DNA of 48,088 bases from Methanothrix sp. (GCA_026394555.1 JAPKXZ010000062.1:1-48088), one strand, 5' to 3'; positions 1 to 48,088 are shown, counted from the first letter of the stretch. The notes: generated from the letters alone by a model not told the origin. Made by a program: numbers and translations.

Positions 1-35
1 AAAGAATGGAGACGCGAGTTTTTTCGTGTCTGACA

Positions 36-70
36 TTGGTCTTGGCGACTCAGCCAATTCCGACTGGTTA
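36..70 (+). other. pre-16S rRNA processing stem, 5' strand
   Basis: Bases 36-49 pair with 1694-1708 (14 pairs, one G-U, one bulged A at 1698), and bases 60-70 pair perfectly with 1624-1634 (11 pairs). The two halves enclose the 16S gene, as archaeal pre-rRNA processing stems do. The rRNA promoter itself must lie upstream of the window. Bases 11-30 form a separate weak hairpin. Confidence 0.7.
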
Positions 71-115
71 TCGGAAATAACATGATTGAGTTTTAAACTT
101 CCTAGAAGGATATGA

Positions 116-1586
<1,471 letters not shown>

Positions 1587-1757
1587 AAAGTTATAGGGTA
1601 TGCGAAACTGCATACCCGCCCCGTAACCAGTCGGTCTCCCAGGCCCATCAGGGGCTGGGGGAGCCACGATTTTTGTCGTGGCAAGCTGAAAATGTCGACC
1701 GAGACCAAAAAGAGAAATTAGCCAGCTATTTATGATTATTAGCTGGGCGTAGAACCC

Positions 1758-1830
1758 GGGCTTGTAGCTCAGCTGGTAGAGCGCCGCCTTTGCAAGGCGG
1801 AGGCCCTGGGTTCGAATCCCAGCAAGTCCA
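1758..1830 (+). tRNA. tRNA-Ala (anticodon TGC)
   Basis: A 73-base cloverleaf lies in the 16S-23S spacer, the usual archaeal position for tRNA-Ala. The acceptor stem GGGCTTG/CAAGTCC contains the G3-U70 wobble pair that identifies alanine tRNAs. The anticodon stem-loop is CCGCC-TTTGCAA-GGCGG and the T-arm is CTGGG-TTCGAAT-CCCAG. The discriminator base is A, and CCA is not encoded. Confidence 0.97.
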
Positions 1831-1920
1831 ATTCCAATGCACACATTGAGGCAGACTCGATGTGGAAGGGTAGAGGTCCGTTCTTGACGGGGCGGTCTGA
1901 TGATGCCGTGCACAAGCTTT

Positions 1921-1949
1921 GCGACCAGACGCTCACTGAGTTTAGTGGG

Positions 1950-1951
<2 letters not shown>
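1921..1951 (+). other. pre-23S bulge-helix-bulge processing stem, 5' strand (partner 4772-4802)
   Basis: Bases 1921-1929 pair with 4794-4802 (9 perfect pairs), 1930-1934 with 4786-4790, and 1938-1951 with 4772-4785 (14 pairs with two G-U). Three-base bulges, ACT at 1935-1937 and AAA at 4791-4793, sit on opposite strands around the central helix. This is the classic archaeal bulge-helix-bulge substrate of the splicing endonuclease, so the mature 23S should lie inside the stem. Confidence 0.8.
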
Positions 1952-4777
<2,826 letters not shown>

Positions 4778-4802
4778 CTAAACTCGGGCGAAATCTGGTC
4801 GC

Positions 4803-4885
4803 AAAGCTTTAAGGCACTATACTCCAGGGTAGGCTTCTAATTGGAGAAGCATACTACTACCGGTTCGAATCCGGGCCATGGATTC
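4803..4885 (+). other. 23S-5S spacer with orphan T-arm-like sequence
   Basis: The spacer holds a hairpin, GCTTCT/AGAAGC, around 4833-4850. It also holds a tRNA-like T-arm, CCGG-TTCGAAT-CCGG, around 4860-4874. No acceptor, D-arm or anticodon arm can be folded around it. It may be the 3' remnant of a lost tRNA gene or chance similarity. Confidence 0.4.
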
Positions 4886-5012
4886 GAGCATGGCGGCCAT
4901 AGCGACAGGGAAACTCCTGAACCCATTCCGAACTCAGAAGATAAGCCTGTCCACGTTCTGCACTGTACTCAGATGCGCGAGCTCTCGGGAACTGTAGATC
5001 GCTGCCATGCTC
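4886..5012 (+). rRNA. rrf: 5S ribosomal RNA
   Basis: A 127-base 5S rRNA whose ends pair over at least ten bases (GAGCATGGCGG with GCTGCCATGCTC). The conserved loop-B/C region CCCATTCCGAACTCAGAAG lies near 4920-4940. It directly follows the 23S gene and closes the rRNA operon. The pyrimidine-rich stretch after 5012 (ACCTAACTTTCTTTTGT) could act as the archaeal T-rich terminator. Confidence 0.95.
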
Positions 5013-5105
5013 ACCTAACTTTCTTTTGTATCTTTAATTGGAGCTAGAGCTCCCTGATTACTACTATCGATAATCAACTTAGCCATGCTGTACGGTCGAT
5101 GGAGC

Positions 5106-5162
5106 TACTATGCGCCCTGAAGGGCCAAGCTGCAGATCGCTGCCATGCTCACCTAACTTTCT
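5106..5162 (+). pseudogene. duplicated 3' end of 5S rRNA
   Basis: Bases 5134-5162 repeat 4996-5024 exactly, 29 bases covering the last 17 bases of 5S and the trailing T-rich sequence. The similarity extends weakly upstream to about 5106 (the TACT-ATGCGC and loop region). The 5' half of a 5S gene is absent. The rest of 5013-5337 shows no gene; ATTACTACTA-like words recur there near 5056 and 5190. Confidence 0.75.
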
Positions 5163-5337
5163 ATTTTCGCAAAGCTTGAATTATTGGATTACTACTACTC
5201 AGTCGTGACGCTATGGTGGGCTGGGACTGCTATACTCCCGAGAATGCGGCAATCCAAAGAGCTATGCTCCGCTGACCAATTTATTATAAACGCCATATTT
5301 AAAACAGCAATCTAAATTGTACCTATAAAAAAATTTC

Positions 5338-5667
5338 TTAAGAAAACCCACAATAATTAATGTTTATATACCATAATTCTCCAAATTCTACTTTTCGAGA
5401 ATACTGTTTGTCATTTTTCATGAGCAAGACATCATGAATTCCTTTCTCTTCTGTTATGGTAAGTGCGGTTCCTGATGTAGGTTCTCCTGGGGGTGTAACA
5501 TGGCCTGTATTTCCTACGAAATTTCCATCAATGTAAACATCGATATCGGGCGGATTATACTGATTACCTTCGCAATTTACAGATAGAAAATACTGCTTCG
5601 ACTGGCCGCACATTGCAATAGATAAAAGTATGATTAGGATCAGAATATTTCTAAATAAGCGTTGCAT
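5338..5667 (-). CDS. small secreted protein, unknown function
   Basis: The 109-residue product begins with a hydrophobic signal peptide (about residues 5-19, NILILIILLSIAM) followed by Cys-20, which could be a lipid anchor although the preceding Met is atypical for a lipobox. The mature part contains VYIDGNFVGNTG and a strand-rich tail with GIHDVLLMKNDKQ, giving a PEGA-like or small beta-sandwich feel. It is probably exported and cell-surface located. It stands alone downstream of the rRNA operon on the opposite strand. I see no strong ribosome binding site, and codon use is AT-richer than in the core genes. The family is not recognised. Confidence 0.6.
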   Translation of the reverse strand: MQRLFRNILILIILLSIAMCGQSKQYFLSVNCEGNQYNPPDIDVYIDGNFVGNTGHVTPPGEPTSGTALTITEEKGIHDVLLMKNDKQYSRKVEFGELWYININYCGFS

Positions 5668-5911
5668 GGTTTCAAATAATCTTTGATTCTATTTAGAATT
5701 TTCGCTGTATATCATGAGTTTGTCCGATCGTTTGACAATAGCTATTCGACCACAATCATGCCTGCTGAAACTAATGCTCTTTCCTATTATCTGATTTTTC
5801 CCTGATCATAGCAAGTAGGGAAGCGTTTGTCAAAATAGAATAACTCCTATCCAGGAACTTCTCATTCTATTCTTCTATATTGTTCGCATGCACCGCGGTC
5901 CTCGGTTCCCA
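5668..5911. other. non-coding spacer
   Basis: No supported gene on either strand. The sequence is AT-rich and may hold the promoter of the minus-strand secreted protein gene ending upstream. Confidence 0.5.
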
Positions 5912-6076
5912 GGCTTTGGGTGCCAGCTCTAATAGGACCTGTTAGTGCTCCTAAAGTCCATTTTTCAAATTTGAGACGGCTTCACTTTCTGTCAATCCTT
6001 GATCGGCAACGTTTGTTATCAAGTCAATTGCAACGAAATATTTCCCTTCCTTATGGATTTGAATTAGGGTTTTCAT
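5912..6076 (-). pseudogene. HicB-like antitoxin, broken copy
   Basis: This is a near-identical second copy of the HicB-like gene at 6492-6689. The ATG at 6076 opens MKTLIQIHKEGKYF, and the reading frame meets TAG at 5951-5953 where the other copy has CTG (Leu). DNA similarity continues past the stop to about 5912 and upstream to about 6114, so a block of roughly 200 bases was duplicated. As it stands it could make only 41 residues. Confidence 0.75.
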
Positions 6077-6171
6077 TTGCATACTAATTGAGCATATTTC
6101 TTGATAAAGCTAATCCTAATTCGAGCTTCAGTATCCTACAGCCCCCCCTTGCAGTATGCCCGCGTACTCAA

Positions 6172-6245
6172 ACGCCCCGGCCCCCGTGCGCAGCCGGGCC
6201 CACACGCATGGGCGCGCGCCCCTGGTGGTGGGCAGGCGAGGGCTT
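6172..6245. repeat. GC-rich dispersed repeat (short copy)
   Basis: A very GC-rich block with the recurring words GGGCCCAC, ACGCATGGGCGCGCGCCC and GGGCAGGCGAGG. It belongs to the repeat family also seen near 17.5, 18.4, 19.1, 22.0, 23.0, 23.9 and 26.8 kb. It sits directly downstream of the HicA-like gene and upstream of the broken HicB copy. Confidence 0.6.
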
Positions 6246-6259
6246 GCCGTGACCTTTGG

Positions 6260-6505
6260 TTATTCCTTCAAGGCCGCGATAAATTCCTTTCTCTCCAGCT
6301 TCGCCTGCTTCATAATAGAGATCAATGTGCCCTTCGCCAGCTCCGGGTGATTCGGCACGGTAACGACAAGATTTCTTTCTTCATCCCAGTGGTGAATATG
6401 GCTTCCGGTCTGGCGATAGACCTTAAATCTAAAATGATCCCGAGCCTTGATGGCCGCTTTAGCCGAGATTGCCGAAAGCCAGGGGCTTGCCTTAAACCTC
6501 GATGT
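6260..6505 (-). pseudogene. HicA-like toxin without a usable start codon
   Basis: The frame encodes a HicA-type double-stranded-RNA-binding-fold mRNA interferase: SAKAAIKA, then the catalytic-histidine motif YRQTGSHIHHW, then VTVPNHPELAKGTLISIMKQ and a C-terminal AKLERKEFIAALKE. Family length (about 80 residues) is kept. Upstream, a TAG at 6506-6508 closes the frame, and no ATG, GTG or TTG lies between it and the conserved part. It follows the intact HicB-like gene and overlaps its 3' end. It is likely inactive, or starts at an unusual codon. Confidence 0.65.
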
Positions 6506-6689
6506 CTAGGAAAGAGAGCTTTCGTCCTTTGGGTGCCAGCTCTAAAAGAACCTGGTAGTGCTCCAGAAGGCCCTTTTTCAAATTTGAGACAGCTTCACTT
6601 TCCGTCAATCCTTGATCTGCCACGTTTGTTATCAAATCAATTGCTACGAAATAGTTACCCTCTTTATGAATCTGAATTAGGGTTTTCAT
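6492..6689 (-). CDS. HicB-like antitoxin
   Basis: The 65-residue product MKTLIQIHKEGNYFVA...GLTESEAVSNLKKGL has the shape of HicB antitoxins: a partial RNase-H-like fold with a GLTESEA helix start that caps HicA. I chose the ATG at 6689 because the duplicated copy conserves similarity from this Met onward. The longer reading up to 6944 runs into an IS21 fragment in the same frame. It is followed immediately by the HicA-like frame on the same strand, the order HicB then HicA. Confidence 0.65.
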   Translation of the reverse strand: MKTLIQIHKEGNYFVAIDLITNVADQGLTESEAVSNLKKGLLEHYQVLLELAPKGRKLSFLDIEV

Positions 6690-6809
6690 GTTGTATACTA
6701 TTTGGGCATATTTCTTGATAAAGCTAATCCTTTCATTTTTTCCCGAACGTAAGAGCTTAGACAGAAACGAATTGCATCCCGAATCGGGCGCCAGTATCCT
6801 CCTCCCTCC

Positions 6810-6944
6810 TTTGCCCCAGATTCGTTTGGCTGTGAGTCGCTGTTTTCGGGGACGTTCGAGGTTTGACTCAAGATACTGGTGGATCTTCAGGCGGACAGTC
6901 TCAGTGATGACGCGTGAGGGGGGGATGTTCATCCGGTTCTTCAA
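6810..6944 (-). mobile_element. IS21-type transposase (IstA) fragment
   Basis: In the minus-strand frame, residues ETVRLKIHQYLESNL followed by RPRKQRLTAKRIWG resemble the IstA motif (helix, then RPRKQRHTAKRIY/W) of IS21-family transposases. The frame then loses similarity within a few residues. No IstB gene, inverted ends or flanking duplication is visible, so this is a relic. It was read from motif memory only. The rest of 6690-7086 shows no other gene. Confidence 0.45.
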
Positions 6945-7086
6945 ACGACATACGTTTATATAAAATTTCCCGCATTATTTTTTTCACTTTTTAAAAGCAG
7001 CGTAAATCTGGGCAGATTATACCCAAATATTTGTATTAGAGCAGGCATGAATTCATCAGGCAGACAATCAATAAATGAGGTTTCCC

Positions 7087-8403
7087 ATGATAAATGGCTA
7101 TCCACCTGGAAAAGAGGAATCACCAGCCAATCGTCTCCTCTCTGAAAAAAGCCCCTCCCTCCTTCAGCACGCCTTTAACCCCGTGCACTGGTACCCCTGG
7201 GGCGAAGAAGCCTTCCTGGCCGCGGCCAGAGAGGATAAACCCATCTTCCTCTCCGTGGGCTACTCCACCTGCCACTGGTGCCATGTCATGGCTCACGAGT
7301 CATTTGAGGACCCGGGCGTAGCCCGGCTTATGAACCAGACTTTCATCTGCATCAAAGTGGACCGGGAAGAGAGGCCGGACATAGACCAGATGTACATGAC
7401 TTTCGCGCAATCCATGACCGGCAGAGGCGGCTGGCCTCTTACTATTATTATGACCCCGGAGAAAAAGCCCTTCTTCGCCGCCACCTACATCCCCAAGACC
7501 GGGCGCGCTGGCCAGGCAGGAATGATAGAGATCATCCCCCGGATCAAAGAGCTCTGGGTGAAAAATAGAGATGAGCTTTTGGACTCAGCCGACCAGATTT
7601 TGGATTATCTCAAGCAGACACAAAGCCAGCCGCGAGCCCAGGCCGCGAATTTAGATGCAGCATTTCTTGCCCGTGCATACGCGGCCCTGGCCTCCATTTA
7701 CGACCCCCAAAACGGAGGGTTTGGCACGGCCCCCAAGTTTCCCACACCACATAATCTCTTCTTCCTGCTACGCTATTGGCATAGGAGCGGAGACAAACAA
7801 GCACTGCAAATGGTCGAGGCCACACTACAGGCCATGCGCAGGGGCGGGATCTACGATCAAGTGGGTTTTGGATTTCATAGATACTCAACGGATGGTCAGT
7901 GGCTTGTTCCCCATTTTGAAAAGATGCTCTATGACCAGGCGCTAATGGCTATAGCCTACACCGAAAGCTACCAGGCCACCGGAAAAGAGGAGTACGCCAG
8001 AACGGCACGCGAAATCCTGGATTATGTGCTGCGGGACATGACTGCCCCCCAGGGAGGCTTTTTCTCAGCGGAAGACGCAGACAGTGAGGGAGAGGAGGGC
8101 AAGTTCTATGTCTGGACGGCAGAGGAACTGAAAGAGACTCTAGATAAAGAGGAGTTCAAGCTCTTCATCCGGCTCTTCGATGTGCATGAGAGCGGAAACT
8201 TCGAGAAGGGAGGGAACATCCTCTGCCAGAGGTCAAATCTCATCGACGCCGCATCCGTCCTGAAGATGAGCGAGCCGGATCTCTATGAAGCTCTTTCTTG
8301 CCCGGGAGAAGAGAGTTCATCCTTCAAAGGACGACAAGATCCTCACCGACTGGAATGGACTCATGATCGCGGCCCTGGCCAAAGCCGCGCAGGCCCTGCC
8401 TGA
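7087..8403 (+). CDS. DUF255/thioredoxin-domain protein, 5' part of frameshifted gene
   Basis: This is the N-terminal part of the YyaL/SSP411-like family (DUF255 thioredoxin-like domain followed by an alpha/alpha toroid). Residues [19 protein letters not shown] and [14 protein letters not shown] are family hallmarks, and STCHWCHVM is the CxxC thioredoxin-type site. [12 protein letters not shown] and [15 protein letters not shown] are toroid motifs. I prefer the ATG at 7087 because a GAGG site ends 6 bases before it; an in-frame ATG at 7075 is also possible. Real similarity ends near 8287, where the frame shifts, and the last 38 or so residues are out-of-frame junk. The rest of the domain is encoded at 8285-9151. 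The function of the family is unproven. Confidence 0.8.
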
Positions 8404-9151
8404 GGCAAATGGCGCAAAGTATGCAAGAGCGGCAATAAAAGCGGCTGATTTTGTCCTGAAAGAGATGCAGACGACCAAAGGTCGACTGCTGCATCGTTAC
8501 CGGGGCGAGGCAGCCATTTATGCCAATCTCGATGATTATGCCTTCCTGATCTGGGGCCTCCTCGATCTTTACGAGACCGTTTTTGATGTCAAGTACCTGA
8601 AGGCGGCGTTGCAATTGAACCAGACTATGATGCGGCATTTCTGGGATGAGGATCTGGGCGGCTTCTTCTTTTCTGCTGATGATGCCGAGGCCCTATTGCT
8701 TCGCAAGAAGGAGTTTTATGATGGAGCGATTCCCTCGGGAAATTCCATTGCATTGCTTTGCCTTCTCCGGCTCATGCACCTATGTGGAGGGACGGAACTG
8801 GAAGAGCGAGCCCTGGATCTGGCGCGCGGCTTCGTTGCAGCAGGTGGCCAGCCTCTGGGACACTCCATGCTGTTTTGCTCCCTGGACTATTTGCTAGGAC
8901 CAGCATCCGAGATCGCACTACTGGGAAGTATGCAGGATGTCGGCATAATTGAGATGCTGCAAGCCTTACGATCTCGCTTTCTTCCGAATAAATCGGTCGT
9001 TCTGGTATGCGGAGAAGAGATTAGAGAGATTGTGCCATTCACAAAAAATTTGGTCCTCGTGGAGGGAAAAATAGTGGCCTACGTCTGCACTGATCATGTC
9101 TGCAGTCTTCCCGTAACAAGCCCGAAAGAGATGATGAAGCTATTCGCGTAG
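8285..9151 (+). CDS. DUF255/thioredoxin-domain protein, 3' part of frameshifted gene
   Basis: This frame continues the toroid domain of the preceding gene: [18 protein letters not shown], then [17 protein letters not shown], then [19 protein letters not shown], all typical of the C-terminal half of YyaL-type proteins (usual total length about 680 residues). Joining the halves as [13 protein letters not shown] would need two extra bases near 8288, so a two-base deletion (or one-base insertion) best explains the break. The ATG at 8285 is probably not a natural start. It could be a pseudogene, a programmed event or a sequencing or assembly error. Confidence 0.75.
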
Positions 9152-9168
9152 ATCCGACAATGATAAAT

Positions 9169-9185
9169 ACTACCAGCCAGGTAGT
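9169..9185 (+). terminator. hairpin after the DUF255 gene
   Basis: ACTACC-AGCCA-GGTAGT forms a six-pair stem 17 bases past the stop codon. It lacks a T-run, so its role as a terminator is a guess. Confidence 0.3.
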
Positions 9186-9261
9186 AGGCCCTGAGGAGAT
9201 CCAAATTTCTGAGAATGAAATGGCATCCGATCTGGACAGGCACCGTAGTCTAAATAAATAC

Positions 9262-9277
9262 CGTAGGGTATCCTACG
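9262..9277 (+). other. hairpin upstream of the ATP-grasp operon
   Basis: CGTAGG-GTAT-CCTACG, a perfect six-pair stem with a four-base loop, lies about 60 bases before the operon start. It could be an operator or a leader structure. Confidence 0.35.
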
Positions 9278-9335
9278 CAGAAAAAACAACAAACAAGTCT
9301 ATTTTCTCACACGCAGGTCATGCGGTGATTCTTTA

Positions 9336-9989
9336 ATGAACAAACGAAGAGAGCACATTCCTAAGAAGGATATCATGTACACGTTGAAAGAAGATAACTC
9401 CCAATATATTGTAAATGAGAGTTACTTCTACAAGACCGAGCCGTACTACACTATAGTCAAGAACGAGAATGAAGGCATCAAAACCACGCCCAGTAGCAGC
9501 GATGTTCTGGATGCCTATATCGTCCCCATCTGTCTGGAGAAGGCGAAGCTGGCAGGTATCCCGGTCTGCGACTGGGTAATATCCAACCAGTACGTCTCGC
9601 TCCCGGCTATAGTCTACGGCTTGAACTACTTCTCCACGCCGTCCGATCACTTCTTGATCAGCGACCTGGAAGAAGCGAAGAAGGTCATCAAGCATGTCAC
9701 CAATCATGGCCGGTATCCCTTCTGCTATCAGAAGATAAGCGTCACCTCATCCGTGGCGAAATGCGTATCCATCTTCGGCAAGACCATAAACTGCTGTGAG
9801 CCTGCTAAATCGCTGGCGGAGAAGATCTATGAGGTCTTCCGGCTGCCGTTAGTGGAGGTAGTACTGGTCAAGGATGAGTCAGGCTGCCGATTATCTTCCC
9901 TGGCTCCGGTAAAATATTCGCAATTATCGAAGGATGAAACGGAAATGTTACAGGACCTTCTGGATAAGAGGGTGAGACGCTTTGAGTAA
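9336..9989 (+). CDS. RLAN-like (RimK-type ATP-grasp N-terminal) domain protein
   Basis: A 217-residue soluble protein. Its middle (KTEPYYTIVK, SSSDVLDAYIVPICLEKAKL) and its position directly before a RimK-type ATP-grasp resemble the RLAN domain that is normally fused to the N-terminus of such ligases. Here it is a separate gene overlapping the ligase by 8 bases, so translational coupling and a complex are likely. The start at 9336 has GGTGAT about 7 bases upstream. An ATG at 9375 with AAGGA just before it is a credible alternative (204 residues). It is the first gene of a four-gene operon. The family call is by context and partial motif, so moderate; the role (substrate selection or scaffolding) is inferred. 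Confidence 0.6.
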   Translation: MNKRREHIPKKDIMYTLKEDNSQYIVNESYFYKTEPYYTIVKNENEGIKTTPSSSDVLDAYIVPICLEKAKLAGIPVCDWVISNQYVSLPAIVYGLNYFSTPSDHFLISDLEEAKKVIKHVTNHGRYPFCYQKISVTSSVAKCVSIFGKTINCCEPAKSLAEKIYEVFRLPLVEVVLVKDESGCRLSSLAPVKYSQLSKDETEMLQDLLDKRVRRFE

Positions 9990-11001
9990 ACTAGGCATCT
10001 TCGTTAATCGACAGACGTTAAGCAGCTCTTTACAGCTCACGGCCGTGGTAAAATGCCGGGACGTGGCTGAGAGCATGGGCCACACTGCCGAGTTCATATT
10101 TCCCGTGGACATAAAGAAAATACCCAGGCTGGATGCGCTCTTCATTCGTGCCAACACCGATCCCATGAATATCACCTATGTGGCGGCCAGGATGGCGCAA
10201 ATGTACGGCGTACCGGTGATAGACGATCCCAGCTCTATCCAGATCTGTGCCGACAAAATCAACATGTACATGCACCTCATGAAGAAGAATGTCTCCATGC
10301 CCAGGACTAAGTTTCTAAAGAAGAAGGAGCTGGATGAGGTTCTAGCCGCACAACTCTTTGAGGAGCTGGGCATGCCCCTGGTGCTAAAAGAGCCATCCAC
10401 GTCCTTCTCAGTCCGGGTGGAGAAGGTCTCATCGGTAGACGAGCTATTGAAGATCGCCAGGAGATTCTTCAAGCTCTCCGACTGGATTGTGGTGCAGGAG
10501 TACATCGAGAGCAGGTTTGACTGGAGAGTGGGTGTCATCAACGGGCAGCTACTCTATGCCTGTCGCTACATCATCCCCTCGGAGACCTTCAAGATCCAGG
10601 CTTCCGTGAACGGCCACATCGTCTACTGCGATGTAGAGAGCGTGCCGGCCGATCAGGTTCCGCCCGAGGTTATTGAGCTGGGACGCGAGGCAGGCAATGC
10701 CATTGGCAAAGGAATGTATGGTGTGGACATCAAAGAGAGCAACGGAAAGCTCTACGTCATTGAGGTAAATGACAATCCCTCTCTGGATGGTGGCGAGGAT
10801 GCCCATTATCCGGACATGTTCCAAAAGATCATCTCCTATCTGATGACCGGAGACGCGTGCAGCTATGCCGATGAGCTTTCCGATAAGATCTCCCATCCGC
10901 ACGACTTTGAAGGTGAGTATGGCCTGGGAGCTGCCGCCGGCATGGCCAATCCATCTGCCCTGGCAGAAAATGAGGTCTGCTCCTACAAGATTGATTTCTA
11001 A
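9982..11001 (+). CDS. RimK-type ATP-grasp carboxylate-amine ligase
   Basis: A 339-residue ATP-grasp enzyme. VIDDPSSIQICADKINMY opens the fold, MPLVLKEPSTSFSVRV is the ATP-binding lysine strand, IVVQEYIESRFDWRVGVING is the central grasp, and YVIEVNDNPSLDGG carries the Glu/Asn metal ligands. Such enzymes form amide or peptide bonds through an acyl phosphate made from ATP. The start is TTG at 9982, preceded by GGTGAG at good spacing and overlapping the RLAN-like gene. The downstream partners (YkgJ-like and GCS2-like genes) fit the peptide-ligase operons described in bacteria by comparative genomics. The substrate is unknown. Confidence 0.85.
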   Translation: MSKLGIFVNRQTLSSSLQLTAVVKCRDVAESMGHTAEFIFPVDIKKIPRLDALFIRANTDPMNITYVAARMAQMYGVPVIDDPSSIQICADKINMYMHLMKKNVSMPRTKFLKKKELDEVLAAQLFEELGMPLVLKEPSTSFSVRVEKVSSVDELLKIARRFFKLSDWIVVQEYIESRFDWRVGVINGQLLYACRYIIPSETFKIQASVNGHIVYCDVESVPADQVPPEVIELGREAGNAIGKGMYGVDIKESNGKLYVIEVNDNPSLDGGEDAHYPDMFQKIISYLMTGDACSYADELSDKISHPHDFEGEYGLGAAAGMANPSALAENEVCSYKIDF

Positions 11002-11016
11002 AGAGATGAGAATCTG

Positions 11017-11508
11017 ATGGAAGATTACCTGTGTGAAGCCATAAGCCAGGCCTGCAGCGAATGCCATCTGGATGGAGGCTGCTGCTTTGAGGCGAGACCC
11101 CCCTTAAGCCGGGAGAGAATAGACATACTGCGGGAAAACGGCGTGGCAGAGGACGCTGTAGAGTTTGCCGGGTACATGAGGCTACGCCTGAAGCAGGATG
11201 GGTTTTGCGTGCTCTTTCAGAATGGTAAATGCAGCATTCACTCCATCAAGCCTGAGACCTGCATAGCCGGACCCTTTACCTTCGATATCAAGGACAATGT
11301 CCTGCAGATCTTCCTTAAGAGAGAGAGCATCTGCCCCATGGTCCGATTTCTCAAGGCCAATCGAAAAGCCTATGACGGACTATTCGAGACCTCTGTGGAG
11401 AATATCATGCATCTGGTAAACAGCGTTCCCGCTTCAGAGATGGCGGAGATTTTGAAGATCGAGGAGCCGGAGACGGATCTTGTGGCACAGATCCAACTTT
11501 CCGACTAA
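11017..11508 (+). CDS. YkgJ-type cysteine-cluster protein
   Basis: This 163-residue protein has the zinc or Fe-S type cysteine pattern of the YkgJ family. CSECHLDGGCC lies near residues 13-23, followed by FCVLFQNGKCSIHSIKPETC, whose C-x5-IHxxKPxxC part is the family signature, and a late Cys in ESICPMVRFL. These proteins bind a metal or cluster, and most have no proven function. It starts 16 bases after the ATP-grasp gene and stops 3 bases before the next, so it belongs to the same transcript. It may be a metal- or redox-dependent partner of the ligases, or modify or protect the product. That is inference. Confidence 0.75.
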   Translation: MEDYLCEAISQACSECHLDGGCCFEARPPLSRERIDILRENGVAEDAVEFAGYMRLRLKQDGFCVLFQNGKCSIHSIKPETCIAGPFTFDIKDNVLQIFLKRESICPMVRFLKANRKAYDGLFETSVENIMHLVNSVPASEMAEILKIEEPETDLVAQIQLSD

Positions 11509-11511
11509 GTT

Positions 11512-12672
11512 ATGAAAAAAGCAATGCATAAGGCGCTTAGAGCTTCATCGCCCATAGGAACGGAGCACGAGTACTCCATAAATGACAAAAAATGCAGGCC
11601 TCTGGCCATTTCCGACCGGATAATCGAGAGGATCGCCGGAAAGGTGCAGCACGAGGTGGCTTTTGGGGGGATACTGGTCTCCAAGGAGCTGCAAAAGCAT
11701 GCTATCGAGCTGATCCCAGCCAGGCCGGGGAACCTTTTCTTTTTGGAAAGCAATCTCTACCAGGGCCTATCTGAGCTGTACCGGGCCACCAATCATGAGT
11801 ACGGCTTTATGGGTCTGGGAATGCATCCGCTGCTGAAATTGGATGAAACGACCTACTGGGATCATGATGAACAGGAGTATTATCAGGCATACGACCGGTT
11901 GTTCAATATCAAGCAGCATGGCTGGCTTAATATTCAGGCTCTGCAGATCAACATTCCCTATGCAGGCAAGGAGGAGCTGGTGGCTATGTTCAACAAGATT
12001 CGCTCGCTCATGCCCTATCTCGTCGCCGTGTCCGCTTCCTCGCCCATGGTGGAGGGAAAGCTCAATTCTTACATGGACAACCGGCTGGTTTATTACCGGC
12101 AAAACCAGGCGGCCATACCTTCGATCTGCCATGATATTCTGCCGGAAAAGCTGGAGAGCGTGCGTGATTATGTGCAGATCAACCGGCAGATCTACTCTGA
12201 GCTGAAAAAATGCAAAGCGGAGATTCTCTGCAAAGAGTGGGTCAATTCCAGAGGCGTGATTGTGCGCTTTACGAGAAAGTGCCTGGAGGTCAAAGCCATC
12301 GATGAGCAGGAATGCCTGCATTCGGACATGGCGTTCTCGGCTTTTTTGCTGGCGCTGCTTCGAACCGACCTTGCGCTGGAGGAGGATGAGAGCACTCTTC
12401 TGGCCATGCTGGAAGATGCCATGCGCGGCGGCGTAGCCGGGATGCGGCCGGAGCTGGAGAGGCTGCTCGCCCAGGCGGAAAAGAGCGCAACCATTGAAGA
12501 GAAGCGATATCTGCCCCTGGTGGCAAAAAGGATCGAGCAGGGCAGCCTGGCGGAGATCATGGTGCAAAAGCTAAAGGAGACGAACGGCAGGATCGAACCG
12601 ATACTGGAGCAGATGCAGTGGTGCCTGAAGGAGAACCGGCCCTATTCTGCAGAGCCGGCCAGATGCGGATAG
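11512..12672 (+). CDS. glutamate-cysteine ligase 2 (GCS2)-like carboxylate-amine ligase
   Basis: A 386-residue member of the GCS2/YbdK-like branch of the glutamine-synthetase-fold ligases. The N-terminus has SSPIGTEHEYSIND, in which GxEhE supplies metal-binding acids. HAIELIPARPG and WLNIQALQINIPY follow the family order, and SASSPMVEGKLNSYMDNR is the conserved substrate-site segment with the SP(M/Y) and R motifs. Members join an amino acid to a carboxylate using ATP. It is the last gene of the operon and has no clear own ribosome binding site, which fits coupled translation. Together with the ATP-grasp gene it gives two separate amide-forming enzymes in one operon, suggesting stepwise synthesis of a small peptide-like compound. 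It could also act in true gamma-glutamylcysteine synthesis. Confidence 0.8.
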   Translation: MKKAMHKALRASSPIGTEHEYSINDKKCRPLAISDRIIERIAGKVQHEVAFGGILVSKELQKHAIELIPARPGNLFFLESNLYQGLSELYRATNHEYGFMGLGMHPLLKLDETTYWDHDEQEYYQAYDRLFNIKQHGWLNIQALQINIPYAGKEELVAMFNKIRSLMPYLVAVSASSPMVEGKLNSYMDNRLVYYRQNQAAIPSICHDILPEKLESVRDYVQINRQIYSELKKCKAEILCKEWVNSRGVIVRFTRKCLEVKAIDEQECLHSDMAFSAFLLALLRTDLALEEDESTLLAMLEDAMRGGVAGMRPELERLLAQAEKSATIEEKRYLPLVAKRIEQGSLAEIMVQKLKETNGRIEPILEQMQWCLKENRPYSAEPARCG

Positions 12673-12712
12673 TGGATAGGGATTGAATAAGTCCAATGAT
12701 AGTAAGCCATTT

Positions 12713-12780
12713 GTTATAACCAGCGGCTAACGACGTTTCAACCACGGAGACACAGAGCTCACAGAGAACGCAAAGAGCGC
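12713..12780 (+). repeat. dispersed repeat: CAGCGGCTA motif plus 9-base-periodic CACAGAG array
   Basis: GTTATAACCAGCGGCTAACG is followed by AACCACGGAGACACAGAG, CTCACAGAG and AACGCAAAG. The same arrangement occurs inverted at 47508-47566. It lies in the spacer after the GCS2 gene. Confidence 0.7.
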
Positions 12781-12807
12781 TGAACTAACTGAAAAACCAT
12801 ATCGTTC

Positions 12808-12854
12808 GCCCGCCAACACGGAGCGAGCTCCTTCCGGGCCAGGCTGGAGAAGCT
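12808..12854 (+). repeat. direct repeat, left copy, bracketing an antitoxin/PIN locus
   Basis: CGCCAACACGGAGCGAGCTC and the following CCTTCCGGG...GGAGAAGC recur with a few changes at 13619-13666, on the other side of the DUF104/PIN gene pair. The bases after it up to 12900 are GC-rich without a gene. Confidence 0.55.
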
Positions 12855-12951
12855 GATGGCGGTAAGACTGTCGGCAGGGCGAGGGTGCTGGGGGAACCAG
12901 AAGGTTGAAGATTTAATAGGTATAATATTAGGAAATAGGAGATGTTAAGAC

Positions 12952-13143
12952 ATGAGTGCTTCACAAGTCATTGAATGCATATACGAAGAGGGCGTCTTCA
13001 AGCCTTTGCATGAAGTTAAAATTAAAGAAGGCACAAAATTAAAAATCAAGGTGGAAAAGGTAGACTTATCTGAATATCGCGGTATGTTTGGCAAGGCCTC
13101 CGCAGAAATACTTCAAGAACTGGAAGGAGATGCCTACCTTTGA
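12952..13143 (+). CDS. AF2212/DUF104-type antitoxin
   Basis: This 63-residue protein has the DUF104 pattern: IECIYEEGVFKPLHEV near the start, then EGTKLKIKVEK, a small beta-barrel that partners PIN-domain toxins in archaea. A GGAGATG lies about 10 bases before the ATG, and AT-rich TATA-like sequence lies near 12910-12930. The stop codon overlaps the start of the PIN frame, as in normal VapBC-like operons. Because the PIN gene is interrupted, the antitoxin may now stand alone. Compare the homologous intact pair at 22123-22808. Confidence 0.75.
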   Translation: MSASQVIECIYEEGVFKPLHEVKIKEGTKLKIKVEKVDLSEYRGMFGKASAEILQELEGDAYL

Positions 13144-13592
13144 TTTTCGTCGATACAAATGTTATTTATAATATTATATTTGAAACCATATTTACAGACC
13201 GTGCTCTAAGATTCATAGAAACATGCCAGGAACTTGTAACATAAGCAACCGTTATCCATGAATTGATCTATGTGTCCATCCGCGATCTCTGCGAAGAACG
13301 CTATGGAACAAAAAATAATTCCTCGTATCGGAAAATAATAGCGACTAAAGGATATGCCCCATTTCAAAAAGATATTGATCGTCTTTTCCAATTTGTCGAG
13401 AACAGCAGCATTTCTCTTATTCCCGTTAATAATGATCTGGAAGATTGGAAAGAGATTTTGTTAAAATACAAGCTATTGCCCTACGATGCTCTGATAGCTT
13501 CAACCTGTATGTCTAATGGGATAACGAAGATCGCTACTTTCGATAGGGATTTTAATAGAGTAGATTTTTTGAAGATAGTCGATATGACCTAA
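13140..13592 (+). pseudogene. PIN-domain toxin interrupted by a stop codon
   Basis: A full-length PIN ribonuclease frame (150 codons) starts at TTG 13140: LIFVDTNVIYNI carries the first catalytic Asp, ATVIHELIYV the Glu, YDALIASTC the third acid and IATFDRDF the fourth. Codon 35 is TAA (13242-13244), where the context LVT-stop-ATVIHEL suggests a former Ser. Re-initiation at TTG 13263 would lose the first Asp and the active site. The gene is therefore probably dead. It overlaps the DUF104 antitoxin stop, which fits one former operon. Confidence 0.8.
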
Positions 13593-13618
13593 TTTGAGAT
13601 CGCCCCCAGGAGCACGAG

Positions 13619-13666
13619 GCCCGCCGGCACGGAGCGAGCCCTTCCCCGGGGCACGCAGGAGAAGCA
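13619..13666 (+). repeat. direct repeat, right copy, bracketing the antitoxin/PIN locus
   Basis: GGCCCGCCGGCACGGAGCGA and the following CCTTCC...GCAGGAGAAGC match 12808-12854. The pair of copies bounds the toxin-antitoxin locus like an insertion or recombination scar. Confidence 0.55.
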
Positions 13667-13757
13667 AGTACAGCCCGGCCTAGTTAAAGTCATGATTGTG
13701 AGGTGATAATGTGCCTTGCCTTTGTGAACGGCTGACCGTTCTTTGCGCCAATCAAGG

Positions 13758-13815
13758 CTTCGCGTGAGATTCAACCGGGTCCGGTTTCACGCGAAGGCGC
13801 GAAGCCGCGAAGTCA
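13758..13815 (+). repeat. long inverted repeat with CGCGAAG array
   Basis: CTTCGCGTGA (13758-13767) pairs with TCACGCGAAG (13787-13796), with an inner AACCGG-GT-CCGGTT stem. The right arm runs into CGCGAAGGCGCGAAGCCGCGAAG, a 9-base-periodic array resembling the CACAAAG repeats elsewhere. It could also end the minus-strand flavoprotein transcript. Confidence 0.6.
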
Positions 13816-13841
13816 AAATGCGGCCAAAAAACGGCCAGGAG

Positions 13842-14336
13842 CTAAAGTCCGTGGCTCTTTAGCCCCAGGATCTCATCGACCTTGACGCCCACCAGCTTCC
13901 AGACGGAGCTATTCTCTCCCTGTAGCAAGACCTCCACCGATTCCTGCGGCGAGTGGCCGAGAGCGGATAGGACATTGGAGGAGAGAGCTTTGCTTTTTAT
14001 CAGATGCACAAACATCTCTCTCACCGCCCTTTTTTGCCCGCCATCCTCCACCAGTACCAGCTGCCCGGGCAGGGCCACGAAGCTGAAGACGGAAAGATCA
14101 GGAGAATAATGCTCTATCTCCACAGTCACAAAGGGATTATCCCGGAAGTACTGCACCTTTTTGCCATAATTGCTGGATAAGAAATACATGAACCGGCCAT
14201 CAAACACATAAATAAATGGGGCAATGTAAGGATGCGTCTCGCCTTTGAAAGCAATGCGGCAGACATATTGCTCCTCTACCAGCCGGTCGTACTCCACCTT
14301 TTCCATGCGGGGCATCTTGAATACATCTTCGGGCAT
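13842..14336 (-). CDS. pyridoxamine 5'-phosphate oxidase-family (split-barrel flavin-binding) protein
   Basis: This 164-residue protein is of the PNPOx-like/NimA type. The N-terminus MPRMEKVEYDRLVEEQYVC, then RIAFKGETHPYIAPFIYVFD and FLSSNYGKKVQYFRDNPFV, is the usual layout for an FMN- or F420-binding split barrel, with the SS-x-GKK segment contacting the cofactor phosphate. The C-terminal helix region is less conserved. It probably binds a flavin and reduces a small molecule; its substrate cannot be read from sequence. It is divergent from the radical SAM gene across a 122-base spacer that should hold both promoters. Confidence 0.8.
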   Translation of the reverse strand: MPEDVFKMPRMEKVEYDRLVEEQYVCRIAFKGETHPYIAPFIYVFDGRFMYFLSSNYGKKVQYFRDNPFVTVEIEHYSPDLSVFSFVALPGQLVLVEDGGQKRAVREMFVHLIKSKALSSNVLSALGHSPQESVEVLLQGENSSVWKLVGVKVDEILGLKSHGL

Positions 14337-14458
14337 TTCAGTCTCCTCCGTCAGAGCGGTCGCATAAAATCCGTTTGATACATGTTAAGGATTTCGAAGA
14401 GATTACTTTCGCCCCGCACGCATATCGGTTATAAATCCGATTGCACGTTGTAACTACA

Positions 14459-15679
14459 ATGGTCACCCTGGAGAAGATCGCCCATCTGGCAGAGGAGTGC
14501 AAATTCGACTCAATGGGCCCGGCCAATAGTCCCGCCGTGGTGGACGTGGACGAAAAGAAGCTTAGCACCCTGGGAGAAGGCACGCGCCATGACGTCTGCG
14601 CGTCTACCTTCTCGCCAAGGGAAACGCCCCTGCCCGGAATTTGCCACGCCTTTACAAAGGACGGCAGATGCGTCAGCCTCTTCAAGACCCTTTACACCAA
14701 CCACTGCACCCATCAGTGCAGCTACTGCACCAATGCCGCGAACTGCAGCAATAAATCCAAAGCCTTCTCCTATACCCCGGAAGAGCTGGCCAAGATAACC
14801 CTTTCCCTCTACCGGTCGAATTATATTGAAGGGCTCTTTCTCAGCTCCGGCGCGGGCCGAGATGAGGATCGTGTCACGGAAAGAATGGTAGAGACCGTGC
14901 GGCTCTTGCGCCAAAAGCATGCTTTTTCCGGATACATTCATCTCAAGGTCCTGCCTGGCTCTGCGCGCGCGCACATCCAGGAAGCCATGGAGCTGGCGGA
15001 TCGGGTCAGCATAAATTTAGAGGCGGCATCTGCCTCGCACATGAGCGAGATGTGTGCCACCAAGAGCTACGAGAACGATATCCTGCAAAGGCAAAGATAC
15101 ATCCGGGATATACTATCCGATAGCGCCAAGAGCTCCAAGGCCATTCTGCCTGCCGGCCAGACTACGCAACTTGTGGTAGGTGCCGCTGGCGAGAGCGATG
15201 AGGAGATCTTCAAGAGAGTTCTTTATGAGTACAAAGAAATTGGGGTGAAGAGGGCCTACTACAGTGCATTTTCCCCTCAGCGGGGCACACCATTTGAGAA
15301 CAGGCAGGCCCAGCCGCTCTGGCGAGAGCACCGCCTCTACCAGATGGACTGGCTCTATCGTGTGTATCACTTTCAGCCCAGGGAGATCCATCATGCCTTT
15401 AATGAGAATGGCTTTCTTAGCAACGCCGATCCCAAGATGGCCATCGCCAGGGAGTATATGGACAAACCCCTGGACCCCAATACGGCTGCATTCCGGGAAC
15501 TGCTGAGGGTGCCGGGCATCGGCCCCAAGAGCGCGCAAAAGATCGTGGCCTTCCGCAAAAGGCAGCCAATTGTTGCTAAAGCAGAGCTGGCGGCCATGGG
15601 CATTCGCATCAAGAGAGCCTGCCCCTTTCTCAAGATCAACGGCTGGAGAGATACAACTCTGGAGATGTGGCAGGCGTGA
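14459..15679 (+). CDS. radical SAM protein of the putative DNA modification/repair family
   Basis: The 406-residue product has the radical SAM cluster motif CTHQCSYC (C-x3-C-x2-C) near residue 83. A strongly conserved lead-in (KLSTLGEGTRHDVCASTF, then FKTLYTNHCTHQC) and YSAFSPQRGTPFEN are typical of the radical SAM family found beside uracil-DNA-glycosylase-like genes. The C-terminus carries a helix-hairpin-helix, LLRVPGIGPKSAQKIVAFRK, suggesting nucleic-acid binding. I chose ATG 14459 because the conserved MVTLEKIAHLAEECKFDS begins there; a TTG at 14441 is in frame. It overlaps the next gene by 13 bases. The reaction is unknown. Confidence 0.85.
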   Translation: MVTLEKIAHLAEECKFDSMGPANSPAVVDVDEKKLSTLGEGTRHDVCASTFSPRETPLPGICHAFTKDGRCVSLFKTLYTNHCTHQCSYCTNAANCSNKSKAFSYTPEELAKITLSLYRSNYIEGLFLSSGAGRDEDRVTERMVETVRLLRQKHAFSGYIHLKVLPGSARAHIQEAMELADRVSINLEAASASHMSEMCATKSYENDILQRQRYIRDILSDSAKSSKAILPAGQTTQLVVGAAGESDEEIFKRVLYEYKEIGVKRAYYSAFSPQRGTPFENRQAQPLWREHRLYQMDWLYRVYHFQPREIHHAFNENGFLSNADPKMAIAREYMDKPLDPNTAAFRELLRVPGIGPKSAQKIVAFRKRQPIVAKAELAAMGIRIKRACPFLKINGWRDTTLEMWQA

Positions 15680-16305
15680 AGATTCCGGACAACTTCCTCT
15701 ACTACCTCTCTTTGCATGAGGACTGTAATGAGAGGCTTCTTGCCAGAGCAGGGAATCTCACACCAGAGGAGCTGGAAGTTTGCATTCATCCAGAAGTTGC
15801 CCGCATAAAGAAGATGGTCTTTGCTGTTTTGGGAGAGGCGCACCGGATGAAGGCATTTGTGAGATTGCAGCCCCTGGGCGCACGAGTGCTTTATGGCTTT
15901 TTCAAGCCCAGGCACAAAATTGAAGAGCACATCTGCGATTACTTCGCCCGCAGGAACACCGGAATAATAGTAGTACTGGGAAACGGCGGCGAGAGCTGGA
16001 TCTCGCTATGTCGGGAGGGCAGAATCTGGCGGAATCATAGTGGAGGAATGGCCATAGCCCTGGAGAGGCTAAAGTCGGCCTTGCATTGCAGCGAGGATGG
16101 ATCAAGCGATGATGGATCCGGCGAGGATCTGGCCAATGTGGAGGGCCTCTGGCAGGTCTACTACGACAGCCAGTACTGCCCGGAAAGAAAGAATTTGGCG
16201 GCATTTAAGAGGCACATGCCCAGAAGAGATCAGGAGGCTGCGGGACTGCGGCTGGTGCAAAATAAGAAAAATGTCACCCTCGATAACTTCTCAAGCGGAG
16301 AGTAA
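15667..16305 (+). CDS. DUF4130-domain protein, partner of the radical SAM enzyme
   Basis: This 212-residue protein resembles the DUF4130 (probable DNA metabolism) family that is co-inherited with the radical SAM gene just upstream. VFAVLGEAHRMKAFVRLQP and the later VEGLWQVYYDSQYCPERKN, KRHMPRRDQ are the recognised segments. In many bacteria this domain is fused to a uracil-DNA-glycosylase domain; here it ends without one. The start is GTG 15667 (or GTG 15676), overlapping the radical SAM gene, so the pair is surely co-translated. It ends 16 bases before a convergent gene. Confidence 0.75.
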   Translation: MAGVKIPDNFLYYLSLHEDCNERLLARAGNLTPEELEVCIHPEVARIKKMVFAVLGEAHRMKAFVRLQPLGARVLYGFFKPRHKIEEHICDYFARRNTGIIVVLGNGGESWISLCREGRIWRNHSGGMAIALERLKSALHCSEDGSSDDGSGEDLANVEGLWQVYYDSQYCPERKNLAAFKRHMPRRDQEAAGLRLVQNKKNVTLDNFSSGE

Positions 16306-16321
16306 ATGAGCAATTCCGCTT

Positions 16322-17413
16322 TCAGCTTTTCTCATTTCGGTTGGCATCCGCATTCCCAAAAATCGAGCCACTCCGGGATGGCAGTAAGCTTGCTGCCACG
16401 GCCAGGATGGGACCCATGATCAGCCCCGAGCCGGCCAGCAGGGCTATGGTCCCAAGGACTGCCAGAAGGACTCTTTGCAGTATCCCTGCCTCACCTCTGG
16501 CCAGACGAATGGCTGCCACGCCCAAGAGTGCATGCAAAACGACGAACGCTACGGTGATGTACACTTCCGGTCCAAAGGGAGCGCGAGTGAGATTGAAGAC
16601 CATCTGGGTGAAGACGGAGGCGCTGCTGGCCAGGAAGAGAAATCCGGCCAGAGATCCGGCCAGGCAAAATGAGGTGCGACGAGAGCCGCGCCAGAAGAAG
16701 AGGAGAGCTAATATCTCGGCTACCAGGTAGGGAATGAGGATAAGCCCCAGGCTCTGCCCCTCCCAGAGGTAAACGGATATGAGCCGCAGAGGCGTGGTAA
16801 TTCTCTCTAAGAAGCCGAACTCCTCCCGATAGCCCACCGCCAGGCCGTAGTGACCATTAGTGGTATTTTGGACTTTTATACTATTACCAATACCATTAAC
16901 AACATTATTATTACTATAAACCGCCGCATAGTAGCGGGCCGATTCTGGAGCAGAGATGTTAATCTCCGCAATTTCTTGGAAACTGCTGGGCCCGAAGGGC
17001 TCGTAGACGGCACCATCAGCGTTCTTGCCGTTCGCAGCCAGAATTTTCAGGCCCAAAGCAACCCGCGGCAGAGCTAACTGCCTCGGTGGCAGCACACTCG
17101 TATTCAATCCCGGACCCAGGAGCACCAGGGCGGGAAGAAAATCCTTTTCTTTTGCATCGGAGGACTTGAAAAGGGAGAGATAAATTCGCTCGCCCTCCTC
17201 CAGATCGAAGCTGTAGTAATGCACCACATCCTTCTCAAGAGAGCCATAGGCCGCCCAGGACTTACCCGGATCGGATATGTGCATGGCTGAAGAGATGTTC
17301 TCATTTCCTCCGGCCATGAGGGGCACGTGGGCTAAAGACGGAAAAGCAAGGCCAAGCATGACCAGCAAAGCGACGAAGAAGATGGGGCTTGATTTCACAG
17401 CTACACTTAACAT
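16322..17413 (-). CDS. membrane protein with exported N-terminal domain
   Basis: A 363-residue protein. The signal peptide is SSPIFFVALLVMLGLAFPSL, and the following 190-residue extracellular part (NISSAMHISDPGKSWAAYGS, VHYYSFDLEEGERIYLSLF) has several N-glycosylation sites and reads like a beta-sandwich pre-peptidase-type domain. Four or five membrane segments close the protein (SLGLILIPYLVAEILALLFF, TSFCLAGSLAGFLFLASSA, VYITVAFVVLHALLGVAA, LLAVLGTIALLAGSGLIMG). I start at ATG 17413; the open frame continues upstream only because it runs through a GC-rich repeat and a GNAT stub. It is convergent with the DUF4130 gene. The function is unknown. Confidence 0.75.
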   Translation of the reverse strand: MLSVAVKSSPIFFVALLVMLGLAFPSLAHVPLMAGGNENISSAMHISDPGKSWAAYGSLEKDVVHYYSFDLEEGERIYLSLFKSSDAKEKDFLPALVLLGPGLNTSVLPPRQLALPRVALGLKILAANGKNADGAVYEPFGPSSFQEIAEINISAPESARYYAAVYSNNNVVNGIGNSIKVQNTTNGHYGLAVGYREEFGFLERITTPLRLISVYLWEGQSLGLILIPYLVAEILALLFFWRGSRRTSFCLAGSLAGFLFLASSASVFTQMVFNLTRAPFGPEVYITVAFVVLHALLGVAAIRLARGEAGILQRVLLAVLGTIALLAGSGLIMGPILAVAASLLPSRSGSIFGNADANRNEKS

Positions 17414-17484
17414 CCGATTGGTATTATTTAGTTTTCTACCGATAGATGGGTAGGGTTTGATTTCTCGTAGGATGACTCCAGCAG

Positions 17485-17640
17485 GCGCGCTCTCGCGTCC
17501 CAGCACGCGTGCGGGCCTGGGGACGCGTGCCCGTGGGCGGCGCATGGCCGGGCGGGCCGGTGGGGCTGGGGCCGGATTGCTGGAGGCGATGCTGCCAGAA
17601 AGGGCGCGTCGGGATCTGGCGGATGCCTTCTGAGCTGCGG
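17485..17640 (-). repeat. GC-rich dispersed repeat
   Basis: This copy is inverted relative to those at 19, 22 and 23.9 kb: on the minus strand CCAGCAATCCGGCCCC precedes ACGGGCACGCGTCCCC and CGCACGCGTGCTGGGA. It truncates a GNAT acetyltransferase gene on one side. Confidence 0.6.
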
Positions 17641-17650
17641 GTAATGGCGG

Positions 17651-17788
17651 GCGGTTCAGATCTTCCTGAGACTTGCAGGCATCGTTATGCAGAAAGTCGT
17701 TGAGATCTTCATTAGAAGAAGAGAATGAGGATAGATTATGGCATTTTTCCAGAGGAACGATGCGTAGCTCCTGAGAAGGTATAATCAT
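17651..17788 (-). pseudogene. GNAT acetyltransferase toxin, N-terminal stub
   Basis: The first 46 codons encode LRIVPLEKCHNLSSF and SSSNEDLNDFLHNDACKSQ, the typical start of TacT-like GNAT acetyltransferases (about 165 residues when complete). Similarity stops abruptly at a GC-rich repeat, so the acetyl-CoA site is missing. It lies 6 bases after a small antitoxin-like gene on the same strand, the order expected for such a toxin-antitoxin pair. Confidence 0.7.
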
Positions 17789-17794
17789 ATCAAA

Positions 17795-17941
17795 TTAGAA
17801 AGGATGCTCTTTGTATAGCTTGATGGCTTCCTTGAACATCTCTATTTGTTCCTTGGTGGCCTTTGGATTCCTGAGATCTTCCAGGAACTCCTTCGCATCT
17901 TCGCCTTCCAGTACCAGCCCTAGTTCTATGGGATGAGCCAT
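17795..17941 (-). CDS. very small antitoxin-like protein (48 residues)
   Basis: The 48-residue product MAHPIELGLVLEGEDAKEFL...MFKEAIKLYKEHPF is acidic and probably helical. The ATG at 17941 has GAGG eight bases upstream. A second, diverged copy lies at 18027-18203. Its position just before a truncated GNAT toxin suggests it was the antitoxin of that pair. The family is not one I recognise. Confidence 0.65.
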   Translation of the reverse strand: MAHPIELGLVLEGEDAKEFLEDLRNPKATKEQIEMFKEAIKLYKEHPF

Positions 17942-18026
17942 CTTCAAAACCTCTGCCTAGTGTTGGATATTCAATGTTCTTAAGGCTTTGCAGTAATCGA
18001 CTGGCGAAGCTTTGCCAGGCATGAGG

Positions 18027-18203
18027 TTAGCAAAAGCTGCCTGAAAGAAGCAGAGATTGCCCGCGATTAGTTCTGTAAATCCGCTTGGCTTCCTTAAACA
18101 TGGACAACTGTCCTGGCGTAAATGCGGTGATCTCCTCGTTCTTCCAGAACTCCTTTGCCGCTTCACCTTCGAGAACCAAGCCGAGTCTCACTGGTTTCGC
18201 CAT
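18027..18203 (-). CDS. second copy of the small antitoxin-like protein
   Basis: MAKPVRLGLVLEGEAAKEFW and LSMFKEAKRIYR align with the 48-residue protein next door, but the C-terminus is replaced by about 15 unrelated residues (58 in total). The ATG at 18203 is chosen by alignment of the two copies. No toxin gene follows; the bases to 17942 carry only a short unrecognised frame. Confidence 0.55.
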   Translation of the reverse strand: MAKPVRLGLVLEGEAAKEFWKNEEITAFTPGQLSMFKEAKRIYRTNRGQSLLLSGSFC

Positions 18204-18357
18204 TCTTTGCACCAGCCTCAGGAATTCAATTATGTGCCGCTATTATTGAATGGTAATCGATCTTTGGAGGAAATCCTGAGGGTTGAGCCTTGAAGCCGGT
18301 CAGGTGGCAGAAATCGCTGGCAGAGATCATCGGCCTTGCCTCTGCAAAGCAGTTCTG

Positions 18358-18425
18358 TCGGGACGCGCTCCCACGTCCCCGCGCGCGCGTGCGGGCCTGG
18401 GAGCACGTGCCCGTGGGCATGAAGG
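18358..18425. repeat. GC-rich dispersed repeat (short copy)
   Basis: GGGACGCGCTCCCACGTCCC, GCGTGCGGGCCTGGGAGCAC and GTGCCCGTGGGCATG closely match the core of the 17.5 kb copy. Confidence 0.6.
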
Positions 18426-18679
18426 TGGATTTCAGGCGCTGGAGATGAGTACGGATTGGAGCTTAGGCTGCGTGCTCTTAAGGTATGCCGGTGAGCAAGC
18501 AGTCATTGTTCGAGTTTAATCATACGAGGCTTTTTGATAACACATTGCAGTAATTTATTGTATATTGGATAGTAAGGATGCTTCTCAGCCAGATCTTGAG
18601 TGGAAGGGAAAATGGAGGCTCTCAGGTTCGCAAAAAAAATTGGAAGGAACTCTGAGATTCAACCATAATGAGGAAATAA

Positions 18680-18880
18680 TACAAAAGATTTGTTGACTCC
18701 ACAATTCTAACTAATAATCGCAATTTTGGATTAGAAATGGATATTAGCCAATTAGTACTCCGAATATATTCTCAAAATAAAGAAAGTTCAATGAGGCAGA
18801 AGTGTCTTGATTTAATTGATATTATGGTTGAGAATGGCGTGCATAGAATTGATAGAGAGCTACTTAATTACGATAGATAA
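18680..18880 (+). pseudogene. C-terminal fragment of an unidentified protein
   Basis: A frame open from 18680 encodes about 66 residues including LVLRIYSQNKESSMRQKCLD and LIDIMVENGVHRIDREL before TAA at 18878. The pattern (helical, closing with a conserved-looking CLDLID...GVxxIDREL) resembles the extreme C-terminus of a large multidomain protein. No N-terminal part is present in the window, and an in-frame ATG exists only at 18737. The base composition is much AT-richer than its neighbours. The rest of 18441-18928 shows no gene. Confidence 0.4.
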
Positions 18881-18928
18881 TAAATATAAATTTTATAGAA
18901 TAATAAATAGACCCGCAAATGCAAGATG

Positions 18929-18997
18929 ACTGCGAAAATCCTGAACGTGGCACTGGAAAAGTTCCGAGGCATCGAAGTTGAGATGAAATGCAAATAG
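18929..18997 (+). pseudogene. hsdM-type methylase C-terminal remnant
   Basis: TAKILNVALEKFRGIEVEMK followed by a stop matches the last residues of the methylase fragment at 21625-21894 (ESALEQFRGIEDELK). A GC-rich repeat follows directly in both places. Confidence 0.5.
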
Positions 18998-19009
18998 AAG
19001 GGTAGAGCC

Positions 19010-19161
19010 AGCTCGAAATGCTTGGCCGATTCGACCAGCAATCGAGCCCCGGCCCGAAGGCGGCCCACCCGGACGCGCCAGGCCCACATGCGGGCGCACG
19101 GTCGCATGCCCACGCCTGCGAGCGGCCCTGCGTGCGAAGGCGGCGCACGAGAATGCGAAGC
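19010..19161 (+). repeat. GC-rich dispersed repeat (long copy A)
   Basis: It opens with AGCTCGAAATGCTTGG and GATTCGACCAGCAATCGAG, continues with CCCCGGCCCGAAGGCGG, and ends with GCGCACGAGAATGCGAAG. Copy B at 21.9-22.1 kb has the same opening, core and end. Confidence 0.75.
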
Positions 19162-19278
19162 GAGATGCTGAGCTGATGTGAGTTGCCGGACATCTAGGAT
19201 GAACTGGCCCAGTACAGCCCCATGAGGTAATTGCAGAACGGCAAAGGATAATTACTTTTAAGGAGAATAGTCTGCTGC

Positions 19279-19554
19279 ATGTTCCCTGCCACAGAGACAA
19301 ATTTATCCAAAGAGATAGTTAGCGCCAAGTCCAGAGTTTATCGTTTCTTGGTAGTGATCGAGAAAGACAAAGACGGCTATTTTGCCTTCACTCCAGAATT
19401 GCAGGGGTGTTACACTCAAGGCGATACCTACGAGGAAGTCTTAGAGAATATTAGGGACGCCATCCGCCTCCATGTAGAGGATCGACTGGATAGCGGCGAA
19501 GAAGTTCCTCAGCCGGAATCCGTCAGCCTGACATCTCTGGAAGTCGCTGTATGA
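19279..19554 (+). CDS. hicB: HicB antitoxin
   Basis: A 91-residue HicB-family protein: RFLVVIEKDKDGYFAFTPEL, QGCYTQGDTYEEVLENIRDA and IRLHVEDRL are the canonical partial RNase-H-like fold in the usual order. The acidic tail EEVPQPESVSL is also typical. A GGAG site lies about 15 bases before the ATG. The gene overlaps hicA by four bases (ATGA), so the pair is co-translated. HicB normally binds HicA and represses the operon. This is one of only two loci in the accessory region where both partners look complete. Confidence 0.9.
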   Translation: MFPATETNLSKEIVSAKSRVYRFLVVIEKDKDGYFAFTPELQGCYTQGDTYEEVLENIRDAIRLHVEDRLDSGEEVPQPESVSLTSLEVAV

Positions 19555-19781
19555 CGAATAAGCTCCCAAGGGTGAGCGCATCTGAGGCGATCCGGGCACT
19601 GGAGAAAGCAGGCTACTTTCTGGTTCGCCAGAGCGGTAGCCACAGGATCTATAAGAATGCAGAAGGACGAAGGTTCACTGTGCCTTATCATTCCGGCAAA
19701 GAGCTTCACCCCAAGATTTTAAAGAGCATTTTGAGAGATGCAGACCTGACAACAGAAGAATTTCTAGAGCTGATGAAGTAG
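19551..19781 (+). CDS. hicA: HicA toxin, mRNA interferase
   Basis: The 76-residue product has the standard HicA layout: LPRVSASEAIRALEKAGYFL, then RQSGSHRIY with the catalytic His, then FTVPYHSGKELHPKILKSIL and DADLTTEEFLELMK. Nothing is missing compared with the family (usually 60-85 residues). It would cleave mRNA when freed from HicB. The four-base overlap with hicB fixes the start. Confidence 0.92.
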   Translation: MTNKLPRVSASEAIRALEKAGYFLVRQSGSHRIYKNAEGRRFTVPYHSGKELHPKILKSILRDADLTTEEFLELMK

Positions 19782-19954
19782 CAAAATCAACGATCAAGCT
19801 TCATTCGAGGCGAGCCGGGAGGACGGCAAAGGCAGCGTGCTGCGTGTCTGTCAGGATAAGCAGGATAACGCAAATTGGAATTCCGGCTAAAGCGGATTTC
19901 ATTTTAGAAAAGGTCAAATGTCATGACCTCTTTGTTTTTAGAGAGGGGAAAAGC

Positions 19955-20242
19955 TTGAACGACCAGATGCAGCCCGTTCGTGAAAAAATCATAGGTATTT
20001 TGCACAGAAATGATGTAAAAAAGGCATCCTTTTTTGGGTCAATCGTGAGTGGGGAGATGACCGAAGAGAGCGATGTGGATCTTTTGGTCGAATTTGAAGG
20101 CAAAAAGAGCCTTCTGGATATTGCCCATTTGAAGAACGAGCTGGAAGATGCCATTAGCAGACGAGTAGATGTTCTAACTTACAAATCACTGCACCCTCGT
20201 CTCAAAGATAGAATTCTGGCCGAGCAGGTCCAGATAATATGA
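19955..20242 (+). CDS. MNT-type nucleotidyltransferase antitoxin (MntA-like)
   Basis: A 95-residue minimal nucleotidyltransferase: ASFFGSIVSGEMTEESDVDL carries the GS-x10-DVDL motif whose acids bind the metal and transfer AMP. LLVEFEGKKSLLDIAHLKNE and RRVDVLTYKSLHP follow. Family members AMPylate a HEPN toxin. I start at TTG 19955 because GAGGGG lies 6 bases upstream; the frame is open back to 19844. The expected HEPN gene after it is reduced to 12 codons. Confidence 0.8.
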   Translation: MNDQMQPVREKIIGILHRNDVKKASFFGSIVSGEMTEESDVDLLVEFEGKKSLLDIAHLKNELEDAISRRVDVLTYKSLHPRLKDRILAEQVQII

Positions 20243-20277
20243 AGAAAGATCCAGAAAATGCAAGAAGATCTCAGTAG
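20239..20277 (+). pseudogene. possible HEPN toxin start, truncated
   Basis: ATG 20239 overlaps the MntA-like stop and reads MKKDPENARRSQ, then TAG. HEPN partners often start with M-K-x-D-P at this spot. The rest of such a gene is absent. Confidence 0.35.
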
Positions 20278-20286
20278 TGAGGCAGA

Positions 20287-21552
20287 GTGAACGAGCAAGA
20301 TCTACGGCAAATTCTCGAAGAAGGCGAAGGCCAGAAGATAGAGTTCAAGGAGTCACTGGCAAGCCTCGACAAAGAGCTGGTAGCTTTTGCCAACGCCACC
20401 GGCGGCAGGATCTTTGTGGGCATCATCGACGGCCGGAAGATCAAGGGAGCAAAGATCTCCAATCGCAGTGAGATCATCGAATTTCTCAAGGATGAGGAGA
20501 AGATCCGATTCGACGACCTGAGAAATTCTCAGTTCGTCTATGATGAGCATTTCGATTCCAAGAAGCTGGACCGTTTCCTGCGCCTGGCAGGCATATCGAA
20601 GGTCATGGACGATCAGTCGATCTTGTTAAATCTGGGAGCAGCAGAGCGGCTGGAAGACGGCAGGATAATAGTAAACAACACCGGGATTCTCTTCTTTTCC
20701 TGGAACCTGGACTACATCTACCCTCATGCTGCTGTGACCTGTGCACTCTTTCAGGGAACGGATAAATTCACGGTGCTGGACCGACGGGACTTCAACGAAG
20801 ATCTGATGAGCAACATCGACGGGGCCATGAACTTCCTCAAAAGGTACATCGCCGTGCGCTACGAGATGACGGGAGAGGCGAGAAGGCGAGAGGTTCCGGA
20901 GCTTCCCTACGATGCCTTGCGAGAAGCGATCATCAACGCCGTGGCCCACCGGGATTACTTCGAGCGGGGAGCCAATGTCATGGTTGAGGTCTACGACGAC
21001 CGCATCGAGATTTGCAATCCGGGAGGGCTGCCCAAGGGCCTCTCGCTCGAGGAGTTCGGCAAAAGAAGTGTGCTGCGAAATCCGAAAATAGCGGGCATGC
21101 TGCATCGAGCGGATTACATCGAAAAGATGGGCACGGGTGTAAGGAAGATGCAGCGGCTCATGAGCGAGGCAGGGCTGGCGCCGCTGGAGTTTGCCTTCAC
21201 GAGCTTCTTCACTGTTACGTTCAGGAAGCTGGCTGCTGTGAAGGAGGAAATAGTCGGCGAAATAACAAGTGAAAATTTCGCTAGAAATTTCGGTATAAAG
21301 TTCGGTTTAAAAGGAGATCGGCTAGCAAGAGCAGTAAGGATTCTTGAGGTTCTGAGCGGGAGAGAACGCTTGATCATCAGCCAAGTTGCCGAGAGCTTCG
21401 AAGTTGGGGTGCGAGCAATCACCAGGGATATTAAATTCCTAAAAGATAACGAGCTTGTTGAGTTTATAGGCTCACCTAAAACAGGACGATATGTAATTAC
21501 TGATAACGGAATGAAGCTGATATCGGATTTGAATTCCGGCACTGATAGATAA
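20287..21552 (+). CDS. AlbA_2-domain ATP-binding transcriptional regulator-like protein
   Basis: The 421-residue product joins an N-terminal AlbA_2 (Schlafen-like) domain (EGEGQKIEFKESLASLDKEL, VAFANATGGRIFVGI), a GHKL-type ATPase region (EAIINAVAHRDYFERGANV, DDRIEICNPGGLPKGLSLEE, EKMGTGVRKMQRLM) and a C-terminal winged helix (ERLIISQVAESFEVGVRAIT). The AlbA_2 domain looks internally shortened: KGAKISNR passes straight into SEIIEFLKDEEKIRFDDL, skipping roughly 55 residues that relatives carry. The start is GTG 20287 with GAGG nearby. It follows the MntA-like gene closely. It probably binds DNA and ATP; its role is unknown. Confidence 0.8.
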   Translation: MNEQDLRQILEEGEGQKIEFKESLASLDKELVAFANATGGRIFVGIIDGRKIKGAKISNRSEIIEFLKDEEKIRFDDLRNSQFVYDEHFDSKKLDRFLRLAGISKVMDDQSILLNLGAAERLEDGRIIVNNTGILFFSWNLDYIYPHAAVTCALFQGTDKFTVLDRRDFNEDLMSNIDGAMNFLKRYIAVRYEMTGEARRREVPELPYDALREAIINAVAHRDYFERGANVMVEVYDDRIEICNPGGLPKGLSLEEFGKRSVLRNPKIAGMLHRADYIEKMGTGVRKMQRLMSEAGLAPLEFAFTSFFTVTFRKLAAVKEEIVGEITSENFARNFGIKFGLKGDRLARAVRILEVLSGRERLIISQVAESFEVGVRAITRDIKFLKDNELVEFIGSPKTGRYVITDNGMKLISDLNSGTDR

Positions 21553-21624
21553 GGGCGATCTTTGAAAAGTGCACAGTAAATGACATAGTAAATGGCATAG
21601 TAAAAGTCGTAGTAACTATGAGAC

Positions 21625-21894
21625 ATGGACATTTCGTCGGCGAGAGACTTCATCAAATGCTATAACCCAGAGAACCGGCACGACCGATTGGAGACGGAAC
21701 GCTTCCGGGCCTTTTGCTATGACGATCTGGTGAAACGGGATCGGGCCAGCCTGGACATCTTCTGGCTCAAGGACGAGAGCCTGGAGGACTCCGACAACCT
21801 GCCCGATCCGGCAATCCTGGCGCGGGAGATCGTGGAGAGCCTGGAAAGCGCGCTGGAGCAGTTCCGGGGCATCGAGGATGAGCTGAAAGACTGA
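21625..21894 (+). pseudogene. type I-like DNA methylase (HsdM) C-terminal fragment
   Basis: The frame encodes FIKCYNPENRHDRLETERFR, AFCYDDLVKRDRASLDIFWL, KDESLEDSDNLPDPAILARE and ESALEQFRGIEDELKD, the C-terminal 80-90 residues of class-I N6-adenine methylases (about 500 residues when whole). The catalytic NPPF/Y region is absent, and ATG 21625 may be fortuitous. A GC-rich repeat follows the stop. Confidence 0.75.
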
Positions 21895-21905
21895 GATCTA
21901 AGGCG

Positions 21906-22080
21906 AACCAATTCGAAATGCTGCCGGATTCGACCAGCCACCGAGGCCCGGCCCGATGGCACTCGGCCCACCCGGGTGCGCCAGGCCCACGCGCGGGCGC
22001 ACGGGCGCGGGCAGGTGCATGCGTGCGGGCCCTGGGGCGAGCAGCCCCTCGTGCGAAAGCGGCTCACGAGAATGCAAGCT
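21906..22080 (+). repeat. GC-rich dispersed repeat (long copy B)
   Basis: It opens AATTCGAAATGCTGCCGGAT and GATTCGACCAGCCACCGAGG, has the core GCGCGGGCGCACGGGCGCGG, and ends GGCTCACGAGAATGCAAGC. It is collinear with copy A at 19.0-19.2 kb. Confidence 0.75.
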
Positions 22081-22122
22081 AGAAGAGAGGACTGCAAATG
22101 GCAAATAATTCCTGGTATTGTT

Positions 22123-22620
22123 TTAAGGTTTCCAGAGTTGGAGCCATTCCACACCGCTAAAATCTCTGTCATTTGATGCCATTGTGCTCACACCTTCTTG
22201 TTTCATAGTTGCCAGATGAAAAGCGTCATTAGATAAGAGTGCGTATTTCTTGGAGTATCGCAGTGCCAGCTCAAAAGTGCTTTCATCAATTCCTACTATC
22301 GTCAAGTGATTGATCTGCTTTATTTTCTCGATTGCGGCCCATGCTTTGGTTGACTCCCTCACCAAATCAGGATCTTCCTTCAGACATTTCAAAACAGATC
22401 CCGGATTTATGTTTTCTCTTTCTACAATTTCGGCTATTAGAGACCTATGGAATACTTCATTGCACACAAGAACTGAAGTAATACCATAATATTCGCCATC
22501 ATTTATGGAATCGAGAAGACACTTGGATGAATTGCCAAACTTCCAATGACCGGACACTGCATAAAGCAAGATATTCGCATCTATAAAAACAATTGTGCCT
22601 GGTTCGATGTGACTGGGCAT
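22123..22620 (-). CDS. PIN-domain toxin (VapC-like)
   Basis: This 165-residue PIN ribonuclease is complete: IVFIDANILLYAVSGH with the first Asp, LVCNEVFHRSLIAEI with the Glu, LLSNDAFHLATMKQEG with the third acid and MASNDRDFSGVEW with the fourth. It probably cleaves tRNA or other RNA. Its ATG shares a base with the stop of the DUF104 antitoxin gene upstream, the standard archaeal arrangement. Unlike most toxins in this region it shows no lesion. Confidence 0.9.
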   Translation of the reverse strand: MPSHIEPGTIVFIDANILLYAVSGHWKFGNSSKCLLDSINDGEYYGITSVLVCNEVFHRSLIAEIVERENINPGSVLKCLKEDPDLVRESTKAWAAIEKIKQINHLTIVGIDESTFELALRYSKKYALLSNDAFHLATMKQEGVSTMASNDRDFSGVEWLQLWKP

Positions 22621-22808
22621 CAGATTGGCTCCAGATCAGAACTCTCAATGATCTCGTCCAGCCATTGTTTGTTCTGGATCTTTATAATGCCGTAAAGTTC
22701 ATCGACTGGATTTTTCTTCACCTCAATCTCGACCAAGTCTCCATCCTTTAGGTCTAGCCTTTCCAGTGGCTTTAGAACACTGTTCTCGTAGACCGCTTTA
22801 ACCAGCAC
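22620..22808 (-). CDS. AF2212/DUF104-type antitoxin
   Basis: This 62-residue protein has the DUF104 pattern (VKAVYENSVLKPLERLDLKD, GDLVEIEVKK) and is partner of the PIN toxin that follows it. The start is GTG at 22808, with a GGTGAT close upstream that fits this organism's 16S end. It is homologous to the antitoxin at 12952-13143. Confidence 0.85.
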   Translation of the reverse strand: MLVKAVYENSVLKPLERLDLKDGDLVEIEVKKNPVDELYGIIKIQNKQWLDEIIESSDLEPI

Positions 22809-22935
22809 CAGATCACCTATTATGGTTCAGCGTCAAAGAATAAAAACCTGCCTCTTTGGACTGCTAACAAGCCCAATGACTTTAAGACGGCCCGATCCGT
22901 TTCAAGTTTGAGCTGAAAGACAGAGAACTAGCGGC

Positions 22936-23062
22936 CTGCCAGCTAGAAATGCAGACCGATTCGATCAGGCTGCTGAGCCCCGGTCCGATGGCCTCCTGTC
23001 CACCTGGGCGCACCTGGCCCACGTGCGGGCGCACGGGCGCGGGCAGGCGGGCCGGGAGGATG
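22936..23062 (+). repeat. GC-rich dispersed repeat (copy C)
   Basis: CAGCTAGAAATGCAGACCGA, CGATCAGGCTGCTGAGCCCC and GCGGGCGCACGGGCGCGGGC align with copies A and B. Just before it, GAGCTGAAAGAC resembles the hsdM-type tail (ELKD) seen before copy B. Confidence 0.65.
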
Positions 23063-23121
23063 ACGAATGGCGCGACCGTCCAAGCATAGATTTATTTTCA
23101 AGAACAACCTCTTGCTAATAG

Positions 23122-23334
23122 ATGCAGCCGATAAAAATAATTATAGAAAAGCATCCAGATGGCTATGTCGCCTATCCCATCGGCATCAAGGGGATAATAG
23201 TAGGTGAAGGCGATACTTATGAGGAAGCAATTGCTGATGTTAAATCTGCTATCCAGTTGCATATAGATACATTTGGAAGAGATGTCCTTGAAACAAACGA
23301 AATCAGTGAGACTTTTGTTGCAGAAAGTGATTAA
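23122..23334 (+). CDS. HicB-family antitoxin (partner truncated)
   Basis: A 70-residue HicB: IIIEKHPDGYVAYPIGIKGI, VGEGDTYEEAIADVKSAIQL and HIDTFGRDVLE. It is complete for the family. The stop overlaps a 27-codon remnant of hicA. It may persist as a stand-alone regulator. Confidence 0.8.
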   Translation: MQPIKIIIEKHPDGYVAYPIGIKGIIVGEGDTYEEAIADVKSAIQLHIDTFGRDVLETNEISETFVAESD

Positions 23335-23413
23335 GGGTTCCACGCTGTTGATAATCCTAAGACAAGCAGGAATTTCCAGAGAAGAGTTTATCGAAGTATT
23401 CAATGAGATATGA
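23333..23413 (+). pseudogene. HicA toxin, C-terminal remnant
   Basis: KGSTLLIILRQAGISREEFI then EVFNEI and a stop match the last third of HicA (the KTLKSIIRDAGLTxEEF region). The N-terminal strands and the catalytic GSH motif are missing, and there is no start codon. Confidence 0.65.
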
Positions 23414-23559
23414 TCGCTACTACTGCTATGCGATAAGTTAACAAAAACAAGACGCCCTAATTTTGGCGAGATCGGCCTCTTACTCAGGAAGCTGCAAAAA
23501 CCACAGTGTTCCGGCCCTATTGCCTCCTGCCTTCCTAAGCAGCAGGAAAAAGCACATTG

Positions 23560-23778
23560 AAAAGATATCGGCATTAGTGCCTCATCTTTTGGGCATACCC
23601 CAAAAAAAGATCTGGGTGGATTACGATTAGTTGGACGATGTGCTCTACGTGAACTTCAAGAAGCCTAACCATGCTGATGATTCCGATCTAACCGATGACG
23701 ACGTCATAATCAGGTACGGGAAGGAACAGGTCGTGGGAATGACCTTCCTCAATGCCAACAAGAGGCAGAAACCTTAAT
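23560..23778 (+). pseudogene. DUF2283 protein interrupted by TAG
   Basis: The frame reads KKIWVDYD-stop-LDDVLYVNFKKPNH, then DVIIRYGKEQVVGMTFLNAN, a near-complete DUF2283 domain (compare the intact gene at 45827). TAG at 23629-23631 replaces a codon that is Glu in the intact relative. No clear start codon precedes it. Confidence 0.65.
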
Positions 23779-23824
23779 GCTTGTTGCAATCGTCCATTGA
23801 TGATGACGCAAACTAACAGCCACC

Positions 23825-24085
23825 AGCTCGAAATGCTGCCCGATTCGACCAGCAACCGAGCCCCGGCCCGAAGGCGGGCCACCCCCCGGGCGCAGAAGGC
23901 CGGTCGGGCCTGATAGCCAGGAGGAGCATGCCTTAGGTTCGCTAATTCGATACGTTCTACAGCTTTGCGATTCTTGCTGGCTACCGGCAGCAGCGCCCGC
24001 CAGCCGCAGGGCCGCGCTCTGCGCCGCTCGGGTCCCGGCTGCGTTCGTGGCCGCTGCCTGTGGGCCGGTCTGGCCTGGGCGGCGC
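23825..24085 (+). repeat. GC-rich dispersed repeat (copy D, extended)
   Basis: It opens CAGCTCGAAATGCTGCCCGA, then GATTCGACCAGCAACCGAGC and CCCCGGCCCGAAGGCGG as in copy A, then diverges. A GGGCCGGTCTGGCCTG word at 24062-24078 recurs at 24675-24690 on the far side of the MntA-like gene. Confidence 0.6.
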
Positions 24086-24235
24086 TATCGTCGGAGCGGA
24101 CTGGATTGCAAGGCAAGCACTCGTGCCAAGGGAGCAGGAGGCTTAAAGGCGGCGGGATCTTTTCAAAAGAGATCTCGCAGCTATGCAACCAACTGGATCG
24201 AAGCTTTGATCTCCTTGAACGACGGATAATAATTT

Positions 24236-24526
24236 ATGCTTATCGAAGATCTCCGGAATAAAAAGAGAGAAGAGATTCTGAAGATTGCGGCAAAGCACGG
24301 CGCTCGTAATGTCAGGATCTTCGGCTCCGTTGCCAGAGGCGAGGCAGACTCAAAGAGCGATGTAGATGTTCTGGTAGAGTTTATTCCGGGCTCAACTTTG
24401 CTCAGCCAATCTGCCATGATTCGAGAGCTTGAATCCTTCCTGAAAATCAAGGTAGATGTAGTCAGCGACCGTGGCCTGCGAGAAAGAATTCGAGAGCGAG
24501 TCCTGAGCGAGGCGGTGCCCCTTTGA
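24236..24526 (+). CDS. MNT-type nucleotidyltransferase antitoxin (MntA-like)
   Basis: A 96-residue nucleotidyltransferase: NVRIFGSVARGEADSKSDVD carries GS-x10-DVD, followed by VLVEFIPGSTLLSQSAMIRE and KIKVDVVSDRGLRERIRERV. It is complete for the family, which AMPylates HepT toxins. The stop overlaps a short HepT remnant, so the pair was once a MntA/HepT operon. It is flanked on both sides by GGGCCGGTCTGGCCTG repeats. Confidence 0.88.
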   Translation: MLIEDLRNKKREEILKIAAKHGARNVRIFGSVARGEADSKSDVDVLVEFIPGSTLLSQSAMIRELESFLKIKVDVVSDRGLRERIRERVLSEAVPL

Positions 24527-24606
24527 GAGATGACAGGGAGCGTCTTCGTGATATTAACGAGGCCATAGAAAAGATTGAGAAGTATGTTTCCATTGGCTAT
24601 CATTGA
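24523..24606 (+). pseudogene. HepT-type HEPN toxin, N-terminal stub
   Basis: TTG 24523 overlaps the MntA-like stop and encodes RDDRERLRDINEAIEKIEKY then a stop after 27 residues. This is the first helix of HepT (DUF86, about 110 residues); the Rx4-6H catalytic motif is gone. Confidence 0.7.
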
Positions 24607-24760
24607 TGATAAATAGCGGACATGTGTCGTATATTTGCTAAGGTCCAACGCTCTTGCTTTTGCTCGCAGCACGCGGGCCGGTCTGGCCTGAGCGGCTTGA
24701 AGATGCTCTTTAGAACGGAAAAAAGGGCTAAAAAGACTACAACTCTACTTCCTCGCGTCA

Positions 24761-25114
24761 TTACTTCGCTGTGGGACTCATCTCCCAGATACCAAAGGCA
24801 TTGTTCTCAGTATCCATACAGATTATGAAATACCCCATACCAGGAACAGCTTTCTTGGGAACAATTATCTTGCCGCCCAGCTTTTCAACTTTCGCTGCGT
24901 ATTCGTCTACCGACGGCACTCCGATGTAGTTTGTAATTTGTTGCTCCGGGTGCATTCTCTTCATCATGCCTCCTCCGGGAGCGCCGAAAACGTCGATCAT
25001 GGCATAATCCATGCCTGGTATGCCTTCAATCTTCCAGCCAAAAAGGTTGGAATAGAATGCTTTTGCCCTTTGGAGATCATCCGCAGGTATCTCAAAGTGT
25101 ACTATACTGGACAT
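24761..25114 (-). CDS. VOC-family (glyoxalase/bleomycin-resistance fold) protein
   Basis: The 117-residue product has the vicinal-oxygen-chelate layout: VHFEIPADDLQRAKAFYSNL, then FGWKIEG, PGGGMMKRMHPEQQ, and in the second repeat GYFIICMDTENNAFGIWEMS with the metal-ligand Glu. The N-terminal His and the C-terminal Glu fit a metal site. It lies 24 bases downstream of the tandem SRPBCC gene on the same strand; such pairs are common in bacteria, which suggests transfer. The substrate is unknown. Confidence 0.88.
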   Translation of the reverse strand: MSSIVHFEIPADDLQRAKAFYSNLFGWKIEGIPGMDYAMIDVFGAPGGGMMKRMHPEQQITNYIGVPSVDEYAAKVEKLGGKIIVPKKAVPGMGYFIICMDTENNAFGIWEMSPTAK

Positions 25115-25138
25115 TTCTTCTTTCCTCCTTATGGTGTT

Positions 25139-26122
25139 TTATTGTTGCATCTTCAAGGTTTTTAAGACTATTTCATCCAGGCGGTCCATGCTTTCGGTTG
25201 CCCCTTCCTTCATCCCCGATTTGAACATGCCGTCCCGGTCCTCAACGCTCTGGAAGAGATCTGTGACCGTCAATTTTGTCTTGCCTTCGAACTCTTTGAA
25301 CGTCGACGTTTCCAGTATTACATGGCACGGCATGCCTTCAAATTCAAAGGTGTGAACTTCCCGCTCCGGTGGCAGGATTTCCCGATAAACGCCATTAAAA
25401 GCGTACTCATTGCCATCCTGGTCGTGCTGGATGAATCGCCATACTCCGCCCGGGTTTACGTCCATCTTTTCAACAGTAGTCGCAAATCGTTTCGGACCCC
25501 ACCACTGCCGTATAAGATCAGGGTTCGTGCTCGCCCTGAACACCAGATCGCGCGGCGCGTCAAAGATGCGAGTCATGACGACCTCCCGATCTGATGGAAG
25601 CTCAAACCTGGGGACATTTTTCCCGGAGATAATCGAATTCTCCGTTTCCAGGTATTTTGCAAGCTTGTCGAAGGATTCATTCCAGCCCTGCTCTGCCCCC
25701 TCACTATCCGGGCCGGGCGGCATGCCTGTATGGCGCAGGGTAAGCTTTGTCTTGCCGTCATGATCTTTTAAGATTACCGTTATCAGCAATTCAAGCGGAA
25801 AGTATTTGCTCATGCCGTAATAGGAAGCAGGGACTGTGTGGCCGTTCTCATCTGCGAAAGAATCGGTCATGACCAGCCGCTCAAATGCTACGATTTCACG
25901 AAAGATGCCTTTGCTCCAATAGTCCTTGCCATCGGGTGATCGCATGCAGCTGTGATACTCGCCGCCCACTCGCAGATCGATCCTGGAAACTGGTGATGTA
26001 AAACCTTTGGGCCCCCACCAACGCATAACGCGCTCGGGCTCTGTCCACGCCTTCCAGACAAGCTCTCGTGGTGCATCGAAGTGGCGTGTGATGATTAAAT
26101 CTCTCGTATCTCCCTGGGTCAT
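25139..26122 (-). CDS. tandem SRPBCC (AHSA1-like) domain protein
   Basis: The 327-residue product holds two fused SRPBCC domains. Domain one: TRHFDAPRELVWKAWTEPER, MRWWGPKGFTSPV, then PGPDSEGAEQGWNESFDKLA. Domain two repeats it: TRIFDAPRDLVFRASTNPDL, IRQWWGPKRFATTV, then FKSGMKEGATESMDRLDEIV. This is a START-like fold with a deep hydrophobic cavity, annotated as activator-of-Hsp90-ATPase-like. Most relatives are single-domain, about 150 residues. I choose the ATG at 26122 before TQGDTRDLIITRHFDAP; the frame is open to 26239 but that part looks non-coding. It forms an operon with the VOC gene. Confidence 0.82.
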   Translation of the reverse strand: MTQGDTRDLIITRHFDAPRELVWKAWTEPERVMRWWGPKGFTSPVSRIDLRVGGEYHSCMRSPDGKDYWSKGIFREIVAFERLVMTDSFADENGHTVPASYYGMSKYFPLELLITVILKDHDGKTKLTLRHTGMPPGPDSEGAEQGWNESFDKLAKYLETENSIISGKNVPRFELPSDREVVMTRIFDAPRDLVFRASTNPDLIRQWWGPKRFATTVEKMDVNPGGVWRFIQHDQDGNEYAFNGVYREILPPEREVHTFEFEGMPCHVILETSTFKEFEGKTKLTVTDLFQSVEDRDGMFKSGMKEGATESMDRLDEIVLKTLKMQQ

Positions 26123-26323
26123 TTGCCATTCATCCTTATCATGATAATTGATGTCTAAAAACTTATTTAAATTTTGTGACACAAGCCTGGAAGCCACAGC
26201 ACGAAGTTTGAACAACGTGGCAATTGCCCGGTCGTACATACCGCAAGCTGAGCCGAAGAAAGTCTTCTCATGAAACCGAATTAAAAGATAACTGTTAAAT
26301 CCTATCGAGTAGTAGAATTCATC

Positions 26324-26575
26324 ATGTTCTCAGAGTATATCGGGGCGGCTTTGAGGCGTGCGAAGTACGAATCCCTAGAGAATGGCTCTTACATGGCCAC
26401 TGTGGAAGGTCTTCGTGGTGTGATCGCCACTGGTGAGACTATTGAGAAATGCCGGGAAGATCTTATCGAAGTTATTGAGGAATGGATTGCCATTCGGTTG
26501 CATAGAGGCTTTGCCATTCCGTCCCTTGAGGGTCATGCGATAGGTATCTCTCAGGAGCCGATGGCCATTGTGTAG
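26324..26575 (+). CDS. HicB-family antitoxin (partner truncated)
   Basis: An 83-residue HicB-type protein: AKYESLENGSYMATVEGLRG, VIATGETIEKCREDLIEVIE and EWIAIRLHRGFAIPSLEG. It is complete, with an AT-rich upstream region. It is followed within 5 bases by a C-terminal scrap of hicA. Confidence 0.8.
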   Translation: MFSEYIGAALRRAKYESLENGSYMATVEGLRGVIATGETIEKCREDLIEVIEEWIAIRLHRGFAIPSLEGHAIGISQEPMAIV

Positions 26576-26579
26576 AATA

Positions 26580-26660
26580 ATTCCCGTTCCTTATCGTGTT
26601 CTCATTAAAACCATCTTAAGAGATGCTGGTATCTCTCGCGAGGAATGGATTTCAGCATAG
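26580..26660 (+). pseudogene. HicA toxin, C-terminal remnant
   Basis: VPYRVLIKTILRDAGISREE then WISA and a stop match the last third of HicA. The catalytic GSH part is missing. The remnant is 27 codons, the same length as the one at 23333-23413. Confidence 0.65.
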
Positions 26661-26674
26661 ATGTCTTCGACTGC

Positions 26675-26785
26675 GTGGCGGCCAATCTCAAGCACATGTT
26701 CGCCTCGCTCAAGGAAGGCGACCGGGCAGCGGTGATGCCGGACACGGGCGCGGTTTCGAGCGGCATCGGTCCATTCCTGAATATA
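26675..26785 (+). pseudogene. type I-like DNA methylase (HsdM) internal fragment
   Basis: NLKHMFASLKEGDRAAVMPD and TGAVSSGIG resemble the segment of class-I adenine methylases shortly after the catalytic NPP-Y/F motif (LxHMLxSLKpGGRAAVVLDTGAVSRG). Neither end of the gene is present. Confidence 0.5.
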
Positions 26786-26804
26786 GGTAAAAGACTTACG
26801 GACG

Positions 26805-26885
26805 CCAGGCGGACGCTCGCACGCGCGCGGGCCCGGAGGCGGCAGTGCCCGTCCCTGGGCGTATGCTCACAGCGGAGTTTTCTTC
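26805..26885. repeat. GC-rich dispersed repeat (short copy)
   Basis: CGCACGCGCGCGGGCCCGGA and GGCAGTGCCCGTCCCTGGGC belong to the same GC-rich family. It occupies the place where a HEPN partner of the next minus-strand MNT gene would be expected. Confidence 0.5.
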
Positions 26886-26905
26886 TTGCCATTGCATGTC
26901 TCTGC

Positions 26906-27280
26906 TCAAGTGATGGATTCTATTCCCAGGTAATCGTAGTATCCGCGCTTGAAGGATTCAAACTCTTTTATGGTCTCATAGGCTTTGTCGTACATGAAGG
27001 GCGTATCATCTTCGTAAAGGACCTTGCCCTTCAAGACTTGCATACGCAAAGGAAGAGGAAGCTGCTGGAAGATCTTGATATCATAGACATCATCAAAGAG
27101 ATCTGATAAGACTTTGAGGCGGAATTCGGAGGCATCAGAACCATCGTAGTATACGCTGATATCGATGTCCGAATCTTCTTTCATCCTGCCATCAGAAGCT
27201 GAGCCGTAGAGAGTGATAAATCTGACTTTGTCGCCGCCGAGCGATCTAATCTTCTGGACGGCTCGATCAATTTTCTGCAT
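26906..27280 (-). CDS. MNT-type nucleotidyltransferase (MntA-like), partner missing
   Basis: A 124-residue nucleotidyltransferase: FITLYGSASDGRMKEDSDID carries GS-x10-DID, followed by DDVYDIKIFQQLPLPLRMQV and KGKVLYEDDTPFMYDKAYET. The C-terminal extension FESFKRGYYDYLG is typical of MntA in MntA/HepT pairs. I take ATG 27280, with AGGAGA about 9 bases upstream, rather than the in-frame ATG at 27313. Downstream there is no HepT gene, only a GC-rich repeat and a methylase scrap. Confidence 0.85.
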   Translation of the reverse strand: MQKIDRAVQKIRSLGGDKVRFITLYGSASDGRMKEDSDIDISVYYDGSDASEFRLKVLSDLFDDVYDIKIFQQLPLPLRMQVLKGKVLYEDDTPFMYDKAYETIKEFESFKRGYYDYLGIESIT

Positions 27281-27423
27281 TACGATTGATTCTCCTGGGC
27301 TCTTTGGCGACATTTGGCTGGTTCTCGGCTCTCTGAGGGAAAAAGCTTTTCTGAAAGGTGCATTTGCGATAGCCTGGCAAAGTATTAATCTTTAGTGAGA
27401 TTCTCTCATGTTGGTGAGCCCAG

Positions 27424-29673
27424 TTGATTAGTCAGGCTGAGATCCATGAAATGGCCTTAAGTAAAAAGGTTGCGGATCGAGAAAATGCAGCCCGTGCCCT
27501 AGGTTCCTCTTTTTCCCTTCTGCCTGACAAGATGCAAGGCTGGCAAGATCTTCTCAGCCTCGCTCAAGACCGTGATAGTGGCGTGCGGTGGGGCGCAGCT
27601 TCTTCCTTGGATTCAGCTTTTGCTCTGTTGCCCGACAAGATCCAAGGCTGGCAGGATCTTCACCGGCTCACTCAAGACCAGGATAGCTACGTGCGGTCTG
27701 GAGCTGCCCATGCAATTGGATCCGTCTTTGTTCTTCTCTCTGACAAAACCCAGGGCTGGCAGGATCTTCACCGGCTCACTCAAGACCAAGACAGCTACGT
27801 GCGGTGGGTCGCAGCTTGTGCCTTGGATTCAGCTTTTGCTCTTTTGCCCGACAAAATCCAAGGCTGGCAGGATCTTCTCAGCCTCGCTCAAGATCGTGAT
27901 AGTGGCGTGCGGTTGGGTGCTGCCCGTGCCTTGGGTTCAGCTTTTGCCCTTTTGCCCGACAAAATCCAAGGCTGGCAGGATCTTCACCGGCTCACTCAAG
28001 ACCAGGATAGTGGTGTACGATGGGGCGTTGTTCGCGCTTTGGGTTCAGCTTTTGTTCTCTTGCCCGACAAAACCCAAGGCTGGCAGGATCTTCACCAACT
28101 CACTCAAGACCGGGATCGCAGCGTGCGGTTGGGCGCATCCCGGGCTATTGGATCATCCTTTGCCCTTCTGCCCGATAAAACCCAAGGCTGGCAAGATCTT
28201 CTCAGGCTCACTCAAGACTATGATGGCAATGTGCGGTCAAGTGCTGCCCATGCCTTGGGATCGGCCTTCGACCTTCTGCTCGACAAAACTCAAGGCTGGC
28301 AAGATCTTCTCAGGCTCACTCAAGACTATGATGGCAATGTGCGGTCAAGCGCTGCCCATGCATTGGGATCGGCCTTTGTCCTACTGCTCGACAAAACTCA
28401 AGGCTGGCAAGATCTTCTCAGGCTCACTCAAGACCGAGATATGGACGTGCGAATGTATGCATACCACTCGCTGGGAAGAGTCTCAGTCCACAAAGCCTTA
28501 GAAGCTGACGAGAAGGATACCATAAGATCGGAGCTGGAAGCTGCAGTCTGGTTCTTTGAGAAATCTTCCCGAGAGAAGTCTTATTACAATCCGGCCCGTT
28601 TTTGCCGTCCTTTCTATCGATCGTACCTAGCGCTGACTTTTCAGGGAGCATCGGACGCAGAGGTCCAAAAATACCTTGCTGAGGCTAAAGAAGCTATCGG
28701 CAGCTCAGAAAATAAAAAGGAGCTATTTGGCGCTGTGGAAAATTTGGCCAAAGCTCTGGAAGAGACCCAAAAAATCAAGGAAAAATCCAAAGAGCATATT
28801 CAAAGCGATCTTCAAGCTTACCGATGGTATTGCGATCGGGCTGCCGAGCATTTGGCCGCCGCAGAAGATTCCGCTCCGGGTGCGGTCAGTCTGCTTAGAA
28901 AATGCAATCCAATTATTGAAGAGAGGATAGAGGCCACCATCGCCGGGATCCAGAAAACTGCCCGGGAAATCTGCAAGGTGACCCGCGGATCGGGCACGAA
29001 ATATGAAGCGCCTGGCGCCCAGATAAACCGAGAGGCAAAGAGCCTCTCTTCAGAAGATCCAATAAAAGCATTCAAGAGCAGCATCAGGATAGCCTCGATT
29101 CTCAGGGAGTTCTGCGGACTATTGCCGAGGGACAAAAGAGGCCATGCCTGCGAGATCGTGGATGAGATTGAATCGGAGCAGGAGCTTTCCGGCAAGCTCT
29201 CCAAGATCGAGCAGGCATTGACTTATCTTCAGCCAAATATCTGTCTGGAGGCTTATGAATCAGCCACGATGGACAAGCTGGATCAGATGGATAAAAAACT
29301 AAATACGATAATATTTGATCTCTCAAAGATAAGAATTGGATCTGGAAATATATTCGCCAATCTATGTGCGGTAAAGACTAAGCTGGATGAAATAGCTGAG
29401 ATGGAAAAGAAATCCATTTCGGATCGCAAAAGCGTTTCAAAGAATTCAGCTCATCCAAATGAAGATCAAATAAAACTCGGCAAGCTTGTTGAGACTAAAT
29501 TCCTGGAACTTGAAGAAATCCTTAAAATAAAATCAACTAAAGGGGATAGCCAAGCCATCTTGAAAGAGATGGAGGGCCTGAAACCGTTAGCAGGGTTTGA
29601 ATGGCTGGGCAGAATTGCTGACGTAATAGCAGTTTTCGATGCGTCGATTAAGGTCTTTGCGTTCCTCATGTAG
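27424..29673 (+). CDS. large HEAT-like repeat protein
   Basis: The 749-residue product starts at TTG 27424 with GGTGAG six bases upstream. Residues 39-326 are eight 36-residue units of the form GWQDL-L/H-R-L-TQD-x-D-x-x-VR-x-x-A-x-x-ALGSAFxLLPDKTQ; a partial unit precedes and a diverged ninth follows. The units are HEAT-like helical pairs that should stack into a solenoid for protein or nucleic-acid binding. The C-terminal half (about 380-749) is helical with YNPARFCRPFYRSYLALTF and a coiled-coil-like MDKLDQMDKKLNTI, a pattern I associate with methanogen-specific HEAT proteins. No enzymatic motif is seen. It stands alone after the toxin-antitoxin region. Confidence 0.85.
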   Translation: MISQAEIHEMALSKKVADRENAARALGSSFSLLPDKMQGWQDLLSLAQDRDSGVRWGAASSLDSAFALLPDKIQGWQDLHRLTQDQDSYVRSGAAHAIGSVFVLLSDKTQGWQDLHRLTQDQDSYVRWVAACALDSAFALLPDKIQGWQDLLSLAQDRDSGVRLGAARALGSAFALLPDKIQGWQDLHRLTQDQDSGVRWGVVRALGSAFVLLPDKTQGWQDLHQLTQDRDRSVRLGASRAIGSSFALLPDKTQGWQDLLRLTQDYDGNVRSSAAHALGSAFDLLLDKTQGWQDLLRLTQDYDGNVRSSAAHALGSAFVLLLDKTQGWQDLLRLTQDRDMDVRMYAYHSLGRVSVHKALEADEKDTIRSELEAAVWFFEKSSREKSYYNPARFCRPFYRSYLALTFQGASDAEVQKYLAEAKEAIGSSENKKELFGAVENLAKALEETQKIKEKSKEHIQSDLQAYRWYCDRAAEHLAAAEDSAPGAVSLLRKCNPIIEERIEATIAGIQKTAREICKVTRGSGTKYEAPGAQINREAKSLSSEDPIKAFKSSIRIASILREFCGLLPRDKRGHACEIVDEIESEQELSGKLSKIEQALTYLQPNICLEAYESATMDKLDQMDKKLNTIIFDLSKIRIGSGNIFANLCAVKTKLDEIAEMEKKSISDRKSVSKNSAHPNEDQIKLGKLVETKFLELEEILKIKSTKGDSQAILKEMEGLKPLAGFEWLGRIADVIAVFDASIKVFAFLM
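27538..28401 (+). repeat. tandem 108-base repeat array inside the HEAT gene
   Basis: Eight in-frame units of 108 bases encode the 36-residue HEAT-like repeats. Units 7 (28186-28293) and 8 (28294-28401) differ at five bases by my count and are a recent duplication. Confidence 0.9.
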
Positions 29674-29684
29674 CTAAAGAGCCA

Positions 29685-30311
29685 CTACCACACCTTCAGA
29701 TCGATCCCCTCGATCCTCACCCTGCTCCCTTCCGAGTGCACCACCACTCCCGAGTGCACCTTTTGCATCATGCAGTGCTCGGGCAAAAATCGCACCGTCT
29801 CGCCTACCTCCGGCCTCCTGCCCCGGCTTACCACGCCCTCGAAGGCGGCCACCATGCAGATGCCGATATCCTCAGGCGCGGGCAGTCCCTGTAGCAGGTG
29901 TACTGGCCCCACCAAATGCACCGTAACGATTCCCCGATCGTTCTTGAGCACTTTGGCAAAATGAGTGATGGGACATCCCAAAGGCCGGTAGCGGAAGATG
30001 TCGCCTTCCTTCAGCCGTGCCTCGGGATTGAAGGGATGCAGATCCTCCCGGCAGGAGGGCTCGCCCGCCAGCGGCGCCAGGGCAAAGTCGGCCTGAAGGC
30101 CGTCTATAACCCCGATAATATCCTCTGTCTTCTCCGAGCAGGCCAGCAGTGCAACGATCTGCTCCGCCCGGCCCTGAAACCTCTCCTGCTTGAGAATGGT
30201 GCACCGATCCAGCCCGGCCACGTCCACCAGCTTGGCTGCGAACTCCCGGCAACTGGAAAGGCCGCACTCTCCGCAATTGTAGCCCGGCAAGAGCTTCTCG
30301 ATCTGCAACAT
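29685..30311 (-). CDS. 4Fe-4S cluster protein with RnfB-like cysteine motif
   Basis: The 208-residue product begins LPGYNCGECGLSSCREFAAK with a later Cys in LDRCTIL, the C-x2-C-x4-C-x15-C pattern of the 4Fe-4S domain in PF04060 (RnfB, corrinoid Fe-S protein, acetyl-CoA synthase subunits). The rest, FRYRPLGCPITHFAKVLKND and GPVHLLQGLPAPEDIGICMV, is a beta-rich domain I cannot name. AGGAGA lies six bases before the ATG. It is the last gene of a minus-strand group (cysteate synthase, ABC ATPase, GTPase), separated by 157 bases that contain a CACAAAG inverted repeat. It probably passes electrons or helps assemble a metal centre; this is inference. Confidence 0.72.
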   Translation of the reverse strand: MLQIEKLLPGYNCGECGLSSCREFAAKLVDVAGLDRCTILKQERFQGRAEQIVALLACSEKTEDIIGVIDGLQADFALAPLAGEPSCREDLHPFNPEARLKEGDIFRYRPLGCPITHFAKVLKNDRGIVTVHLVGPVHLLQGLPAPEDIGICMVAAFEGVVSRGRRPEVGETVRFLPEHCMMQKVHSGVVVHSEGSRVRIEGIDLKVW

Positions 30312-30334
30312 TTTTTTCTCCTGTTATGGTAGTT

Positions 30335-30442
30335 TCTTTGTGCGTCCTTTGTGGCTTTGTGCCTTTGTGGTTAGTCTTTTTTTGGGTAGGATTGAAGGAT
30401 TAGAGCTTACTAACTACTCTCACCACAAAGACACAAAGGCTA
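30335..30442. repeat. inverted pair of CACAAAG repeats
   Basis: CTTTGTGGCTTTGTGCCTTTGTGGT (30345-30370 region) is the inverse of CACCACAAAGACACAAAGGC at 30421-30440. The two arms could form a hairpin with a loop of about 50 bases. It lies between the Fe-S and GTPase genes and so might split their operon. Confidence 0.75.
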
Positions 30443-30468
30443 CTAAGCCTATTTTTTCGACTTCATAC

Positions 30469-31167
30469 TCACTCGCCGGTGTACTCCATGAAGCCGTCCA
30501 GATGCCTCAGCACGCCCCGGTGGTGTTCCTTGGAGATGCGCAGCTCGCCGGTACAAAGGGTGCAGATGGCCAGAGGCGGATTGTGCCGCAAGACCATCTC
30601 CCCGGAGATGTCCGGCCAGCTTGCCATCAACTGCGCCAGTTCCGCCGAGCCCTTGCCGGAGAGCCCGTTGGCCTCAATGATCCGGCAGCCGGGATTGGCT
30701 TCCAAAATGCGCTCCCGAAAGACCTCTCTCTCCGCCTGAGAGACGAGATCGCCTTTGGTCATGACTGCCGCGTCGGCAGTGGTGAGCAGCGGCCCTACTT
30801 TTAAGGGGCTGTTGGGGCCGGTCGTGACATCGATCACGCAAATAGCCAGAGCCTTGTCCGGGTAAGGAGCACAGCGCAGGCACAGCCCGGCCGTCTCATT
30901 GAGCAGCATGTCCGCCTGCTGGGCCTCGGCCCATTGCAGCATCTCGTCGAAGTTGTAGATAGCGTAGTGATCCGGGCACATATCCTTGGCCAGTCCCACG
31001 GCCACGGGCACCTGCAAGCGCCTGAAGCGGGCGTCGTCCTCGGTCCACATGCAGTCGATCTTGACCAGCGCCGGGCTGCGCCCCGAACGCAGCAAGTCCT
31101 TCACCGCATGCATGAGCACGGAGGTCTTGCCGGAACCCGGCGTGCCGGCCACCACCACCATCTTCAA
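30469..31167 (-). CDS. HypB/CobW-type P-loop GTPase
   Basis: The 232-residue SIMIBI-class GTPase has the P-loop [13 protein letters not shown] at residues 6-18, [18 protein letters not shown] as the switch region, [27 protein letters not shown] as the guanine-specificity TKxD, and a late [17 protein letters not shown]. The CxxC pairs could bind nickel, iron or a cluster, as in HypB-like metallochaperones. The start is TTG 31167 with GAGGT at good spacing (ATG 31161 also possible). It overlaps the ABC ATPase gene by four bases. It is likely a metal- or cluster-insertion factor acting with its operon partners. Confidence 0.78.
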
Positions 31168-31934
31168 GCTACTACCTCGCCCTGGCGAATAGTCTCCCGC
31201 AGAGAGGTGAGCCAGCCGTCCATCCGCTCCACATCCTTGAAGACCCTCTGCTCATCCTCGTTGGTGCTGATGACCTTGGTCATGCCTCCGTTCTTCATCA
31301 CTATGCGCCGAGAGGCCATGAGAGCCAGCATGGGGTCATGAGTTACTACTACAACGATCTTCCCTTCCCCGGCCAAAAGCCGCAGCGCCTCCTGCTTCTT
31401 TATGCCTGCATTCTCAATCTCATCGATGAGCACTATGGGCGAGTCGCTGATGACGGCAATGTCCGCAACCATGAGGGCTCTCGACTGGCCGCCGCTCAAA
31501 ATAGTGAGCTGGAAGGCGGGATTGACCGGCTCTCCAGTTAAAGTGTTGGCCAGAGCTATGACCTTGTCTGCCAGCCCAGGGTCCTTGCCTCGCGATTTAG
31601 CATGCATTTTCAAAAACTCTTCCACAGACATGTCCGCCAGAAAGTGCATATTTTGGGAGAGCTGGGCCACCAGCTTCTTCCGAGGATTGCTGCGCATCTC
31701 CCCTGCCGGCTCAAGGCCGTTTATGAGAATCCTTCTGCCCGAGGGCGTGTCGCCTAAGGCAAACTGCTCAATGTCGGCAATAAGAGTGCTCTTGCCCGAA
31801 CCCGTGGGCCCTACTATTCCTATTATCTCTCCCCGAGCGATCTCGATCTCGGATACGGCATCAGAATGGCCGTCCTTGTCCACGCCGCCCTGAATGGTTA
31901 AGGTTAGGGGCATGATTTCAATTGCCTGACTCAT
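31164..31934 (-). CDS. stand-alone ABC-type ATPase
   Basis: The 256-residue ATPase has Walker [19 protein letters not shown]-loop region [20 protein letters not shown], signature [14 protein letters not shown], Walker [15 protein letters not shown] and the switch His in [17 protein letters not shown]. No membrane permease gene is nearby, so it is probably not a transporter but a soluble ATPase that drives assembly or activation of an enzyme, like the AtwA-type factors of methanogens (comparison by analogy only). It overlaps both neighbours by four bases, showing tight translational coupling with cysteate synthase and the GTPase. Confidence 0.78.
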
Positions 31935-33157
31935 CTCTTGCCCTCCAGAAATTGCACTGCAGGCTCCCAGTGGGAGACTGTGATTTGCGGCATAAGCCTG
32001 TGCAGGGTATGCTCCTCTTTGATCCTGGCCAGGCCGCCGCCTGTGATGTTAAGAAGTATGATATCTTTGGCCTCTATGCTGCCCGATCTTGCCGCTTGCT
32101 CCAGCGCCGCCACGGCTATGGCCGGGGCATTGAGAATGTCGATCTCCTCAGACTGCTCAAAGAGCTTCTTGGCCGCTGCTGCTTGCTGGTCGGTTATGCC
32201 GTAGACCTCGCCACGGGTTTCCTGCAGTGCGTCTTTGACACCGCCGGGAATGGCGTAGGGCGGCTTTCGGTTGAAGAGAACGTCATCGAACATATCGCTA
32301 CATGGAGACTCGGCCTCTAATCCCTTCCAGGCACAGTAAATGGGTGCATTGGGAAGATTCTGGGCCAAATGCAATCTAGGAAGCAAGGAGCCGAAGCGGC
32401 CGTCTGCCCTGAGACGAAGAGCGGCCTCCCAGGCAGATATGCCGCCCGTGCCGCTTCCCACCGCCTGGAAGTAGTGCTCAGGCATGCGTGCCAGGTTCAG
32501 GGCAGCGTCGAGCATCACGCAGCCCATGCCGTCCCGGCGGGCGATGTTTCTCGCTCCTCCCTCTGCTGCAAAGCCGGGTAGGGATTGCACTTTTTCCGCG
32601 ATTTGAATGGCATCGTAGTAGTCGCCCTGCACCGCCATCAGTGTCACTTGCTCCACACCTTTAGCAATGCTAGTTGTCCACATTCTGTCCAGGGCTTTTT
32701 CCGGCACGAAAAGAAGCAGAGGCTGGCCGGTTAGAGAGGAGACGTGGGCAAAGGCGCGGGCGGTGTTGCCGGCGGAAGCCACTACCAGTGTGGGGTTGTC
32801 GCCCCGCTCCAAGAGTCTCTGCATGGTAGGCGCAGCCTCCAGATCCTTGAAGCTGCAGGTGGGATTCTTGGCCCCGCGCTCCGGCCAGTAGCCGTTGAAG
32901 CTGATGTAAAGGTTTTCCAGGCCCAGCTCCTTTGCCAGTCCGCGGCTCTTGTAGGTCAGAGGCGCGCCTTCTGCCTTCGCGATTATCCCCTGCACAGGAA
33001 GCCAGTCCAGGAAGCGCCAGATGCCGGGCAGGCTCTTTGGCTCTATCTGCCTGGCCTGGTAATCGGTGCGCAGAAGCGAATTGTCATGAGGGCAGGCCAA
33101 AGAGTAAGCGGGCTGCACTGATCTGTCGCTCACACATCGAAGCCGATATTCGCCCAT
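31931..33157 (-). CDS. cysteate synthase (threonine synthase-like PLP enzyme)
   Basis: The 408-residue fold-type II PLP enzyme has the N-terminal [13 protein letters not shown], then [20 protein letters not shown] with the PLP lysine in CSFKDLEA, then [20 protein letters not shown] as the cofactor-phosphate region, and [12 protein letters not shown]. This pattern fits archaeal cysteate synthase, which makes L-cysteate from O-phosphoserine and sulfite on the way to coenzyme M in Methanosarcinales and Methanomicrobiales. A true threonine synthase is the main alternative. It is the first gene of the operon; a TATA-like TTATATTC and a palindrome lie just upstream of its ATG. Confidence 0.75.
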
Positions 33158-33200
33158 AGAGGCAACTTCTCTAAATGGAGAATATAATGTTTTCTATTTG

Positions 33201-33217
33201 AGGACAAATTTTGTCCT
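33201..33217. promoter_or_regulatory. palindromic operator between divergent genes
   Basis: AGGACAAATTTTGTCCT has perfect eight-base arms around a central T. It sits immediately upstream of the TATA-like element of the cysteate synthase gene and about 140 bases before the XRE regulator start. A second, weaker GTGA-N9-TCAC lies at 33222-33238. It is a likely binding site for the neighbouring regulator. Confidence 0.65.
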
Positions 33218-33356
33218 AATTGTGAAAATAGTTATCACGAAAAATACCATTGGCCTAAAGGATGACCATACTGGATATTTATGTTTTGCCGGAGGGAAGC
33301 TCTTTCCATCCTTTCAACCCAAAAGTAGAAATATTTGATATTCATTGTCCAATAGT

Positions 33357-33872
33357 ATGCCTAATGTGGAGAGGGTGATGAGGGCCGCCTTCCAATCGGA
33401 CGAGAGACTGCGGGAAACCTTAAAAGAGGTCTTCAGGGAGCTGGGGCTTTCCGCGCGAGAGTTTTCCAAGGTCTCGGCAATTCCGCAAAGCACTCTCTAC
33501 AAGATTCTCTCCGGTCACAGAGATCCGAATATCACCACCTTGCGCCAGATTGTAAAGACCATCCGCCAATTAGAGGGCTCAGAAGGAAATTTCATCGCCA
33601 TCATCGCCGCCCGGCCTGTTCTGGACAAGATAAGCGAGAAGAAGATGAAGATTGGAGAGCGGATGCTAACCTTGCGTGAGTATTCGGCCACCACCATCGA
33701 GGAGGCCATCATTGCTGCCGTAAGAGCAGAGCGAGACGGAGCCTCGGCTCTGGTTTGCGCCCCCATCGTCAGTCCTACCGTGGAGAAGCTGCTCTCCATT
33801 CCCGTGGCTACCATAATTCCCAGAGACAGCGTCATCCGGGCCATTGAGGTTGCGGCCAGAAAGATTGAATAG
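33357..33872 (+). CDS. XRE-type transcriptional regulator
   Basis: The 171-residue protein has an N-terminal helix-turn-helix: KEVFRELGLSAREFSKVSAI and PQSTLYKILSGHRDPNITTL, followed by a C-terminal domain (ATTIEEAIIAAVRAERDGAS, ALVCAPIVSPTVEKLLSIPV) that looks like a ligand-binding domain. ATG 33357 lies about 25 bases after a TATA-like AAATATTT, so the mRNA may be leaderless; TTG 33345 is in frame. It is divergent from the cysteate synthase operon with a palindrome between them, so it probably regulates that operon and itself. It is followed 8 bases later by a secreted-protein gene. Confidence 0.8.
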   Translation: MPNVERVMRAAFQSDERLRETLKEVFRELGLSAREFSKVSAIPQSTLYKILSGHRDPNITTLRQIVKTIRQLEGSEGNFIAIIAARPVLDKISEKKMKIGERMLTLREYSATTIEEAIIAAVRAERDGASALVCAPIVSPTVEKLLSIPVATIIPRDSVIRAIEVAARKIE

Positions 33873-33880
33873 GGATTATT

Positions 33881-34489
33881 ATGAGCGTCAAATCCGTAGC
33901 TATCATGATACTAAAGGTATCATTCATAATAAGTATTTTCTTAGCGGTCGCAATCAGCCAGAGCACTCCCCCCAGCTTTCAAAGCGTGAGTGGTGAATTT
34001 GCAGAGAAATGGATAAAGGATTTCAAGAAAGAGAATGAAAGGGCCGTTCCAAAGATAGAAAGCAATAAGAGCGAAGATAACGGCAGCGACTTATGGAACT
34101 GGGGCCGCGCTCCTCTAGGCAGCAAGATAGTCGATGGCAATCTGGTAACCGATCCCTATTATCTCCGGCCGCTCTTGAATCTGTCCAGTAACTGGCTGGG
34201 CGAGACCTACACAGATCCAAAGACCGGTTTTCCCATGGAGACCTACTCCGATCCTTTGACCGGGAAAAAAATCTACCGTTTCCTCAATCCCACTACGTCA
34301 AAGCCCTTCTTTACATATTCTACCTATCCGGATGCCAAGACCGGCAATCTCGTCTACGCCTACATAGATCCCATGACGGGCAAGGAGGTCTATGCCAGCA
34401 CGGCCCCCATTGATCTCATCAATCTCCTGGCGGGCAGAATGACTAACCAAGCGGTCTACAACCAGAATGAGCCGTGGACCAGGCTGTAA
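33881..34489 (+). CDS. secreted protein, paralogue 1 of an unrecognised family
   Basis: A 202-residue protein with an N-terminal export signal (IMILKVSFIISIFLAVAISQ). It shares FQSVSGEF, then DLWNWGRAPLGSKIVDGNLV and NWLGETYTDPKTG with the next two proteins. Short YxDPxTG repeats follow (YSDPLTGKKIY, YIDPMTGKEVY), which may form hairpins or bind calcium. It is the longest of the three paralogues and starts 8 bases after the XRE regulator, so the two may be co-transcribed. It is probably a cell-surface or sheath-associated protein; no function is known to me. Confidence 0.72.
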   Translation: MSVKSVAIMILKVSFIISIFLAVAISQSTPPSFQSVSGEFAEKWIKDFKKENERAVPKIESNKSEDNGSDLWNWGRAPLGSKIVDGNLVTDPYYLRPLLNLSSNWLGETYTDPKTGFPMETYSDPLTGKKIYRFLNPTTSKPFFTYSTYPDAKTGNLVYAYIDPMTGKEVYASTAPIDLINLLAGRMTNQAVYNQNEPWTRL

Positions 34490-34506
34490 GAAGTAAATAG
34501 ATCATA

Positions 34507-34525
34507 ACACGCGAAAGCCTTTTAT
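34507..34525 (+). promoter_or_regulatory. BRE/TATA promoter of secreted paralogue 2
   Basis: ACACGCGAAAGCCTTTTAT contains a BRE-like CGAAA followed by a TATA-like CTTTTAT, 35 bases before the ATG. The identical 19 bases stand 35 bases before the next paralogue (35123-35141). Confidence 0.75.
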
Positions 34526-34559
34526 TTCTCTGCGCCCTTCTTTTGCTCGTGGGGTCAGT

Positions 34560-35102
34560 ATGAAGACTGCTTTGGCAGTAGTAGTGCTAGTAGTATACCT
34601 ATTAGCATCGGGCTGCTATGCCCAAGATACGAGCCGTTTTCAGAGCGTGGGCGGAGATTTCGGCAAAAAGATGATCAGCACCATAGAAGCCAACGATACA
34701 AAACCGGCTGCTGCAAGCGGTAAGAATGGCAGCCTGTGGAGCTGGGGAAGTTCGCCCAAGGGAACCCTGGTTGTTGATGGTAACCTTATCGGCGATCCTA
34801 AATATTCAGTGAAAACGCTCAACGTTGTCAAGAATTGGCTGGGAGATTCTTTCGTTGATCCCTATGGTACGGCAGCTCCTGCCTATTCCTACACAGATCC
34901 TCAAACTGGTGAGCCGGTTAAAACCTATGTGGACCCGATTACAGGCCAGTCTTACTACACATACACGGATTCCAAGTCGGGAAGGATGATTTACGTCTAC
35001 TTTAATCCTGAAACAGGAGTGCCGATCTATACCAGCTTTGGGCCAGTTTCCGGCCAATACGTGGAGCAAAAGAAATTTTCTCTGCCGCCGATCTTCAATT
35101 AG
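34560..35102 (+). CDS. secreted protein, paralogue 2 of an unrecognised family
   Basis: A 180-residue protein with signal peptide TALAVVVLVVYLLASGCYAQ. The mature part has RFQSVGGDFGKKMI, SLWSWGSSPKGTLVVDGNLI and NWLGDSFVDP, then repeats YTDPQTGEPVKTY, YVDPITGQSYYTY and YFNPETGVPIYTS. GGGGTCAGT directly precedes the ATG, as for the next paralogue. It has its own conserved promoter, so it is expressed separately from the upstream gene. Confidence 0.75.
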   Translation: MKTALAVVVLVVYLLASGCYAQDTSRFQSVGGDFGKKMISTIEANDTKPAAASGKNGSLWSWGSSPKGTLVVDGNLIGDPKYSVKTLNVVKNWLGDSFVDPYGTAAPAYSYTDPQTGEPVKTYVDPITGQSYYTYTDSKSGRMIYVYFNPETGVPIYTSFGPVSGQYVEQKKFSLPPIFN

Positions 35103-35122
35103 ATGAGATGAAAATGACTCGG

Positions 35123-35141
35123 ACACGCGAAAGCCTTTTAT
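35123..35141 (+). promoter_or_regulatory. BRE/TATA promoter of secreted paralogue 3
   Basis: The same ACACGCGAAAGCCTTTTAT as at 34507, again 35 bases from its ATG. The bases between the promoter and GGGGTCAGT-ATG differ, so only promoter and start region are conserved. Confidence 0.75.
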
Positions 35142-35175
35142 CGCTTTGCATTGATGTTAACTTGGTGGGGTCAGT

Positions 35176-35658
35176 ATGAAGACTGCATTGGCAGTAATGG
35201 TAATACTAATAGCTTGTCTCTTGGCAGTGAATTGCTATGCACAAAGCACGAGCCGTTTCCAGAGTGTGGGCGGAGATTTCGGCAGAAATGTGATTGGTAC
35301 CTTAAAGGCCAATGATACTCAGCCGTCTCCTGTCGGCAGCAATAGTAGCAATAACAGCCTGTGGAACTGGGGAAACGCGCCCAAGGGAAGCCTAATTCAG
35401 AATGGAAAGCTGGTAGCTGATCCATTTAATACCTGGAAGTCTCTCAATTATACCGATGGCTGGATGGGAGAAGTTGAGAAGGATCCCTACACCGGATTTT
35501 CGATTTATGCTTACAAAATTCCCGGTACCGGGGAAACCAAGTATTTCTACATAGATCCTTACACGGGTAAGCCGATCTATGTGGATAGAGGTAATGCTAT
35601 CGGTACTGAAAATGTCGTTGGGAGTGCCAGCTACCTACTGCCGCCGGTGTTCCGCTAG
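35176..35658 (+). CDS. secreted protein, paralogue 3 of an unrecognised family
   Basis: A 160-residue protein with signal peptide VMVILIACLLAVNCYAQ. The mature part has RFQSVGGDFGRNVIGTLKAN, SLWNWGNAPKGSLIQNGKLV and GWMGEVEKDPYTGFSIY, then YFYIDPYTGKPIY. It has fewer YxDPxTG units than its neighbours, so the family varies by repeat number. An Asn/Ser-rich linker, GSNSSNNS, separates the two conserved blocks. Confidence 0.75.
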   Translation: MKTALAVMVILIACLLAVNCYAQSTSRFQSVGGDFGRNVIGTLKANDTQPSPVGSNSSNNSLWNWGNAPKGSLIQNGKLVADPFNTWKSLNYTDGWMGEVEKDPYTGFSIYAYKIPGTGETKYFYIDPYTGKPIYVDRGNAIGTENVVGSASYLLPPVFR

Positions 35659-35693
35659 AGTGCTTATTGACAAAATATTGGAGTGATGGATAG

Positions 35694-36137
35694 ATGAAAT
35701 ATATTGCGATATTCTTATGCATAGTGGGCCTTACTGCGGCCGTAGGTTATACCGACTGGCAGCAAGGCGCTGCAGAGAGCCTTAAGATCGGCTTTAAGAT
35801 GGGCCAGGCCTACGAGCAGGCCCAGAATGGAATCAATGTCAGCGGCTTTAATGCACAGGTAGACGTCTACAATGCCTGGGTTAGAGAGCACTTCGGAGAA
35901 GATCCCATGATGCTCATGCAGAAGCTGAACGCTCCGGTTGACCTGAGCAAACCGGTTCTGGTCGCCAACAACACCACAGGGGGCGGCATCGTCCATGCCA
36001 TTGACGGCACGGGCAAGGCAAAAGGGGCGAGCTACACGACGAATGATCTGAATCTGCTGCCCAATTCGGCAATAAAGTCATATCAAAATTCTGAAACAGG
36101 CAAAAACACGGGCGATGGTTACCTGGGCGGAGTCTAG
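35694..36137 (+). CDS. secreted protein, unknown function
   Basis: A 147-residue protein with signal peptide IAIFLCIVGLTAAVGYT. The mature part starts DWQQGAAESLKIGFKMGQAY, continues DVYNAWVREHFGEDPMMLMQ and ends in a Gly/Asn-rich tail (NTGDGYLGGV). It is not a paralogue of the three preceding proteins, but lies 35 bases after the third and may share its transcript. GGAGTGATG lies a few bases before the ATG. The family is not recognised. Confidence 0.68.
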   Translation: MKYIAIFLCIVGLTAAVGYTDWQQGAAESLKIGFKMGQAYEQAQNGINVSGFNAQVDVYNAWVREHFGEDPMMLMQKLNAPVDLSKPVLVANNTTGGGIVHAIDGTGKAKGASYTTNDLNLLPNSAIKSYQNSETGKNTGDGYLGGV

Positions 36138-36377
36138 GGCCTCCAGCCCCAGCGCCCTCATATTTTCCTTTTTGTCTGCTGATTGAACCGTGCTATTTCT
36201 TGGTTCCAGAACGCCGTTGGATATATGACAGTGTGAGCTTTATGGAAGCGAATCTTCCCTAAAGGGATGAAAGCGCAGTCCTTTGTTCTGATTACTTTCG
36301 TCCTGCACTCAATAGATCTAAATATAATGTTTGCATACAAGTATCCCGTATTTCCTATTAGACTTGAGGCATATAAC

Positions 36378-36770
36378 ATGAAGAGACTAGCGAGCATATT
36401 TCTGGCTGCAGTCGCAGCGATCTTATTAGCCTTGGCCACAACTTCTGCCGGCAGCGTCTGCGACAATGCCCCCTGCGAAAAAGTCATCAATGTCTTGGCT
36501 GGAGAGAATTTTACCATTGAGCTGAAGTCCAACGCCGGCTCAACAGGCTTTGAATGGTGGAACCAGTTCGATACCGAGTACCTGAGCCTTGTGGCCTCAT
36601 CCGAACAGTCTGGCAATGCAATGTCGGGAGAGGTTGGTGTGCCCGGCAAAAAGCTCTTTGTATTCAGCGCCAAAAAGCCCGGCAGCACGGATGTTATCAT
36701 GCTCTTGCTCCAGCCCTGGAAGAACAGCACCGTAGAAGAGAGAAAGATATTCCCAGTCAACATTTCCTAG
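36378..36770 (+). CDS. chagasin-family (I42) protease inhibitor
   Basis: A 130-residue secreted protein. After the signal peptide (ASIFLAAVAAILLALATTSA), the mature domain has NFTIELKSNAGSTGFEWWNQ, containing the NxxTGFxW loop, then GEVGVPGKKLFVFSAKKPGS as the GxxG loop, and LLLQPWKNSTVEERKIFPVN with PW in the third loop. These three loops plug papain-type cysteine proteases. I start at ATG 36378, where the signal peptide begins; the frame is open to 36267. The exonuclease gene starts 6 bases after it. Confidence 0.85.
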   Translation: MKRLASIFLAAVAAILLALATTSAGSVCDNAPCEKVINVLAGENFTIELKSNAGSTGFEWWNQFDTEYLSLVASSEQSGNAMSGEVGVPGKKLFVFSAKKPGSTDVIMLLLQPWKNSTVEERKIFPVNIS

Positions 36771-36775
36771 ATGCA

Positions 36776-37561
36776 ATGCCAACCTTGCGACTTCTCTCCT
36801 GGAATGTGAACGGTCTGAGAGCCATTTATAAAAAGGGCTTTGTTGATTGGCTTAGAAGAGATCTGCCAGATGTGCTCTGCCTGCAAGAGACCAAGGTTGC
36901 TGCCGATCAGGTCCCTGCTGAGCTAAAATGCCTGCAGGGCTACTTTTCCTACTTCGGCTCGGGGGAGAGAAAAGGACGGGACGGAGTGGCTCTCTTCTCT
37001 AAAACAGAGCCCCTGAGCGTAAAATACACTCTGGAAATCGAAGGCTTTGATGACGAGCATCGAGCTATTGTGGCTGATTATGGACAGTTCCTGCTCTTCA
37101 ATGTTTACTTTCCCAACGGCAAAGCCTCCCCGGAGCGGCTGGAGTACAAGCTGAAGTTCTATGATCTTTTTTTAGAGCTCATCGACAGGCTCAAGGCCGA
37201 TGGCAGGAGGATTGTGATCTCTGGGGACATCAATACTGCCCACAAGGAGATCGATCTGGCCCGGCCCAAGGCCAACGAGAAGATCTCAGGATTCTTGCCG
37301 GAGGAGAGGGCCTGGATGGACCTGCTGGTAGGAAAGGGCTTTTTCGACACATTTCGTATCTTTCATGCAAAGGGCGAGAACTACTCCTGGTGGGATCTGA
37401 AGACACGAGCCCGCGAGAGAAACGTGGGCTGGAGGATTGACTACTTCTTCGTGAGTGAAAATCTGCGCGGTGCCGTCTCGTCGGCGTTTATCCTTAAAGA
37501 GGTCACAGGCGCCGATCACTGCCCGGTGGGCATTGAGCTCGATATCGACATAAGCTCGTAG
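36776..37561 (+). CDS. xth: exodeoxyribonuclease III / AP endonuclease
   Basis: This 261-residue member of the exonuclease III family repairs abasic sites in DNA. Motifs in order: RLLSWNVNGLRAIYKKGFVD, VLCLQETKVAADQVP with the metal-binding Glu, GRDGVALFSK, FLLFNVYFPNGKASPERLEY, IVISGDINTAHKEIDLARPK with the catalytic Asp/Asn, WRIDYFFVSENL and TGADHCPVGIEL with the catalytic Asp-His. Length matches the family. ATG 36776 begins the conserved N-terminus. It is tightly linked to the I42 inhibitor gene upstream, though no functional connection is evident. Confidence 0.95.
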   Translation: MPTLRLLSWNVNGLRAIYKKGFVDWLRRDLPDVLCLQETKVAADQVPAELKCLQGYFSYFGSGERKGRDGVALFSKTEPLSVKYTLEIEGFDDEHRAIVADYGQFLLFNVYFPNGKASPERLEYKLKFYDLFLELIDRLKADGRRIVISGDINTAHKEIDLARPKANEKISGFLPEERAWMDLLVGKGFFDTFRIFHAKGENYSWWDLKTRARERNVGWRIDYFFVSENLRGAVSSAFILKEVTGADHCPVGIELDIDISS

Positions 37562-37600
37562 GAAAAAGGTTTTATCATTAATTGAGGAAGGATAAAGAAT

Positions 37601-40156
37601 ATGAGGCTGGCCTGGCCACCGCCCTGGCATCTAATTATGTCTGTGTTGATCCCGGTTATAGCTTTGGCCCTAGTTCATCTGCCGCCCCCATCCTTGCAGG
37701 GCATCCTCTCGCTTCCGGCCCTTATTTTCGTGCTCCTCATTCCCGGATATCTTGCCACACTATCGCTATTTCCCGGCAAAAGCGACCTATGTGGGCACAG
37801 GCGCATATTTCTCTGTCTGGCCTTTTCTGCAATGTTAGCCGGGCTATTCAGCTTCATTTTGACGGCTACTCCCCGAGGACTGCAGGTTGCGTCCTTAGCC
37901 ACAATTCTCTCTATTTTGGCCATATTACTGGCGGCGGTGGCCTATGGCCGCTGGTCGAACCTGCCCCGCAAGAGAAGATTTCTTCTTTTGCCAAAGAGGG
38001 GACTGGGATCGGCGCGGGCCTTTCCCCGCATTTCCCGGGCAAGCATCACAAGCAGGCGTGCCGCTCTGGCTATCTTCCTGTTGGCGGCCTGTTTAATAGC
38101 TGCCCTGGCTTTTGCCTTTGCCTCATATCAGATTCCTTCCGGCGAAGCGACCACAAAGCTTGAGGTCACATGGCCCCAAGAAGCATTAAGCCCTCTATCT
38201 TCATATTTAGAGGAAGGAAAGAAGCTATTCGCCAAGGCTTGGATAATAAATTATGAAAAAAAGCCACTGAATTACACCTTAAATAATTCCGACCCGTCAA
38301 GCAATAAATCCAAAGTCGTGAACTCAACTGGTATCAATTCTACAAGATTCAATATGAACTCCACAAAAATCAATACCATCGAGAACAATTCTCCCGTAAT
38401 TTTTGAAGCTAAAAGCAAAGTAACTGGCAATGTGGGCAGCATGGGGGGCGGCAGCTCATCGGATAGTAGTCAAACTGCAGCTAAAGAGCCCGCATCTAAG
38501 AAGGCTTTGCAGCCCGTAAAAACGGCAAGTTCTCCTCCAACTGCGACCAGCGCAGCAGTCAACACAGTAGTCAGCAAAGTGCAGAACAACACCTCAATTG
38601 CCAAAAAAGATGTTTTGAAGGATAATCTGACTCTTAATCGGTCCGGCACGCAAGAGAAAACTAAAGCTGCTACTGCAGAGAACTTGACATATGTGCAGGC
38701 TTCTACAGCGCCAGTGAGAGCTCCCTCGTTAGACGCAAATACCTCTTCGAAATTAGTTGCATTCAAGCCGCCTATCAAGTCTAATGAATCGAATGCCGAC
38801 AACAATTCGAATCGTCCCCCTGTCCTAAAGGCCCTGTTGCCGGATAGAGCCAGCCCCCAGCAACAGGGGGCGGCAATCTTCTGGAAGGCAGAGGCAACAG
38901 ATGAAGAGGGCGATAAAATCCTTTACAGGTTTTTCCTGGATGGTCAGGAAGTGAGGAAATGGTCCAAGACCAATAGCTGGAGCTGGCTATCTCAAGGCTT
39001 GCCGGCGGGAGACTATCAGATCACAGTTCTAGCAATAGATGGCAAGCACGCCTCTTTGGATTCATTTGATAGCATTATAAACGCGAGCTTCACCTTGAGT
39101 CGTCCCAACCAGGCTCCAGTTCTGCAGGAGCTCAAATCGGACAAGGCCAGTCCTCAGAGCAAAGGCGTCATGATAACCTGGACGGCCAGCGCCAACGATC
39201 CGGATAACGACAAGATTTACTATAAGTTTATGAAGAACGACGAAGATGTGACCAAATGGTCAACGTCCAACACCTGGGTATGGGATACCTCTTTGGAAAA
39301 GCCTGGAGACTATAGAATTGCCGTGTTGGCTAAAGACGGTTTGCACGCATCGAAGGATGCCTTTGACAGCACCTTTGATGGCACATTTGTTCTGATGCTG
39401 CCCAATAACATCCCGGAAGTTACAGCGCTAAAAGCGGACCGGTCCAGTCCTCAGGCCATAGGCAGCGTCATAACCTGGACTGCAATTGCCGTTGATCCTG
39501 ATGGAGACGAGATCTCCTACAAATTCCTGGCCAATGACAAAGAAGTCAGGGAATGGTCGTCATCGAATTCCTGGGTCTGGGATACATCTTCCGTCAAGCC
39601 CGGTGAATATAGGATTATGGTTCAGGCCAGGGACGGCAGGCATGCACCTCTGAATTCATTTGACAGCTTCAAAGACGCGATCATCACTATTACTATTGTA
39701 GACTCCAATCAGCCGCCGGTCTTAAAGTCCCTTGTGCCGGATATTGCCAGTCCACAGGTTCAGGGCACGACGGTGATCTGGACGGCAAAGGCTTATGATC
39801 CGGAAGGCGACAAAATCCTCTACAAATTCCAGCTCAACGGCCGGGATATGGGCAGATGGTCAGAGCTTGCGAGCTGGAAATGGTCCTCTCGGGATCTGGC
39901 TCCTGGAGACTACAAAATCCGGGTTTTGGCCAGAGACGGCAAGCATGCCTCTGAGGATTCCTTTGACAGCTCTATGGATGCGGTTTTCTCTATTATCTCC
40001 GAGATAGATCAGCAGATAGACCAGCTTATGAAAAAGAAGTCTTCTGACATTCGGGTAGCTTCAGTCAATGGCACAAACACCAACGTGGTTCTGGGAAAAA
40101 TTAACGGCACCGCCGGGCAGGAAAAGACAGTCACACCTCGAAAGCTGGGCGGCTAG
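37601..40156 (+). CDS. DUF1616-type membrane protein with four extracellular repeats
   Basis: An 851-residue protein. Residues 1-185 hold five membrane segments, including ALIFVLLIPGYLATLSLFPG, which fits DUF1616, and ALAIFLLAACLIAALAFAFA. A long Asn/Ser/Thr-rich linker with many N-glycosylation sites (about 215-400) leads to four repeats of about 100 residues starting near 404, 504, 603 and 704: PPVLKALLPDRASPQ, ITWTASANDPDNDKIYYKF, WSTSNTWVWDTS, GDYRIAVLAKDGLHAS. The repeats look like Ig/fibronectin-type beta sandwiches. GAGGAAGGAT precedes the ATG. It is probably an envelope or adhesion protein. Confidence 0.78.
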   Translation: MRLAWPPPWHLIMSVLIPVIALALVHLPPPSLQGILSLPALIFVLLIPGYLATLSLFPGKSDLCGHRRIFLCLAFSAMLAGLFSFILTATPRGLQVASLATILSILAILLAAVAYGRWSNLPRKRRFLLLPKRGLGSARAFPRISRASITSRRAALAIFLLAACLIAALAFAFASYQIPSGEATTKLEVTWPQEALSPLSSYLEEGKKLFAKAWIINYEKKPLNYTLNNSDPSSNKSKVVNSTGINSTRFNMNSTKINTIENNSPVIFEAKSKVTGNVGSMGGGSSSDSSQTAAKEPASKKALQPVKTASSPPTATSAAVNTVVSKVQNNTSIAKKDVLKDNLTLNRSGTQEKTKAATAENLTYVQASTAPVRAPSLDANTSSKLVAFKPPIKSNESNADNNSNRPPVLKALLPDRASPQQQGAAIFWKAEATDEEGDKILYRFFLDGQEVRKWSKTNSWSWLSQGLPAGDYQITVLAIDGKHASLDSFDSIINASFTLSRPNQAPVLQELKSDKASPQSKGVMITWTASANDPDNDKIYYKFMKNDEDVTKWSTSNTWVWDTSLEKPGDYRIAVLAKDGLHASKDAFDSTFDGTFVLMLPNNIPEVTALKADRSSPQAIGSVITWTAIAVDPDGDEISYKFLANDKEVREWSSSNSWVWDTSSVKPGEYRIMVQARDGRHAPLNSFDSFKDAIITITIVDSNQPPVLKSLVPDIASPQVQGTTVIWTAKAYDPEGDKILYKFQLNGRDMGRWSELASWKWSSRDLAPGDYKIRVLARDGKHASEDSFDSSMDAVFSIISEIDQQIDQLMKKKSSDIRVASVNGTNTNVVLGKINGTAGQEKTVTPRKLGG

Positions 40157-40162
40157 GGTGCA

Positions 40163-40175
40163 AGAAATTTATAGA
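40163..40175 (+). promoter_or_regulatory. TATA-like promoter of the DUF1805 gene
   Basis: GAAATTTATAG lies about 45 bases upstream of ATG 40217, and GGGAG stands eight bases before the ATG. Confidence 0.45.
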
Positions 40176-40216
40176 TCATGGCGTTCAGATATTGATCCGA
40201 GAATGGGAGAAATGAT

Positions 40217-40516
40217 ATGGAACACATAAAAATGCAGCTAACTGCAAAACAAGCAGATGGATACGTTATCGCTCTTGGACCGGTAAATCTTGTCAACGTC
40301 GTTACCGATGTGGGAATGGTGGGCTGCGGGGCCTTTGATGTCGCGGCTCTAAACAACTTTGGCTACCCGGCAGCCAAGGTCAGGCCATCCCAGGGAAGCT
40401 CGATTGCCACCATCGAGGACCTTTTGCAGGGCATCGTCAAGGAGGTAAATCCCGCCGCTGAGAAGCTGGGATTAAAGGTTGGCCAAACGGGCAGAGAAGC
40501 ACTCGAATTGCTGTAA
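40217..40516 (+). CDS. DUF1805 (YunC-like) protein
   Basis: A 99-residue protein: KQADGYVIALGPVNLVNVVT, DVGMVGCGAFDVAALNNFGY and PAAKVRPSQGSSIATIEDLL match the DUF1805/YunC family, a small alpha/beta fold of unknown role common in methanogens and Firmicutes. The length is normal and the single Cys in VGCGAFD is conserved in my memory of the family. A clear ribosome binding site supports the start. It is monocistronic, with a convergent metX gene downstream. Confidence 0.85.
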   Translation: MEHIKMQLTAKQADGYVIALGPVNLVNVVTDVGMVGCGAFDVAALNNFGYPAAKVRPSQGSSIATIEDLLQGIVKEVNPAAEKLGLKVGQTGREALELL

Positions 40517-40571
40517 CCGAAATTTCAAATCGCAATACTCAAAAAAATTTTTAGGCCGAAAGGTGCGACCA

Positions 40572-43369
<2,798 letters not shown>

Positions 43370-43519
43370 TTAACTATCAATCCATATTGGAACCTATTGA
43401 AGGAAGTGTTAGCTCACGATATGCGCTTCCTGCCGGACCCCTATTGGCCTGCTCTCATCGAGCTAAGGCGCAGTTAACGATTGTGAATAATGTCTTACCT
43501 ATCGTTATGCCATATAAAG

Positions 43520-44002
43520 CTATAGGTGATGATCTATCCAGGCCGAGGCTTGCCTTCTCCCGGCATAGGCAAAGAATATGAGATAAGCCAGGCCTGCTAT
43601 TTCCGGTATCATAATGCCGGGATTTTTCAGGCCGGAAAGAAGCATCTGCAGGTAGCTCATGGTATCCAGAAGGGGGACGGTAGGAAATGGCCCCAGGAGC
43701 GGCCAGAGAAGAGTTTTCGGCGAGTTCCACATAAAGTCCAGGGAGAGGTGTATGAGCACGCCCCAGGTGAGGGAGATGAATCTGATATCCCGGGAATACA
43801 AGCATAGGGCAGAGAGTAGCATGAGGAAGAGCAGCGTGTGAGCGAAGGTGCGGCCCATGCTGGGACTGCCAAAGACAATGAGGCCCAGGGGTTTGTCTAT
43901 TATGTCGGGAAGCATGGAGCCTAATGCCAGAAAGGCCAGGCTCACCTGGCTAAGAAAGCGGGCGGAGGCTAAAGCGAGGCCCACATGGGCAAAGAGAAGC
44001 AT
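43520..44002 (-). CDS. membrane-bound metal-dependent hydrolase-like protein (YdjM/DUF457 type)
   Basis: A 160-residue integral membrane protein. LLFAHVGLALASARFL, then FLALGSMLPDIIDKPLGLIV with the conserved GSxLPDIiDkP, then GRTFAHTLLFLMLL and WGVLIHLSLDFMWNSPKTLL, with His and Asp residues spaced for a metal site. Four hydrophobic segments alternate with these motifs. It belongs with the YdjM/DUF457 family of proposed membrane metal-dependent hydrolases; their reaction is not established. It is monocistronic on the minus strand, upstream of the metYX operon in the same orientation. Confidence 0.8.
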   Translation of the reverse strand: MLLFAHVGLALASARFLSQVSLAFLALGSMLPDIIDKPLGLIVFGSPSMGRTFAHTLLFLMLLSALCLYSRDIRFISLTWGVLIHLSLDFMWNSPKTLLWPLLGPFPTVPLLDTMSYLQMLLSGLKNPGIMIPEIAGLAYLIFFAYAGRRQASAWIDHHL

Positions 44003-44416
44003 TGGGGAGAGAATCGTTTTCCTGAGTATATATTATATTTGCATGTTTGCTTTATCAGGGCGAAATTATGGAGATGGCCAAGCGCAACCTTTTTATTATA
44101 TCTTTGGGTTCTCCATACTAATCTTAATGAGATAGTGGGTGCAAATGTGGGCAAGATCTTGATCCTTACCAGAAGTGGAACTCGGATGCTTTGCAGCTCT
44201 CTCTCACCCTACAAAATGAGTCCAAGCAGGTCGCTGAATTGATGCAGCTTCGACCCATTCGAGGCTCTTGATGACGAAAGTCATTAGAAGATGATAAGAG
44301 GCACCTAGGCTTAGCAGCTAAGGCTGTAGATTTTATTCTTATTGTCAAACGGCGGCGGCATACATCGCTGCAAGCATCGGGGTATTGCGATAGGATTGGA
44401 TAACGCTTGAGGGGAC
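44003..44416. other. AT-rich spacer without a supported gene
   Basis: It contains TATA-like stretches near 44030 and 44090 and, at 44293-44332, a 40-base sequence that recurs imperfectly at 45250-45287 after the next gene. Short frames here show no family motif. Confidence 0.4.
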
Positions 44417-45247
44417 ATGTTCTGCATGAAGAAGCTACCGATTATAATTTGTATCCTCATTGCTCTGATGTCGATTGGATCTGCTGTCGATGATAACGAG
44501 CTTGGTGATTGGACGAATACGACAGGCCTACGGTTCGATTCGAATCAGACGGTGGAAGGGTTTGGAATTGCCAGCTCATACAGATGCATGGGACCTTTGG
44601 ATTTAGTGTTGCATTCTCATAGTAGTGGCAGCGGCGTTTACTCCAGCGAATCCAGAAGCTACCTGCGAAATGATGAAATAATTGCAGGCAGTCCCGTATC
44701 GTTCAGTGAAAATAATAGTGTTGGACTTCAAGAGATTACCAGCAATGCCTACTCTCCAACAAAACTTGATTATCCTGGTAGCTTTCGTTCTGAGCCTATC
44801 AGTTCATTATGGAGCGATTCCACATTTCTTATTGCCGGCAAGGAAAATGTAAGTGTTCTGAAAGCAAGCTTTGATCAGGTGCAAGTTTTGAACAAGGAGA
44901 TGGCGACGAAGATTTCTAGCGGAACCTCCTATGAGGATTTAACGCAGCAGTCTTACGGCTCCTTTGCCAGCAGCATGAAACTAAATGCCGTATTCAATGG
45001 CACAGGACAGATAGGAGCGTACGTAGGAACGGTTAGTGGAAATAATACTGATGTTTTGTTGGATGAGTACTATCGAGGCACTTTCACCATAAGCAAAAAG
45101 ATGGAAATTGCATTAAAATCAAGTCTCCTACAAGAAGAAGATGAATGGCTCCCGTGCTGCTCGGGCGGCTGGGATAACATGAATTACAACGACAAAAAAA
45201 GCTTTCCGGTCGATGTAAATAGAGTATTCAATTGCACATGTTTCTAG
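44417..45247 (+). CDS. secreted protein, unknown function
   Basis: A 276-residue exported protein. The signal peptide is KKLPIIICILIALMSIGSAV; the mature protein is rich in Ser, Asn and Thr with many possible N-glycosylation sites, and the C-terminus has CCSGGWDNMNYNDKKSFPVD and ends CTCF. It is probably extracellular, with disulfides among the four terminal Cys. GAGGGG lies just before ATG 44417; ATG 44426 starts the signal peptide proper and is possible. Imperfect 40-base repeats flank the gene. The family is not recognised. Confidence 0.7.
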   Translation: MFCMKKLPIIICILIALMSIGSAVDDNELGDWTNTTGLRFDSNQTVEGFGIASSYRCMGPLDLVLHSHSSGSGVYSSESRSYLRNDEIIAGSPVSFSENNSVGLQEITSNAYSPTKLDYPGSFRSEPISSLWSDSTFLIAGKENVSVLKASFDQVQVLNKEMATKISSGTSYEDLTQQSYGSFASSMKLNAVFNGTGQIGAYVGTVSGNNTDVLLDEYYRGTFTISKKMEIALKSSLLQEEDEWLPCCSGGWDNMNYNDKKSFPVDVNRVFNCTCF

Positions 45248-45353
45248 GTGATAAGAGGACCTGGGATTTGCAGCGAAGGCTGTGGATTATGGTCCTGGCC
45301 CTTTTAGCTGTCTCGTTTTCATCCGGAAGCAACCGCACAAAACCACGAAATAT

Positions 45354-45405
45354 AACCACAGAGGCACAGAGTTCACAGAGGACGAACGCACGGAGAACGC
45401 ACAGA
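45354..45405 (+). repeat. 9-base-periodic CACAGAG repeat
   Basis: AACCACAGAGGCACAGAG, TTCACAGAG and GAACGCACGGAGAACGCACA form one copy of the dispersed periodic repeat. It ends at the start of the next reading frame. Confidence 0.7.
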
Positions 45406-45406
45406 A

Positions 45407-45691
45407 TTGGTTATCATAATCGCAAAGGATGTAGCAAGGAAGCTCATCGAAATGCATAAAGAGGAACGAGATCTGCTCTCTGAAGTGTTTCCTTCTAGCC
45501 GGATTGATGCTGTCGTGGAGATGTATAAATCCCAGGAAATATCCCTCCGCCGAGCCGCAGAGATTGCAGGAGTCTGTTTTGAGGAATTCAAGGAAATTCT
45601 TGCGATCAAAGGCATAACCCGGGTGGTTGAAGCTCCCAGCGAAGAGGAGATGCAGCGAGGGGTTGACTTGATACTTGGAAGAACAAGATGA
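45407..45691 (+). CDS. UPF0175-like antitoxin/regulator
   Basis: The 94-residue product carries the UPF0175 helix-turn-helix core: AVVEMYKSQEISLRRAAEIA, GVCFEEFKEILAIKGI, followed by the acidic-linker tail EAPSEEEMQRGVDLILG. The N-terminal 30 residues (IAKDVARKLIEMHKEERDLL) are not the usual strand of this family, and they resemble the C-terminal helix of the HicB pseudogene at 46832. The start (TTG 45407) abuts a repeat and is uncertain; the 5' end may have been replaced. No partner toxin gene follows. Confidence 0.62.
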   Translation: MVIIIAKDVARKLIEMHKEERDLLSEVFPSSRIDAVVEMYKSQEISLRRAAEIAGVCFEEFKEILAIKGITRVVEAPSEEEMQRGVDLILGRTR

Positions 45692-45726
45692 TTTTTGTAG
45701 CATCGTGATCATCCTGGCTGAAATAT

Positions 45727-45801
45727 ATGCACTTTATTATTACGGATTATTTAGACGGCGAGATAAGTCTCTCCAAAGCCGCGGAACTTCTGGGAATATA
45801 A
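45727..45801 (+). pseudogene. UPF0175-like remnant
   Basis: HFIITDYLDGEISLSKAAEL then LGI and a stop cover only the helix-turn-helix start of another UPF0175-type protein (24 residues). Confidence 0.5.
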
Positions 45802-45826
45802 GAAAGCTTGCTAGCCGGGAGATAAT

Positions 45827-46066
45827 ATGGAGGAGGCAGAGTTAATAAAGATGATTCCGCACGTAGTCAGATCCTCAACAAAAAAAGTCTGGATTGACTA
45901 CGATGAGGAAGACGATGTGCTTTATGTCAGCTTTGTCTATCCTCCTAATGCCATAGAACATGAGGAGGACGAAGATGGGATCATTAGAAATTACGATAAA
46001 GAAGGCAAGCTTACAGGTCTAACAATCATTGCAGCCAAGAGATTCGCAGAGGAAGCTGTAGCTTAG
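45827..46066 (+). CDS. DUF2283 protein
   Basis: A 79-residue protein: KKVWIDYDEEDDVLYVSFVY, then EDGIIRNYDKEGKLTGLTII, the compact DUF2283 beta domain often found near antitoxin genes. It is complete, and the ATG at 45827 is preceded by GGGAGATAAT. It is the intact counterpart of the stop-bearing copy at 23560-23778. The role is unknown; a regulatory or antitoxin-like role is only suggested by its company. Confidence 0.8.
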   Translation: MEEAELIKMIPHVVRSSTKKVWIDYDEEDDVLYVSFVYPPNAIEHEEDEDGIIRNYDKEGKLTGLTIIAAKRFAEEAVA

Positions 46067-46120
46067 CGCTATTTTGATTGTTCCATAATTTCTAGGCAAC
46101 ACGCGGGTTATTAACCCTAC

Positions 46121-46222
46121 GGTTTACGACTTTCACCACAAAGTCACAAAGCCACCAAGGACGCACAAAGCGAGAGTAAAATCGTTTAGTCGTGTTTGTG
46201 CCTTTGTGTCTTTGTGGTGAAC
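46121..46222. repeat. inverted pair of CACAAAG repeats
   Basis: TTTACGACTTTCACCACAAAG with GTCACAAAG (46122-46149) faces CCTTTGTGTCTTTGTGGTGAA (46201-46221), giving arms of about 20 bases. The leader TTTACGACTTTCACCACAAAG is also present at 47310 and 47940. Confidence 0.78.
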
Positions 46223-46292
46223 GTAGTAGTAGTCCTTAACCCCAAACCCCTTTCAAACCCCACTAACCTAACGATCGGAGTCCTCTACACTT

Positions 46293-46544
46293 ATGTCCTC
46301 CATCACCGCCCTGCTCCCCGCCTACAACGAGCTACTCCAGGGCAGCGTGGTGCTTCGCACGAAGGAGTACGCCGACCGGCGCTCCCGGGATGACGGCAGC
46401 AGTGACCGCACCGCCGAGGTCGCCCTCCTGGCAGGTGCTGCGTCACTCGTCGAGTCGAACTGCGGAAAAGGGGCAGCTCTGAAGACCGGCTTCGAATCCC
46501 TCAACGGCGATGTGATGATAGTCACCATCTTTATAAATGATTAA
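46293..46544 (+). pseudogene. family 2 glycosyltransferase, N-terminal stub
   Basis: ITALLPAYNE, then a garbled RTKEYADRRSRDDGSSDRTA and NCGKGAALKTGFESLNGDVM match the first 80 residues of dolichol-phosphate-mannose-type GT2 enzymes (usually over 220). Bases seem lost in VIVVDDGS, and the frame ends before the DxD metal site. A second stub of the same type lies at 47655. Confidence 0.68.
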
Positions 46545-46561
46545 AAACAAATTAAATTCCT

Positions 46562-46783
46562 ATGTGCATTTCCATGATAGATGAAGACTGCGTCGAAAGG
46601 ATATACAAGGATGCGGAAGATCTCTTTGTCTCTATGAAACTCCGGAAGAGAAAGAAGATTTCCCTGGATGAAGTGATTGCCGAAATCGGGGCGCATGTTG
46701 TTGATGATTTTGATGCCACCGAGATTGTCCGGGAGATGAGAGATAGATCTTATGGCCTTGAAGTCATATTTTTAAGAGATTAA
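46562..46783 (+). CDS. small protein, possibly antitoxin-like
   Basis: A 73-residue acidic protein: DEDCVERIYKDAEDLFVSMK, KKISLDEVIAEIGAHVV and REMRDRSYGLEVIFLRD. It is probably mostly helical, with no membrane segment. It lies just upstream of a frameshifted HicB gene and downstream of a glycosyltransferase stub. The start ATG 46562 has no clear ribosome binding site; ATG 46574 is an alternative. I do not recognise the family. Confidence 0.45.
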   Translation: MCISMIDEDCVERIYKDAEDLFVSMKLRKRKKISLDEVIAEIGAHVVDDFDATEIVREMRDRSYGLEVIFLRD

Positions 46784-46831
46784 ATTCACAAAGGATAGAA
46801 TCATCTCTAAGCTTCAGGAGTGCGCATTAAT

Positions 46832-47066
46832 TTGTCTGAATATCTTGTATCCATTAAGATTGAAAGACTGGATGAAGGAGTATATCTAGCTACAAGCGAT
46901 ACTCTGCAGGGGCTGGTTGCTCAAGGTCGGACAATTGCAGTGACGAATGGAAATTGCGCAGGATGTGGCCAAGAAGCTCATTGAATCATCTATTGAACGT
47001 GGCGATCCACTACCGCACGAGATGACTCCTGCAGCAAGGGTTGTCAGAAATATTATAATTATATAA
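46832..47066 (+). pseudogene. HicB-family antitoxin, frameshifted
   Basis: From TTG 46832 the frame reads SEYLVSIKIERLDEGVYLAT then SDTLQGLVAQGRTIA, and the second half MEIAQDVAKKLIESSIERGD continues in another frame from about 46948. Together they make one standard HicB with a frameshift near 46940. No HicA follows. Confidence 0.7.
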
Positions 47067-47117
47067 ATATATTCCAAGGTGGGCTAAGAATCCGGTTTGC
47101 TTCTCGCTGGTGCGAGA

Positions 47118-47190
47118 CGAAAGGTTTTTAAATCACTACTGAAATTAAGAAAGCAGGTAGGATAGCCGTTGCCTGTTAAAGGCTATGTCG
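47118..47190 (+). promoter_or_regulatory. strong BRE/TATA promoter with downstream hairpin, possible small RNA
   Basis: CGAAAGGTTTTTAAAT (47118-47133) is a good archaeal BRE plus TATA element. About 28 bases later ATAGCC (47162-47167) can pair with GGCTAT (47181-47186). No reading frame with family motifs starts within 150 bases, so the product may be a small RNA. The rest of 47067-47303 shows no gene. Confidence 0.4.
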
Positions 47191-47303
47191 GTCATCATCT
47201 GAATTGAGGTTATGATAAGAGGGGATGACTGGATAGCCGGGGCTTTAGACGTTGCTTTGATATAATTATTATTGTCAACCACAAGACAATGAGTTCAAGC
47301 ACG

Positions 47304-47356
47304 TGGGTTTACGACTTTCACCACAAAGGCACAAAGTCACAAAGAACGCATAAAGA
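47304..47356 (+). repeat. CACAAAG periodic repeat
   Basis: GGGTTTACGACTTTCACCAC followed by AAAGGCACAAAGTCACAAAG and AACGCATAAAG, nearly identical to 47936-47987. Confidence 0.8.
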
Positions 47357-47406
47357 CGATTTAGCCGATTCGCAATCCAATGTTTTAATTATCAAGCTAC
47401 GAATAT

Positions 47407-47440
47407 TAACCGCAGAGACGCAGAGTTCGCAGAGACGTGA
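47407..47440 (+). repeat. CGCAGAG periodic repeat, left arm of an inverted pair
   Basis: AACCGCAGAGACGCAGAGTT and CGCAGAGACG are inverted at 47520-47543. Confidence 0.75.
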
Positions 47441-47507
47441 AATTACCTTATTACCAGCACTTGAAAGGAACAGCATATTTGCATCTGAGTAATAGTCGTC
47501 TCCGTTC

Positions 47508-47566
47508 GTTTGTCCTTTGTGCGCTCTGCGACTCTGCGGTTTTTATTCCGTAGCCGCTGGTTATAA
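47508..47566 (-). repeat. CGCAGAG periodic repeat with CAGCGGCTA motif, right arm
   Basis: On the minus strand it reads TTATAACCAGCGGCTACGG, then AAAAACCGCAGAGTCGCAGA and GCGCACAAAGGAC, the same module as at 12713-12780 in opposite orientation. Confidence 0.78.
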
Positions 47567-47654
47567 TTACCAATTCTCAAAGTCCCAAAAAAGGTTACCT
47601 TCCCATGCATACTACTAATCCCTCCCAAGTACCAGATCACAACGAGGCTATATC

Positions 47655-47930
47655 TTGTCTCTAACCATTGCTGCCATGCCCGCCTACAACGAGGAGCGCT
47701 CCATCGCCAGAATGGTCCTGGGCTGCCAGAAGTACGTCGACCGCGTGGTCGTGGTGGACGACGGCAGCACCGACGCCACGGCAGAGCAGGCCGCCTCTGC
47801 AGGAGCCCATGTAGTCCGCCACGAGTGGAACGCAGGCTACGGCGCGGCTCTTCGCACCGGCATTGAGATGGGCGCGGATAGGATGGAAATCATAGGCTCG
47901 GAAGGCCAGCAAGATGCACCATTGGATTAA
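47655..47930 (+). pseudogene. family 2 glycosyltransferase, N-terminal stub
   Basis: LTIAAMPAYNEERSIARMVL, then QKYVDRVVVVDDGSTDATAE and GYGAALRTGIEMG are the N-terminal nucleotide-sugar-binding half of a GT2 enzyme. The frame ends after 91 residues, shortly before the DxD motif would appear, and a CACAAAG repeat starts 6 bases past the stop. It may once have been complete. Confidence 0.72.
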
Positions 47931-47935
47931 ATCCA

Positions 47936-47987
47936 GTGGTTTACGACTTTCACCACAAAGGCACAAAGCCACAAAGAACGCTAAAAA
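47936..47987 (+). repeat. CACAAAG periodic repeat
   Basis: GGTTTACGACTTTCACCACA followed by AAGGCACAAAGCCACAAAGA and ACGCTAAAAA. It stands at the 3' edge of the glycosyltransferase stub. Confidence 0.8.
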
Positions 47988-48025
47988 CATGAGTATTTAT
48001 ACAAAGAGTGTGGAAATTCTATATG

Positions 48026-48088
48026 ATGAAGCTCACTGCATTTGTATCCGGCAAAGTCCAGGAGGTTGGCTATCGAGCCAGGATAGTC
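48026..48088 (+). CDS. acyP: acylphosphatase, N-terminal part (runs off the window)
   Basis: The last 63 bases encode MKLTAFVSGKVQEVGYRARI, the start of an acylphosphatase, a small enzyme (about 90 residues) that hydrolyses carboxyl-phosphate bonds. The G-x-V-Q-x-V-G-Y/F-R loop that binds the phosphate is present, including the catalytic Arg. Another ATG at 48023 is equally possible as start. The gene continues beyond the window. Confidence 0.8.
   Translation, partial: MKLTAFVSGKVQEVGYRARIV

Follow-up and report, generated by a model that had tools for sequence, protein, structure and literature searches.

What do four closely packed genes of Methanothrix, two of them with the look of amide-forming ligases, actually make? 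The question is raised by positions 9336-12672 of the plus strand in a stretch of 48,088 nt, here called the window, which belongs to an archaeal genome of 2.53 Mb with its relatives in Methanothrix (Methanotrichaceae). The operon is composed of four open reading frames, with one overlap of 8 bases followed by gaps of 15 and 3 bases, and their coordinates match exactly the spacing given by the original prediction, made from the sequence of this locus:

9336..9989, plus strand: RLAN protein, 217 aa (PF14401, 36.2 bits), predicted to be a degenerate, catalytically dead ATP-grasp subunit
9982..11001, plus strand: RimK-like ATP-grasp ligase, 339 aa, TTG start (PF08443, 44 bits), with LysX, ArgX and RimK as relatives
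11017..11508, plus strand: YkgJ/CxxCxxCC cysteine-cluster protein, 163 aa (PF03692, 38.3 bits), predicted to bind Zn or an Fe-S cluster
11512..12672, plus strand: GCS2 (glutamine-synthetase-fold) carboxylate-amine ligase, 386 aa (PF04107, 138.5 bits)

In profile search all four proteins exceed the Pfam gathering cut-offs (25 bits for RLAN, 21 for RimK, 23 for CxxCxxCC and 21 for GCS2), which bears out both the RLAN identity proposed for the 217-residue protein (36.2 against 25 bits) and the proposed company of two amide-forming enzymes with a cysteine-cluster protein. The RLAN and GCS2 genes are the sole members of their families found in this genome.

The surroundings of the operon have features of their own. 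A gene for a YyaL/DUF255 thioredoxin-fold protein lies upstream at 7075-9151 (plus strand), as it does in about 30 Methanotrichaceae loci, and is split by a frameshift near 8270-8285; its relatives are single reading frames of about 700 aa, and the split may be real or an assembly error. Just downstream of the operon an AF2212-like antitoxin and PIN-domain toxin pair occupies 12952-13592 (plus strand), followed by a radical SAM/HhH protein and a DUF4130 protein (14441-16302, plus strand), a pair kept in place in several Methanotrichaceae.

According to our analysis, the four genes are a conserved archaeal set. An ortholog of the ATP-grasp gene was found in 32 of 37 sampled Methanotrichaceae genomes, at 69-96% identity, and the order RLAN, ATP-grasp, YkgJ, GCS2 is kept throughout the fetched loci of this family, bar one contig that ends early. 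A scan in which each GTDB species was represented by one genome yielded 118 relatives of GCS2, of which we kept 80; these come from Methanothrix, Methanoregula, Archaeoglobaceae, Bathyarchaeota, Methanoperedens, Methanomassiliicoccales and one Asgard archaeon. All four genes are present in 55 of these 80 fetched loci. Beyond Methanotrichaceae the full set extends to Methanoregulaceae, Archaeoglobaceae and Bathyarchaeia, with rare occurrences in Asgard; the order RLAN-RimK-YkgJ-GCS2 is that of methanogens, and in Archaeoglobi and Bathyarchaeia the genes run RLAN-RimK-GCS2-YkgJ or form two adjacent pairs of opposite orientation. Outside its own phylum the module is rare, being met in 40 of 201 genomes of the class Bathyarchaeia, in 2 of 227 of the Asgard phylum and in 2 of 194 of the phylum of Methanomassiliicoccales.

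Among 295 genomes of the phylum Halobacteriota, GCS2 was found in 37 and RLAN, by Pfam, in 35; six genomes with GCS2 and without a Pfam RLAN match turned out to possess RLAN once their loci were read. RLAN is in this way present in 36 of the 37 GCS2-positive genomes and absent from 253 of the 258 others (Fisher p about 1e-39, a value inflated by the relatedness of the genomes). Six genomes break the pattern: RLAN-RimK occurs without GCS2 in four that are Methanocella-like and in one other, and in the sixth, 73% complete, GCS2 is present and no RLAN was found. The operon is more than chance, as the same order in the inspected relatives and the strong phylum-wide co-occurrence demonstrate: the first gene does match RLAN, and the survey of neighbourhoods across archaea that had been proposed for this locus finds the four families together recurrently.

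The original prediction had also drawn attention to the split of RLAN from the ligase, given that in bacteria the two are usually fused. Indeed, they are not on one chain here, being encoded by two genes in different frames with the 8-base overlap, and the bacterial relatives that we checked are fusions, including the nearest plasmid-borne proteins. The split is, however, shared with other archaea and represents their usual state, since RLAN is separate in all 55 loci that hold the four genes and fused in none; one Thermoplasmatota genome carries a fused RLAN-RimK together with GCS2. In Legionella the RLAN-RimK fusion is directly followed by GCS2, 36% identical to that of the window, and then by N-formylglutamate amidohydrolase (FGase). 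In L. adelaidensis, for instance, the fusion (WP_232048554, PF14401 plus PF08443) has a RimK part about 36% identical to the window's protein, and the adjoining GCS2 (WP_058462521), with FGase beside it, reproduces the adjacency seen in archaea. In Azospirillum the fusion is preceded by a GNAT-C39 peptidase protein. The bacterial systems thus differ from the archaeal ones in the fusion itself and in the partner, which is FGase or the GNAT-C39 peptidase and not YkgJ. A fusion with an adjoining GCS2 in bacteria suggests that the ligase pair probably predates the archaeal split and that the YkgJ partner is an archaeal feature.

The role of RLAN itself is not evident from profiles. The window's protein aligns only to positions 81-149 of PF14401, the second half of the profile; its Methanocella-like and Archaeoglobi orthologs cover positions of about 11-140, and among solved structures neither RLAN nor YkgJ has a sequence match. 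An AlphaFold2 model of RLAN (alignment of 47 related sequences, pLDDT 89.8, pTM 0.85) was compared with the PDB by Foldseek, and the top 50 matches are all ATP-grasp enzymes, led by ArgX, PsnB, RimK and LysX, with E values down to 5e-9 and query TM-scores of 0.5-0.6. Profile comparison by hhalign, made without the row of the fused Legionella protein, gives RLAN against its RimK-like partner a score of 30.6, to be set against at most 21.3 for 60 column-shuffled profiles, 17.6 for the reversed one and about 13 for the unrelated partners in the operon; the hhalign probability of 17% makes the sequence-only link a weak one. In the register of this weak alignment RLAN from residue 33 pairs with the RimK-like protein from residue 62, and position 94, opposite the ATP-binding K136, is Y, F or L instead of the catalytic lysine; in the same register residues 187-191, opposite E261 and N263, are non-acidic, and the metal-ligand acids are absent. 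Most of the N-terminal pre-ATP-grasp part is missing from RLAN as well. Because of the fold match, the lost catalytic residues and the reduced pre-ATP-grasp part, we suggest from the predicted structure and the weak sequence signal that RLAN is probably a degenerate, or pseudo-, ATP-grasp subunit.

The partner looks like an intact enzyme: K136, D249, E261 and N263 of the RimK-like protein are invariant in 28 sequences from archaea and Legionella. It scores, nevertheless, below the cut-off of the RimK alpha-L-glutamate ligase subfamily (TIGR00768, 87.6 against 143.4) and under those of the LysX (73.6 against 275.6), MptN (69.9 against 350), CofF (38.6 against 300) and RimK (30.8 against 331) equivalogs. 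GCS2 is likewise under the cut-offs of all named glutamate-cysteine ligase and YbdK models (44.6 against 176.4 bits at best). Neither ligase reaches the cut-off of any named NCBIfam model, so that their families do not reveal a specific reaction, and in neither of them did we identify a residue that would read out the amine. The AlphaFold2 model of GCS2 (pLDDT 92.4) is matched by Foldseek to YbdK and plant glutamate-cysteine ligase at E values of 1e-13 to 1e-15, and the protein keeps the GTEHE and SP..EGK motifs. Taken with the intact ATP-grasp motif of the RimK-like protein, this fold and these motifs indicate that the operon likely carries out two ATP-dependent amide-forming steps. YkgJ is conserved within the operon across the relatives; we considered it as a LysW-like carrier and set this aside, as its C-terminus ends variably and without a conserved terminal Glu.

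Several known systems are near to the module and none is identical to it. With the RimK / LysX / ArgX (LysW-dependent) ATP-grasp ligases the RimK-like protein shares the ATP-grasp fold and the catalytic motif, judged by sequence, and RLAN shares the fold; the archaeal module differs in missing the equivalog and subfamily cut-offs and in adding a putatively dead subunit and the GCS2 and YkgJ partners. GCS2 has in common with YbdK and plant-type glutamate-cysteine ligases the fold (Foldseek E 2.5e-15 and 1e-13) and the two motifs, and differs from them by an identity of 14-16%, scores below the named-family cut-offs and archaeal clades of its own. The amidoligase systems of Iyer et al. 2009 resemble ours in that they reportedly also comprise neighbourhoods of ATP-grasp and GCS-type ligases, with peptides or modified amino acids as the predicted products. 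In the literature we found no functional study for RLAN, for RimK with GCS2 or YkgJ, or for an ATP-grasp with deoxyhypusine synthase, and a paper on graspetides contains no RLAN. The module is a variant of the RLAN-RimK/GCS2 amidoligase kind, real, conserved and uncharacterised.

Which substrates it uses may be suggested by the neighbouring genes. Of the functional links that these show, the one that recurs most often, in about five lineages, is with genes of polyamine and hypusine metabolism (the deoxyhypusine synthase, or DHS, family, arginine decarboxylase, agmatinase). DHS-family genes stand beside the module in two lineages of Bathyarchaeia, in Asgard, in one Archaeoglobi genome of the comparison that we take, as a lead, to be A. 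fulgidus, and in another lineage of Archaeoglobales. With about two DHS-family genes per genome, it is unlikely that they would adjoin the module by chance in five lineages out of roughly a dozen, keeping in mind that the lineage count and the neighbourhood span were set after the data had been seen. RLAN-RimK is followed on the same strand by deoxyhypusine synthase in 18 Bathyarchaeia loci, directly in 14 of them, and this run holds even where GCS2 sits elsewhere. In another Bathyarchaeia lineage, which is without RLAN, GCS2 is near a pyruvoyl arginine decarboxylase, agmatinase and a DHS paralog. This paralog (PRK00805 above cut-off), which is also the DHS-family gene beside the module in Asgard, the putative A. 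fulgidus and the other Archaeoglobales lineage, is present in 30 of the 37 genomes with GCS2 and in 64 of the 258 without; for the Archaeoglobaceae-like family (f7) the corresponding figures are 10 of 12 and 2 of 36. Kinship of the genomes makes p-values for such associations too small. Module and paralog do not always go together: Methanoregula-type genomes carry the former alone, and in a sister family (f3) many genomes carry only the latter.

The same neighbourhoods offer further observations. Two convergent DHS-family genes lie beside RLAN-RimK in Bathyarchaeia (loci L086, L177-L180, L184, L187, L189, L191, L193-L198 and L204). In Archaeoglobi the PRK00805 paralog is likewise paired with arginine decarboxylase; it may represent a distinct polyamine enzyme. 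In the Bathyarchaeia polyamine cluster (L149 4039-6849; L200; L202) a 174-aa protein with no Pfam or NCBIfam match is encoded between arginine decarboxylase and GCS2. In Archaeoglobi and one methanogen family the module shares a tight operon with a transporter of DASS/ArsB type, an arrangement that suits a small anionic metabolite. The Methanotrichaceae loci have no polyamine gene, no such transporter and no CofE nearby.

From the computed gene set, families, conservation, co-occurrence, RLAN fold match and lost catalytic residues we propose, with a probability of somewhat under one half (roughly 0.45), that the operon encodes a heteromeric pathway of two amidoligases making a small glutamyl conjugate of an amine, perhaps of a polyamine. 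The dead RLAN would pair with the active RimK-like ATP-grasp, like the two halves of the fused bacterial protein. GCS2 would use ATP to phosphorylate a carboxylate, most likely the gamma-carboxylate of glutamate, and join it to an amine, and the RLAN/RimK pair would attach a further amino acid via an acyl-phosphate; the cysteine-cluster protein would bind Zn or an Fe-S cluster and assist, perhaps as a sensor, carrier or acceptor. We infer in this scheme the RLAN-RimK complex, the order of reactions and glutamate as the donor, and likewise the polyamine acceptor, which is its weakest step. A polyamine or agmatine derivative is the best candidate for the amine, a choice that we nevertheless hold to be doubtful and treat as a hypothesis, because none of the recurrent neighbours is near the module in Methanotrichaceae. 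It also counts against the scheme that Methanocella-like genomes retain RLAN-RimK without GCS2. A bolder version appears unlikely to us: here a dead RLAN would be obligately heterodimeric with the RimK-like protein, and the products of the module would be glutamyl-polyamine (or agmatine) conjugates of an undescribed class, connected with the hypusine/polyamine pathway.

The same neighbours can be read in favour of protein modification, RLAN/RimK adding amino acids to a protein of translation, aIF5A or a ribosomal one, with YkgJ or GCS2 supplying or trimming the tag. RimK adds amino acids to ribosomal protein S6, and aIF5A is the substrate of true deoxyhypusine synthase, with which the Bathyarchaeia RLAN-RimK is found in one run; moreover, the nearest solved structures are those of RimK, LysX and ArgX. 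Ribosomal protein S19e is the next conserved downstream gene in three Methanocella-like genomes, but at a distance varying from 166 bases to 1.8 kb. The module, however, has a patchy distribution, unlike the universal aIF5A and ribosomal proteins, the Archaeoglobi operon contains an organic-anion-type transporter, and GCS2 without RLAN keeps company in one lineage with small-molecule polyamine genes, so that we regard this explanation as improbable.

Synthesis of a thiol, GCS2 making gamma-glutamylcysteine and the ATP-grasp adding a second residue to yield a glutathione-like compound, would employ the same two enzyme folds as glutathione synthesis, with GCS2 nearest in fold to YbdK and glutamate-cysteine ligase, and redox neighbours do exist: the thioredoxin-fold YyaL in Methanotrichaceae, and a flavodiiron protein and a hemerythrin-domain protein in one Bathyarchaeia lineage. 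They are, however, lineage-specific, a thiol-reductase partner recurs nowhere, and no NCBIfam model of gamma-glutamylcysteine ligase or glutathione synthase reaches its cut-off. The original guess of a thiol- or metal-related metabolite gained no positive support, the neighbours being more often of the polyamine/hypusine kind, and we consider thiol synthesis quite unlikely. Still less probable is that the ligases lengthen a glutamate tail of F420, methanofuran or a methanopterin. The archaeal RimK relatives MptN and CofF perform such chemistry, CofE (F420 gamma-glutamyl ligase) neighbours the module in one lineage of Bathyarchaeia, and in one of Archaeoglobales it lies close upstream of RLAN, accompanied by an ATP-grasp with a distant likeness to MfnD; the MptN and CofF models, though, are far under cut-off, most lineages have no cofactor gene nearby, and RLAN-RimK with GCS2 is carried by Legionella, which is not known to use any of the three cofactors.

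The match of RLAN to the fold of RimK, LysX and ArgX without their catalytic residues is a new structural reading. Should RLAN prove to be a pseudo-enzyme subunit, a domain that Pfam names only for its position would acquire a fold and a role open to testing, and the bacterial fusions would be tandems of a dead and an active ATP-grasp. In Methanothrix and its relatives, which are major producers of methane, a conserved operon encodes a chemistry to which no product has been assigned, one for which the association with polyamine genes supplies concrete candidate substrates.
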